A stretch of DNA of 42,062 nt from a virus. The stretch covers positions 1 through 42,062 of the IMG/VR virus record IMGVR_UViG_3300044675_001844. One strand, given 5' to 3'. The translations under genes were made by a program, and so were the position numbers. Shown piece after piece: positions 1-42,062 of this stretch (within the stretch, counting starts at the first letter, position 1; every line of letters begins with the position of its first letter). Under the pieces are notes generated by a model. The model searched no databases, had not been told where the DNA came from, and saw nothing but the letters and a program-made list of their open reading frames with translations.

Positions 1-32
1 GCTGCTTTTGCCAATGGCGTAGCTTCCTACCT
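1..32. repeat. 32-base overlap of the contig ends (left copy)
   Basis: Bases 1-32 are identical to 42031-42062, and the match stops exactly at the edges. An endonuclease VII reading frame continues in phase across the join. This is the signature of a circular assembly, not of a natural terminal repeat, which in T7-like phages is normally longer and non-coding or near the early promoters. Confidence 0.9.
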
Positions 33-153
33 CCAGCAGCACACGACAAACCAAACGGGGTACTTACACCCCACACATCGGAGTGATGATGAGAAGCGAG
101 AACGAAGAAACAAAGCAGCCCGCACCAAGCGAGCAGCAGCCAAGTCAGGATGA
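1..153 (+). CDS. Endonuclease VII-like nuclease (first copy), 3' part of a gene cut by the window edge
   Basis: This is the C-terminal end of a gene that starts at 41806. Joining the two window ends through their 32-base overlap gives one uninterrupted 125-residue frame. The piece here holds the tail after the nuclease core: a short segment followed by a strongly basic end rich in Lys, Arg and Ala, plausibly DNA-binding. The catalytic region is in the other half (see 41806). The stop is TGA at 151-153, and the next small ORF starts inside this gene at 86. The frame is certain from the join; the functional call rests on the other half. Confidence 0.85.
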   Translation, partial: AAFANGVASYLQQHTTNQTGYLHPTHRSDDEKRERRNKAARTKRAAAKSG

Positions 154-214
154 AGACTTTGAGTTAGGTACTCCGTACTGCGGGACTGACGGCCCATGCG
201 AGAGTTGCCAATGA
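86..214 (+). CDS. Small acidic hypothetical protein with a C-terminal Cys cluster (42 aa)
   Basis: The ORF opens with two consecutive ATG codons inside the tail of the upstream endonuclease gene and ends with TGA overlapping the ATG of the next endonuclease gene (ATGA at 211-214). The protein is acidic and rich in Gln and Glu, and ends in a compact segment with three cysteines (CGTDGPCESC). I recognise no family. The tight nesting between two nuclease genes, and the translational coupling geometry at its stop codon, favour a real gene, but its small size keeps this tentative. Confidence 0.5.
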   Translation: MMRSENEETKQPAPSEQQPSQDEDFELGTPYCGTDGPCESCQ

Positions 215-636
215 GGGCGGTAGGTGAAAGGGAGCATGATAATCCTACGGGATTAGAGATAGACCTAGTAACCGATGGCTACATTAAGGGCACCCCTACC
301 TACCGTAGAGAGTACTCTCGTAGATACTACCACAAGACTAAGTTGCTACAACCTAGCACTCGCGCTAGTGAGTTCAAGAACAAGTACGGCCTTACCCTTG
401 AACAGGCGAAAGCGGTGGTTACGCGGGCCGAAGGTAAGTGCGAGTGCTGTGGTAGGGCAGTTGAGCCACACGGTTCGGGGGCACACAAGAGCGATGTGGC
501 TAACATTGACCACTGCCACTCAACTGGCAAGGTCAGGGGAATACTATGCAACAAATGCAATCAGGCTCTCGGCCTACTGAATGACAAGCCAGAGTTAGCT
601 GTGGCGTACTTGGAGAAATGCAATGCAAGGGCCTAG
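211..636 (+). CDS. Endonuclease VII-like HNH/zinc nuclease (second copy, 141 aa)
   Basis: This probably resolves branched DNA (Holliday and Y junctions), as T4 endonuclease VII does, to clear recombination intermediates before packaging. A CECC cluster near residue 77 is followed by the nuclease core IDHCHSTGKVRG and then LCNKCN, giving a C-x2-C...C-x2-C zinc site with the DHxH catalytic motif. The N-terminal half is basic and unrecognised. The start at 211 is chosen because its ATG overlaps the upstream stop; an in-frame ATG at 196 would add five residues. The gene overlaps the next exonuclease by 14 bases. A different endonuclease VII-like gene lies immediately upstream, so the phage carries two non-identical copies. 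Confidence 0.85.
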   Translation: MRAVGEREHDNPTGLEIDLVTDGYIKGTPTYRREYSRRYYHKTKLLQPSTRASEFKNKYGLTLEQAKAVVTRAEGKCECCGRAVEPHGSGAHKSDVANIDHCHSTGKVRGILCNKCNQALGLLNDKPELAVAYLEKCNARA

Positions 637-1405
637 AATCAAAACTCTGGATATAGAAACGTCGCCCATAGTAGCTTATGTGTGGAGCCTCTGGAAAGTT
701 AATATCGGTCTTAACCAGATCGTTAAAGAGTGGTCTATACTGAGCTTCTGTGTTAAGGACTTGGGCAAGAAGCGAGTACGGTACATGGATACCAGTAAGA
801 AGGCCGACCCTCGGGACGACTACGATTTACTGGTAGCCTTGCATGCTGAGCTTAGCGACTGCGATATTGTTATAGCACAGAACGGCAAGGCGTTTGACTT
901 GAAGAAGATAAATGCCCGGTTTATCGAGGTTGGCCTACCCCCAGTAGCTCCGCTCAAGGTGATCGACACAATGCTAGTTGCCAAGGAAGTTGCAAAATTT
1001 ACAAGCAACCGCCTAGAGTGGCTGAGCAAACATCTGACCAATACGCCGAAGTACGCCCACTCAGAGTTCCCCGGCATGGAACTCTGGACTGAGTGCTTAA
1101 AGGGTAACCCTAAAGCATGGCGAGTCATGAAGAAGTACAACTGCGTAGACGTGCCAGCTACCGAGGAACTTTACCTCAAGCTACGTCCATTCATGATAGG
1201 CCACCCAAACGTGGCTGCGTACTACGACGACGACCATGTGCGCTGCCCACGCTGCGGTAGCTTGGTGCTTACTGCATTGCCTAAGCCCGCGCTTACGCAG
1301 TCTGGTAAGTATACACGTTACCAGTGCAATGGGTGCGGTGGCTTTGCCCGCAGTAGGTACACACAGAATAGCAAGGCCAAGCGGCTGAGCTTGTTAGCAA
1401 ATTAA
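623..1405 (+). CDS. RNase H-fold 3'-5' exonuclease with C-terminal zinc ribbon (260 aa)
   Basis: The exonuclease motifs of the DEDDy group are visible in order: LDIETS (D10, E12), NGKAFD (D92), and YNCVD (Y172, D176). A separate C-terminal zinc ribbon follows, with C208-x2-C211 and C235-x2-C238. Such stand-alone exonucleases are related to DNA polymerase proofreading domains. The phage polymerase at 37203 keeps its own proofreading motifs, so this enzyme may instead process recombination or degraded host DNA ends next to the two endonuclease VII genes. The zinc ribbon probably binds DNA. The start overlaps the upstream stop. Enzyme class is confident; substrate is inferred. Confidence 0.82.
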   Translation: MQGPRIKTLDIETSPIVAYVWSLWKVNIGLNQIVKEWSILSFCVKDLGKKRVRYMDTSKKADPRDDYDLLVALHAELSDCDIVIAQNGKAFDLKKINARFIEVGLPPVAPLKVIDTMLVAKEVAKFTSNRLEWLSKHLTNTPKYAHSEFPGMELWTECLKGNPKAWRVMKKYNCVDVPATEELYLKLRPFMIGHPNVAAYYDDDHVRCPRCGSLVLTALPKPALTQSGKYTRYQCNGCGGFARSRYTQNSKAKRLSLLAN

Positions 1406-1413
1406 TCAGGTGC

Positions 1414-1443
1414 GGTCTAGCGTAAGCTGGGCTGCATCTATAA
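1414..1443 (+). repeat. Intergenic repeat/hairpin element shared with 30645 and 28123
   Basis: This 56-base gap contains GGTCTAGCGTAAGCT (1414-1428), present exactly at 30645-30659. It continues into GTAAGCTG-N2-CTGCATCTAT (1422-1441), which recurs at 28123-28142 with only the two N positions differing. In RNA the 5' half folds as an eight-pair helix (with G-U pairs) capped by a GUAA tetraloop. Its role is unknown: leader hairpin, processing site or protein-binding site. Confidence 0.6.
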
Positions 1444-1461
1444 CATTCGGAGAATGAAAGC

Positions 1462-1869
1462 ATGGCACACATACCCGAGACACACCACCAAGGTACAAGG
1501 CATTACTCGGCGGGCAGTGGACAAGCAGGCGGCTTGAAGTTTGACGCAGGCAAAGACAAGTGGGAATTACTCATGTCCGTCAAGGGCATGCTAAAGGCAG
1601 TGCGCGGCGTAGTGCGCGTACTCATGTTCGGTGAGAGGAAGTATGCTGCCCATAGCTGGCGGCAGGTAGAAGACAACGAGCGCCGCTACCTCGACGGCTT
1701 AATGCGGCACTACGCTGCAATCATGGAGCATGGCCTAACCGCCACTGACGGTGACCCGGCTAATCTGAAAGAGGGCGAATCTGGTCTACTGCACATCGAT
1801 CACTTAAACTGCAACGGACTTTTCCTAGCAGAATTAGCACGGGAGCAAAAGCATGGGCAACAAGGGTGA
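1462..1869 (+). CDS. dATP/dGTP diphosphohydrolase-like protein (135 aa)
   Basis: The protein matches the phage family often labelled dATP/dGTP diphosphohydrolase N-terminal (formerly a DUF): KFDAGKDKWELL near the start, FGERKYAAHSW, a RYLDGLMRH segment, then ESGLLHIDHLNCNGLFL with conserved His, Asn and Cys. Family members are thought to hydrolyse purine dNTPs and so adjust the nucleotide pool for phage replication. A clear ribosome binding site (GGAG, nine bases upstream) supports the start. It sits between the exonuclease and ligase genes. The family call is from motif recognition; activity is not demonstrated by the sequence. Confidence 0.7.
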   Translation: MAHIPETHHQGTRHYSAGSGQAGGLKFDAGKDKWELLMSVKGMLKAVRGVVRVLMFGERKYAAHSWRQVEDNERRYLDGLMRHYAAIMEHGLTATDGDPANLKEGESGLLHIDHLNCNGLFLAELAREQKHGQQG

Positions 1870-2110
1870 AGCATACGTTATCGCTACGGCGATCTACGCT
1901 GGGACTAAAGGCACAGGTAAGGTAGACATTGACGATGTAAGTGATCGTCTGTACCATGCCGTGCAGACTACTGGCTCCTTGTCCTCAGACGAGGCTAAGG
2001 CTGACGTGTATGCACAGCTTGCCGAGAGCCTTACCGCTGACACTCCCTTTGAAGAGGCTGTGTCAATCATCGAAGCAGCACTAGATGAAACGGAAAAGTA
2101 TGTTGGATAA
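1853..2110 (+). CDS. Hypothetical acidic helical protein (85 aa)
   Basis: I recognise no family. The protein is acidic, Ala- and Asp-rich and probably helical, without cysteines or membrane segments. The start overlaps the preceding gene by 17 bases and has GGAG seven bases upstream. Its end overlaps the small membrane ORF at 2100. Position between the nucleotide-metabolism gene and the ligase suggests an accessory protein of replication, but that is context only. Confidence 0.7.
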   Translation: MGNKGEAYVIATAIYAGTKGTGKVDIDDVSDRLYHAVQTTGSLSSDEAKADVYAQLAESLTADTPFEEAVSIIEAALDETEKYVG

Positions 2111-2201
2111 GATTATTGACACGGCTATGCACATTGCTTTCTGCGTCATTATTGTGTGCGTTGCACTCGTAGTATTGCAAGCTACCTTGAGGGCACTTTG
2201 A
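2100..2201 (+). CDS. Very small single-span membrane protein (33 aa)
   Basis: The ATG lies inside the end of the upstream gene and the TGA overlaps the ligase ATG (TGATG at 2199-2203), so the ORF exactly bridges the two genes. After MLDKIIDTAMH comes about 18 hydrophobic residues (AFCVIIVCVALVVLQA) and a short basic end: one transmembrane helix. Function is unknown. Bridging geometry and a convincing membrane segment support it despite its length. Confidence 0.6.
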   Translation: MLDKIIDTAMHIAFCVIIVCVALVVLQATLRAL

Positions 2202-3136
2202 TGGCTGGCTACATCGTACACAAAGCTGTGGAGCTAGACAACCTTAGTGATAAGGCCCGCAATGCTATCGCTGAGCAGCAATGGATTATCAGCCCTAAGT
2301 ATGACGGATGCCATGTGGTCTTCTGCTATGCGGAAGGCAAGCACATAGCTACCTACTCTCGTACTGGCGAGACTGTGCACAGCATGGGCCATATCGCTAC
2401 CGACCTACTAGCATGCTATCCCGACATTCGTACCGCTGAGCGTATCGCTATCTGCGGCGAGGCTTGGGCAGTTGGCAAAGAGTTCAACGAGATTAGCGGC
2501 ATGTTCCGTCGCCAGTCGCCACAGCTTGCGCTACAGTTCGTACCCTTCGATTGTATCCCCTTCGATTGGAATGACTATACAACCAGCGGCCCACCTGTGC
2601 TACTTGGGCAGTTTAATCAGGAACCCTATGCAGCCCCGTATTCGGCCCGTATCGGCGCTTTATTGAAACGGGAAAGCCTACCCACACAGGTGCTGCTCCC
2701 GCGCTTCTACGGCGTTTCTGGCCCGCTGGCCCATGTCAAGCAACTGGCAGACCAAGAGGCAGGGCGGCTCAAGGCCAGTGACACCGGGGCCTATGATGGC
2801 ACTATACTGGCACAGGCTAGCGGCAAGTACCAAGTAGGCAGCGGCAAGGGCGGTGAGTTCATTAAGTGCAAGCCATTGCTTAGCGAGACTGTTACCGTCA
2901 CTGCGGTGATCGCTGACCTAGGCGAGAAGACAGGCAAGCATACTTGTGTGCTGTGCTTCGACCTCGGCGGGCATGTGCAGAAGGTGAGCACCGGCATGAC
3001 ACAGCAGCAGGCTAACGAGTGGGTGGCTGACCCAAGCCTTATCATTGATAAGCGCATTGAGGTAGAGGCTATGGGCATAACTGTTAATGGGTTCTTACGA
3101 GAGCCCCGCTTCAAAGGATTACGGATAGACGCATGA
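2201..3136 (+). CDS. ATP-dependent DNA ligase (311 aa)
   Basis: This seals nicks during phage replication and recombination. The adenylation motif KYDG places the catalytic lysine at K33. SRTGE (R54) is motif Ia, CGEAW (E87) is motif III, YDGTIL near 198 occupies motif IV, and FIKCK (K222, K224) is motif V. The last 85 residues form the OB-like domain. I start at ATG 2201, which has a GAGG site upstream and overlaps the preceding stop; an upstream in-frame GTG at 2156 would add 15 residues out of the small membrane ORF. The 3' end overlaps the RNA polymerase start (ATGA). Confidence 0.92.
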   Translation: MAGYIVHKAVELDNLSDKARNAIAEQQWIISPKYDGCHVVFCYAEGKHIATYSRTGETVHSMGHIATDLLACYPDIRTAERIAICGEAWAVGKEFNEISGMFRRQSPQLALQFVPFDCIPFDWNDYTTSGPPVLLGQFNQEPYAAPYSARIGALLKRESLPTQVLLPRFYGVSGPLAHVKQLADQEAGRLKASDTGAYDGTILAQASGKYQVGSGKGGEFIKCKPLLSETVTVTAVIADLGEKTGKHTCVLCFDLGGHVQKVSTGMTQQQANEWVADPSLIIDKRIEVEAMGITVNGFLREPRFKGLRIDA

Positions 3137-5577
3137 CACTCCTGACTCAGCAACAGATTGAAGAGACAATGTACTACGGCGGTATTCGCCGTGCAGAAAA
3201 CGCTATGGCCCGCGCCGAAGACCAAGGCCGCGCCGATCAAAACCCCTATGCTAAGGAGATTTTTCGTGAGTATGTGTTACCTCTTGCAGCCGCAATCCAA
3301 GCTGACGTTACCGCCAAAAGAGCAGGCCGTCGCCAAGCCCACGTTATGCTACTTAGTGGCCTCGACCCCGAAGCTGTTGCCTTTCTCGCTGTGCGCCATG
3401 CCGTCACCAACCTCCTTGGCAGCAAGGCCTGTGACCACCGTAGCATAGGCTATGGCATAGGCCGTACCGTACACCGCGAGCTAGTCCTATCACAGATCAA
3501 GGACGCAGCACCAGAGCTTTACCAGACACTCGCCCAAGACCTAGGCCGCAGGCTTAGCCGGGATGAGCGCCACAGGCTCACGGTGTTTAGCATGCAGGCC
3601 AAGCAAAAGGGTATCGAGATTGTCGAGTGGAACATCGGCAGCCGCGAGCAAGTGGGGTTCTACCTCATGGGGCTGCTAGAGACTGCTGGCCTTATATCCA
3701 TTGGCACAGAAGTACGTAGTGGCTACAAGCGGGATGCCCGAGAGATCGGCCTACATCCTGACGTTATTGAGCAGATCAGCAAGGTCAAGGCCTACGTGTC
3801 GCTGACCATGCCAGTATACGGCCCTTGCGTAGAGCGCCCTATCGACTGGGAGTTTGGCGTAACGGGGGGATTCCATACCCGTGAAATGGTGAGGGCCAAT
3901 CCTACCCTAGTGCATGGTCGATCTACGGCCCGCCGCCGTGGGCGTGAGCAAGACATGCCTACCGTACTGGCTGCGGTCAACGCCTTGCAGCGTACAGCGT
4001 GGGCAGTCAATGTGCGCATGCTAAACACCGTGTACGCAGTCGCCGCCGAGTTCTCGACCAAAGAGATTGTCAGCCTAGCCGATACACCTGCACCGCCGAA
4101 GCCTGAGTGGCTTAAGGAAGAGTGGACTAAGGCACCCAAGGACACATGGCCCGCTGACAAGCTAGCCGAGTTCCGGTCATGGAAACATGAAACTGCTGAG
4201 TGGCACACCCAGCGTAAGCTACTCGGCTCTCGCTATGCCCGTTTCTACTCAGCTACCCGGGCGGCAGAAATGTTCCGAGAGTACCCCGCTATCTACTTTG
4301 TGTACTTTGCAGACAGCCGGGGCAGACTTTACCCGCTTACTCAGGGCATAAGCCCTCAAGGCTCTGACCTTAGTAAGTCTCTGATTCATTTTGCCGAGGG
4401 CAAGCCCATCACGGACAGCTACGCTAAGCGCTGGTTCTTCGTGCAGGGTGCTAACAAGTGGGGCTTCGATAAGGCTACCCTAGCCGAGCGTGAAGACTGG
4501 GTAAAGGAGAGACATGACCTCATCATGTCGTTCGCTGGCGACCCCGTTAACAATACTGGCTGGACGGAGGCTGGCGACCCTTTACAGTTCCTAGCGTGGT
4601 GCTTTGAGTATGAGCAGTACACGTTAAATCCAACGGAGTTCAAGTCGCACTTGCCTATCAGCATGGACGGTAGCTGTAACGGTCTGCAAAACCTCAGCGC
4701 TATGTTTCGCGACGAGGTAGGTGGTGCAGCTACAAACCTGACTGCCAACAAGGTGATGCGTGACATTTATGGGGATGTGGCTAAGGCCGCTACGGTAAGG
4801 CTAGCTGCCATGCTGGTTACCGCCGAAGACCCAGTAGAGCGAGCGCTCATCCAAAAGTGGCTAGAGTTCGGAATTGACCGCAAGGCTGTCAAGCGCAGCG
4901 TGATGACCACACCCTATGGCGTGACCGAGCGCACCGCCACCGAGTATGTGATCGACGACTACCTGCGGGAGAAGCTGGGGCCTACGTTTGACCCACAGGA
5001 ATACCGCAAGGCTGCTCGCTTGCTGATGGCTGCCGTATGGCCCGCCATTGGGGACGTAGTGGTTAAGGGCCGCGCTGCTATGGACTGGCTCAAGAAGTCT
5101 GCTAGGATTATTATGAAGGATAAGTCTAACGACACTATCCAGTGGGTAACTCCCTCGGGCTTTCCAGCCTGCCAAGACTACTTCGAGTCTACAGTACACC
5201 GCATCAATACCTTGCTGCATGGCCCGGTAAAGATCAGGGTTAGCTCGGAGACAGACGAGCCGGACAAAGCGCGGCATGCTAGCGGGCTGGCACCAAACTT
5301 TGTGCATAGCCTAGACGCAGCCCACTTGCATCTCACGACAGCCGATGCTGCCAAGCAGGGTATCACTGCGCTAGCGATGATTCACGATGACTACGGCACT
5401 CATGCGGCTGATGCTCAGAAGCTCTTTGACACTATCCGCAAGCAGTTCGTAGCCATGTATCTAGCTTGCGACCCTCCTGCTGACTTCGCCGCCAAGTATC
5501 CGTGCATCCCTGAGCCGCCACCGAAAGGCAGCTTAGACATTATGGATGTGCTCGAATCAGATTTCTTCTTTAGCTAA
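3133..5577 (+). CDS. T7-like single-subunit DNA-directed RNA polymerase (814 aa)
   Basis: This transcribes the phage middle and late genes from phage-specific promoters. Catalytic residues align with T7 RNAP: D512 in MDGSCNGLQN (motif A), K587 and Y595 in KRSVMTTPYG (motif B, with the same eight-residue spacing as T7 K631/Y639), and D752 in IHDDYGTH (motif C). The DSRGRLYP region near 395 is also typical. The segment from about 675 to 720 corresponds to the promoter-specificity loop. Length is slightly below T7 RNAP. The start overlaps the ligase stop. The location directly before the structural genes is the phiKMV-type arrangement. The first base after its stop begins a candidate phage promoter. 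Confidence 0.97.
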   Translation: MTLLTQQQIEETMYYGGIRRAENAMARAEDQGRADQNPYAKEIFREYVLPLAAAIQADVTAKRAGRRQAHVMLLSGLDPEAVAFLAVRHAVTNLLGSKACDHRSIGYGIGRTVHRELVLSQIKDAAPELYQTLAQDLGRRLSRDERHRLTVFSMQAKQKGIEIVEWNIGSREQVGFYLMGLLETAGLISIGTEVRSGYKRDAREIGLHPDVIEQISKVKAYVSLTMPVYGPCVERPIDWEFGVTGGFHTREMVRANPTLVHGRSTARRRGREQDMPTVLAAVNALQRTAWAVNVRMLNTVYAVAAEFSTKEIVSLADTPAPPKPEWLKEEWTKAPKDTWPADKLAEFRSWKHETAEWHTQRKLLGSRYARFYSATRAAEMFREYPAIYFVYFADSRGRLYPLTQGISPQGSDLSKSLIHFAEGKPITDSYAKRWFFVQGANKWGFDKATLAEREDWVKERHDLIMSFAGDPVNNTGWTEAGDPLQFLAWCFEYEQYTLNPTEFKSHLPISMDGSCNGLQNLSAMFRDEVGGAATNLTANKVMRDIYGDVAKAATVRLAAMLVTAEDPVERALIQKWLEFGIDRKAVKRSVMTTPYGVTERTATEYVIDDYLREKLGPTFDPQEYRKAARLLMAAVWPAIGDVVVKGRAAMDWLKKSARIIMKDKSNDTIQWVTPSGFPACQDYFESTVHRINTLLHGPVKIRVSSETDEPDKARHASGLAPNFVHSLDAAHLHLTTADAAKQGITALAMIHDDYGTHAADAQKLFDTIRKQFVAMYLACDPPADFAAKYPCIPEPPPKGSLDIMDVLESDFFFS

Positions 5578-5593
5578 TCAGTACCTTTAATAC
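5578..5593 (+). promoter_or_regulatory. Candidate phage RNA polymerase promoter P1
   Basis: The 16-nt sequence TCAGTACCTTTAATAC matches the five-copy motif T[T/C]AGTACCT[G/T]TA-N2-AC. It starts right after the polymerase stop codon and ends two bases before the ATG of the next gene. It is the most divergent copy (T instead of G at position 10). Confidence 0.55.
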
Positions 5594-5595
5594 CT

Positions 5596-5778
5596 ATGAC
5601 ACAACCTAAACCTAACGTAGTCGAAGTTGTAAGACTTCGCCCCGAGATATACATGCAACTTGAGAAGAAATTTTCAAGGCCTATCGTTACCGATGCCACT
5701 ACCCCAATAGGGGTAGGCTACGCCCTAGGTGTAGAGGCCGTGCTAAAGGAAATCCGTAACGGGATTACCCTAGTATGA
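5596..5778 (+). CDS. Hypothetical protein (60 aa)
   Basis: A small soluble protein of no recognised family, beginning MTQPKPNVVEVVRLRPE. No Shine-Dalgarno sequence precedes the ATG: the bases upstream are taken by the candidate promoter P1. Translation may therefore be from a nearly leaderless transcript, or weak. Its stop overlaps the ATG of the acetyltransferase-like gene (ATGA at 5775). It is the first gene of the polymerase-dependent structural block. Confidence 0.7.
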   Translation: MTQPKPNVVEVVRLRPEIYMQLEKKFSRPIVTDATTPIGVGYALGVEAVLKEIRNGITLV

Positions 5779-6215
5779 GGCCCGCTACCTACGACGATCT
5801 TCCGCAGATCGCTGCGGCTGGAGAGCGCCTAGCCGTCTACGCCACCAAGTATGGTTGGGTCGGCAAGGTGGATTACCAGCAGGCCATTACCAACCTAATG
5901 GCCTACGTGGAGCAAGGCAAGGCGTATGTTGTCGGTGGCTACATAGTATTCATCGACGAGATTCAGCCGTGGTGGTCGCCTATCGGGACTAAGGTACTGC
6001 AAGAGTGGCTGGTCATGCGGGTTGGGAACACCGTACCGGAAGGCGTTAACGTGTTGCCCACTGCCCTGCTTGAGATAGCCGCCTCTCGGGGCTGTGTTGG
6101 GGTATTAGGCGGGGACAGCTCCCCAGTCAGCATCGTGGCTAAGGCTTACGAGGATGCTGGTTGGCAGTCACTTACAAAATCATTTTACAAAGAGGTAACT
6201 AATGGCGTTCGTTAA
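5775..6215 (+). CDS. GNAT-like N-acetyltransferase fold protein (146 aa)
   Basis: The N-terminus MRPATYDDLPQIAA and the C-terminal AKAYEDAGWQS...FYKEV pattern are characteristic of the GNAT acetyltransferase fold. The classical acetyl-CoA loop (Q/RxxGxG/A) is not obvious; the region around GVLGGDSS could fill it. T7 also carries a GNAT-like protein (gp13) in its morphogenesis region, so a structural or assembly role is possible. Start and stop both overlap neighbours, placing it in one operon with the gp7.3-like and portal genes. Confidence 0.6.
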   Translation: MRPATYDDLPQIAAAGERLAVYATKYGWVGKVDYQQAITNLMAYVEQGKAYVVGGYIVFIDEIQPWWSPIGTKVLQEWLVMRVGNTVPEGVNVLPTALLEIAASRGCVGVLGGDSSPVSIVAKAYEDAGWQSLTKSFYKEVTNGVR

Positions 6216-6546
6216 ACAAGCAGCCGCAAAGGTAACAGGTGCGGATAAGGCCGCTGATGAGGCCAAACGGGCAGCAGAAGACCAGGCAGCCGCCGTGCGA
6301 GCAGCAGGTGAACGGGCAGCTAAGGCTGCTCAGGACGCGGCGGTACAAGCTAGCAAGCAAATGGAAATGAGCGCTGCTCGGACAGCCGCTGAGGGGGCAG
6401 CAGCCGATGCGCTCAGCAAGCCCGTAGAGAATGCCGATGTGCAGCTTAACGGCCCAGTCGATACTACCCAGTCTGCGGCAGCCTCTGCACGTAAGCGCCG
6501 TCAGACATTTGGCGTAGGTAGTGCAGCTAGCGGTGTGAACATCTAA
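6202..6546 (+). CDS. gp7.3-like tail/adsorption protein (114 aa)
   Basis: The protein is dominated by an Ala-rich, charged helical segment (residues 5-75), followed by a basic patch (ARKRRQ) and an end in GVGSAASGVNI. T7 gp7.3, a small virion protein needed for host adsorption and encoded just before the portal, ends in a very similar Gly/Ser-rich GGGINI tail after a basic patch. Position matches exactly, with the portal ATG overlapping the stop (TAATG). AGAGG seven bases upstream supports the start. Homology is inferred from the tail, composition and position. Confidence 0.65.
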   Translation: MAFVKQAAAKVTGADKAADEAKRAAEDQAAAVRAAGERAAKAAQDAAVQASKQMEMSAARTAAEGAAADALSKPVENADVQLNGPVDTTQSAAASARKRRQTFGVGSAASGVNI

Positions 6547-8051
6547 TGGCCTACCGCAGCGCCTCTGACCTCTGGCAGAAATGTCAGGCACTACGCACCG
6601 GGCTAATGACCCGCGTGGAGCGCTACGCTGCGCTTACTATCCCAAAGGTGTGCTACCCCGAGGGCTACCAGTCTGATGACACCGACGAATCCCACGACTA
6701 CCAGAGCATCGGTGCTCAGGCTACTAACCACTTGAGCAATAAGCTCATGATGGCTATGTTCGCACCGACCAAGCCGTTCGCTAAACTCAAGGCAGGCAAG
6801 AAGGCCCTTGACCAGATTGCTCAGCTACGCATGACTAAGGTGCAGCTAGACAGCATCTTGGCTAAGGGTGAGCGTGATGCGGTAGCGATGCTCGACGATA
6901 AGGGCCAGCGGCCCAAGCTCTTTCAGACTTGCCGCCACCTAGTCGTAGCGGGTAACTGCTTGCTAGTGCTAGAGAAGGACTCCTTGCGTGTGCTGGGCCT
7001 CCGCAAGTACGTTGTTAAGCGCAACATACGCGGTGAAGTAATGCATATTGCCATTAAAGAAGATGTGCGATTTGACGAGCTAGATCAGCGCATCCGTACC
7101 CTTTACAGTAGGCATTACACGGACGACCACACCTGCTCGTACTACAAGTGGATTAAGCGAGAGGCTAACGGCAGCTACACCATGACGCAGTGGCTGGATG
7201 AAAAGCGATTGCCCAAAGAGTTTGATGGGCGCTGGCCTGCTGATCGACTGCCCTACCTAGCCTTAACGTGGGACTTGGCTGATGAGTCCGACTACGGTAC
7301 AGGTCTAGTTGAAGAGTACATTGGCGACCTAGAGGCATGCAGTGTGCTAAGCGAAGCGACAGTAGATGGCTCCGTGCTGGGTACTGAGTTCCGCATGATG
7401 GTTAACCCTACTGGCGTTACTAGCGTGGAGGACTTAAAGAACAGCGAGAACGGCGACTACATAGCAGGTATGCCTACGGACGTATCACCGACTACCGGCG
7501 GTAACCCCAAGGCCATCGAAATGGCTGAGGCCATTAATAGCAAATACGAGAAGCGTATTGCGCGTGGATTCCTCATGGGTAGCGCTGTCATCCGTGATGC
7601 TGAGCGAGTGACCACGGAAGAGGTACGGCTGACAGCCAATGAGCTAGAGACTGCGTATGGCGGGGTCTACTCGACATTAGCATCCAGCCTACAGAAACCT
7701 GTAGCCCGCTGGCTCTTTGACCAGATCGACCTGAATGTTAAAGAAGCCGACCTTGACATTACCGTAGTAACGGGACTCGACGCGCTTAGCCGTCACGGCG
7801 ACCTAGAGAACTTTAGGCTCGCTATGGGTGACATGGCTGCCATATCCTCGGTGCCGCCTGAGCTAGCCGCTAGGATGAAGTGGCAAGAGGTAGCCGCATT
7901 TGTAGGACAAGGTCGTGGCGTAGACCTAGCACAGTTCCTGATGACTGACGATGAGTACGCTGAGATACAGCGTGCCAACCAAGAGCGCGAGCTAGCCCAG
8001 CAGGTAGCCGCACCAGTAGCAACAGCAGCAATGCAACAAGGACAACAATGA
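6546..8051 (+). CDS. Portal (head-tail connector) protein, T7 gp8-like (501 aa)
   Basis: This forms the dodecameric portal through which DNA is packaged and ejected and on which the tail is built. The N-terminus shows the family pattern: an ASDLW...R..R..RYAALTIPKV segment, then the GAQATNHLSNKLMMAMF segment typical of podoviral portals. The length is close to T7 gp8 (536 aa). It overlaps the gp7.3-like gene at its start and the scaffold gene at its end (ATGA at 8048). Confidence 0.95.
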   Translation: MAYRSASDLWQKCQALRTGLMTRVERYAALTIPKVCYPEGYQSDDTDESHDYQSIGAQATNHLSNKLMMAMFAPTKPFAKLKAGKKALDQIAQLRMTKVQLDSILAKGERDAVAMLDDKGQRPKLFQTCRHLVVAGNCLLVLEKDSLRVLGLRKYVVKRNIRGEVMHIAIKEDVRFDELDQRIRTLYSRHYTDDHTCSYYKWIKREANGSYTMTQWLDEKRLPKEFDGRWPADRLPYLALTWDLADESDYGTGLVEEYIGDLEACSVLSEATVDGSVLGTEFRMMVNPTGVTSVEDLKNSENGDYIAGMPTDVSPTTGGNPKAIEMAEAINSKYEKRIARGFLMGSAVIRDAERVTTEEVRLTANELETAYGGVYSTLASSLQKPVARWLFDQIDLNVKEADLDITVVTGLDALSRHGDLENFRLAMGDMAAISSVPPELAARMKWQEVAAFVGQGRGVDLAQFLMTDDEYAEIQRANQERELAQQVAAPVATAAMQQGQQ

Positions 8052-8785
8052 CCGATCAGACTAGCCAAGAAGTAACCAACGAAGTTAAAGAACCAGTAGC
8101 GTCAGTGTTGCTCGACGAGAGCGCCACACCAGTAGTAGAGCCAGCCAAGGTCGAACCTGCCAAAGTAGACGAGGCGGCTGTCGTAGAGTACGAACCTACC
8201 GGGGACGTAGGACTAGACATGGCCTTGGCCTTTGTCGCTAAGGCTGGCCTAGGCGCTGAGCATCCTGCTATGAAGGCAGCGATGGAAGGCGACTTCACAA
8301 TCCTGAAAGCTACGCTAGCCCAAAAAGGTGCCGTAGGATGGGAGCAAATGATCGCTCTCGGTGAAGCGGCCTTTGAGCGCACCAAGGCCGCTGAGGCCAC
8401 CAAGGCGGCTGAGTTGCAAAAACTCGTTCACGACACCGCAGGTGGCGCAGAAGAGTGGGCGCTGGTGCAGAAGTGGGCAGGCGAGAATGCAACCCCCGAA
8501 GAGAAGCAGCAGATTAATGGACTACTACAGCAGGGTGGGTTAGCAGCCAAGGGCGCTGTTAACTACCTAATTGCGGCCTACAACAAGGCGGGCAACGTGG
8601 TGCGTGAGCCAATCGACGGCACTGCAAATGCGGGCCGTGGGGGCGCTGGGGCGGGCAATGGCCCACTAGGCCCCAAAGAGTATGCTGCTGCCGTGGGCCA
8701 GCTTAATGCCAAGTTGGGCGGGCGGCTAGAGGGCACCAAAGAGTACGCCGACCTGCAACGCCGCCGCGCTGCATACCGAGGCTAG
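8048..8785 (+). CDS. Capsid scaffolding (assembly) protein, T7 gp9-like (245 aa)
   Basis: This is the internal scaffold for procapsid assembly, removed before maturation. The protein is acidic at the N-terminus with a repeated VEPAKV segment near 35. It continues with helical Ala/Glu/Lys-rich stretches and a Gly-rich linker (about 196-207), and ends in a basic segment (LQRRRAAYRG) as expected for a capsid-binding tail. Its location between portal and major capsid genes is diagnostic for this family, whose sequences are poorly conserved. Confidence 0.88.
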   Translation: MTDQTSQEVTNEVKEPVASVLLDESATPVVEPAKVEPAKVDEAAVVEYEPTGDVGLDMALAFVAKAGLGAEHPAMKAAMEGDFTILKATLAQKGAVGWEQMIALGEAAFERTKAAEATKAAELQKLVHDTAGGAEEWALVQKWAGENATPEEKQQINGLLQQGGLAAKGAVNYLIAAYNKAGNVVREPIDGTANAGRGGAGAGNGPLGPKEYAAAVGQLNAKLGGRLEGTKEYADLQRRRAAYRG

Positions 8786-8792
8786 CCACAGT

Positions 8793-8867
8793 CCTGTGTG
8801 AGTGATTTAGTACCTGTAGTACAAGACCTAGCCATCCGGCTCGGTGTTTAACCGTCACTTACACAGG
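8793..8867 (+). promoter_or_regulatory. Inverted repeat enclosing the capsid promoter and overlapping the capsid ribosome binding site
   Basis: The left arm CCTGTGTGAGTGA (8793-8805) and right arm TCACTTACACAGG (8855-8867) pair over 13 positions with a single G-U. The right arm covers the first three bases of the AGGAG ribosome binding site (8865-8869) of the capsid gene. The phage promoter motif 8807-8822 lies between the arms, so transcripts starting there lack the left arm. A transcript-origin-dependent translational switch is inferred. Confidence 0.65.
8807..8822 (+). promoter_or_regulatory. Candidate phage RNA polymerase promoter P2 (capsid)
   Basis: TTAGTACCTGTAGTAC fits the five-copy motif. 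It lies 52 bases upstream of the major capsid ATG, where T7-like phages place their strongest promoter (T7 phi10). Confidence 0.7.
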
Positions 8868-8874
8868 AGCTTAA

Positions 8875-9864
8875 ATGCCACTCGACGACTCGTATAACAT
8901 TGTCCGGCCCGGGCAATCCAATCAAGCTGGCAGCACTGCTGCTCTTCACCTCGAAGAGTACACAGGCGTTGTAGAATCTACTATTGAGCGCAAGTCTGTG
9001 CTTAAGGGTATGATTCCTATTCGCCCTGTTCGCGGCACCTCTGTCATCACCAACTTCGCAGTGGGTGAGTCCACCTTGCAGAAAGCCACCGCTGGCGCAC
9101 CTATCGACGGTACTGGCACTGACTTCGCTAAGCGTACCCTGACCATCGACACGGTGATCTTGGCTCGCGCAGTCTTGCCCTTGCTGGAAACTTTCCAAAC
9201 TTCTTACGATGCCCGCAAGGAAATCGGTATGGAGCACGGCAAGAAGATCGCTAAGTTCTACGACCAGTCGTTCTTCATTCAGGCTATCAAGGCTGCTCTG
9301 TTTACAGAGTCTACCTACAAAGGTTCTGGCGCTGCGGGCAAACCTGCTGGGCACTTCGGTGGCTCTCAGCAGACCCTAGCTGCTGGTGGCGATTCGCTCG
9401 ACCCAGCTAAGCTGTACGCAGCCGTAGCTAACCTCTTCGTCAAGATGGAAGAGAAAGACGTTGACCCCCGCACTGACGATGTGATGATCGCTTTGCGTCC
9501 TGCTGAGTTCTACACGCTGTTGCAGAACGAGCAGTTGATCGACGGTACCTACAAGACCTCTGAGGGTACTAGCATACAGACCCATATGCTCAAGGCGTAC
9601 GGCGTTCCTGTGGTGCAGTCTAACAACTTCCCCGCTGGTCAGACTATCTCCAGCCACTTGCTAGGCACTGCTTACGATGGTGACTTCACCAAGGTCGTAG
9701 CTGCCGCCTTCTCTCCCCGCGCCTTGCTCGCTGGTGAAACCATCCCGTTGACCACTAAGGTCTTCTACGATGACATCACTAAGCAGTGGTTCGTTGACGC
9801 TCACTTGGCCTACGGTGTTACACCTAACCGCGCCGAGTTTGCTGGCGTAATCTTGAAGCCTTAA
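8875..9864 (+). CDS. Major capsid protein, T7 gp10-like (329 aa)
   Basis: This forms the HK97-fold icosahedral shell. Typical podoviral capsid features are the N-arm, the E-loop region with LKGMIPIRPVRGTS, and the spine and A-domain segments around YDARKEIGMEHGKKIAK and MLKAYGVPVVQSNNFP. Codon choice differs from most neighbours: Leu is mainly CTG, TTG and CTC, whereas CTA is common elsewhere. This fits selection for very high expression. It has its own promoter, a strong AGGAG site and a terminator directly downstream. No 10A/10B-type frameshift is evident. Confidence 0.96.
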   Translation: MPLDDSYNIVRPGQSNQAGSTAALHLEEYTGVVESTIERKSVLKGMIPIRPVRGTSVITNFAVGESTLQKATAGAPIDGTGTDFAKRTLTIDTVILARAVLPLLETFQTSYDARKEIGMEHGKKIAKFYDQSFFIQAIKAALFTESTYKGSGAAGKPAGHFGGSQQTLAAGGDSLDPAKLYAAVANLFVKMEEKDVDPRTDDVMIALRPAEFYTLLQNEQLIDGTYKTSEGTSIQTHMLKAYGVPVVQSNNFPAGQTISSHLLGTAYDGDFTKVVAAAFSPRALLAGETIPLTTKVFYDDITKQWFVDAHLAYGVTPNRAEFAGVILKP

Positions 9865-9878
9865 TCCTAGGCCGTAGA

Positions 9879-9960
9879 TGCTAGCCCCTGCCACAAGCGG
9901 GGGCTTGTGTATACGAACTTGCTAGCCCGCCTCTTAACAATGCGCAACGTGCTAGCCCCT
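9879..9960 (+). repeat. Three non-coding copies of TGCTAGCCC and a 9-bp hairpin after the capsid gene
   Basis: The nonamer TGCTAGCCC occurs at 9879, 9920 and 9950 between the capsid stop and the terminator. The first copy is part of a stem-loop (9883-9905, nine pairs including one G-U, loop CACAA). No poly-T follows, so it is not by itself an intrinsic terminator; it could stabilise or process the capsid transcript. Confidence 0.55.
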
Positions 9961-9965
9961 ACTTA

Positions 9966-9991
9966 CCCCTCCTAACCGGAGGGGTTTTTTT
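9966..9991 (+). terminator. Intrinsic terminator after the capsid gene
   Basis: Perfect seven-pair stem CCCCTCC/GGAGGGG with loop TAACC followed by seven T residues. The position corresponds to T7 T-phi, which attenuates transcription after gene 10. The same stem recurs before the tail fibre gene (20962). Confidence 0.9.
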
Positions 9992-10008
9992 CTTTCTACG
10001 GAGGCCTT

Positions 10009-10614
10009 ATGGCTACTACTCTCGACCTCGTCAATGACTGCCTTGCCACTATGGGCGAGTCCCCGCTGACTGCATTAGCCGAACCCCATACGTTCAAGTC
10101 AGCCGCTCTGCGTAAGCTAGCCAAGGCCAACCGCGATGTGCAGTCGCAAGGGTGGTGGTTTAACACTGAGGCGATCACCCTTTCCCCTGCCCCGGTAACA
10201 GGACACATCCAGCTAGCTGGCGACGTTATCAAGTGGCAGTCGGGTGTACGCACAACGGACTTGCTAGTGCGCGGCATGCCCAAGCCTTGGGTCGTGCAAC
10301 GTGGTACGCGCCTATACGACACGCGGCTGCGGAGCTTCACGCTGACCGAAGAGGTAGTAGGCGAGGTCACTCGCTTAGTGCCCTACGAAGACTTGCCCCC
10401 AGTGGCGCAGGACTTTGTGAGTGCTCAGGCGGTGCTGCGCTTCCAGTCGGACTTCGATGCTGATAACTCTCGTAGGCAAGAGCTTATGCAAGAATGGCAG
10501 CTAGCCCGACAGCTACTCAACTCTGAGCAGATTCGTCAGTCCAGCGTTAACGCAATTAACAACAATGTGCGCCTACAGCGCGTCAAGCGCGTAACCCGCG
10601 CAGCTAGGTACTAA
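10009..10614 (+). CDS. Tail tubular protein A, T7 gp11-like (201 aa)
   Basis: This is an adaptor ring between the portal and the nozzle. The N-terminus MATTLDLVNDCLATMGESP and the QGWWFNTE motif near 47 are highly characteristic of the podoviral TTPA family, as is the C-terminal helical segment. Length matches T7 gp11 (196 aa). A GGAGG site lies upstream, just after the terminator. The next gene starts two bases after the stop. Confidence 0.94.
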   Translation: MATTLDLVNDCLATMGESPLTALAEPHTFKSAALRKLAKANRDVQSQGWWFNTEAITLSPAPVTGHIQLAGDVIKWQSGVRTTDLLVRGMPKPWVVQRGTRLYDTRLRSFTLTEEVVGEVTRLVPYEDLPPVAQDFVSAQAVLRFQSDFDADNSRRQELMQEWQLARQLLNSEQIRQSSVNAINNNVRLQRVKRVTRAARY

Positions 10615-10615
10615 C

Positions 10616-13144
10616 ATGAAAGCAGCCAATAGCTATGCCTCCCTCTTGCGGGGTGTCTCACAGCAGGTGCCCCAAGAGCGCGGAGAGGGGCAGCACGAAG
10701 AGCAGGTCAACTTGCTCTCTGACCCGGTCAACGGGCTGACTCGCCGCCACGGTACACTGTGGCGAGCCGAGCGTACAGTGGCGGGCCTTTCCCACGCAGG
10801 CGTAGCCAGCTACCAAGCAGACACAGATAATTGGACTAGCCTTGAGTTTAATACTGCCAACAAAAAATACGTAGTCATGCTGCGTAGGGCAGCCCGGATA
10901 GCCGCAGCGTTGCCCGCTATGGTAGTTTACAACAAGACCGACAGGGTGTTCCTGACGGTTACGCGCAACACGGTGGATGCTCCTCTCGACACGCTTGAGG
11001 CGAACGGAGTATCGGCAGCTACCACGGTAGGCAAGTACGTCTTCTTGGCTGCCAATGGCAACACCCTATCCAGCACCTCTACGGCTCGCTGGGATACTAG
11101 CGCCAACTTTTCTCAGGCCGTGGTGTGGATTCGAGGTGGGGCGTTTAGCCGCAAGTACAGTGTTAAGGTGCGTCTACAGAACGGCACACTGGTGTCTACC
11201 ACTTACACTACCCCGACCTCCAGCTATCAGGGTGTGCTCAATACGTCGAGCATTGCAGCTAGCGACCCTGAGTACACAAAGAAGGTTAACGACCTAGTTA
11301 ACGCCCACAACGGACTGGTGACAAACTGGATAGGCACCTCTACCGCAGCGGTACAACCTGACGCTATTGCATCTACGATTGCTGCCCAGCTTGTTGCGGC
11401 TGGCTTAACGGGCACGACTGTAGTAGGCTCACATATTGTCTTTCCTCTCGCCCTGCTCGTTAAATCCCTAGAGGTAGACGATGGTGGTGACGGCAGCCTA
11501 ATCCGTGGCGTGGCTGACGAGATTGAAAGCGTAGACAAGACCAGCGTGGTACATTACGTTGGTAAGGTGGTTAAGGTTCGTAGCCGCAACGCTGCTGAGG
11601 CCTTCTACCTAAAGGCCATTGCCAAAGACAAGCTAGTTACTACTGGCTACACTGAGGTCACTTGGGTTGAAGGCGCGGGTGTAGAGCATGCCATTACTGG
11701 CGGGCTATTCTATGCCACAATCTCCGGCAGCAACTTCTACGTAGCTAGCTCTGCGACCTTGTTGAACGCGCTGATAGCCGGGGCACACCCAACTTTCCCG
11801 GTGTCAGCCGCAGGCGATGCCGACAGCGCACCCTTGCCGTTCTTTGCAGGCCGGGAAGTATCGTACCTCGGTACATTCCAAAATCGCTTGCTTATCGGCT
11901 CTGGCGGTGTGCTGGCGTTAAGCAAGACAGAGGACTACCTTAACTTCTTTAGAAGCACCTTGCTTACAGTGCCCGGGGATGACCCGTTTGAGATGCAGCC
12001 TTCGGGCAGCGAGGATGACAACCTCCGGCATAGCGTACTGTACGACCAAGACTTAGTGATCTTTGGCAATAAGCGGCAGTACACCATTCGTGGTAACGCT
12101 GCCCTCACGCCCACCTCCGCTAACATGGCGGTGATGAGTAGTTACGAGGATGTGGCTCAGGCTGGGCCTGTTAGTGCTGGCGGCTTCATATTCTACGCTA
12201 AGCGTGGTAATGGCTCGTCTAGCGTTCACCAGATACAGCCCGGGCAAACCGACAATAGCCCCGAGTCTTTCCCTGCTAGCAGTCAGCTTGACAGCTACAT
12301 CGCTGGCGGCATCATTGAAATGGCTAGCGCTACAGGCTCACCGAGTTTGCTGCTAGCTCGCACCACAGGTGCCCGCAACAGCATCTACTGCTTCACATAC
12401 CTAGACAAGCCCGATGGGCGCAAGCTAGATTCGTGGAGCCGCTGGGACTTTAATCCTGTACTCGGGCCGATCATTGGCATGAGCGTATTGGATGGCGGCG
12501 TAGACCTCTACTTCCTGAGAGAGTCTGCGGCAGGCACGTTCTACACGATAGCTGACTTCCAAGCTATCGCTACTAGCCAGAGCAGCAAGCCCTACCTAGA
12601 CAGCAACCGCCCTTGGGCGAGTGTAGTCAGTGGTACGGGTAGCGTTACCGCATCCAGTGGTGCGGGCTGGGTAGCAGCTTATGACACAACAAGCGAGCGC
12701 AGGTTTACGGGCACGGCTCTAGCCAACGCGGCTGACTTGCTAGCCTCTTATCCGGGAGAACCCGGGCTAACCGTAGGGGCGGGTAACGACGCGTACTTCA
12801 TACCTACTAATCCGTTCATGCGGGATGGCAAAGGCAAGGCTATCATATCGGGCCGACTAACAATCAGCAAGCTGCTAGTGGCCTTTAAGGACAGCATTGG
12901 CTTTAGGTCTACCCTCACGTACCGGGGTGTATCGCAGGCTCCTGTAGAGTTTAATGGGCGCATCATGGGCAGCCCTAGCAATCTGGTCGGCGTTGAGCCT
13001 ATCAGTACAGGCACCCATAGCGTACCTGTTGGTATCGAGACACGCGAATATAGTTTGAAGATCGCTGCTCGCCGCTGGTACCCATTCACAGTCACTGCCC
13101 TTGAGTGGGTAGGACAGTTCTTTAACAGAGTGCAGAGGTTTTAA
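10616..13144 (+). CDS. Tail tubular protein B (nozzle), T7 gp12-like (842 aa)
   Basis: This forms the tail nozzle through which DNA leaves. The start, SYASLLRGVSQQVPQERGEG followed by EQVNLLSDPVNGLTRR, is the family signature, and the C-terminal end (YPFTVTALEWVGQFFNRVQRF, residues near the end) is also typical. The large beta-rich middle fits the propeller-like nozzle. Length is near T7 gp12 (794 aa). It lies between tail protein A and the internal virion proteins, as in all relatives. Confidence 0.93.
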   Translation: MKAANSYASLLRGVSQQVPQERGEGQHEEQVNLLSDPVNGLTRRHGTLWRAERTVAGLSHAGVASYQADTDNWTSLEFNTANKKYVVMLRRAARIAAALPAMVVYNKTDRVFLTVTRNTVDAPLDTLEANGVSAATTVGKYVFLAANGNTLSSTSTARWDTSANFSQAVVWIRGGAFSRKYSVKVRLQNGTLVSTTYTTPTSSYQGVLNTSSIAASDPEYTKKVNDLVNAHNGLVTNWIGTSTAAVQPDAIASTIAAQLVAAGLTGTTVVGSHIVFPLALLVKSLEVDDGGDGSLIRGVADEIESVDKTSVVHYVGKVVKVRSRNAAEAFYLKAIAKDKLVTTGYTEVTWVEGAGVEHAITGGLFYATISGSNFYVASSATLLNALIAGAHPTFPVSAAGDADSAPLPFFAGREVSYLGTFQNRLLIGSGGVLALSKTEDYLNFFRSTLLTVPGDDPFEMQPSGSEDDNLRHSVLYDQDLVIFGNKRQYTIRGNAALTPTSANMAVMSSYEDVAQAGPVSAGGFIFYAKRGNGSSSVHQIQPGQTDNSPESFPASSQLDSYIAGGIIEMASATGSPSLLLARTTGARNSIYCFTYLDKPDGRKLDSWSRWDFNPVLGPIIGMSVLDGGVDLYFLRESAAGTFYTIADFQAIATSQSSKPYLDSNRPWASVVSGTGSVTASSGAGWVAAYDTTSERRFTGTALANAADLLASYPGEPGLTVGAGNDAYFIPTNPFMRDGKGKAIISGRLTISKLLVAFKDSIGFRSTLTYRGVSQAPVEFNGRIMGSPSNLVGVEPISTGTHSVPVGIETREYSLKIAARRWYPFTVTALEWVGQFFNRVQRF

Positions 13145-13145
13145 T

Positions 13146-13886
13146 ATGAGTTGGATACAAGCTGCCAAGATGGGGGCGCAGGCGATTAGCACACTCTCTG
13201 CTAGCTACCTAAAAGATGCTGACGTAGAGGCTAGCAATATAGTCAACGAGGCTAATACCTACGCTAGCAATTTAGTGCGCGGAGCTAACAACAAGCTAGC
13301 CGCTGCGCGGAGTACCCTCGCGTACTATAACCAGAGTGTAAACAACAAGCGCCTGCTGGAAAACGCCGGGAGTGCTGCCGAGGCTGCTACGGTGAATTTT
13401 CGCCGCCAGCGGGACGCGGGGCTTACAAGCTCCGTAGAAGAGCAGATCGCAGCGGCTGAGAGGGAAGGTGCCCAAGCCAGTGCTGCGGCCTTCTCGGGCC
13501 TCACAGGGGGCGTGGTGGACGTTGTACGGGCTGCCACGGCGCTGCGGCAATCCCGCATTCAGCAGCGCACCGAGTCCATGCTCAAGTTTGCAGACTACGA
13601 CGCTAGCAAACAGGCTGCCAGAATTATGCAGGCAGGGTGGGACTCGCTAGACACCAGCGACCTCACCGCCACGATGGACTACAGCCGGGACGTTGCCGTT
13701 AGGCGTAGCAGCAACAGCAATGTGTTCTTTGACCTTATCGCAGGGCAAGACAGTAAGGACATGGCAGACGTAAGCGCTAAGGTTGGCGGCTTCTTCAAGA
13801 AACAAGGCGGGGCTAGCCCAATGGACAGATACCTCATAGGCAACCAAGGGGCTGGCGATGCTGCTACCGACTGGTCTGCTTTCTAA
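13146..13886 (+). CDS. Internal virion protein, T7 gp14-like (246 aa)
   Basis: This is the first of the three ejected core proteins; T7 gp14 makes the outer-membrane pore for DNA entry. It has an Ala-rich helical N-terminal part with the pattern ASNLVRGANNKLAAARSTLA and a low-complexity helical middle. The length and position are right for gp14. AGAGG precedes the ATG. The first 150 bases contain four GCTAGC hexamers within about 100 bp, an extreme example of the genome-wide excess of this word. Confidence 0.85.
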   Translation: MSWIQAAKMGAQAISTLSASYLKDADVEASNIVNEANTYASNLVRGANNKLAAARSTLAYYNQSVNNKRLLENAGSAAEAATVNFRRQRDAGLTSSVEEQIAAAEREGAQASAAAFSGLTGGVVDVVRAATALRQSRIQQRTESMLKFADYDASKQAARIMQAGWDSLDTSDLTATMDYSRDVAVRRSSNSNVFFDLIAGQDSKDMADVSAKVGGFFKKQGGASPMDRYLIGNQGAGDAATDWSAF

Positions 13887-13898
13887 CAAGGATACTTA

Positions 13899-16241
13899 AT
13901 GGCTAACGATAACACACTAGGCGCACCCACAGAGGGCCTAGGGCAGACCGTGACATTCACGGCTGATGGTGGGGGCGGTATCCCACAGACGGGCTCTACG
14001 CAACGCCAGATGATTCGCAACGCGCCCGGGCAAGGTGGCGCTAGGCTGACTGCTCAGGCGCTACAGGTAGCTCCGGCCCAGCCTGACCCCACCTTTGCTG
14101 CGCTCATGAAGTTAGGCGGAGAGCTTGTCAAGCCGCACGTAGAGCAGGTTAAGAAAGAGGCTTACGCTCGGGGCATGCAGAGAGCTGCCCAAAATGAGGC
14201 GATCACTGAGATTGTAGAAGAGCAGCCTTGGTACTCAAAAGTGTTCGGCCCCACTAGTCTAGTTGATGGTGCTAGGGCGTATACAGCTAGTGCGACAGCA
14301 GCCACTGTAGTGGCTAAGCTGGTAGAAGAAATGCCCGAGTTACGCAAACTAAGCGCAACCGAGTTTAGCCAGTACACGGCAGACAAACTGCTACAAGCAA
14401 ACACTGGGGATGCTACAACGGATATGCTGGTCATGCAGCAGCTAACACAGAAGCTGCCAGATATTCTTGGGGCACAAGCTAAGAACCACCTAGCGTATAA
14501 GAACGAGCTGCTAGCCGAAAATATGGCCGCTGACCAGCTGGGTAAGGTAGCCTACCTAGAAGCGTTGAACAAAGCAGTTCGCAACGGTGCGTATAAAGAC
14601 GATGACTTAACACAGTCAGGCGATGTGGCGGCTGCGGGCATGGTGCTAAAGGCTGCGCTAGACTTGTCTGCTTCATTCTCTATGCCGCCACCCGGCATGG
14701 ATAAAGCCGTCCACCAGAAGATCGTTCTAGGCACTGTAGCCAAGTCTTTGGCAGCGGGCAACTTTGCGCCTTACTCAGTGCTTGAGCGATCGGAACAGTT
14801 GGACAAAATGGAAATTCCAGTAGCTAGTGCAATACGTACTGCTTATAGGCAAGCCCAAGCTGAGGCTCGAATTAACTTGCCTGTAGAGTTCTCGCAGGAA
14901 CTCTCTGACCTAGTCTTCGCTTCTCAGCGAGGGGTGCCGAAAGAAGAGATTATCTCGCGCACAGAGGCGCTGAACAAGGAGTACACTCGCCTTACTGGAG
15001 ACCCAGCTAGATTCCGCGACTCTAGTGATTTAGCTAAAGACCTCTTGCGCAACGATGTGGCGTTCTACCAAGATCAAGAGCGCTTGCGTAATTTGCAGAG
15101 GACGGCTACTACCAAAGTTGCTCAAGATCAAGCAAAGATAGACGAGTCCACAGAGGCCGCTGGAAGAATTGCCAACGGCCTCACTACGCACGGATTGACA
15201 GAAGACCAAAGCAGGGCAGCGTGGGCGATGGCTGAAGCCAAGAACCCTGCTGCCGCCCCTTGGATGCGGGTAGCAGGCCTTGACAACGACAACGTGGACA
15301 AGCAGTTTAAGATACTCGCGCAGAGTTCCTTTGGCGCTGCACTGGGCGCAGTATCACCAGAGGATGCAGCTAAGGGTGTTGTAGACCCCAAAGCTAAGCC
15401 TGTAATGTTGCATCGAGCGTACATGCAGTTCTACCTACCGCTTGTAAAAGCGTCGGGTGATCGGGGAGAGGCTGCTGCTCAGGTCTATGCAGGTGACTAT
15501 AAAGAAGTCATGGCACGGTACCACAAGTTCTTTGCAGGCCGCGACCCAGCGACCATGAAGGAAGAGCACATGGTAGCTGCTTACACCGAGGCTACTCGCG
15601 TAGTGAAGCCAAAGCCGTTAAGCAAAGAAGAGCGTAAAAAGGGCGAGGCGCTGCTATCAGAGAACCCTTGGTTCCATAGCTACATGCCCGCCAAGAATCC
15701 AAAGGCGCTACTAGATATACTCTCGCCGCACCTTAACACCGAACTGAGTGTAGAAGTTGCTGTACCGGCAGCGGTGAGAGAATTGCGTGGGCTAAACGTA
15801 ACGGGGGGGTACCACTGGTGGACACCCGCCGGGGCTACAAACCTGCGAGCGTTTGCGGCTGCGGAGTTGGGTAAAGAAGGCGATGACAACACTCTCCGTA
15901 TCCCCGGCCACGAGCTTGACGCGGCTTTTGATTACTCGGTGAGCCAGCTAGCCGAGGCAGCAGGTTTTACCAAGGTCAAGGGTGTTTACCAAGGCGAGGA
16001 TAACAAGGGTGTGCCACAGTTTCTAATTGAGAACGACACTACAGGCGAGGGCGGCAGCGGTAAGGTAGAGTTTGTAATTCTGCCTGCTGACAAAGTGCTC
16101 ACTGACTGGAACGCCCGTCGTGGAACAGTAACCCCGGCTAAGCTGCAAGAAGCTGAGAAGCTAAAGAGTATGAAACCTAAAGTGGTTCGTAACCCCGTAA
16201 CCGGGGTTAGTAAATTTGAACCCTTTGGACAACCTAGATAG
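13899..16241 (+). CDS. Internal virion protein, T7 gp15-like (780 aa)
   Basis: This is the second core protein, which with gp16 builds the periplasmic channel during ejection. The N-terminal part is Gly/Gln-rich, then comes the family-typical QPWYSKVFGPTSLVDGARAY stretch near residue 108, followed by long helical regions. T7 gp15 is 747 aa. AAGGA precedes the start. The C-terminal region around YHWWTPAG (near 645) resembles the end domain of homologues. Confidence 0.87.
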   Translation: MANDNTLGAPTEGLGQTVTFTADGGGGIPQTGSTQRQMIRNAPGQGGARLTAQALQVAPAQPDPTFAALMKLGGELVKPHVEQVKKEAYARGMQRAAQNEAITEIVEEQPWYSKVFGPTSLVDGARAYTASATAATVVAKLVEEMPELRKLSATEFSQYTADKLLQANTGDATTDMLVMQQLTQKLPDILGAQAKNHLAYKNELLAENMAADQLGKVAYLEALNKAVRNGAYKDDDLTQSGDVAAAGMVLKAALDLSASFSMPPPGMDKAVHQKIVLGTVAKSLAAGNFAPYSVLERSEQLDKMEIPVASAIRTAYRQAQAEARINLPVEFSQELSDLVFASQRGVPKEEIISRTEALNKEYTRLTGDPARFRDSSDLAKDLLRNDVAFYQDQERLRNLQRTATTKVAQDQAKIDESTEAAGRIANGLTTHGLTEDQSRAAWAMAEAKNPAAAPWMRVAGLDNDNVDKQFKILAQSSFGAALGAVSPEDAAKGVVDPKAKPVMLHRAYMQFYLPLVKASGDRGEAAAQVYAGDYKEVMARYHKFFAGRDPATMKEEHMVAAYTEATRVVKPKPLSKEERKKGEALLSENPWFHSYMPAKNPKALLDILSPHLNTELSVEVAVPAAVRELRGLNVTGGYHWWTPAGATNLRAFAAAELGKEGDDNTLRIPGHELDAAFDYSVSQLAEAAGFTKVKGVYQGEDNKGVPQFLIENDTTGEGGSGKVEFVILPADKVLTDWNARRGTVTPAKLQEAEKLKSMKPKVVRNPVTGVSKFEPFGQPR

Positions 16242-16249
16242 GACTATTA

Positions 16250-19200
16250 ATGGACAAGAACGCTTTTAACCTACAGTACCAAGATGTAGCCCAGCGTACC
16301 GCAGAAAAGCTGGGGGTGCCCGCTGAGGCATTGCTGGCTCAGTGGGCGCTGGAAACTGGCTACGGTAAATCCATCGTACCCGGTACAAACAACTTAGGCA
16401 ACATCAAAGACTTTAGCGGTAAAGGCGTTGTTGCCAAAGATAACGCAACGAAGAGCATCGACAAGTATCGCGCCTACCAGAGCGTAGACGAATTTGCTGA
16501 TGACTTTGCTAGCCTGATACAGCGCAAGTACCCCAAGGCTGTCGGGCAGAAAAGTGTAGAGGGTTTTGCTACAGCCCTTAAAGCAGGCGGGTATGCCGAA
16601 GACCCCGACTACGTTAACAAGATTGTGCGGATTGCTGGTGGTACGCCTAACGTGGCAGTCCCAGCAACCAAGCCACCTAGCCGCTTTGAAGCGCTAGTAG
16701 AGGGCACAACCCAGTTTGAGGATGCGCGTAGACTGGACAGCAGTAAGTTCAACATGAACTATACTGGCCTAGCTATTCGCACCGAAGACGCTATACGCAC
16801 GAACTCTGTCACACCGGGGGTACTAGGCACCCTCGGCGCGGTACTCGGGGGCAATACCGACCAACTCGTTAATCGTGTATTCTTTTCTACCAACTACCCC
16901 GAAGAGTCGGGGTTTAAGCCCGACTTCGCGAAGCTGCCAGCTAACGCCGACCGTGACTTACTGGACGCGTTTGCTAAATCTAAGAGTACCCTAGAGGCTG
17001 AGAAGGTACTACGAGACTTTGACGATGAGCAGATGCGATTACAGACTATCGGGCGCAGCGGGCCAGTCGCTGCTACAGCAATGAGCTTTGGCGGCGAGCT
17101 GCTTTCGGCCACCAACTGGGTGACTGGCTTCGCAGGTGGGGCAGCTTTTGCCAAGGCAGGTTACTCCGCTACTGCGGCAGCTCGCGCTGGGCGCTATGGC
17201 GCAGCTATGGCCCGTGGGGCCACCGAGAACCTGATAACGGGCACAGCGGTAGAGGCTGCTCTACAAACGGCTGATGGCAAATTCGACCTAGCCGACACCG
17301 GCATTAATCTCGTAGCTGACGCTTTTATTGGCGTTGCTACTGGCGGCTGGAGCGCACGTTCTGGTGCTCTCAAAATCGCCGCTGAGACAGTCGAGCGAGC
17401 AAAGGCTGCTAAGTTTACCGAAGAGCTTGCTTATGCCGAAAGGGCCTCTGCCAAGCTCGGGCCGAGCGCCACGCCAGAGGCGATCATCGCCGAGGTGCAG
17501 GCTCTCAAGCAGGCCGACACAGCAGCACAAGTGCGAGTTAACACCGAGCAGCGTGGCGTGTTCGATGTAGAAGTACCGGAAGGCGCTGCACTTAAGGTGT
17601 CTAACGACTTGCCAACGATCAACCAACCCAAGGCTGAGTACGACACGGCTACGCTGCTGACATGGCGTGAAGAAGAGTTCTTGCCCGGTGGCGTTCATGC
17701 TGACGCTATACCAGCACGGACACAGGGCACGGTTAAGACGCTGGCAGACTTGCATGCGCTGCCACCGGGTGTGCACTTTGTAGGCTCAGCAGTTCCTGTC
17801 AAGATGAAGCCCGCTGTAGACACAGCCATGCGGCTGACTCGCAAGTTCTTAGGCGATGACTTCCGGTTTACCATTGCCGGTGAGAAGATTCCGCTAGACC
17901 TTCCTAACGGTGACACCATCTTCGCTAACGCTGACGTTGTGCAAGTGAGCAGCCGTGCTGCGATGATACGGGTAGACCCCGAACTCAGCGTTACTCAGCA
18001 GATTCGCTCGGTAGTGCATGAGATAGGCCACGCTGTGTTCAACAAGAACATAAGCACACTGGCACCCAAAGAGCGAGCAGGCTTGGTTAAAGCGTTTCAG
18101 GATTTCCTAGACGAGACTAACCCTGACGTTGCTCGCAGTAAACGATTCAGCTTACTCAACTCCGACCAAGCCCCCGAGCAGACTAACACACCAGAACTGG
18201 TGTCGGCCTACGAGCGGAACTGGGACGAGTTCAGTGCGGAGCAGTTTGTCAAGTACGTGGAAGACGATGTTAACGGAGCCAACAAGCTCGGCTTGGCTAA
18301 AGGCACAGTCGCAGTTTTGAAGGCTGCTATACAGCAGGCCCTAGAATTCTTAGGTTTGGCGAAGCGCCAGAACATCGGGGTAACCAATGAATACAAGGCT
18401 CTCTTCGATTCCTTGGCTGCTGACGTAGCCCTTACTAAGCTGGCGCAAGCCGATGCGCCAACACGGCAAGCCGTGGCAGTTGTTAACGAGTTCCTGAATG
18501 ACCCCGACGCTATCAAGTACGGCTTGTCTAACTTGCCCGTTAGCACACCTGCTGAGCGTAAGAAGGCTCAAGCGATGAAGGCGCTACACCAGAAGGCCGA
18601 GAAATGGGCTATCGACAACCCCAAGGATGAGGCATGGGACAATCGAGCTAAGAACTGGGCTGACAACGATGTGTTTAATGTCGCGTCTATCGGCTTAGTC
18701 ATGCTCAAGTCTGATAGCCCCTTGGTACGTATGATTGCTAGCGAGTTGCTTGAAGACAGCAGCGGCGTTGCGGGTGTGCGTAAGTCTACCGCAGCTATCA
18801 CTAAGTATATCATAGAGCGCCGGATATTAGGCAATGCCCTGCTAGATGTAGAGCGCTCGTTTGACCTATGGGTTAGCGACAAGCCCGGGAGTATCAAGGA
18901 TTCGTTTAGTGGCGGGGAGTATCGCAAAGAGTTCAACAAGCTCGTGTTTGAAGAGGTTGAGCGCCGGGGCCAAGCTGGCTACGTTGCACAGACCCCGGCG
19001 AGCATCCCTAGCGCGGCGGTAGTTAAAGCTGCTGATGCTATGCAGGCTGCGTTTAAGCGCAGTGCTGACGAGCAGATCAGTGCCAAGACGCTGGGTCACG
19101 AAGCGCTCGACGGCAAAGAAGCCTACATGACTCACAGGATTAGCCCAGCGCTAGTGCGCGGCCTGACCAACGAGCAGAGCCGTATTTTGCATAGTGCGCT

Positions 19201-20938
19201 AGTAGACCAGTTCGTGACCATCGAAGGGTGGGACATGACGTTTGCCGACAAGCTCGCGTCTAAGTACATGGAGCGCGTAGTCAAGCGGGCTAACGGTGAC
19301 TTTTCGAGTACCGTGGGCGGTAACAGCGCCGAGTCTTCCGAGCTGGTGCGTGAGGCCTTGATTGGCCTTAAGCTGCCAGAGCAGGTCATAGCTGACCACA
19401 TGGCTAGCTTTACCAAAGGCGCTGCCAACTTCACGAAGAAACGCTTGAACCTAGACTTGCACCGTGTGTACGAAACCCCGCAAGGGCCTTTTAAGCTGCT
19501 CGATGTATTCGAGACTGACCCGATAACCTTGATTAGAGCGCAAGCGCAGCGGGCTAGCGGCGAAGTTGCGCTAATGAGCAAAGGCATCAAGGGCAAGCCC
19601 GGGATGGAGTTGCTGCGAGAAGCAATGCAGTATGGCGAAGACGGTAAGAAAGCTAACGACCAACAGCTAGAAGCCTTTGACCAAGCGGCTGCCGAAATGT
19701 TCGGTGACCCCTTTGGCACTAAGGCGACTAAGTGGATGGAGCGAGCCATGAGCGCTAACGTGCTTATCCGCATGGGTAGCAGCGTTATCAACCAGTTAGG
19801 TGAGGTGATTAACGGCGTGTTTCACGTAGGGGCTATGAAGACCCTAGATAGCATCGCTGGCATCCCGAGACTTAAGGGAGAGATTGATGCGCTAGTCCGT
19901 GGCGAGGTAGTAGATAACCCAATCATAGGTAGCCTAGAAACTACCGGAACGGAGTTTGGATTAGACAGCCATCGTGTTGTACTTCCTTATGACAGCCCCG
20001 ACCATGCGTACCCTACCTACGGGCAGGATACCTTGACGATGACTGACAGGCTCTTACGTGGCGGCGGCTACTTGCAAGCTAAGCTCTCAGGCTGGCGGCT
20101 GATACACAGCACACAGCAGCGGGGCATGGCGGAGCAAGTGACGAAGAAGGTCTTTCGCTATATCCGAGAGGGTAAAGAGGATGCAGCCTTGCAGGGCTTT
20201 GGCATTACGCCGGAGCTACGCGCCAAGCTAGAAGCCGAGTTACCTAACATCGCGGTGTTTGCACCCAACGGCTCGCTAAAAGCGCTAGACATAACCAAGA
20301 TGGCTGACCAAGCTGCGGCAAGCGAGCTAGTGCAGGTAGTCCACCGTGGCGTTAACCAGATTATCCAAGGCACCTTTATTGGTGAGCGGGGTAAATGGGC
20401 ACATGACGGTTGGCTTAAGCTGCTGCTCCAATTTCGATCATTCCCTATTATTGCTATGGAAAAGCAATGGGGTAGGCAAGTTAATACTCGCGGAGTTGCG
20501 GCTGCCCTAGGCATACTTGTCGGCTCCATGAGCATTGCGGCACCTCTGCACATGGCTCGCGTTTACGCTGCCAGCATTGGGCGGGAAGACCAGCAAGAGT
20601 TTATCGACCAACGACTTACTCCTCAAGCTATTGCTATGGCTACTATGAACTACGTGGCTATGTCCGGGTTGTTCGGAGACTTTATGCAGCTACTAACTGC
20701 TGTGTCGCCCGACGAGTTTAAGAAAGCTACTGGGCTACAGCAAGCTGGCACAAGAGTGGGCACTGAGTCCGACTTTATTGGGTCGTTCATTGCTCCTTCG
20801 GCAGACTTGGTTAACGACTTGTGGAAGTATGCTCAAAGCCCCGATGATTTCAAAGAGGGGTCTAAGCTATTACCATTTGGTAGGGTGCCTTACCTCATCC
20901 CGCTGCTTAACACAATACCAAAACCAGAGCGGGACTGA
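16250..20938 (+). CDS. Giant internal virion protein, T7 gp16-like, with peptidoglycan hydrolase domain and an HEIGH metalloprotease-like motif (1562 aa)
   Basis: This is the third ejected core protein. Residues 1-130 form a peptidoglycan hydrolase domain of the glucosaminidase/muramidase type: LLAQWALETGYGKS (putative catalytic E35) and NNLGNIKDFSGK. T7 gp16 carries a transglycosylase at the same place. Around residues 515-690 is a second domain with VVHEIGHAVF (H590, E591, H594), preceded by strand-like sequence and followed at 658-665 by WDEFSAEQ, whose glutamates could be the third zinc ligand. That is the pattern of gluzincin metallopeptidases. The long C-terminal helical part is typical of gp16 homologues. 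Hydrophobic stretches near 285 and 1430 may enter membranes. Confidence 0.92.
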   Translation: MDKNAFNLQYQDVAQRTAEKLGVPAEALLAQWALETGYGKSIVPGTNNLGNIKDFSGKGVVAKDNATKSIDKYRAYQSVDEFADDFASLIQRKYPKAVGQKSVEGFATALKAGGYAEDPDYVNKIVRIAGGTPNVAVPATKPPSRFEALVEGTTQFEDARRLDSSKFNMNYTGLAIRTEDAIRTNSVTPGVLGTLGAVLGGNTDQLVNRVFFSTNYPEESGFKPDFAKLPANADRDLLDAFAKSKSTLEAEKVLRDFDDEQMRLQTIGRSGPVAATAMSFGGELLSATNWVTGFAGGAAFAKAGYSATAAARAGRYGAAMARGATENLITGTAVEAALQTADGKFDLADTGINLVADAFIGVATGGWSARSGALKIAAETVERAKAAKFTEELAYAERASAKLGPSATPEAIIAEVQALKQADTAAQVRVNTEQRGVFDVEVPEGAALKVSNDLPTINQPKAEYDTATLLTWREEEFLPGGVHADAIPARTQGTVKTLADLHALPPGVHFVGSAVPVKMKPAVDTAMRLTRKFLGDDFRFTIAGEKIPLDLPNGDTIFANADVVQVSSRAAMIRVDPELSVTQQIRSVVHEIGHAVFNKNISTLAPKERAGLVKAFQDFLDETNPDVARSKRFSLLNSDQAPEQTNTPELVSAYERNWDEFSAEQFVKYVEDDVNGANKLGLAKGTVAVLKAAIQQALEFLGLAKRQNIGVTNEYKALFDSLAADVALTKLAQADAPTRQAVAVVNEFLNDPDAIKYGLSNLPVSTPAERKKAQAMKALHQKAEKWAIDNPKDEAWDNRAKNWADNDVFNVASIGLVMLKSDSPLVRMIASELLEDSSGVAGVRKSTAAITKYIIERRILGNALLDVERSFDLWVSDKPGSIKDSFSGGEYRKEFNKLVFEEVERRGQAGYVAQTPASIPSAAVVKAADAMQAAFKRSADEQISAKTLGHEALDGKEAYMTHRISPALVRGLTNEQSRILHSALVDQFVTIEGWDMTFADKLASKYMERVVKRANGDFSSTVGGNSAESSELVREALIGLKLPEQVIADHMASFTKGAANFTKKRLNLDLHRVYETPQGPFKLLDVFETDPITLIRAQAQRASGEVALMSKGIKGKPGMELLREAMQYGEDGKKANDQQLEAFDQAAAEMFGDPFGTKATKWMERAMSANVLIRMGSSVINQLGEVINGVFHVGAMKTLDSIAGIPRLKGEIDALVRGEVVDNPIIGSLETTGTEFGLDSHRVVLPYDSPDHAYPTYGQDTLTMTDRLLRGGGYLQAKLSGWRLIHSTQQRGMAEQVTKKVFRYIREGKEDAALQGFGITPELRAKLEAELPNIAVFAPNGSLKALDITKMADQAAASELVQVVHRGVNQIIQGTFIGERGKWAHDGWLKLLLQFRSFPIIAMEKQWGRQVNTRGVAAALGILVGSMSIAAPLHMARVYAASIGREDQQEFIDQRLTPQAIAMATMNYVAMSGLFGDFMQLLTAVSPDEFKKATGLQQAGTRVGTESDFIGSFIAPSADLVNDLWKYAQSPDDFKEGSKLLPFGRVPYLIPLLNTIPKPERD

Positions 20939-20939
20939 T

Positions 20940-20955
20940 TCAGTACCTGTAACAC
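20940..20955 (+). promoter_or_regulatory. Candidate phage RNA polymerase promoter P3 (tail fibre)
   Basis: TCAGTACCTGTAACAC fits the motif and is identical over 17 bases (from 20939) to the copy at 40904. It lies directly after the gp16 stop and only six bases before a terminator-like hairpin. Confidence 0.68.
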
Positions 20956-20961
20956 AACTTA

Positions 20962-20988
20962 CCCCTCCCTAACCGGAGGGGTTTCTTT
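20962..20988 (+). terminator. Terminator-like hairpin before the tail fibre gene
   Basis: Stem CCCCTCC/GGAGGGG (20962-20968 with 20975-20981), loop CTAACC, followed by TTTCTTT. The stem is identical to the terminator after the capsid gene. It follows promoter P3 immediately, so it may either attenuate or act as a 5' hairpin of the tail fibre transcript. Confidence 0.7.
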
Positions 20989-21001
20989 CTTAGGAGGGCG
21001 A

Positions 21002-22432
21002 ATGCCTACACCAATCGAGCAACTGCTCAGCCGAACAGTATACGATACGGACGGCTCCACTACTGTGTGGGACTTCTCGTTTGCTAGTGGGTACTTAGAC
21101 CCCTCTCACGTTAAGGCTTACACGACAGATTCTTTGGGCGCACGTAACGAGATAGTCGTTACGGAGCCTATGCTAATTGGGGAGTTCCAGCTACAGATCA
21201 CCCCGGCACTAGCCGATGGCCTAGTGCTAACTATTTACCGGGACACCCCGAAGGATGCACCGCTAGTTAACTTTGTTGACGAGACTAGCTTTAGCGAGTT
21301 ATCCCTAGACACTAACGCTAAGCAGGCCGTCATGGTTGCTGCCGAGGCTATTGATACTGTTAATTCTAGCGACATTCAGGGCGCTATTGAGGCTGCCGAG
21401 TCTGCGGCTACTGCTGCTGCTGAGGCTGCTGCTAGTGCTGCAAGCGTAGACGCTGCGGCTGCTACGGCTACCGCAGAGGCTGATTCAGCTATTGCCGCGG
21501 CTGCCGCTGCTGCCGCGAGTGCTGCATCAATCAACCCTGCTAGCTTCGCCACTGCTGCCCAAGGCGCTAAGGCCGACAGCGCGTTGCAACTTACTAGCCT
21601 TAGTGGTGCTGCTGTTAAAGCGACTCCGGTGGATGCCGACGAGTTTACATTTCTCGACAGTGCTGCTAGCTTTGTCCTTAAAAGATTTACGTGGGCTAAC
21701 CTTAAGTCAGTCTTAACTACTGCTCTGTCAGCTACGTTCGCCCTGCGTGGGGCTAACACGGACATTACGAGCTTGTCTGGTCTTGTCGCAAGAGGCCTAA
21801 GATTTCTGAGTACGGGTAGCATCGACCTTGCTTCTGGTATGCCTGTCTCGGGGAGCTACGTCGCTGGCGACCTTGTGCTAGAGTTTACTACCATCAGCAG
21901 AATTTCTGGCTGGCGGCGGTTAACTACGGGTTCGGGGCATGTGCTCAATACTGACTGGGCGTACTTCTCCGGTAACAGCATCAACCGAGGCACGGCTGTA
22001 CCCACAACCAGCGGGACAAGCGTTGATTTCACCGGCATCCCCGCTGGCGTAAACCGCATCACGGTGATGCTTCGTGGATGCAGTCTTTCTGGTACTAGCG
22101 ATTACATGGTACAGCTCGGTGACTCCGGGGGTGTTGAAAACTCCGGGTACTCAGGTGGATTGAACCCATTGAGCGCGTGGTTTAGTACCGGCTTCCGAGT
22201 GACGGATGTGGCGACTGCCGCGCAGACACTAGATTGCGTCATGGTTTTGACCCGCATTGATGGAAACAACTGGATGTGTTCGTTTAACACAGGTCACCCA
22301 GCTTCCAACATCGCAAGGTCTGGCGCTGGTTCCAAATCGCTGTCGGACACTCTTACGCAAGTCAGAGTTACCAGCGTGAATGGCACGGACACCCTAGACC
22401 TAGGCTCAGCCAACGTATTTTGGGAGTTCTAA
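21002..22432 (+). CDS. Tail fibre with T7-type N-terminal attachment domain (476 aa)
   Basis: Residues 1-125 match the podoviral tail-fibre N-terminal domain that docks onto the tail: SRTVYDTDGSTTVWDFSF, LVLTIYRDTP and VNFVDETSFSELSLDTNAKQ. An Ala-rich coiled coil (about 125-185) forms the shaft. The C-terminal domain from about 325 (PTTSGTSVDFTGIPAGVNRI onward) resembles a receptor-binding module found in many unrelated phage and prophage tails. The DNA for this last part uses CTA/CTAG less than the rest of the gene, which suggests module exchange. An AGGAGG site precedes the ATG. Confidence 0.92.
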   Translation: MPTPIEQLLSRTVYDTDGSTTVWDFSFASGYLDPSHVKAYTTDSLGARNEIVVTEPMLIGEFQLQITPALADGLVLTIYRDTPKDAPLVNFVDETSFSELSLDTNAKQAVMVAAEAIDTVNSSDIQGAIEAAESAATAAAEAAASAASVDAAAATATAEADSAIAAAAAAAASAASINPASFATAAQGAKADSALQLTSLSGAAVKATPVDADEFTFLDSAASFVLKRFTWANLKSVLTTALSATFALRGANTDITSLSGLVARGLRFLSTGSIDLASGMPVSGSYVAGDLVLEFTTISRISGWRRLTTGSGHVLNTDWAYFSGNSINRGTAVPTTSGTSVDFTGIPAGVNRITVMLRGCSLSGTSDYMVQLGDSGGVENSGYSGGLNPLSAWFSTGFRVTDVATAAQTLDCVMVLTRIDGNNWMCSFNTGHPASNIARSGAGSKSLSDTLTQVRVTSVNGTDTLDLGSANVFWEF

Positions 22433-22795
22433 ATGCCAACACGTAAAGAAGTGAACTGCCTAACTGGTGAAGTCGTAGAACACGAACTCACTCAGGCTGA
22501 GCTCGACGCAATTGCAGCAATGCCCGCCCCTCCCGGCTCCACACCACTAGAGCAAATCCGAGCAATCGAAGCAGCCAAAGCCGATGATTCTGCAAAGGTC
22601 GTTCGCCAAACACTGTTGATGGCGGTAGTGGACAAGGCAATGGAGCGGCCCGAGGTCGTAGCCATGCTGCAAGCCTACCCTGCCGAAGCGGTGAAAGCGC
22701 AAGTCATATCCACACTGGTAGACACCGACCCCGGCTTTAAGCTCATGTGGGAGCTAGAGCAAGCCATTGAACCACTGCGGGCGCTGGTGCCATGA
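22433..22795 (+). CDS. Probable tail fibre-associated (chaperone-like) protein (120 aa)
   Basis: It starts one base after the tail fibre stop, with GGGAG upstream. The N-terminus (MPTRKEVNCLTGEVVEHELT, then QAELDAIAA) resembles small proteins encoded next to tail fibres in many phages and prophages, thought to assist fibre folding. The rest is helical and acidic, with no membrane segment. Its codon style matches the C-terminal fibre module, suggesting the two travel together. Function is by position and resemblance only. Confidence 0.55.
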   Translation: MPTRKEVNCLTGEVVEHELTQAELDAIAAMPAPPGSTPLEQIRAIEAAKADDSAKVVRQTLLMAVVDKAMERPEVVAMLQAYPAEAVKAQVISTLVDTDPGFKLMWELEQAIEPLRALVP

Positions 22796-23085
22796 TAAGC
22801 CTCGCCCTTGCTCTTTTGTATCCTATAGCGATACAGTATAAACGCGGCGGGGCTTGGTCAGCGCTGCTGCCACTCGCCTTTGTGACTGGCGTAATCGACG
22901 TTATAGCCAACTACACAGAGCTTGCTTTGCTTACTTGGCAATTCCCTCTGCGTACCGAACCCACATTCAGTCATCGCTTATACCGCCTACGTAAAGGCAA
23001 CCGCTGGCAACGCTTTGTTGCTCGCGTAGTAATTCCCTACCTTAACTTTTTCGACCCCGGACATATTAAAGATGAACCACCCTGA
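22792..23085 (+). CDS. Small inner-membrane protein of unknown function (97 aa)
   Basis: Two hydrophobic segments (residues 2-15 and about 22-50) are followed by a basic soluble tail with FSHRLYRL and a C-terminal FFDPGHIKDEPP. Proteins of this shape are common next to holins in proteobacterial podoviruses, with no assigned role. ATG overlaps the upstream stop, and its own end overlaps the holin start by 14 bases, placing it in the lysis/packaging operon. Confidence 0.7.
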   Translation: MISLALALLYPIAIQYKRGGAWSALLPLAFVTGVIDVIANYTELALLTWQFPLRTEPTFSHRLYRLRKGNRWQRFVARVVIPYLNFFDPGHIKDEPP

Positions 23086-23263
23086 CATAACCGAAGGGCT
23101 TAAAGCAGCCCCTACGCTCACCGTTGGTGGCCTTACTCTGTTTGGGGTAGGGCTATCTGATTGGGTGCTATTAGCCACCCTCGTCTATACCGTGTTCCAA
23201 ACCTACTTCCTGCTTAGGGATAAGTGGTGGATACCGAGAAAGGTTCGCAATGGCCGCAAGTGA
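23072..23263 (+). CDS. Holin (63 aa)
   Basis: This is a small membrane protein expected to permeabilise the inner membrane and, with a SAR endolysin, set lysis timing. Two hydrophobic stretches (about 17-28 and 31-47) are separated by a short turn, followed by the basic C-terminus RDKWWIPRKVRNGRK. This pattern, including the VLLATLVYTVFQTYFLLRDKW segment, is typical of podoviral holins encoded beside terminase. It overlaps both neighbours. Confidence 0.82.
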   Translation: MNHPDITEGLKAAPTLTVGGLTLFGVGLSDWVLLATLVYTVFQTYFLLRDKWWIPRKVRNGRK

Positions 23264-23567
23264 AAAAATATTAGGCGAGCTACACGCACAGGTAGCCAAG
23301 GCGCTAACCGAACAAGTAGTAGGTTACACTGAAACACTAGAAGACGGTAGCAGTAAAGTTGTTCGCCCAAGTCCGGCACTGTTAGGGGCGGCTATTGCTT
23401 ATCTTAAGAACAACAACATCACTGCCGATGCCGAGGATAACGCCGCTCTCCGAGAGCTTGGCGAATCCCTCAAGGCTCGCCGTCAGAAGAAGTTGCCCCC
23501 TGCTATGCTTGACGCAGCAGCCGAGGCCTTTGCTGAGCGCTTCGGTGGCGGGGGTATGATTCAATGA
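23250..23567 (+). CDS. Terminase small subunit (105 aa)
   Basis: DNA-recognition subunit of the packaging motor, T7 gp18-like. It begins with a helical segment, has a middle SPALLGAAIAYLKNNNITAD stretch typical of the family, and ends in a helix plus Gly-rich tail. It directly precedes and overlaps the large terminase gene (ATGA at 23564). Length is close to T7 gp18 (89 aa). Confidence 0.87.
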   Translation: MAASEKILGELHAQVAKALTEQVVGYTETLEDGSSKVVRPSPALLGAAIAYLKNNNITADAEDNAALRELGESLKARRQKKLPPAMLDAAAEAFAERFGGGGMIQ

Positions 23568-25348
23568 GAGCAAGAGAGTCCCTACCCTTAGCGCAAGCCC
23601 GGTGGGAACAACTCACGCTTGTGCAACAACACTATAGCTCGTTTATTCCATTCCTTGAGGATGTGATGGATGAGCTAGGGTTTAGCACTACAGAGATACA
23701 GAAAGACATTGGTGGCTACATAGCCTACGGCCCGCAGTACCTTATGGTACAGGCGCAGCGCTCGCAGGCTAAGACCACCATTGCTGCTGCATTCTGCGTA
23801 TGGTACTTAATCCATAACCCCGCTGGGCGTACGCTCATCGTATCCGCAGGTGGCGACCAAGCCACGGATATTGCTACCCTGATCGTCCGTATCATTATGA
23901 ACATGGACGTTCTCGCATGCATGCGCCCTGATAAGAGTGCCGGTGACCGTACCTCAGTTGAGGGCTTTGATATTCACCATAGCCTTAAGGGCATTGATAA
24001 GTCGGCCTCGGTTGACTGTATCGGTATCGACGCTAACTTGCAGGGTCGCCGTGCTGACTTGCTTATCCCTGACGATATTGAGTCAAGCAAGAACTCTGCT
24101 ACGCCCACACAACGGGCTAAGCTGCTTCACCTGACCAAAGACTTTACCTCTATCAACCAGACCGGGCGTATCATTTGGCTGGGTACTCCACAAACGATGG
24201 AGTCGATTTACAACAGCCTCCCGGCCCGCGGCGTGGTTACGCGCATTTGGCCCGGTAGGTACCCCACGCCCGCGCAACGCGAGCACTACGGGGCTTCTCT
24301 GGCCCCTCTGATAGCCACCCGGCTAGGGCGCGACCCTAGCTTGGCGACAGGCGGCGGGCTGCTGGGCGACCAAGGCCAGCCGATTGATGCGGCCTTGCTA
24401 GACGAAGAGACTTTGCAGAAGAAAGAGCGCGACCAAGGTACAGCATACTTCCAGTTACAGCACATGCTGAATACTGCGATGATGGATGCCTTGCGCTATC
24501 CGCTCAAAGCCGAGCGTATCACCGTGATACAGCCCGGTGGCGATCAGTTTCCGCTGACCGTTGTTCGTGGCATGGTGGCTACGGCGCTTAAGGACTATGT
24601 AGTTCACGAGCATGCCTTTAAGCTAAGCATGCCGCACGACATAAGCAAGGAAACATCTAAGCTGCAATCCATTGTGGCGTACATAGACCCGGCTGGCGGT
24701 GGCGCTAACGGGGATGAGACTGCTTATGCAGTTGGGGGATTTCTTAATGGCAACGTGTACTTGCTCAGCGTCGGGGGTATTCCCGGCGGGTATGACCCCG
24801 ACAAACTAACCACTCTGGCTCAGAGGCTCAAGCCCTTCGAGAGCATGGGGGCTGGTCAAATGGTAGTTAAGATAGAGAAAAACATGGGCTTCGGCGCGTT
24901 CCGTGCCGTGTTCACACCAGTGCTTCGTAAAGCCTTGCCCAACGCTGGCATTGCTGACGATCTGGTAACCGGCCAAAAAGAGGCCCGTATCATCAACACC
25001 CTAGAACCCGTGATGGGCCGAGGGTCGCTGATTATTACAGAGGATGCCGTGAGGCATGACCTTGAGACAAGTAGCTCGCATGCACCCGCAGCGCGGCTCA
25101 CCTACAGCTTCTTTTATCAGCTAGCCAAAATCAGCAAGACGCGCAATGCGCTTGTCCATGACGATAGGCTAGACGCTGTAGAGGGAATGGTTCGCCATTT
25201 CACTGAGGCCCTTGCCTTAGACCAAAGGAAGCACCTCGCTTCCCTCGCTGCCAAAGCTCACGCCAAGGCAATCGCTGACCCACTGGGTTATAATCGGTAT
25301 TCTGTTACTCCGCACAAGCGGGACAGTATGCTTAAGCGCCGTCGTTAA
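23564..25348 (+). CDS. Terminase large subunit (594 aa)
   Basis: ATPase/nuclease that packages and cuts phage DNA, T7 gp19-like. The ATPase has a deviant Walker A (RSQAKTT, K70) and Walker B with catalytic glutamate (LLIPDDIES, D170/D171, E173). C-terminal RNase H-fold nuclease motifs are visible as YIDPAGGG near 376 and HDDRLDAVEGM near 535. Length matches T7 gp19 (586 aa). Confidence 0.96.
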   Translation: MRARESLPLAQARWEQLTLVQQHYSSFIPFLEDVMDELGFSTTEIQKDIGGYIAYGPQYLMVQAQRSQAKTTIAAAFCVWYLIHNPAGRTLIVSAGGDQATDIATLIVRIIMNMDVLACMRPDKSAGDRTSVEGFDIHHSLKGIDKSASVDCIGIDANLQGRRADLLIPDDIESSKNSATPTQRAKLLHLTKDFTSINQTGRIIWLGTPQTMESIYNSLPARGVVTRIWPGRYPTPAQREHYGASLAPLIATRLGRDPSLATGGGLLGDQGQPIDAALLDEETLQKKERDQGTAYFQLQHMLNTAMMDALRYPLKAERITVIQPGGDQFPLTVVRGMVATALKDYVVHEHAFKLSMPHDISKETSKLQSIVAYIDPAGGGANGDETAYAVGGFLNGNVYLLSVGGIPGGYDPDKLTTLAQRLKPFESMGAGQMVVKIEKNMGFGAFRAVFTPVLRKALPNAGIADDLVTGQKEARIINTLEPVMGRGSLIITEDAVRHDLETSSSHAPAARLTYSFFYQLAKISKTRNALVHDDRLDAVEGMVRHFTEALALDQRKHLASLAAKAHAKAIADPLGYNRYSVTPHKRDSMLKRRR

Positions 25349-25376
25349 ATCGACCGCCTCACTCTAAAGGACACCT

Positions 25377-25883
25377 ATGCGTGTAGAAACTCTCCCCTCT
25401 CCCGGCTTGCTATCCAACGGCATCCGTATTCGCATTGAAGCTGCTAAGGCTATCAGTGCTGTTGAAATCAACGCAGGCATTCCCGGGAACGGCGGTAAGT
25501 CTAGCTCGGCTAAACCCCTGTCTGACTTCTTCACCGCTTGCACTGCTGCCCTGAGCACCTTGCTCGACGTTACCGCTCCGGCTATCACTGCCCGCTCGGC
25601 TACCGCAGCTAACCCATCCCTCATTACACTGACTTACGGAGAAGGTTTGGACAAGGCCCACGTACCCGACGTTACAGACTTTGCTGTTACTGTGCAAGCA
25701 CGTACCGTTACCAAGGTAGTGATTGACGGCCCTTTTGTCTACTTGACCCTGAACGCCCCATTGGCTGCTGGTGCCGTGAGCGTAGCGTACACCCAAAGTA
25801 GTACAGTCGCCAAGCGTTTGCAAGATGAGTCCCTGAACTACGCCGCTAGCTTTGGTGCTACTGCTGTAACCAACACGATCTAA
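25377..25883 (+). CDS. SwmB/Ig-like domain protein, possible virion decoration protein (168 aa)
   Basis: From about residue 65 the sequence follows the SwmB-type beta-sandwich pattern: an APAIT start, LITLTYGEGLD, FAVTV, VYLTLNAPLAAGAVSVAY and an LNYAASF end. The first 60 residues are unrecognised. No signal peptide. Leucine codons are mostly CTG/TTG/CTC as in the major capsid gene, which suggests high expression and hence an abundant structural protein such as a head or tail decoration. It has its own AAAGGA site and lies between terminase and endolysin. Role is inferred. Confidence 0.65.
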   Translation: MRVETLPSPGLLSNGIRIRIEAAKAISAVEINAGIPGNGGKSSSAKPLSDFFTACTAALSTLLDVTAPAITARSATAANPSLITLTYGEGLDKAHVPDVTDFAVTVQARTVTKVVIDGPFVYLTLNAPLAAGAVSVAYTQSSTVAKRLQDESLNYAASFGATAVTNTI

Positions 25884-25884
25884 C

Positions 25885-26484
25885 ATGGCACTACTAGACA
25901 CCCTTAAAAGTCGCCTAGTAGTTACCGCCCTTGCGCTTAGTAGCGTAGGGGCTGGCGCTATCGTGGCCCATGAAGGCATGCGCAAAGTTGCTTATGTTGA
26001 CCCAGTGGGCGTGGTGACTGTATGTGCGGGTCACACTGCTACGGCTAAGCTGGGTCAAGTAAAGACCGCCGTTGAATGTGAAGCCTTGCTCAAGCAAGAC
26101 GTGAAGCATGCGGAGAATGCGGTTAAGCGCTTGGTCACAGTTCCACTTACCCAAGAGCAATTCGATGCGCTTACCAGCTTTGTGTTTAACGTAGGCGAGA
26201 CTGCCTTTGCCAAGAGCACTATGCTTCGTAAGGTAAACGCTGACGATTGCTGGGGCGCTGGTAAAGAGTTTAGCCGCTGGACAAAGGCGGGTGGCAGAGA
26301 GCTACCCGGTCTGGTTACCCGCCGAGCTAGTGAACGTGCCCAATGGGAGAAAGGTTGCCCTCGTGTCCGTCACCAAGCAAACAATAGCACTCAGGGTAGC
26401 GCTCAAGAAGCACCTTGCCAAGTCAGGCCATGCGCCCGTAGACCTGAGCATTCGCCTTCTGCGCTACTGGCATTCGCGGCTTAA
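25885..26484 (+). CDS. SAR endolysin, T4-lysozyme-like GH24 (199 aa, with unusual C-terminal extension)
   Basis: This degrades peptidoglycan at lysis. The N-terminus has a weakly hydrophobic Ala/Gly/Ser-rich signal-anchor (about 10-28) directly before the catalytic site. E30, D39 and T45 show the exact E-x8-D-x5-T spacing of this lysozyme family. The conserved C-terminal end (TRRASERAQWEKGC) is reached near residue 157. The remaining roughly 40 residues are low-complexity and coincide with the first part of the next gene read in another frame, so they are probably a by-product of overprinting. Overlap with the next gene is 122 bases from its likely start. Confidence 0.9.
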   Translation: MALLDTLKSRLVVTALALSSVGAGAIVAHEGMRKVAYVDPVGVVTVCAGHTATAKLGQVKTAVECEALLKQDVKHAENAVKRLVTVPLTQEQFDALTSFVFNVGETAFAKSTMLRKVNADDCWGAGKEFSRWTKAGGRELPGLVTRRASERAQWEKGCPRVRHQANNSTQGSAQEAPCQVRPCARRPEHSPSALLAFAA

Positions 26485-26764
26485 CCGAACCCTTTTTGGG
26501 GGTAAGCTCCGTAAAGTCGCGCTTAGCTTTGGCCCAAGCACAGACACCTTTGCTGAGCCAGTGTGGGGGTACTTCATGCCCTGTGACCAAGCTAATCGAA
26601 TCCACATAGACGGGGCTGTAAAGACTAAGCAGTTGCTACTGGCAACCCTTGCTCATGAAATGGTGCATCAATTGCAGCATGAGCAAGGCAAAGCTACCCA
26701 TCATGGCAAGCTATTCCAGTACCACGCTAAACGCATTCAACAACTAACGGGGCTAGTCCTATGA
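26363..26764 (+). CDS. SprT-like zinc metalloprotein (133 aa)
   Basis: LAHEMVHQ (H98, E99, H102) followed by HHGKLFQYHAKRI (H113/H114) is the SprT/Spartan-like zinc-protease pattern, here without the usual C-terminal zinc ribbon. I start at GTG 26363 because GGGAGAAAGG lies eight bases upstream; the same frame is open back to a GTG at 26291. It overlaps the endolysin by 122 bases and the i-spanin ATG by four. SprT-family proteins cleave DNA-protein crosslinks in cells; in a lysis cassette the target is unknown. Confidence 0.82.
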   Translation: MSVTKQTIALRVALKKHLAKSGHAPVDLSIRLLRYWHSRLNRTLFGGKLRKVALSFGPSTDTFAEPVWGYFMPCDQANRIHIDGAVKTKQLLLATLAHEMVHQLQHEQGKATHHGKLFQYHAKRIQQLTGLVL

Positions 26765-27078
26765 ACAGAGTGTATTTTACCATCATTACCGTACTGCTAG
26801 CCCTGCTAGGTGCTACGGGCTGGCTACTAAAGAGCCAGTATACCACTAACGCCACACTGCGCGTTGAAAATACCGTACTCGTCGAGGCCGCAGATCGGGC
26901 AGCAGAGGCTTCAAAACGCGACCGACAGGTGCTGGTAGCCCGACAGGCTGAAATAGCCTCCACGACCCGCAAATTGGCTCAGGCCCAGCGAAACCTCGCA
27001 GAAGCCCTACAGCGCAATAACTCTTGGAGTGATACCCATGTACCTGACGAAGTTCAAAAGGCTCTCCGTGGGCCGTAA
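26761..27078 (+). CDS. Rz: i-spanin (Rz-like) (105 aa)
   Basis: Inner-membrane half of the spanin complex, which disrupts the outer membrane in the last lysis step. An N-terminal membrane anchor (about 5-24) is followed by a periplasmic coiled coil (35-90). The ending SWSDTHVPDEVQKALRGP is typical of Rz proteins. ATG overlaps the SprT-like stop. The o-spanin starts inside this gene in another frame, the classic Rz/Rz1 arrangement. Confidence 0.88.
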   Translation: MNRVYFTIITVLLALLGATGWLLKSQYTTNATLRVENTVLVEAADRAAEASKRDRQVLVARQAEIASTTRKLAQAQRNLAEALQRNNSWSDTHVPDEVQKALRGP

Positions 27079-27304
27079 AGTGGCCTTGCTGGGCCTTTTG
27101 CTGCTGGTGTTTCTGGCTGTGCCGGGGTGTACCACCACAAAATACGTCCGAGAGCTACCCCCAGTAGACTTGCTGGCCGCTTGCCCCGAAGTGTTAGAGC
27201 GCCATGAGACTAATGGTGACCTAGCATGGACTATCCTAGAGTATCGTAAGGCTCTAGCCCAATGTAACATAGATAAAGGAAGCCTACGCGAGTGGGCTAA
27301 GTAA
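27038..27304 (+). CDS. Rz1: o-spanin lipoprotein (Rz1-like) (88 aa)
   Basis: Outer-membrane half of the spanin pair. It has a basic N-terminus, a hydrophobic stretch (LLGLLLLVFLAVPGC) and a lipobox cysteine, after which the mature lipoprotein begins CTTTKYVRELPPVDLLAACPE. It overlaps the i-spanin by 41 bases in the +1 frame. I choose ATG 27038, with GGAG eight bases upstream, over an in-frame GTG at 27029. The mature chain is longer than many Rz1 proteins and has little proline. Confidence 0.86.
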   Translation: MYLTKFKRLSVGRKVALLGLLLLVFLAVPGCTTTKYVRELPPVDLLAACPEVLERHETNGDLAWTILEYRKALAQCNIDKGSLREWAK

Positions 27305-27305
27305 T

Positions 27306-27680
27306 ATGAGCTATTCTGAAATTAACGCGTACTCAAAAAGCGCGTCACTGGCGGCTGTCAATGCCGCACACACGGTTATAGTAGGTGACGCTGCTAGTAT
27401 TCTTTTCTGCATATTTAGTGTAGCAAGCGCTAGCGGTATCACGTTTGTAGCCGAGGGACAGCTTAGCGACGACGGGCCGTGGGTAACAGCGCACTTGATG
27501 CCCACGCCAGACCTTACACCCGGTACTCCAATCGCAGTAACGCCTGCTATTAGCACCTTACCGACTAGCGGGTGGCGGGTAGACGCGCAAGGCTTTGCTA
27601 ATGTACGCTTCCGCATGAGCGCTCGGGTGGGTGGGTCAGTAGTCGTAGAATCTAGGCTTAGCAATAAGACCTATGCGTAG
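27306..27680 (+). CDS. Hypothetical probable structural protein (124 aa)
   Basis: A beta-rich soluble protein without signal peptide. The second half (WRVDAQGFANVRFRMSARVG) reads like a beta-sandwich of the sort found in phage decoration or tail proteins, but no family is recognised with certainty. It is the last gene before the late-region terminator, one base after the o-spanin stop, and so is transcribed late. A virion role is an inference. Confidence 0.6.
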   Translation: MSYSEINAYSKSASLAAVNAAHTVIVGDAASILFCIFSVASASGITFVAEGQLSDDGPWVTAHLMPTPDLTPGTPIAVTPAISTLPTSGWRVDAQGFANVRFRMSARVGGSVVVESRLSNKTYA

Positions 27681-27685
27681 CGCTT

Positions 27686-27709
27686 ATTAGCTGATGCTAA
27701 TTTTATTAT
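27686..27709 (+). terminator. Weak intrinsic terminator at the end of the late region
   Basis: Stem ATTAGC/GCTAAT (27686-27691 with 27696-27701), loop TGAT, followed by an AT-rich tract beginning TTTATTAT. The stem has only two G-C pairs, but it is six bases after the last late gene and at the edge of a 1.47-kb gene-free region. Confidence 0.5.
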
Positions 27710-28084
27710 AAATTTGCGAGGGGGCACCTCCAACTAATCCCACCCTAGTTTCCCCCAGTGGCCTACTGCGCGGGGCTGGGTGGGCTGGCTAGAGGGCCTA
27801 CAGCAGGCGCCGGGCTTGGGCCGGTATGTAGCCCTAGGCCGGGCAGATTGTAGGCCTTCACGGGCCTATAAACGGCCTTGCCGGGCCTGTAGCGCATGGC
27901 TCACAGTGTGGGCGCGGGCGTGTGGGTATCTGTTTGCTTGTTGCCTACTGTTTGCGCTTTGCTGCCTGATAGGCTTACACATTGCCTAGTGTTGCTAGCC
28001 TGTAGGCTTGATGCTTAGCCTTGCCGTAGTCGCTGCCGCTCCATTGGCCTCATCTCTCTGCCATGCTACGGGCAAAGGTTAGAT
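27710..28084. other. GC-rich palindromic gene-free stretch, candidate location of the physical genome end
   Basis: No convincing gene. The segment is much more GC-rich than what follows and repeats GGCC-centred words: GGGCCTAC at 27795, CCTAGGCC near 27834, TAGGCCTTCACGGGCCTA (a six-pair hairpin near 27851-27868) and GGGCCTGTAG near 27882. A 69-codon open frame from a GTG at 27780 has a hydrophobic end but no convincing ribosome binding site and a repetitive, biased composition; I do not call it. Position between the late terminator and the early promoters is where T7-like genomes begin and end. Confidence 0.45.
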
Positions 28085-28100
28085 TTAGTACCTGTACCAC
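28085..28100 (+). promoter_or_regulatory. Candidate phage RNA polymerase promoter P4 (non-coding region)
   Basis: TTAGTACCTGTACCAC fits the motif. It lies over 1 kb upstream of the first early gene, comparable in position to the T7 phi-OL promoter near the left end, which serves replication or ejection more than gene expression. Confidence 0.62.
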
Positions 28101-28122
28101 CATAACAAACGCTATTCACTAT

Positions 28123-28144
28123 GTAAGCTGCACTGCATCTATTA
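28123..28144 (+). repeat. Second copy of the GTAAGCTG-N2-CTGCATCTAT element
   Basis: Matches 1422-1441 with only the central two bases changed. A partial third copy (GGCTGATTGCATCTATT) lies at 28889-28905. It follows promoter P4 by 22 bases. Function unknown. Confidence 0.55.
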
Positions 28145-28206
28145 GCATCGAGCGGCAGCGAAGATGTAAGCCATAGAAAGCCTGAGAGTACGACTATCCA
28201 CATAGC

Positions 28207-28314
28207 ATAGGACAATAGACTATGCATAGAACTATAGGACAGAGCGAATAGATAAGACTACAGGACTAGACGTATAGAAGGCTATAGGACTAAGCGCTAC
28301 TAGGGCGATAGGAC
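28207..28314 (+). repeat. Five-copy ATAGGAC repeat array, 24-27 bp spacing
   Basis: ATAGGAC or ACAGGAC cores start at 28207, 28234, 28260, 28284 and 28308, i.e. spaced 27, 26, 24 and 24 bp, each inside loosely similar CTA/GAC/TAG-rich sequence. Four copies are ATAGGAC and the third is ACAGGAC. The copy at 28231 reads ACTATAGGACAGAG, reminiscent of the initiation end of T7-type promoters. Iterons for replication initiation, promoter relics or a protein-binding array are all possible. Confidence 0.6.
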
Positions 28315-28460
28315 TATGACTATATAAGATAGCCATACAGATGTAGGCTGTAAGTTAGCTGTAAGGTTAGAGATATACAATAGCGGCATGCTAGTAAACA
28401 ACTAGATGCTTACAGTCTACGACTGAAGGCTATAGCAGGCTACAAAGCATGAACTAAATG

Positions 28461-28471
28461 TGTGATACAAT
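28461..28471 (+). promoter_or_regulatory. Candidate host promoter, extended -10 (TGTGATACAAT)
   Basis: TACAAT at 28466-28471 follows TGTGA. The same TGTGATACAAT word recurs at 28599-28609. No convincing -35 is seen for this copy. Another TACAAT box, without context, is at 28376-28381. Confidence 0.4.
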
Positions 28472-28580
28472 GCATACATGGTTGACTAGATAGTGCTAGC
28501 GCTTAACGATACTAAGCGCCTAATGGGTTGAAGATGTAGGCCTAACGCATATCTGTAAATGTTGACCTAGCGAAGCTTAA

Positions 28581-28609
28581 TTGCTGAGCGTTGCAAAGTG
28601 TGATACAAT
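28581..28609 (+). promoter_or_regulatory. Candidate host sigma70 early promoter (TTGCTG-17-TACAAT)
   Basis: -35 TTGCTG (28581-28586), a 17-bp spacer and -10 TACAAT (28604-28609), with TGTGA extending the -10. Host-polymerase promoters upstream of the first gene are expected in this phage group. Confidence 0.6.
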
Positions 28610-28659
28610 AGCGTACCGATTAGCTGACAATCGAAGATTGAAGGCTTAAGGTAGCTGGG

Positions 28660-28688
28660 TTGCAAGTAGTGTTTAAGTATGCTACAAT
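28660..28688 (+). promoter_or_regulatory. Candidate host sigma70 early promoter (TTGCAA-17-TACAAT)
   Basis: -35 TTGCAA (28660-28665), an exact 17-bp spacer and -10 TACAAT (28683-28688), with TGC before the box. It is the last of the cluster before the first early gene and the best match to consensus. Confidence 0.65.
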
Positions 28689-28707
28689 GCAGCCATGTTA
28701 GATTAAA

Positions 28708-28723
28708 TGTGATGTGAATCACA
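28708..28723. promoter_or_regulatory. Perfect TGTGA-N6-TCACA site (CRP-like)
   Basis: TGTGA (28708-28712), six bases, TCACA (28719-28723): the consensus of cAMP receptor protein half-sites with correct spacing. It starts 20 bases downstream of the -10 box at 28683, within the expected transcript start region, so binding there would be expected to block, not activate. It may also be a chance palindrome. Confidence 0.4.
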
Positions 28724-29040
28724 AAGGGTTATACGGTGATACAGGCAAGGCTTAATGGTCTATCTGTAGAGCTTTATGGCTTATGACGGCTTTGATGATA
28801 GATGGCAAGGGTATACCTGCGCCAAGTGCTCTCCACGTTGCACGTTCTATCTATGCCCGATGGGAAGTAACAGAGTAGATGCTGTATAGGCTGATTGCAT
28901 CTATTGTTTGGCTTACTGAGCTTGTATCTATTAAGATGCTTTGTGATGTAAGGTTAATCCATGCGATAGAGTTTCATGAGGATACTTAGCAGCGAATACC
29001 TACGGGTTATATACTAGCTTATTGAGGCTAACTGTTACAG
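28724..29040. other. Gene-free leader region before the first early gene
   Basis: I see no supported gene here. A 36-codon frame from ATG 28879 to 28989 exists but has a poor ribosome binding site. The stretch holds a partial copy of the CTGCATCTAT element (28889-28905) and is otherwise unremarkable and relatively AT-rich. Confidence 0.4.
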
Positions 29041-29130
29041 GATAGATTGAGTCTATCTGTAAACGTATCTTTGATGTATCAGCTTGAGTGCATGATCTAT
29101 AGATACGTTTACAGCTAGGCTTTTCTAGCT
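29041..29130 (+). promoter_or_regulatory. Structured leader with 14-bp perfect inverted repeat upstream of the first early gene
   Basis: CTGTAAACGTATCT (29057-29070) and AGATACGTTTACAG (29101-29114) are perfect reverse complements 30 bases apart. They are bordered by a hairpin on the left (GATAGA/TCTATC, 29041-29057) and one on the right (AGCTAG/CTAGCT, 29113-29130). The block ends 21 bases before the ATG of the first early gene. It may be a stabilising RNA leader or a DNA operator with two half-sites. Confidence 0.6.
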
Positions 29131-29151
29131 TAACTTAAATGAGGTGATTAA

Positions 29152-29655
29152 ATGGATACAAAAGAACTGAATAGCCGTATTGATGCTCTTGGCCGTGCTA
29201 ACCTTAAGGTGGAGAGTGACATTCACGAATTAGGCATGGCTTGCCTTGAGCATACCGAAAAGCACGGCGACACTATGCCAATGAACCGCTTGGTTAATGT
29301 GCTGCGCCGTACACAGCATCAAGCATTCTTAGAGTGGGCAATGGCCTTCGGTAAGTTTGTCAAGAATACTGACAAGGTTACAAAGGCTAGCCAGCCCTTG
29401 GTTTATGCTAAGGGCAAAACAACAGACATTGAGGCTGCAAGCGCTAAGCCTTGGTTTATGTTCGCTGACGATAAAGCCACAGCTACGGCTAAGGCTTTTG
29501 ACTTCCAAGTGGCTATGATGCAACTGCTTAAGAAAGCTGCGTCTAATGGTGTAGACCATGACAAGCTCGTGAAGGTTGCTGCATTGGCTGATATTGCACC
29601 AGAGAAGGTGCCAGCTACGGTGACTGCACCGGCTGTAGGTGAAGCGCTTGTTTAA
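29152..29655 (+). CDS. First early protein, hypothetical (167 aa)
   Basis: A soluble, largely helical protein without recognised motifs. The N-terminal 70 residues are rich in Glu, Leu and His, and the end is Pro/Ala/Val-rich. The strong ribosome binding site (GAGGTGA) and its place as the first gene after the host promoters mark it as the first product made after infection. Proteins in this position usually act on host functions, but nothing in the sequence shows which. Confidence 0.8.
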   Translation: MDTKELNSRIDALGRANLKVESDIHELGMACLEHTEKHGDTMPMNRLVNVLRRTQHQAFLEWAMAFGKFVKNTDKVTKASQPLVYAKGKTTDIEAASAKPWFMFADDKATATAKAFDFQVAMMQLLKKAASNGVDHDKLVKVAALADIAPEKVPATVTAPAVGEALV

Positions 29656-29746
29656 GCTAATAGTAGGTGAGGCCGAGTATGAGTTTGAGCATGCACCGTG
29701 GGGCTATTGGCCTTTACGTACAGGACCAGTGCTACTGCGAGCGTAG
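29648..29746 (+). CDS. Possible micro-ORF with TTG start (32 aa)
   Basis: This frame overlaps the end of the previous gene and the next small ORF. From a TTG preceded by AGGTGA it reads MFKLIVGEAEYEFEHAPWGY and then WPLRTGPVLLRA. The composition looks protein-like and recalls the small protein at 34798. The start codon is weak and it competes with the ORF at 29679, so I give it low confidence. Confidence 0.28.
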   Translation: MFKLIVGEAEYEFEHAPWGYWPLRTGPVLLRA

Positions 29747-29801
29747 CTTTACATGCGGCTATTGCTGCCGTAACGCTAAGCCTTGGCATTGGACTAAGTG
29801 A
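29679..29801 (+). CDS. Small Cys-rich protein (40 aa)
   Basis: ATG preceded by GGTGAGG at a good distance. The middle is CYCERSFTCGYCCRN: five cysteines in a 13-residue span (C18, C20, C26, C29, C30), which could bind a zinc ion. It ends in KPWHWTK. No family recognised. Overlaps the possible TTG ORF at 29648 in another frame. Confidence 0.5.
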   Translation: MSLSMHRGAIGLYVQDQCYCERSFTCGYCCRNAKPWHWTK

Positions 29802-29874
29802 GTTTACCAAGTTGCCTACTCTCACGAGTGGGCTTCTTAGTGCACTCCCGCACTGTTTTAGAGGAACTGTGTAT

Positions 29875-30279
29875 ATGAATGACAAGGACTCCCTGTATGC
29901 CTTTAATAAAGCCATGTCTCCAGCGCCCAAGGTGCGCCATACGGTGCATGATGCCTGCTATGTGGAGGTAGCAGCCGTAGACCATGCGGCCCGTGCTGCC
30001 GAGTTGCGCCGTGCTGCTGAGGTAGAAGACGAACGCCATGCGGCGCAAGTTGCCCTTGACGCTAAGGTGGCTAAGTTGGCTGATGATATCGTGCTTGCTA
30101 ACGTCACTGGCTCGCTTTTAGTTGACCTGCGCAAGCTGGTTAAGGGCGAGACTGCCCATGTTGCTGCTCAAGTGTCGTATGCTGACTACCGCAAGCAGCT
30201 TGCACCTTTGGCTGAGTCTTACGGCTACAAGCTCACCTTAGTTGGTGACAAGACCAAGGCCGCGCTAACTGTTATCTAA
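29875..30279 (+). CDS. Hypothetical early protein, Ala-rich coiled coil (134 aa)
   Basis: I start at ATG 29875 (GAGGA ten bases upstream). The frame is open further upstream, but that part overlaps the Cys-rich ORF and reads as non-native. Residues 35-75 form a charged Ala-rich helix or coiled coil. The C-terminal part (YADYRKQLAPLAESYGYKLTL) looks like a small alpha/beta domain. No recognised family. The last gene before the hairpin-dense gene-free segment. Confidence 0.7.
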   Translation: MNDKDSLYAFNKAMSPAPKVRHTVHDACYVEVAAVDHAARAAELRRAAEVEDERHAAQVALDAKVAKLADDIVLANVTGSLLVDLRKLVKGETAHVAAQVSYADYRKQLAPLAESYGYKLTLVGDKTKAALTVI

Positions 30280-30745
30280 TCAGCATAGCGAGTTGCCCAT
30301 TAGCAATAGTGGGCTTCTCAGTATGTTGGGCAATAGCCTAATAATTCGTTTAAGTCGTAACAGGCTTACGCAACGGCTCTAGTAACCGGACTGAAACCGC
30401 CGATAATGTAGGCGCATTAAGCTGGAATCCGATAAAGGCATAATCTGACATACTACTTTGGGCACCCAACTACAAGGGCAAGCGTCTTGCGTTGAACACA
30501 ACATCGCGGGAACTTGATGCCATGCCTTTAGCATACTTCCGGCGTAATAGTTGGAATGCCGCCAGCTCTTACCAATTCTTAGATGGCGTTAATCTGTGAG
30601 AATGGTGGCCTTCCTCTCCATCATGAGGCTGCGAAGACAAGCATGGTCTAGCGTAAGCTCACAATGCCGTAGAGCTTAGCGTTAAAAGCCGTCAGCTTGA
30701 CGTAAACTGCCCTGCGTTCTGTGCATGTTGCGAAAGCTACACAGG
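30280..30745 (+). ncRNA. Hairpin-dense gene-free segment, possible structured RNA
   Basis: No ORF of useful length on either strand. Short perfect hairpins are packed along it: GCCCA/TGGGC (30295-30314), a two-step stem CGTT..CGTAA/TTACG..AACG (30347-30375), CGCC/GGCG (30398-30414), GCAAG/CTTGC with triloop CGT (30478-30490), AGC-GTAA-GCT (30650-30659), CGTCA/TGACG with triloop GCT (30690-30702) and GC-GAAA-GC (30730-30737). TGGGCAA at 30327 could also pair with TTGCCCA at 30293, an alternative fold for the first hairpin. Preceded and followed by ordinary early genes, so it is presumably transcribed. Confidence 0.5.
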
Positions 30746-30841
30746 ACAAAGGTGCACATCTTAATCAGCGAAAGCTAATCCCATGTCTACTAGACAGCGC
30801 ACTTATAATGCAGTGCAGGAGTTTAGGGTGTGCACCTTTGT
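30746..30841 (+). ncRNA. Cloverleaf-like structured element closed by a 13-bp perfect stem
   Basis: ACAAAGGTGCACA (30746-30758) and TGTGCACCTTTGT (30829-30841) are perfect complements. Between them lie three local hairpins in order: AGC-GAAA-GCT (30767-30776), TGTCT-ACT-AGACA (30784-30796) and GCACT/AGTGC (30799-30816, eight-base loop containing TATAAT). The whole is 96 nt and ends 20 bases before the ATG of the gene at 30862, leaving its AAGGAG site free. It does not fit a tRNA (no T-loop, closing stem too long). A leader RNA, processing substrate or independent small RNA is possible. Confidence 0.6.
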
Positions 30842-30861
30842 TAACCAACTAAGGAGAACCT

Positions 30862-31137
30862 ATGAACATCCATGAAGCAGCCATTGAGATTCTACACTCT
30901 GCCGCACTTCCAAGCCTAGGCTCAGCCGGGTTGTGTTATGCTCTACAAGCGCAAATGAGGTTGCGTCAAGGTAACGTAATCGACAGCGCCTATCTCCAGA
31001 TGCACGATCTAACTATTAGTAGAGAGGGTGCTTACCCACATAGCGACTACTATTTAGGAGAGCGCGGGCAATGGACGGAGGCACGCCTTAACACCATCAT
31101 CTTGCTAGCCATTACCACACCGGAGGATTTTATATGA
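30862..31137 (+). CDS. Hypothetical early protein (91 aa)
   Basis: Strong AAGGAG site upstream, directly after the structured element. The protein is soluble, with helical N-terminal half (IHEAAIEILHSAALPSL) and a TARLNTIILLAITTPEDF-like end (WTEARLNTIILLA). No known motif. Its stop overlaps the next ATG (ATGA at 31134), so the two are probably co-translated. Confidence 0.72.
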   Translation: MNIHEAAIEILHSAALPSLGSAGLCYALQAQMRLRQGNVIDSAYLQMHDLTISREGAYPHSDYYLGERGQWTEARLNTIILLAITTPEDFI

Positions 31138-31301
31138 TTGTCGCAGAGCTAAAGGCGATGAACGCACCACGCCTTATCATTGAAGGTGGTGAAGAGATTG
31201 AGAAAGCAGTAGCTGCTGGCCTCAATCCTCCGCACCAAGTCGTTGTGTATATACGCCATTGGGTTACACGGCAACGTGATAACAACCGCTATGGGCGCTA
31301 G
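31134..31301 (+). CDS. Small hypothetical protein (55 aa)
   Basis: ATG overlaps the upstream stop, a typical coupling in this genome. The protein begins MIVAELKAMNAPRLIIEGGE and ends in a basic segment rich in Arg and Asn (RHWVTRQRDNNRYGR), which could bind nucleic acid. No family recognised. It overlaps the next gene by 11 bases. Confidence 0.6.
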   Translation: MIVAELKAMNAPRLIIEGGEEIEKAVAAGLNPPHQVVVYIRHWVTRQRDNNRYGR

Positions 31302-31695
31302 TATGCAAACTATGGCCTTGCCTGCTGGGCATGAGGTCACTATCAACTGGGGCTTAGGCAAGGGCCGGGGCCGTACTGTGCTGCCTGTGGCTAGTCGTAT
31401 TCGGCACATAGCCCGAGTGCTGCGTGAAGTAGCACGACCAGAGTTTAAGCACCAGCTTGTGTTAACTCCACAGCGTGTGTGGTTAGGTGAGCCATTGTGT
31501 GTAGTGCATGCTACCCTACAGGCTGACGCTAACATGCACATGCTGCTATGGGATGCTGTGGTAGCGACTGAGCAAGACTGTATAGCTATCTACGACCACG
31601 TTACAGGCATTGGGCACCTGTTTGGCCCAAGGGCTAGTGAGTGGGGCGCGTTTAACATTAACTTCTTCACGTTCTTAGGAGACAAGAATGAATAA
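31291..31695 (+). CDS. Hypothetical early protein (134 aa)
   Basis: I use ATG 31291; the frame is open upstream to a TTG at 31243 and a second ATG is at 31303. The protein has a Gly/Arg-rich segment near residue 19 (LGKGRGRTV) and otherwise mixed alpha/beta composition. No recognised family or signal. The end overlaps the next gene by eight bases. Confidence 0.65.
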   Translation: MGASMQTMALPAGHEVTINWGLGKGRGRTVLPVASRIRHIARVLREVARPEFKHQLVLTPQRVWLGEPLCVVHATLQADANMHMLLWDAVVATEQDCIAIYDHVTGIGHLFGPRASEWGAFNINFFTFLGDKNE

Positions 31696-32182
31696 CATAC
31701 AAGTGGGCGACTACGTAGTCGCTGTAAAGCCAAGCTGCGTAAAGTTTTACGATAAGGGTGCTATTGCTAAGGTATTAAGAGTCTCCGACCACATCATCGA
31801 CGTTGCGTTTACTGCTGGGCAGTGGTGGCGAAACATGGAATACTCCGATGGTTCAATGACCGTAGCCAAGGGCAACTTCAAGAAGCACACTCCCTACGCT
31901 GCCACCTTCACCGACCCTGCAACAGTTGCGGCTGTAGCTAAGGGCCATGTGCCCGACAGCGGATTGCAGCGCCACTCAGTAGGCCCTATCTATCCGTTGG
32001 TTGTGGTTACTTGGGCCAATGGCGACGAGCCCTACAAGTTCACAGTAGAGAACCTTGAAACGGGTGAGCAGGCTACAGTAGGTGGTGAACTCATGAGGTT
32101 TACTGACTACGCTGCGGCATACGCTCTGGCTGAGTTGCTTACATTGTACAAGAACGTGCCAGTCACTTGGGCCAAGCGCTAA
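31688..32182 (+). CDS. Hypothetical early protein with SH3-like N-terminal segment (164 aa)
   Basis: Residues 5-50 (VGDYVVAVKPSCVKFYDKGA, then a beta-rich stretch to GQWWRN) look like a small SH3-type barrel. The C-terminal 70 residues also read as beta strands followed by an Ala-rich helix. GGAG lies upstream of the ATG. No assigned family. A two-hairpin segment follows the stop. Confidence 0.68.
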   Translation: MNNIQVGDYVVAVKPSCVKFYDKGAIAKVLRVSDHIIDVAFTAGQWWRNMEYSDGSMTVAKGNFKKHTPYAATFTDPATVAAVAKGHVPDSGLQRHSVGPIYPLVVVTWANGDEPYKFTVENLETGEQATVGGELMRFTDYAAAYALAELLTLYKNVPVTWAKR

Positions 32183-32190
32183 TGTAACTG

Positions 32191-32234
32191 CAATGGGCTT
32201 GCACTAGGCCCATTGTGGGTGCAATTCCGCACCC
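32191..32234 (+). promoter_or_regulatory. Two strong tandem hairpins between early genes
   Basis: CAATGGGC/GCCCATTG (32191-32198 with 32208-32215, nine-base loop) and GGGTGC/GCACCC (32217-32222 with 32229-32234, six-base loop) lie next to each other in a 97-base gap. No poly-T follows, so intrinsic termination is unlikely; processing or stabilising elements are more plausible. Confidence 0.6.
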
Positions 32235-32279
32235 GCTAGTGAAACAAAGCTAGTGGAATTAACCAACCTAGGAAAAACC

Positions 32280-32651
32280 ATGACAGAAGCTACTGCTACC
32301 CCTATCGTTCTCACCAAAGAAGAGAAGCTCGCTAAGATCGACAAAGAAATTGCTCGCTTGAACCAGCGTCGATACAACATTGAGAATGACATTGTTGAAG
32401 TGAAGGCCAAGAAAGAAGTGTTGCTGCCTGCTATCGGCACTGACGTTCTGTTCCGCACTGGTCGCACTACTGTGGGCACCGTGCCTGTTGAGCGCATCGG
32501 CACCGTGGTTGCTATCAAGCCAAGCACAACCAATGAAGCTGGCAAGAAGACTCCCGCACAGATCAAAGTATCTGTGGGCCAAGGCTTCGACCAAGAGTTC
32601 ATCGTGATCTACCCTGCACAGATCGTATATGCTGGCCCTGCTACTGCCTAA
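32280..32651 (+). CDS. Hypothetical coiled-coil protein (123 aa)
   Basis: I start at ATG 32280. Residues 13-48 form a charged helix or coiled coil (KEEKLAKIDKEIARLNQRR and onward). The second half is beta-rich (IGTDVLFRTGRTTVGTVPV, then an ERIGTVVAIK strand), compatible with a small barrel. Codon choice favours CTG/CTC over CTA, as in the capsid gene, which may indicate high early expression. Hairpins flank the gene on both sides. Confidence 0.72.
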   Translation: MTEATATPIVLTKEEKLAKIDKEIARLNQRRYNIENDIVEVKAKKEVLLPAIGTDVLFRTGRTTVGTVPVERIGTVVAIKPSTTNEAGKKTPAQIKVSVGQGFDQEFIVIYPAQIVYAGPATA

Positions 32652-32681
32652 GTAGCCTAGCTAGGTAGAGCCTAGATGGTT

Positions 32682-32711
32682 GGGCACAGCGAATGAGAAG
32701 TAACTGTGCCC
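32682..32711 (+). promoter_or_regulatory. Perfect 8-bp hairpin GGGCACAG/CTGTGCCC
   Basis: Stem 32682-32689 with 32704-32711, 14-base loop, in the 183-base gap after the coiled-coil gene. No T-tract. Possible transcript processing or 3' stabilising structure. Confidence 0.5.
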
Positions 32712-32784
32712 CTCCACCTACGCTTTAGTTAAGTTAAAGAAGTTTTGTGAGAACATGTTAAACAAGTTATCTTGTTTGTAGAGC

Positions 32785-32819
32785 AAAGGCTTCGGCCTTT
32801 CCCCTGCAAATACCGCAGG
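32785..32819 (+). promoter_or_regulatory. Tetraloop hairpin AAAGGC-TTCG-GCCTTT and second hairpin upstream of the secreted-protein gene
   Basis: A six-pair stem with the very stable TTCG loop (32785-32800) is followed by CCTGC/GCAGG (32803-32819). They end 15 bases before the next ATG. TTCG-capped stems are common in terminators, but here only TTCTT follows, so I read this as a leader or attenuator hairpin. Confidence 0.5.
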
Positions 32820-32834
32820 TTCTTAAGGACTATC

Positions 32835-33029
32835 ATGATTAACGCAATACTCGCCATCATCACGGTGGCTGGGGCTATGGGCCAAGAGCCCCCCACTTTA
32901 GTTAAGCCCTTTGACTCTACTGAGTCATGCTTTATCGCAGCCGACGCTGCAAACAAAGAGCATATCGAGAAGCTACGCACCGAGGGTGCAGCTTTCGTAT
33001 GTCTGATCGTTAAGTACCCATTTATTTAA
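32835..33029 (+). CDS. Small exported protein, hypothetical (64 aa)
   Basis: I choose ATG 32835, with AAGGA six bases upstream; the longer in-frame version would translate the leader hairpins. The N-terminus MINAILAIITVAGAMGQEPP looks like a short signal peptide or membrane anchor with a possible cleavage after AMG. The mature part has two cysteines (CFIAADAANKEH...FVCLIV), which could form a disulphide in the periplasm. Early exported phage proteins often alter the host envelope, but the target is unknown. Confidence 0.68.
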   Translation: MINAILAIITVAGAMGQEPPTLVKPFDSTESCFIAADAANKEHIEKLRTEGAAFVCLIVKYPFI

Positions 33030-33039
33030 GGAGAACCAC

Positions 33040-33306
33040 ATGAAAGCATGGAGATTAGACGCACCCAATGTTAACCTGCGCCGTGAAATGGGCAGCAAAG
33101 AACCCACTGCCCGTGTGCAGAAGGTTCAGCGCCAACTGGCGGCTAAGCTAGCGCCCGCTCATTCAACTAACTGGCTGATGGCTGGGCTTATGCAACGTGC
33201 TGGCATCATCCAAGGTGAGCCGCTCAGCCCCGTGCCACAGACCGAGGGCTTCGCTAAGCGCGTTGCCCGTATGTATCGCAAGAGCAAGCAGTTCCTCGGC
33301 GTATGA
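33040..33306 (+). CDS. Hypothetical basic protein (88 aa)
   Basis: AAGGAG site upstream. A basic helical protein (many Arg/Lys/Gln, end RKSKQFLGV) without cysteines, plausibly nucleic-acid binding. It directly precedes and overlaps the primase gene (ATGA at 33303), so a replication accessory role is possible from position only. Confidence 0.7.
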   Translation: MKAWRLDAPNVNLRREMGSKEPTARVQKVQRQLAAKLAPAHSTNWLMAGLMQRAGIIQGEPLSPVPQTEGFAKRVARMYRKSKQFLGV

Positions 33307-34103
33307 GTTTAAGCCCTGCCTCTTGGTTAGCCAAGGCGCAGGCTTTGCCAGTAGGCGGGCGGGCTAGGGTTGACCATGACTGCGGGCCGGGTCGTACACT
33401 GACAGTACGGCATGACGAGACAGGGCTACACGCCTTTTGCTTTCGTTGCAATGACAAGGGGTGGGCACCACCTGCACCAGTATCGCTAGAGGTTAGGCTT
33501 AAGCGGCTCCGTGCTATGACAGAGGCCGACGAACGGACAGCGGCTAGCACGGAGTTGCCTGAGCCACGGCTATACAACTGGGCCGACTGGCCCGAGCCAT
33601 GCCGCCTATGGCTGCTAAAAGCAGGCCTTTCTAGGGCTGATTCTGGCAGGCTGGGGGCCTACTACCACCCGCCCACCAACAGGGTCGTGCTGCCCGTTGT
33701 AGACCCGTTGCTAGGGCCTGTATTTTGGCAGGCCCGGGCAGTAGATGGGCGACAGCCCAAGTACATGGCCCCGGCAGTAGGTAAGGGGCATGCCCTGCCA
33801 CGCTACGGCAATGCGCCAGAGGTAACGCTGACTGAGGATATACTCTCGGCGTACAAGGTGGGATTAGTGGGCGAGGGATGGGCCTTGATAGGTACTAGCC
33901 TCAGTCGCTGGCATCTGTCAGAGTTGCTTAAGCGCAATGCTAAAGTAAACGTGTGGCTAGACCCTGACAAGCCGGGGCAGAAGGCTGCAACCAAAGTACT
34001 CGCTACTTTGCGGGCTACGGGCATAGAGGCTAGGAATATACTAAGCCATGCCGACCCGAAGCTAATCCATTTAACAGACATGAAGGAGTTACTATGCCAG
34101 TGA
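33303..34103 (+). CDS. DNA primase with zinc motif and TOPRIM domain (266 aa)
   Basis: This makes RNA primers for lagging-strand synthesis. An N-terminal zinc-binding segment (HDC at 25-27, C46 and C49 in CFRC) is followed by a linker and a TOPRIM domain. The TOPRIM acidic residues are E178 in TLTEDILSA and D220/D222 in WLDPDKPG. In T7 primase and helicase are one protein (gp4); here the helicase is a separate gene at 35341, as in phiKMV-like phages. Confidence 0.9.
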   Translation: MSLSPASWLAKAQALPVGGRARVDHDCGPGRTLTVRHDETGLHAFCFRCNDKGWAPPAPVSLEVRLKRLRAMTEADERTAASTELPEPRLYNWADWPEPCRLWLLKAGLSRADSGRLGAYYHPPTNRVVLPVVDPLLGPVFWQARAVDGRQPKYMAPAVGKGHALPRYGNAPEVTLTEDILSAYKVGLVGEGWALIGTSLSRWHLSELLKRNAKVNVWLDPDKPGQKAATKVLATLRATGIEARNILSHADPKLIHLTDMKELLCQ

Positions 34104-34597
34104 AACAAGTGCCAGAAGAGTTAGCCTACTCATGCGCTGGCTGCGTATACAAGCCGCTACACGGAGGTTGTGCCCACCCTAAAGGTGAGCAGGGGTATGA
34201 GTGTAACCTAACTCGGTCTATCTATAAGTCTTTTACTGAGTGCCGTGTAACCAAGCACAAGGAAGAGTATCGCGCCACTATTCGCCCACTCAACGAGGCT
34301 ATGTACCGGGCCAACGACCCGGCTACTAGCAAGGGTGAGCGCAAGGTTAACAAGTACGAGCAGGCTGTGCTGTACGCTCTCGGCAGCGACAGCCCCTTCG
34401 CAATGGATAAGCGCGGCTACACAGGTAAAGAACTAGCCACTGTCACAGGCTTCCCACTTAACTGTATCACCCCTCGCTTCGCACCACTGCGCCGTAAGGG
34501 TTTGATTAAGGCCAAGGTATACGACCAGCAATACGGCAGTACTGCCGACACGGCTGTGGTTAAGCGCGATAAGCAGATAGTGTGGGTGCTGGCATGA
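34094..34597 (+). CDS. Winged-helix protein with N-terminal Cys cluster (167 aa)
   Basis: Residues 12-50 contain six cysteines (SCAGCVYKPLHGGC, YEC, TECR), a likely metal site. Residues 88-145 resemble a winged-helix domain: YEQAVLYALGSDSPF, GYTGKELATVTGFPLNCITP and LRRKGLI. That pattern is typical of MarR-like or phage winged-helix DNA-binding proteins. It could regulate transcription or assist replication. It overlaps primase upstream and the next gene downstream. Confidence 0.72.
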   Translation: MPVKQVPEELAYSCAGCVYKPLHGGCAHPKGEQGYECNLTRSIYKSFTECRVTKHKEEYRATIRPLNEAMYRANDPATSKGERKVNKYEQAVLYALGSDSPFAMDKRGYTGKELATVTGFPLNCITPRFAPLRRKGLIKAKVYDQQYGSTADTAVVKRDKQIVWVLA

Positions 34598-34797
34598 CAG
34601 TCACAGAACTAATCCAAGTTCTAAAGAACTACCCCCCCGATCTGCAAGTAGCTTACTGCCTCTATAGCGAGCAGGCTCTACTTAGCGAGACTGATATAAA
34701 GCTAGCTGATAAATGCCAGCCGCGTAGTGACGGATGGGTGCATGACGCACGGCCCGACAAACCAAAGCAAACCTATGTGCTATTACCGGGGAACTAG
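34594..34797 (+). CDS. Small hypothetical protein (67 aa)
   Basis: ATG overlaps the upstream stop (ATGA). The sequence TVTELIQVLKNYPPDLQVAY matches a widespread small phage/prophage protein type with a short helix, YPPD turn and following strands; its function is not known to me. An in-frame start 12 bases upstream is possible but less likely. Confidence 0.7.
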   Translation: MTVTELIQVLKNYPPDLQVAYCLYSEQALLSETDIKLADKCQPRSDGWVHDARPDKPKQTYVLLPGN

Positions 34798-34977
34798 ATG
34801 ATTAAGCTATTCACAATCCGCAGCTTCTACTACCGTGGCCCTAGCTGGGGCCTGCTGTTCAATCCCGCCGCCTTTTGGATAGGCGCACACTACAGCCACC
34901 GTGCTCAGCGCTGGTGTGTCAACCTGTTACCTGGCTTCACGATATGGTACAAGCAGTACGGAGGTATTGAGCCATGA
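34798..34977 (+). CDS. Small aromatic-rich hypothetical protein (59 aa)
   Basis: ATG follows directly on the upstream TAG and the stop overlaps the next ATG (ATGA at 34974). The protein is rich in Trp, Tyr and Phe (FYYRGPSWGLLFNPAAFWIG) and has a pattern found in small proteins of other podoviruses; role unknown. Hydrophobic enough to associate with membranes, but no clear transmembrane helix. Confidence 0.7.
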   Translation: MIKLFTIRSFYYRGPSWGLLFNPAAFWIGAHYSHRAQRWCVNLLPGFTIWYKQYGGIEP

Positions 34978-35396
34978 CCGAAGATCAAATTGCCCGCGTG
35001 TGCCACGAAGTGAATCGCGCCTACTGCCAAGCCCTTGGCGACAACAGCCAGCCCGCATGGGAGGACGCGCCACAGTGGCAGCGGGACAGCGCCATGCTGG
35101 GCGTGAAGCTACACACCAACAACCCCGAAGCCAGCGCCGCCTCCAGCCATGAAAGCTGGATGGCGCAGAAGGTTGCCGAAGGCTGGGTGTACGGCCCGGA
35201 GAAAAATCCAGAATTGAAACAGCACCATTGCATCGTGCCGTTCGATGCGCTGCCCGTGGCGCAACAGGCGAAGGACTACATCTTCCGTGGCGTAGTGCAT
35301 GCGTTGGTGCGGGCTAACAATCAGTACATAAGGATAGCCGATGAGCTTAGACATAACAGTGCTGCGACTACTCAAGTACCGGGAACGGTACGATAG
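34974..35396 (+). CDS. RyR-domain protein (140 aa)
   Basis: Residues 59-112 match the ryanodine-receptor (RyR) domain: HESWMAQKVAEGWVYGPEKN, LKQHHCIVPFDALP, then AKDYIFRGVVHAL. RyR domains occur in bacterial and phage proteins and have been connected to cyclic-nucleotide or nucleotide-derived signal binding in some defence proteins, so an anti-defence or signalling role is conceivable. The DNA differs from its neighbours: no CTAG in the roughly 365 bases before the overlap, and many GCG alanine codons, suggesting recent acquisition. It overlaps the helicase gene by 56 bases. Confidence 0.82.
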   Translation: MTEDQIARVCHEVNRAYCQALGDNSQPAWEDAPQWQRDSAMLGVKLHTNNPEASAASSHESWMAQKVAEGWVYGPEKNPELKQHHCIVPFDALPVAQQAKDYIFRGVVHALVRANNQYIRIADELRHNSAATTQVPGTVR

Positions 35397-36651
35397 ACTT
35401 TCTCGCAGCGTACCCAAGACAGCACTACAACCACTAACCGCTGAGCTTCTATCAGACTTTGGCGCGTTCTTCCGAGAGTTCGTAGACGCTAAGCGTGTGG
35501 AGCACGGCCCCTTCCTTACATGGTATCGTGGCTTTCGCCACCCCAACATGAAGGACGAAGGCTTCGCTCTGTACTCAGCGATCATCGACAAGGCTATGGA
35601 AGACGTAAGCCCTGAGCTTGAGGCTGGCCTAATGGAACGCCTTGTCGCAGCCGACACAGCAGCTAGGGTTACTAGCTTGCTAGAGAAGTGGAACAACGGC
35701 GACGAGGTAGACCTATACCGGGAGCTTAGAAATAATGTCGAAAGATTTGAGCAGCAAGTCGATCGTAAGGTCAAGAATCCACAGGTACTTGACCCAATCG
35801 AAGACCTACTCAAAGCAGAAGAGAACGACACGGGCTTACACTTCCGGTTGCCGTGCCTTAACCGACACATCAAGCCAGTGCGAGCAGGCGATTTTATTAT
35901 CGTCGCTGCTAGGCCAGATAAAGGGAAGACAACTTTCTGCGCTAGTGAACTTACATTCATGGCTGCACAGCTAGACACAGTGTACCCCGGTGAGAACCGT
36001 AGCATACTGTGGTTCAACAACGAGGGGCCGGGTAATAAGATCATCATGCGAAACTTCCAAGCTGCGCTAGGTGCTACTACTGAGGAACTTGTAGCCCTAA
36101 GCAACACGCCAAGCGATGACCCCAAGTGGAAGACTAAAGTTCGTGAGAACTACGCCATTGCTTTAGGTGGTAGGCCGGGTGTGCTACGTGTCTTTGACAT
36201 ACACGATATGTGGAATCATGAGGTCGAAGACATTATGAAAGCACATAACCCCGGCGTTGTGCTGTTCGACATGGTAGACAACATCAAGTTTGGCGGGGAG
36301 ACTAACAACAATGGACAACGTACTGACCAGCTACTGGAGGCCATGTACCAGTGGGCTAGACTCATGGGAGTTAAGCACGATTGCGGTGTTATTGCAACGT
36401 CACAGATTAGCGCAGACGGTGATGGTGTCAGCTATCCTACACTACCTCAGCTTAAGGATAGCAAGACAGGCAAGCAAGGTGCAGCAGACGTTATCATTAC
36501 TATCGGCGCACTGAACGACCCAGTGCTGGAGAACTCCCGCTACATAGGCACGACCAAGAACAAGAAGGTTCGCACTGGTAAGAAGGGTAGCCCACAGCAA
36601 GAGGTGTTCTTTGATTCGCAACGAGGTAGATATAAGGAGGCAGTATCGTGA
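35341..36651 (+). CDS. DnaB-like replicative helicase (436 aa)
   Basis: This hexameric helicase unwinds DNA at the phage fork. Walker A is ARPDKGKTT (K196) and Walker B is VVLFDMVDN (D310). The ATSQIS segment near 360 and KDSKTGKQGAADV near 385 correspond to later RecA-fold motifs. The N-terminal 150 residues are a helical domain unlike that of T7 gp4, consistent with a separate primase gene. The stop overlaps the next GTG start. Confidence 0.92.
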   Translation: MSLDITVLRLLKYRERYDRLSRSVPKTALQPLTAELLSDFGAFFREFVDAKRVEHGPFLTWYRGFRHPNMKDEGFALYSAIIDKAMEDVSPELEAGLMERLVAADTAARVTSLLEKWNNGDEVDLYRELRNNVERFEQQVDRKVKNPQVLDPIEDLLKAEENDTGLHFRLPCLNRHIKPVRAGDFIIVAARPDKGKTTFCASELTFMAAQLDTVYPGENRSILWFNNEGPGNKIIMRNFQAALGATTEELVALSNTPSDDPKWKTKVRENYAIALGGRPGVLRVFDIHDMWNHEVEDIMKAHNPGVVLFDMVDNIKFGGETNNNGQRTDQLLEAMYQWARLMGVKHDCGVIATSQISADGDGVSYPTLPQLKDSKTGKQGAADVIITIGALNDPVLENSRYIGTTKNKKVRTGKKGSPQQEVFFDSQRGRYKEAVS

Positions 36652-36866
36652 CGGCGCAAAATTGGCTTTGGCCATACGTTGTGTACATAAACGGTAAGCC
36701 TGTACCCGAAGCTAAAGTGGCAGTCGAGCAAGATGTGATACGCCATGCTACTATGATAGACATTCACCTACCTCACCTTGATATGTACGGCGAGTTCCTA
36801 AAGTCTTGCGAGGCTGCACCAACACTCGACAAGGTAATGTTTAACTGGAATAAGGAAGTACCATGA
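36648..36866 (+). CDS. Small hypothetical protein (72 aa)
   Basis: GTG start overlapping the helicase stop (GTGA), with AAGGAGG upstream. A mixed protein with VVYINGKPVPEA strands and a helical end; no known motif. It lies in a run of three small genes between helicase and polymerase, all joined by four-base overlaps. Confidence 0.68.
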   Translation: MTAQNWLWPYVVYINGKPVPEAKVAVEQDVIRHATMIDIHLPHLDMYGEFLKSCEAAPTLDKVMFNWNKEVP

Positions 36867-37069
36867 GAATAGATCAGTCGTCCGGCGCTACATCCGATGG
36901 TGGTATCTGGTTGCAGTACACTGCGCATATAGATGGTGAACAGCTTTGCGTAAGATCGCAAGTAGATAGCTGCTACCGTCCCGGCCCGCCCATTACGTAC
37001 GTGCTGCAAGACATGCGCCGCCAGCTCATGAAAGAAATTGAAGGCAGGCTCTTCCGAGGTGTACCGTGA
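36863..37069 (+). CDS. Small hypothetical protein (68 aa)
   Basis: ATG overlaps the preceding stop (ATGA). It has a beta-rich first half (GGIWLQYTAHIDGEQLCV) and a helical C-terminal part with Arg/Lys/Glu. No family recognised. Its stop overlaps the GTG of the zinc-finger-like ORF downstream. Confidence 0.66.
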   Translation: MRIDQSSGATSDGGIWLQYTAHIDGEQLCVRSQVDSCYRPGPPITYVLQDMRRQLMKEIEGRLFRGVP

Positions 37070-37206
37070 GCCAGTGTATACCGCCCGATTTTTTGAAGGG
37101 CTTTACTTGGCACTGCGGTTGCTGTGGTAAGCCTTTAAGCATTACAGTAACCTTTGTCGTGTCTCGTATATGTAGAACACCGGGATGCTTTAAGGAAAAC
37201 AAATGA
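37066..37206 (+). CDS. Small zinc-finger-like protein (46 aa)
   Basis: GTG start in a GTGA overlap and a stop in an ATGA overlap with the polymerase gene, so it exactly bridges the two. The sequence holds HCGCCGKPL and, 17 residues on, CRTPGC: two Cys pairs about 20 residues apart, compatible with a small zinc ribbon. Possible polymerase accessory or nucleic-acid binder; unproven. Confidence 0.62.
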   Translation: MSQCIPPDFLKGFTWHCGCCGKPLSITVTFVVSRICRTPGCFKENK

Positions 37207-39611
37207 GCTACACCACATGGGACTGCGAGACTACAACCAAGACTAGCTTTAAGCGTAAGGCTAATCCATTCGATCAAGATAACTGGGTGGTGACACATGC
37301 ATATAAAAACAAAGGCAAATCTATTACTGAACATCGGTTTGGCAGCAACCGTCCTAGCGCTGGTTGGCTCGCTCCTGTTCTTAAAGATACTCGACTGCTC
37401 GTTGGGTTCAACATCAAGTTCGACCTGCTCCATGCTCTGCAAGATACCGACAACCTAGCCCTATGGATGGACTACGTTGCTAACGGTGGCAACGTGTGGG
37501 ACTGCCAGCTAGCTGAGTACCTGCTCAATGGCATGGGCCAGAAAGATCAGATGCTCAGCCTCGACGAAGTATCGCCGCGCTATGGTGGCAACGTCAAGGT
37601 AGATGAGGTCAAGGCTTTATGGAAAGCTGGCGTTAACACCCATGAGATTGAACCATCATTGCTTACTCGCTACCTGTGTGGTGGCAACAACGAGCAGGGC
37701 GTGTGGGAAGATGGCGACATAGGCAACACCGAGAAGGTAGCGCTAGGTCAGATCGCTAGGGCCAGAGCATGCGGTCAACTCAACAGCATCCTACTCAACA
37801 TGGGTGCGCTACTGTTCACAGTAGAGGCTGAGCGCAACGGCATGTACGTTGACAAGGCCAAGGGCATGACGCTGGCTGCTGAACTAGAGGCCAAGGTGCA
37901 AGAGCTAAGCGCTGGCTTGGCACAGTACCTGCCTACTGATCTGCCCTTCGACTTTAACTGGGGTAGCCCAGTGCAGCGGAGTGCTTTGTTCTTTGGTGGT
38001 ACCGTTCAGTATGACTGCCGAGAGTATGACCTTAAGGATGGCACGACTACATGGGATGCGCCGCAGATAGGAAGCCACCCTTATGGCAACAGCCCCTACG
38101 CTTTTGCCCAGCAAGACCGGCAAGGCTGGCTGCTAGAAGACGGTAGCGTTACCTTTGTTAACCCATTCGATGCGCCAGATACCTCCAGCTACTCCCAGTT
38201 TAAGGGAGGCAAGAATGCTGGCGAGTACAAGACCAAGAAGGTCAAGGTTGACGACTACGCCAAGCCCAAGGGCAGGGTAGTCAAGCGGCCTTACGAGTTC
38301 AAGGGCTACACCAAACCCAAGCGGGCATGGCAAGGCTCCGACCCCGGCGTGTGGAGTACAGCCAGCGCAGTGATCGAAGAGCTAGCTAACAGTGGTGTTC
38401 CGTTCCTGAAAGCATACGCCGAACTAATGGCGATGACCAAGGACTTAGGCACGTACTACTACCGCAAAGATGAGGACGGTGCAGAGTCAGGCATGCTTAC
38501 GTTGGTGAACGACGAGGGCTTTATTCACCACATGCTGAATATGTGCAGCACTGTGACTGCCCGCCTTAGCTCAAGCAATCCGAACTTGCAGAACATTCCG
38601 AAGGGCAACAAGTCCGACGTTAAGACTCTGTTCGTGTCGCGCTTCTCTGACGGCAAGATCATTCAGTCTGACTTTAGTTCACTTGAGGTTTATGTGCAGG
38701 CTGTGCTTACCCAGTGTAAGCAATTGATTGCTGACCTTAAGAGCGGCCTTGATCTCCACGTAGTACGGCTGGCTAGCAAGGAGCACATGGAATACCAAGA
38801 GGTGTTCAACCTGTGCAAAGGCTACGTCGATACCAATGGTGTGCACCACGCACCTGTCAAGGAGTGGGACTACAAGCGTACTAAGGCCAAGGTGTTCAGC
38901 TTTCAGCGAGCATATGGTGCGGGTACTAAGAAGATCGCTAGCTCTACTGGTATGCCAGAGGAAGAGGTGCAGGCACTGAGCGATGCAGAAGACGCACGGT
39001 ATCCTGAGATACCCCAATACTACGCAGACATTACGGCTGTGATTAAGGGGAATCGAAAGCCCGCTCGTCACATACAGCACCCTGAGTTCCCCGGCGTTGT
39101 GTGTAACATAGGCGAGAGCGCGTACCGCACACCTGACGGCAAGCTCTACACTTACACCGAGCAGGCTAGCCCTGAGTACCTAGTCAAGCGGGGCATAACT
39201 GCTAGCTTCTCGCCTACCGAGATTCGCAACTACGTTGTGCAAGGTGCTGGCGGCGAGTGGGCCAAGGCCGCTATGTGGCTAAGCGTCCGTGCCTTCTATG
39301 CCCGCAAGAACTTCGGGGGCCGAGGCTTGCTAGTCAATCAGGTGCACGATGCTGAGTACGCTGATGCTGCACCAGAGGTAGCCTTTGAGGTAGCCTGCCT
39401 ACTCCATGCCTGCATGGAAGCAGCAAGCGATTTCATGGAGTGGTGGTTCAAGTGGCCTATACCTGTGCCTGTACCTAGCGACACTAGCTGGGGTGCAAGC
39501 ATGATGGACGAAGACCGCATCGACGGACTCAAAGAACATGCAGCTAAGCTGCGTATCGAACTGCGTCAGCAGTATATGCAAGGCTATGTGCCGAGCTATC
39601 TTAAGGAGTGA
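37203..39611 (+). CDS. Family A DNA polymerase with 3'-5' proofreading (802 aa)
   Basis: Replicative polymerase, T7 gp5-like. Exonuclease motifs: WDCETT (D7, E9) and FNIKFD (D74). Polymerase motifs: SDFSSLEVY (D490, E495; motif A), KVFSFQRAYGAG (motif B) and QVHDAEY (D716; motif C). TARLSSSNPNLQNIP near 455 is the usual template-binding stretch. Residues 285-380 contain an inserted Lys/Tyr/Gly-rich segment that may be the thumb/processivity region. No obvious second exonuclease defect. It overlaps the small zinc-finger ORF at its start. Confidence 0.96.
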   Translation: MSYTTWDCETTTKTSFKRKANPFDQDNWVVTHAYKNKGKSITEHRFGSNRPSAGWLAPVLKDTRLLVGFNIKFDLLHALQDTDNLALWMDYVANGGNVWDCQLAEYLLNGMGQKDQMLSLDEVSPRYGGNVKVDEVKALWKAGVNTHEIEPSLLTRYLCGGNNEQGVWEDGDIGNTEKVALGQIARARACGQLNSILLNMGALLFTVEAERNGMYVDKAKGMTLAAELEAKVQELSAGLAQYLPTDLPFDFNWGSPVQRSALFFGGTVQYDCREYDLKDGTTTWDAPQIGSHPYGNSPYAFAQQDRQGWLLEDGSVTFVNPFDAPDTSSYSQFKGGKNAGEYKTKKVKVDDYAKPKGRVVKRPYEFKGYTKPKRAWQGSDPGVWSTASAVIEELANSGVPFLKAYAELMAMTKDLGTYYYRKDEDGAESGMLTLVNDEGFIHHMLNMCSTVTARLSSSNPNLQNIPKGNKSDVKTLFVSRFSDGKIIQSDFSSLEVYVQAVLTQCKQLIADLKSGLDLHVVRLASKEHMEYQEVFNLCKGYVDTNGVHHAPVKEWDYKRTKAKVFSFQRAYGAGTKKIASSTGMPEEEVQALSDAEDARYPEIPQYYADITAVIKGNRKPARHIQHPEFPGVVCNIGESAYRTPDGKLYTYTEQASPEYLVKRGITASFSPTEIRNYVVQGAGGEWAKAAMWLSVRAFYARKNFGGRGLLVNQVHDAEYADAAPEVAFEVACLLHACMEAASDFMEWWFKWPIPVPVPSDTSWGASMMDEDRIDGLKEHAAKLRIELRQQYMQGYVPSYLKE

Positions 39612-39613
39612 GT

Positions 39614-39796
39614 ATGTTTGGAATTTTAGAGAGCTTGGCGAAGGCCGCAGTCGGAGTAGTCGTGGCACCAGTTGCCGTGGTTGCTGATGTGGTCACGCTG
39701 GGCGGTACATTGGCCGACAAGAATGAACCCTACACTGCAACCGCAGTGAAAGAGGTTATGCAAAATCTGGCTAACGCCACCAACCCGAAAGATTAA
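39614..39796 (+). CDS. Small phage protein with hydrophobic Val-rich segment (60 aa)
   Basis: Residues 10-35 (AKAAVGVVVAPVAVVADVVT) form a hydrophobic, Ala/Val-rich stretch followed by LGGTLADKNEPYT and a helix. Near-identical small proteins recur across many phages without known function. I choose ATG 39614 because AAGGAG is well placed for it; a GTG at 39608 would be too close. Confidence 0.72.
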   Translation: MFGILESLAKAAVGVVVAPVAVVADVVTLGGTLADKNEPYTATAVKEVMQNLANATNPKD

Positions 39797-39801
39797 GAAA
39801 A

Positions 39802-39963
39802 ATGATTGACTTCTTTGTAGGTGAGCGCATAGCCCGTGCCATTAAAGGCGCGTGGTGCCTAGATGACCTTAATGGTCGATTAGGTGCCGTGGTAGTTGTG
39901 CTCTCAGTTGCTTCGGCATATTACAATGGCGCTAAGGCCATCATCAACTTCATAGTTAATTAA
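39802..39963 (+). CDS. Small membrane protein, hypothetical (53 aa)
   Basis: The ORF sits between two supported genes with short spacers. After MIDFFVGERIARAIKGAWCL comes a hydrophobic segment (LGAVVVVLSVASAYY), one probable transmembrane helix. Ribosome binding site is weak. Same opening residues (MIDF) as the following gene, probably coincidence. Confidence 0.55.
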   Translation: MIDFFVGERIARAIKGAWCLDDLNGRLGAVVVVLSVASAYYNGAKAIINFIVN

Positions 39964-39975
39964 GGAACACACAAT

Positions 39976-40842
39976 ATGATTGACTTCAAAGCACTAGGCG
40001 CTAAGGCAGTAGCCAATGGCGCAGACCAAACTAAATCAGTAGCAGGCGGTGGGGACTACACCCCACCAGCAGCAGGCCCCGGCCTTGCCCGCTTTGTGGG
40101 TTACGTTGAGATTGGCAAGCAAGCTGGCACCATGAAGGGCAAGCCCACACTCAAGGAAAAAGTGCTGCTAATTTTTGAACTCGTCGGCAAGCGCCATGCT
40201 GTAGCCGAGGGCGAGCAGCCTCATCGCATCACCATCGAAGAAACCTACAGCCTCAACGAGAAGGCTAACTTCTTCAAGCTCTTCCAACGTATGAACTACC
40301 GTCAAGATGCTCAGCACATTGTGCAGCTACTAGGAGAGGGCTACAAGGTAGAGGTAGTGCATGACAAGTGGACAGGCAAGGACGGTAAGGAACGCACTAG
40401 CGCTGTGCTGCGTAACGAAGCAGGCTACACTATTGCCCCTCCCCGCAAGGAAGACGAAGACTCCGAGACTGGCTGGGTCGATGTGGCGGTACCCGCAGCA
40501 CAGAGCAGCCTCCGTTGCTTCCTGTGGAACGAAGCCGACATGGCGCAGTGGGGTAGCCTCTTCATTGAGGGCGAGTACCCCGAGCGCAAGGATGACAAGG
40601 GCAACGTGACCGCCCCTGCCAAGAGTAAGAACGTATTGCAATCCCGAATCGTGCATGCTAAGAACTATCAGGGCTCGCCTATCCACACGCTGCTTGCAGC
40701 TAGCGGCGTGGCACTCGACTTGCCTGCACCGGGCGAAGACCCCGACAAGCGCGAAGATGAGGAAACTCCCGCAGCGCAGACACCTGCTACCCCGGCTGCT
40801 AAGGTAGCGTCAACCGATGACGCATTAGGCGGTATCGTATAA
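39976..40842 (+). CDS. Probable single-stranded DNA-binding protein (288 aa)
   Basis: A large beta-rich domain (residues 38-235) with ARFVGYVEIGKQ, EKVLLIFELVGKR and ITIEETYSLNEKANFFKLF matches the ssDNA-binding-like proteins found next to polymerase and exonuclease in phiKMV-like phages. It ends in an acidic, Pro/Ala-rich tail (GEDPDKREDEETP, then DDALGGIV), as expected for SSB C-termini that contact other replication proteins. AAGGA precedes the ATG. Function is by resemblance and position. Confidence 0.78.
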   Translation: MIDFKALGAKAVANGADQTKSVAGGGDYTPPAAGPGLARFVGYVEIGKQAGTMKGKPTLKEKVLLIFELVGKRHAVAEGEQPHRITIEETYSLNEKANFFKLFQRMNYRQDAQHIVQLLGEGYKVEVVHDKWTGKDGKERTSAVLRNEAGYTIAPPRKEDEDSETGWVDVAVPAAQSSLRCFLWNEADMAQWGSLFIEGEYPERKDDKGNVTAPAKSKNVLQSRIVHAKNYQGSPIHTLLAASGVALDLPAPGEDPDKREDEETPAAQTPATPAAKVASTDDALGGIV

Positions 40843-41924
40843 TGACCAACCCGTTTGCCAATGCGATAGCTAAGGTAGCGGGTGCCTCTCCTATGGCTCA
40901 GGGTTCAGTACCTGTAACACCGGGTCGTACACTCCTTGTCGACGGTGATGGGCTCGCCTATTACTGCGCAGGGAATGACGATACCAGTGCTGGAGAAGCA
41001 AGGGAGAGATTAGTCGATAAGGTCAAAGGGGCTATACGACAAGTAGGCGCGGAGAGTGCAACCATATTGCTTACTGCTAGCGGTAGCCACAAGGGCCATC
41101 GCTATGCCATAGCCCGAGTCAAGCCGTATCAAGCGCAGCGATCAGGTAGCCGTAGGCCCGCCAACTGGCAGGCGTTGCGAGACTATATGCTGTGTGCTAG
41201 CTTCCCGTTTGCTACTGAGGTATCCTTCGATGCAGAAGCCGATGACTTGTTTGGCTACTACGCATACAGTAACCCTAGTCAGACTGTGATCTACACACAA
41301 GACAAGGACATGCGTATGCTACCGGGAATGCACCTTGATTGGGTAAGCCACCGAGTGCACACGGTAGAATGGCAACAGCAAATGGACGGCTGGGTTACAG
41401 CACACGACAGTGAGTTCAACGGCAAGCAGTATGGGCCTAAGTGGTTCTGGTTGCAGATGCTGCAAGGCGACACAGCAGACAACATACCGGGACTACCCAA
41501 GTATTTGCCCAACCTGACTACGGTACTCAAGCCAGTTGGTGAGGTAACGGCGGCTAAGCTACTAGAAGGTGTGGCTTATAGCAAAGGCAACTATGCTATA
41601 GAAGTAGCACACTGGTATCGCACGTACTATCGCGAGCGGTGGCTAGTTGAAATGCTAGAGCAAGCCTGCCTGCTGTGGATGCGGCGAGTGCCCTCCAAGT
41701 GGGATGACTGCTTAGATGCCGGTGGGCCTATGCATAGCTTCAACGATGGTAGCCGGGAGTTCGCCGCAGCCTATACTGAGATTCATTCAAGAGTGAGACA
41801 AGCAGATGACATTAACAACGCGGCTCAAGGTGAGCGAAGTAGCGACAGTGCGGGAACGACTAGCTGCGAAGCAGGGGAACAGGTGCGCTCTGTGCCAGCT
41901 ACCCCTGACGAAGCCGGTACTTGA
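40842..41924 (+). CDS. 5'-3' exonuclease, T7 gp6/FEN-like (360 aa)
   Basis: This degrades host DNA, removes primers and acts in recombination. Metal-binding acidic motifs appear in order: LLVDGDG (D34, D36), DAEADDLFGY (E132, D134, D135), TQDKDMRM (D154, D156) and LQGDTADNIPG (D210, D213). The 28 residues before the first motif are an extension rich in Ala and Pro whose codons contain a candidate phage promoter. The last 119 bases overlap an endonuclease VII-like gene in another frame. Confidence 0.93.
   Translation: MTNPFANAIAKVAGASPMAQGSVPVTPGRTLLVDGDGLAYYCAGNDDTSAGEARERLVDKVKGAIRQVGAESATILLTASGSHKGHRYAIARVKPYQAQRSGSRRPANWQALRDYMLCASFPFATEVSFDAEADDLFGYYAYSNPSQTVIYTQDKDMRMLPGMHLDWVSHRVHTVEWQQQMDGWVTAHDSEFNGKQYGPKWFWLQMLQGDTADNIPGLPKYLPNLTTVLKPVGEVTAAKLLEGVAYSKGNYAIEVAHWYRTYYRERWLVEMLEQACLLWMRRVPSKWDDCLDAGGPMHSFNDGSREFAAAYTEIHSRVRQADDINNAAQGERSSDSAGTTSCEAGEQVRSVPATPDEAGT
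40905..40920 (+). promoter_or_regulatory. Candidate phage RNA polymerase promoter P5, inside the exonuclease gene
   Basis: TCAGTACCTGTAACAC, identical to promoter P3 (17 bases counting the preceding T), encodes residues 22-27 of the exonuclease. Transcripts from here would lack the exonuclease start and serve the nucleases, ligase and RNA polymerase downstream across the window join. Confidence 0.6.
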
Positions 41925-42062
41925 CCACGACCATACGACAGGGGCAGTGCGAGCTACCCTGCACAATGGCTGCAATGCGCTACTAGGCAAGCTCGAAAAT
42001 AACTACAAGCGTTACGGCGTTGTCAGCTTAGCTGCTTTTGCCAATGGCGTAGCTTCCTACCT
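41806..42062 (+). CDS. Endonuclease VII-like nuclease (first copy), 5' part cut by the window edge
   Basis: With 1-153 this forms a 125-residue protein. The core is CALCQLPLTKPVLDHDHTTG, then AVRATLHNGCN and LLGKLENNYKRYG. This is the compact endonuclease VII-type nuclease common in T7-like phages, with one zinc cysteine replaced by His (LHNGCN). It probably cleaves branched DNA. The ATG lies 119 bases inside the exonuclease gene. The sequence differs clearly from the second endonuclease VII-like gene at 211, so it is not a recent duplication. Confidence 0.87.
   Translation, partial: MTLTTRLKVSEVATVRERLAAKQGNRCALCQLPLTKPVLDHDHTTGAVRATLHNGCNALLGKLENNYKRYGVVSLAAFANGVASY
42031..42062. repeat. 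32-base overlap of the contig ends (right copy)
   Basis: Identical to bases 1-32; see the left copy. It lies within the endonuclease VII-like reading frame. Confidence 0.9.

Follow-up and report, generated by a model that had tools for sequence, protein, structure and literature searches.

Analysis of a viral DNA of 42,062 nucleotides (hereafter the window) indicates that the 96-nt block at 30746-30841 is a candidate RNase III-type processing site of the early polycistronic transcript of a T7-like phage, a reading by analogy with T7 to which we assign a probability of about 0.6. The window, a virus record of IMG/VR, belongs to a T7-family (Autographiviridae-like) phage with genes for DNA polymerase, primase and exonuclease, and its relatives include Curvibacter phage P26059B (Autographiviridae), Macromonas phage BK-30P (Autographiviridae, Krylovirinae) and several IMG/VR contigs. 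We observed the stem itself, how it ranks genome-wide, where it lies, and that relatives carry a covarying hairpin family at the corresponding place; the best reading is that the block has diverged from this family in both sequence and shape.

The ends of the block, ACAAAGGTGCACA and TGTGCACCTTTGT, pair perfectly over 13 bp, which confirms the coordinates and the terminal pairing given in an earlier note on this DNA. When G-U pairs are allowed, the stem grows to 20 uninterrupted pairs on the plus strand (30745-30842), in which 30745-30764 pairs with 30823-30842 and 58 nt are left as the loop; a helix of about 12 bp or more is expected of a T7-type RNase III site. This is the longest uninterrupted stem of the genome (plus strand, within 120 nt), and shuffled genomes contain a mean of 0.05 stems of at least 19 bp; stem counts that allowed loose internal loops gave no discrimination. 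The minimum free energy of 30746-30841 in RNAfold is -39.5 kcal/mol, compared with -22.0 +/- 3.1 for shuffled sequences (z -5.7), and the block ranks first among 1749 windows of 96 nt by folding z (-7.5, a rough value since only 20 shuffles were made per window). Noncoding DNA makes up 8.3% of the window but accounts for eight of the ten 96-nt windows that fold most strongly. The minus strand of the block also folds well, and its stem ends at 13 bp because the G-U pairs turn into A-C. A long intergenic stem of this kind could also be a transcription terminator or attenuator, but no U-tract follows it, no terminator-like call was made at the block, and canonical terminator-like hairpins with T-runs occur elsewhere in the genome, which leaves this explanation with hardly any probability.

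The only above-chance structure in the block is the long stem. The inner loop region (30765-30822, plus strand) is predicted to form the three hairpins of the earlier note, one with a GAAA tetraloop, and the folding energy of these 58 nt is no better than expected by chance (-12.0 versus -10.6 +/- 2.6 in 1000 shuffles; z -0.53, p 0.29). This makes the element a very long stem whose loop is ordinary, with no demonstrated cloverleaf, and the three inner hairpins are probably an incidental filling of the loop. The block resembles tRNA-like cloverleaves and Rfam families in its predicted four-way junction, and differs from them in its chance-level interior and its lack of ARAGORN or Rfam matches. 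ARAGORN found no tRNA or tmRNA in the block, in agreement with the statement that it is not a tRNA, and no Rfam riboswitch, leader or small RNA was matched at the gathering score or at E<=10. The predicted junction and its GAAA loop would fit a leader switch acting in cis or a separate structured RNA of 96 nt whose cloverleaf is functional, but the cloverleaf of the earlier note is absent from every relative found, and this together with the interior and the failed Rfam and tRNA searches makes both forms of the idea highly improbable. In addition, the ribosome-binding site is not sequestered and the block holds no conserved core, so that a switch gained no support; nor did a small RNA of these 96 nt, for which the adjoining noncoding stretch at 30331-30745 is the candidate instead.

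The block is located 3' of the early genes at 29152-29655 (phrog_1448) and 29875-30279, and ends a stretch of 580 nt in which no genes are evident. As previously described, it stops 20 nt before a gene with a free AAGGAG site: the ribosome-binding site (30851-30856, plus strand) lies outside the stem and the ATG is at 30862. This gene (30862-31137, plus strand) encodes an early protein of 91 aa with no Pfam or PHROG family and no relative found in IMG/VR. Assuming co-transcription, the block is thus intergenic and shortly precedes the ribosome-binding site of the next gene. Ahead of the early genes there is about 1.4 kb of gene-free DNA (27681-29151), to which P26059B has a similar stretch, and repeated GATACAAT/GCTACAAT strings resembling -10 boxes are found at 28460-28690. 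Two terminator-like hairpins that are nearly identical (ACCCCTCC...GGAGGGGT, with a T-rich run behind) are present at 9960-9990 and 20961-20985, before genes 10009 and 21002.

In relatives, covarying hairpins of about 20 bp precede many early genes and also occupy the place of the 96-nt block. They are built of 8 + 3 + 6 or more pairs, split by two 2x2 internal loops. In alignment A3, which comprises 26 ungapped copies with loops trimmed to four letters, partly common to related genomes, the 17 pairs are 94% paired and show 105 two-sided changes compared with 27 in shuffles, a level reached by none of 500 shuffles; the rows were chosen by eye from a larger candidate list that required upper-stem pairing, and lower-stem pairing, although not required by the search, swayed the choice. 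Every slid version of the pairing scored far lower. The covariance model built from A3 (R1) also recovered copies outside its training set, such as L014 8410-8461, L013 6951-7002 and L021 7338-7388. All 41 matches across relatives with E up to 1 are on the transcribed strand, and 21 of the 39 examined are followed within 90 nt by an ORF of at least 35 codons led by a ribosome-binding site, at a median distance of 21 nt, versus 21% of random positions. Many of the remaining matches open the pseudoknot stretch described below or precede shorter ORFs.

Several such sites occur in the window, all on the plus strand. One copy (29798-29849; 41.3 bits) precedes gene 29875, another (30279-30330; 43.8 bits) opens the noncoding stretch, and a weaker one is found at 32666-32727 (25.5 bits filtered; 15.6 bits, E 0.1, unfiltered). 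A small ORF between the early genes (29667-29801; L003 6503-6664), with the conserved end TCGYC..NAKPWHWTK, overlaps a hairpin site at its end. Long stems that are unrelated in sequence lie just before genes elsewhere in the window as well, at 1408-1440, 8792-8868 and 29050-29121; the last (plus strand, before gene 29152) has 21-nt arms with 14 perfect central pairs and is not matched by R1. The 15-bp stem at 8792-8868 has a 47-nt loop, and its 3' arm, ending in ACAGGA, meets the likely ribosome-binding site (AGGAG) of gene 8875, whose translation it could influence besides any role in processing.

The earlier note had proposed a covariance-model search seeded with the loci of relatives, and in this check R1 did not recognise 30746-30841, apart from a spurious 10.6 bits with filters off. 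R1 matches are nevertheless found at the equivalent place, after the pseudoknot stretch and ahead of the next gene, in L002, L003, L012 and L013; in L009, the closest relative, this place is taken by a simple hairpin of about 17 bp. Neither a stem-pattern search of viral contigs nor blastn against phages detected a homologue of the block, and a MAFFT alignment of it with the relatives' hairpins was ambiguous; the covariation evidence belongs to the hairpin family and not to the block's own pairs. An economical reading of these sequences is that the site underwent sequence turnover and retained long dsRNA, the outcome one would expect for an RNase III target.

The early sites of T7 (R0.3, R0.5, R1, R1.1 and R1.3) lie between genes on the transcribed strand, at 25-35 nt from the early gene that follows, and have about 15-20 paired bases, and the block is similar in these respects. 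The T7 sites are hairpins with an internal loop, whereas the block is an uninterrupted 20-bp helix with a 58-nt loop; the family copies of the clade share the T7 build of upper stem, internal loop and lower stem, as seen when the folded T7 upper stems (R1.1 GGTCATTCgcaaGAGTGGCC; R0.5 GGTCGCTCctagcGAGTGGCC) are compared with that of L014 (GGTCATACcctcgGTGTGGCC). For this folding we used what we take to be the T7 positions of the early sites other than R1.1. No sequence relation to the T7 sites was detectable and R1 recognised none of them, just as it did not score the block, so that the likeness is one of architecture and place and not of proven common descent. RNase III sites in the early region of T7 provide the precedent (PMC4858673, PMC8708148), among them R1.1 at 5887 (PMC8708148).

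A helix of 12 bp is enough for single-strand cutting of R1.1 derivatives, and the fully paired variant R1.1[WC-L] is cut on both strands (PMC8708148). This variant has an uninterrupted helix like that of the block; it is artificial, whereas the block is natural, has a different sequence and a large loop. By analogy with its uninterrupted helix, the block may therefore be cut on both strands. An alternative is that the stem remains uncut and protective, keeping exonucleases away from the upstream RNA at its 3' end, or RNase E from entering the downstream mRNA at its 5' end. Its great stability, its position next to a free ribosome-binding site and the lack of conservation in the loop region are consistent with such a role, but 20 bp of unbroken dsRNA would be expected to attract RNase III, given the 12 bp that suffice in R1.1 derivatives (PMC8708148), and we consider protection rather unlikely. 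In two relatives, early kinase genes located after the pseudoknot region (L007, the same as L012, 6026-6595; L001 6409-7041) match phrog_15752, annotated as a T7-type kinase that positively regulates RNase III; no kinase was found among the early proteins of the window that were scanned. Among the functions listed in the earlier note, RNase III substrate is consequently the best supported, by the 20-bp dsRNA at the position of the family and the kinase in two relatives, with the failure of R1 to match the block counting against it.

The noncoding stretch between the two sites (30331-30745, plus strand) is a candidate processed RNA with blocks conserved in relatives. Its conserved core at 30560-30606 (plus strand; S1 CGCCA/TGGCG, S2 ATTCTTA/TGAGAAT) can form an H-type pseudoknot, with the consensus S1 CGCYA/TRGCG and an S2 of 7-10 bp. 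The core was found at L001 6001-6047, L002 4481-4527, L003 6854-6900, L012 5656-5702 and L013 5451-5497, and also in L015, L017 and L019; it is not in Rfam, was not found in L009 and was not detected by one exact pattern in 84,980 bacterial and archaeal genomes. Across six related sequences, a small set in which much of the signal comes from P26059B, the pairing is present in 92% of the cells, two-sided changes occur in 5 of the 15 pairs, and none of 500 shuffles matches the covariation score; in P26059B itself S2 differs (CTAGTTGTCG/TGACAACTAG) and S1 is kept. A second conserved part (30331-30470), aligned with L002, L003, L013 and L019 in alignment A6, has an invariant CAATAGC following the first site; a hairpin with the loop GATAAYGTA, seen by eye, varies in its stem among the window, L002, L003 and L013 yet stays paired.

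The pseudoknot lies between two R1 matches in L002, L003, L012, L013, L015 and L019, although the downstream match is weak in L019 (E 0.54), and the upstream match of L012 (E 0.0017) and the downstream one of L015 (E 0.0063) are modest. The pseudoknot takes up most of the roughly 76 nt that separate the sites in L012, the sites of L013 are at 5253-5300 and 5504-5567, and in L001 only a downstream site was found beside the pseudoknot. Since copies of the site bracket the pseudoknot in six relatives, one of them weakly, a processed phage RNA is plausible, and a discrete RNA is the natural prediction from this stretch. We tentatively propose that the early transcript would be cut at two RNase III-type sites to release an undescribed phage noncoding RNA (about 30331-30745 here and some 76 nt in L012) organised around the conserved, covarying H-type pseudoknot, and that the 96-nt stem would mark its 3' processing boundary. 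Phages that share the pseudoknot have a first early protein only 31-74% identical to that of the window phage.

The block might instead be part of an antitermination system of the boxA/rrn type that prevents host RNA polymerase from stopping in the untranslated early region. The pseudoknot core of five genomes contains the boxA-like strings GCTCTTAC and GCTCTTTA, the 3' arms of several hairpins contain GTTCTTTAAC, and rrn leaders of related bacteria contain GTTCTTTAAYAA. Hairpins matched two of four rrn leaders at levels reached by 1/60 and 4/60 shuffles, and these marginal matches are weak since several rrn comparisons were made. Mimicry of rrn/boxA by the pseudoknot core, appealing by eye, gained no statistical support, none of the four leaders being significantly similar to the core, and the core of P26059B lacks GCTCTT. 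Compared with the lambda nut and rrn boxA sites, the boxA-like letters are in the first loop of the neighbouring pseudoknot, statistically unsupported, and none are present in the 96-nt block. Antitermination thus appears very unlikely.

According to the RNase III reading, the early polycistronic transcript would carry an intergenic dsRNA site at the block, and host RNase III would cut within the 20-bp stem, as at the T7 early sites. The cut would free the downstream mRNA, with a new 5' end close to the free ribosome-binding site, and would give the upstream noncoding RNA a 3' end at the block. Transcription of the block, its cleavage by RNase III and any effect on translation or stability are what we infer from the observed stem and its setting. 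Literature searches in open-licence papers returned no description of these sites or of the pseudoknot RNA, and the P26059B genome paper makes no mention of promoters, terminators, RNase III or noncoding elements.

The processing site would carry what is known of early-mRNA processing in T7 over to a freshwater-type phage lineage, and the covarying family of sites can be used for annotation. The pseudoknot RNA that the stem would delimit is the more novel part of the finding. It sits among the early genes, the usual place of phage takeover and counter-defence functions, and the cultured relative Curvibacter phage P26059B makes it directly testable. Its accumulation during infection would make it an unusual case of a conserved noncoding RNA in a lytic T7-like phage.
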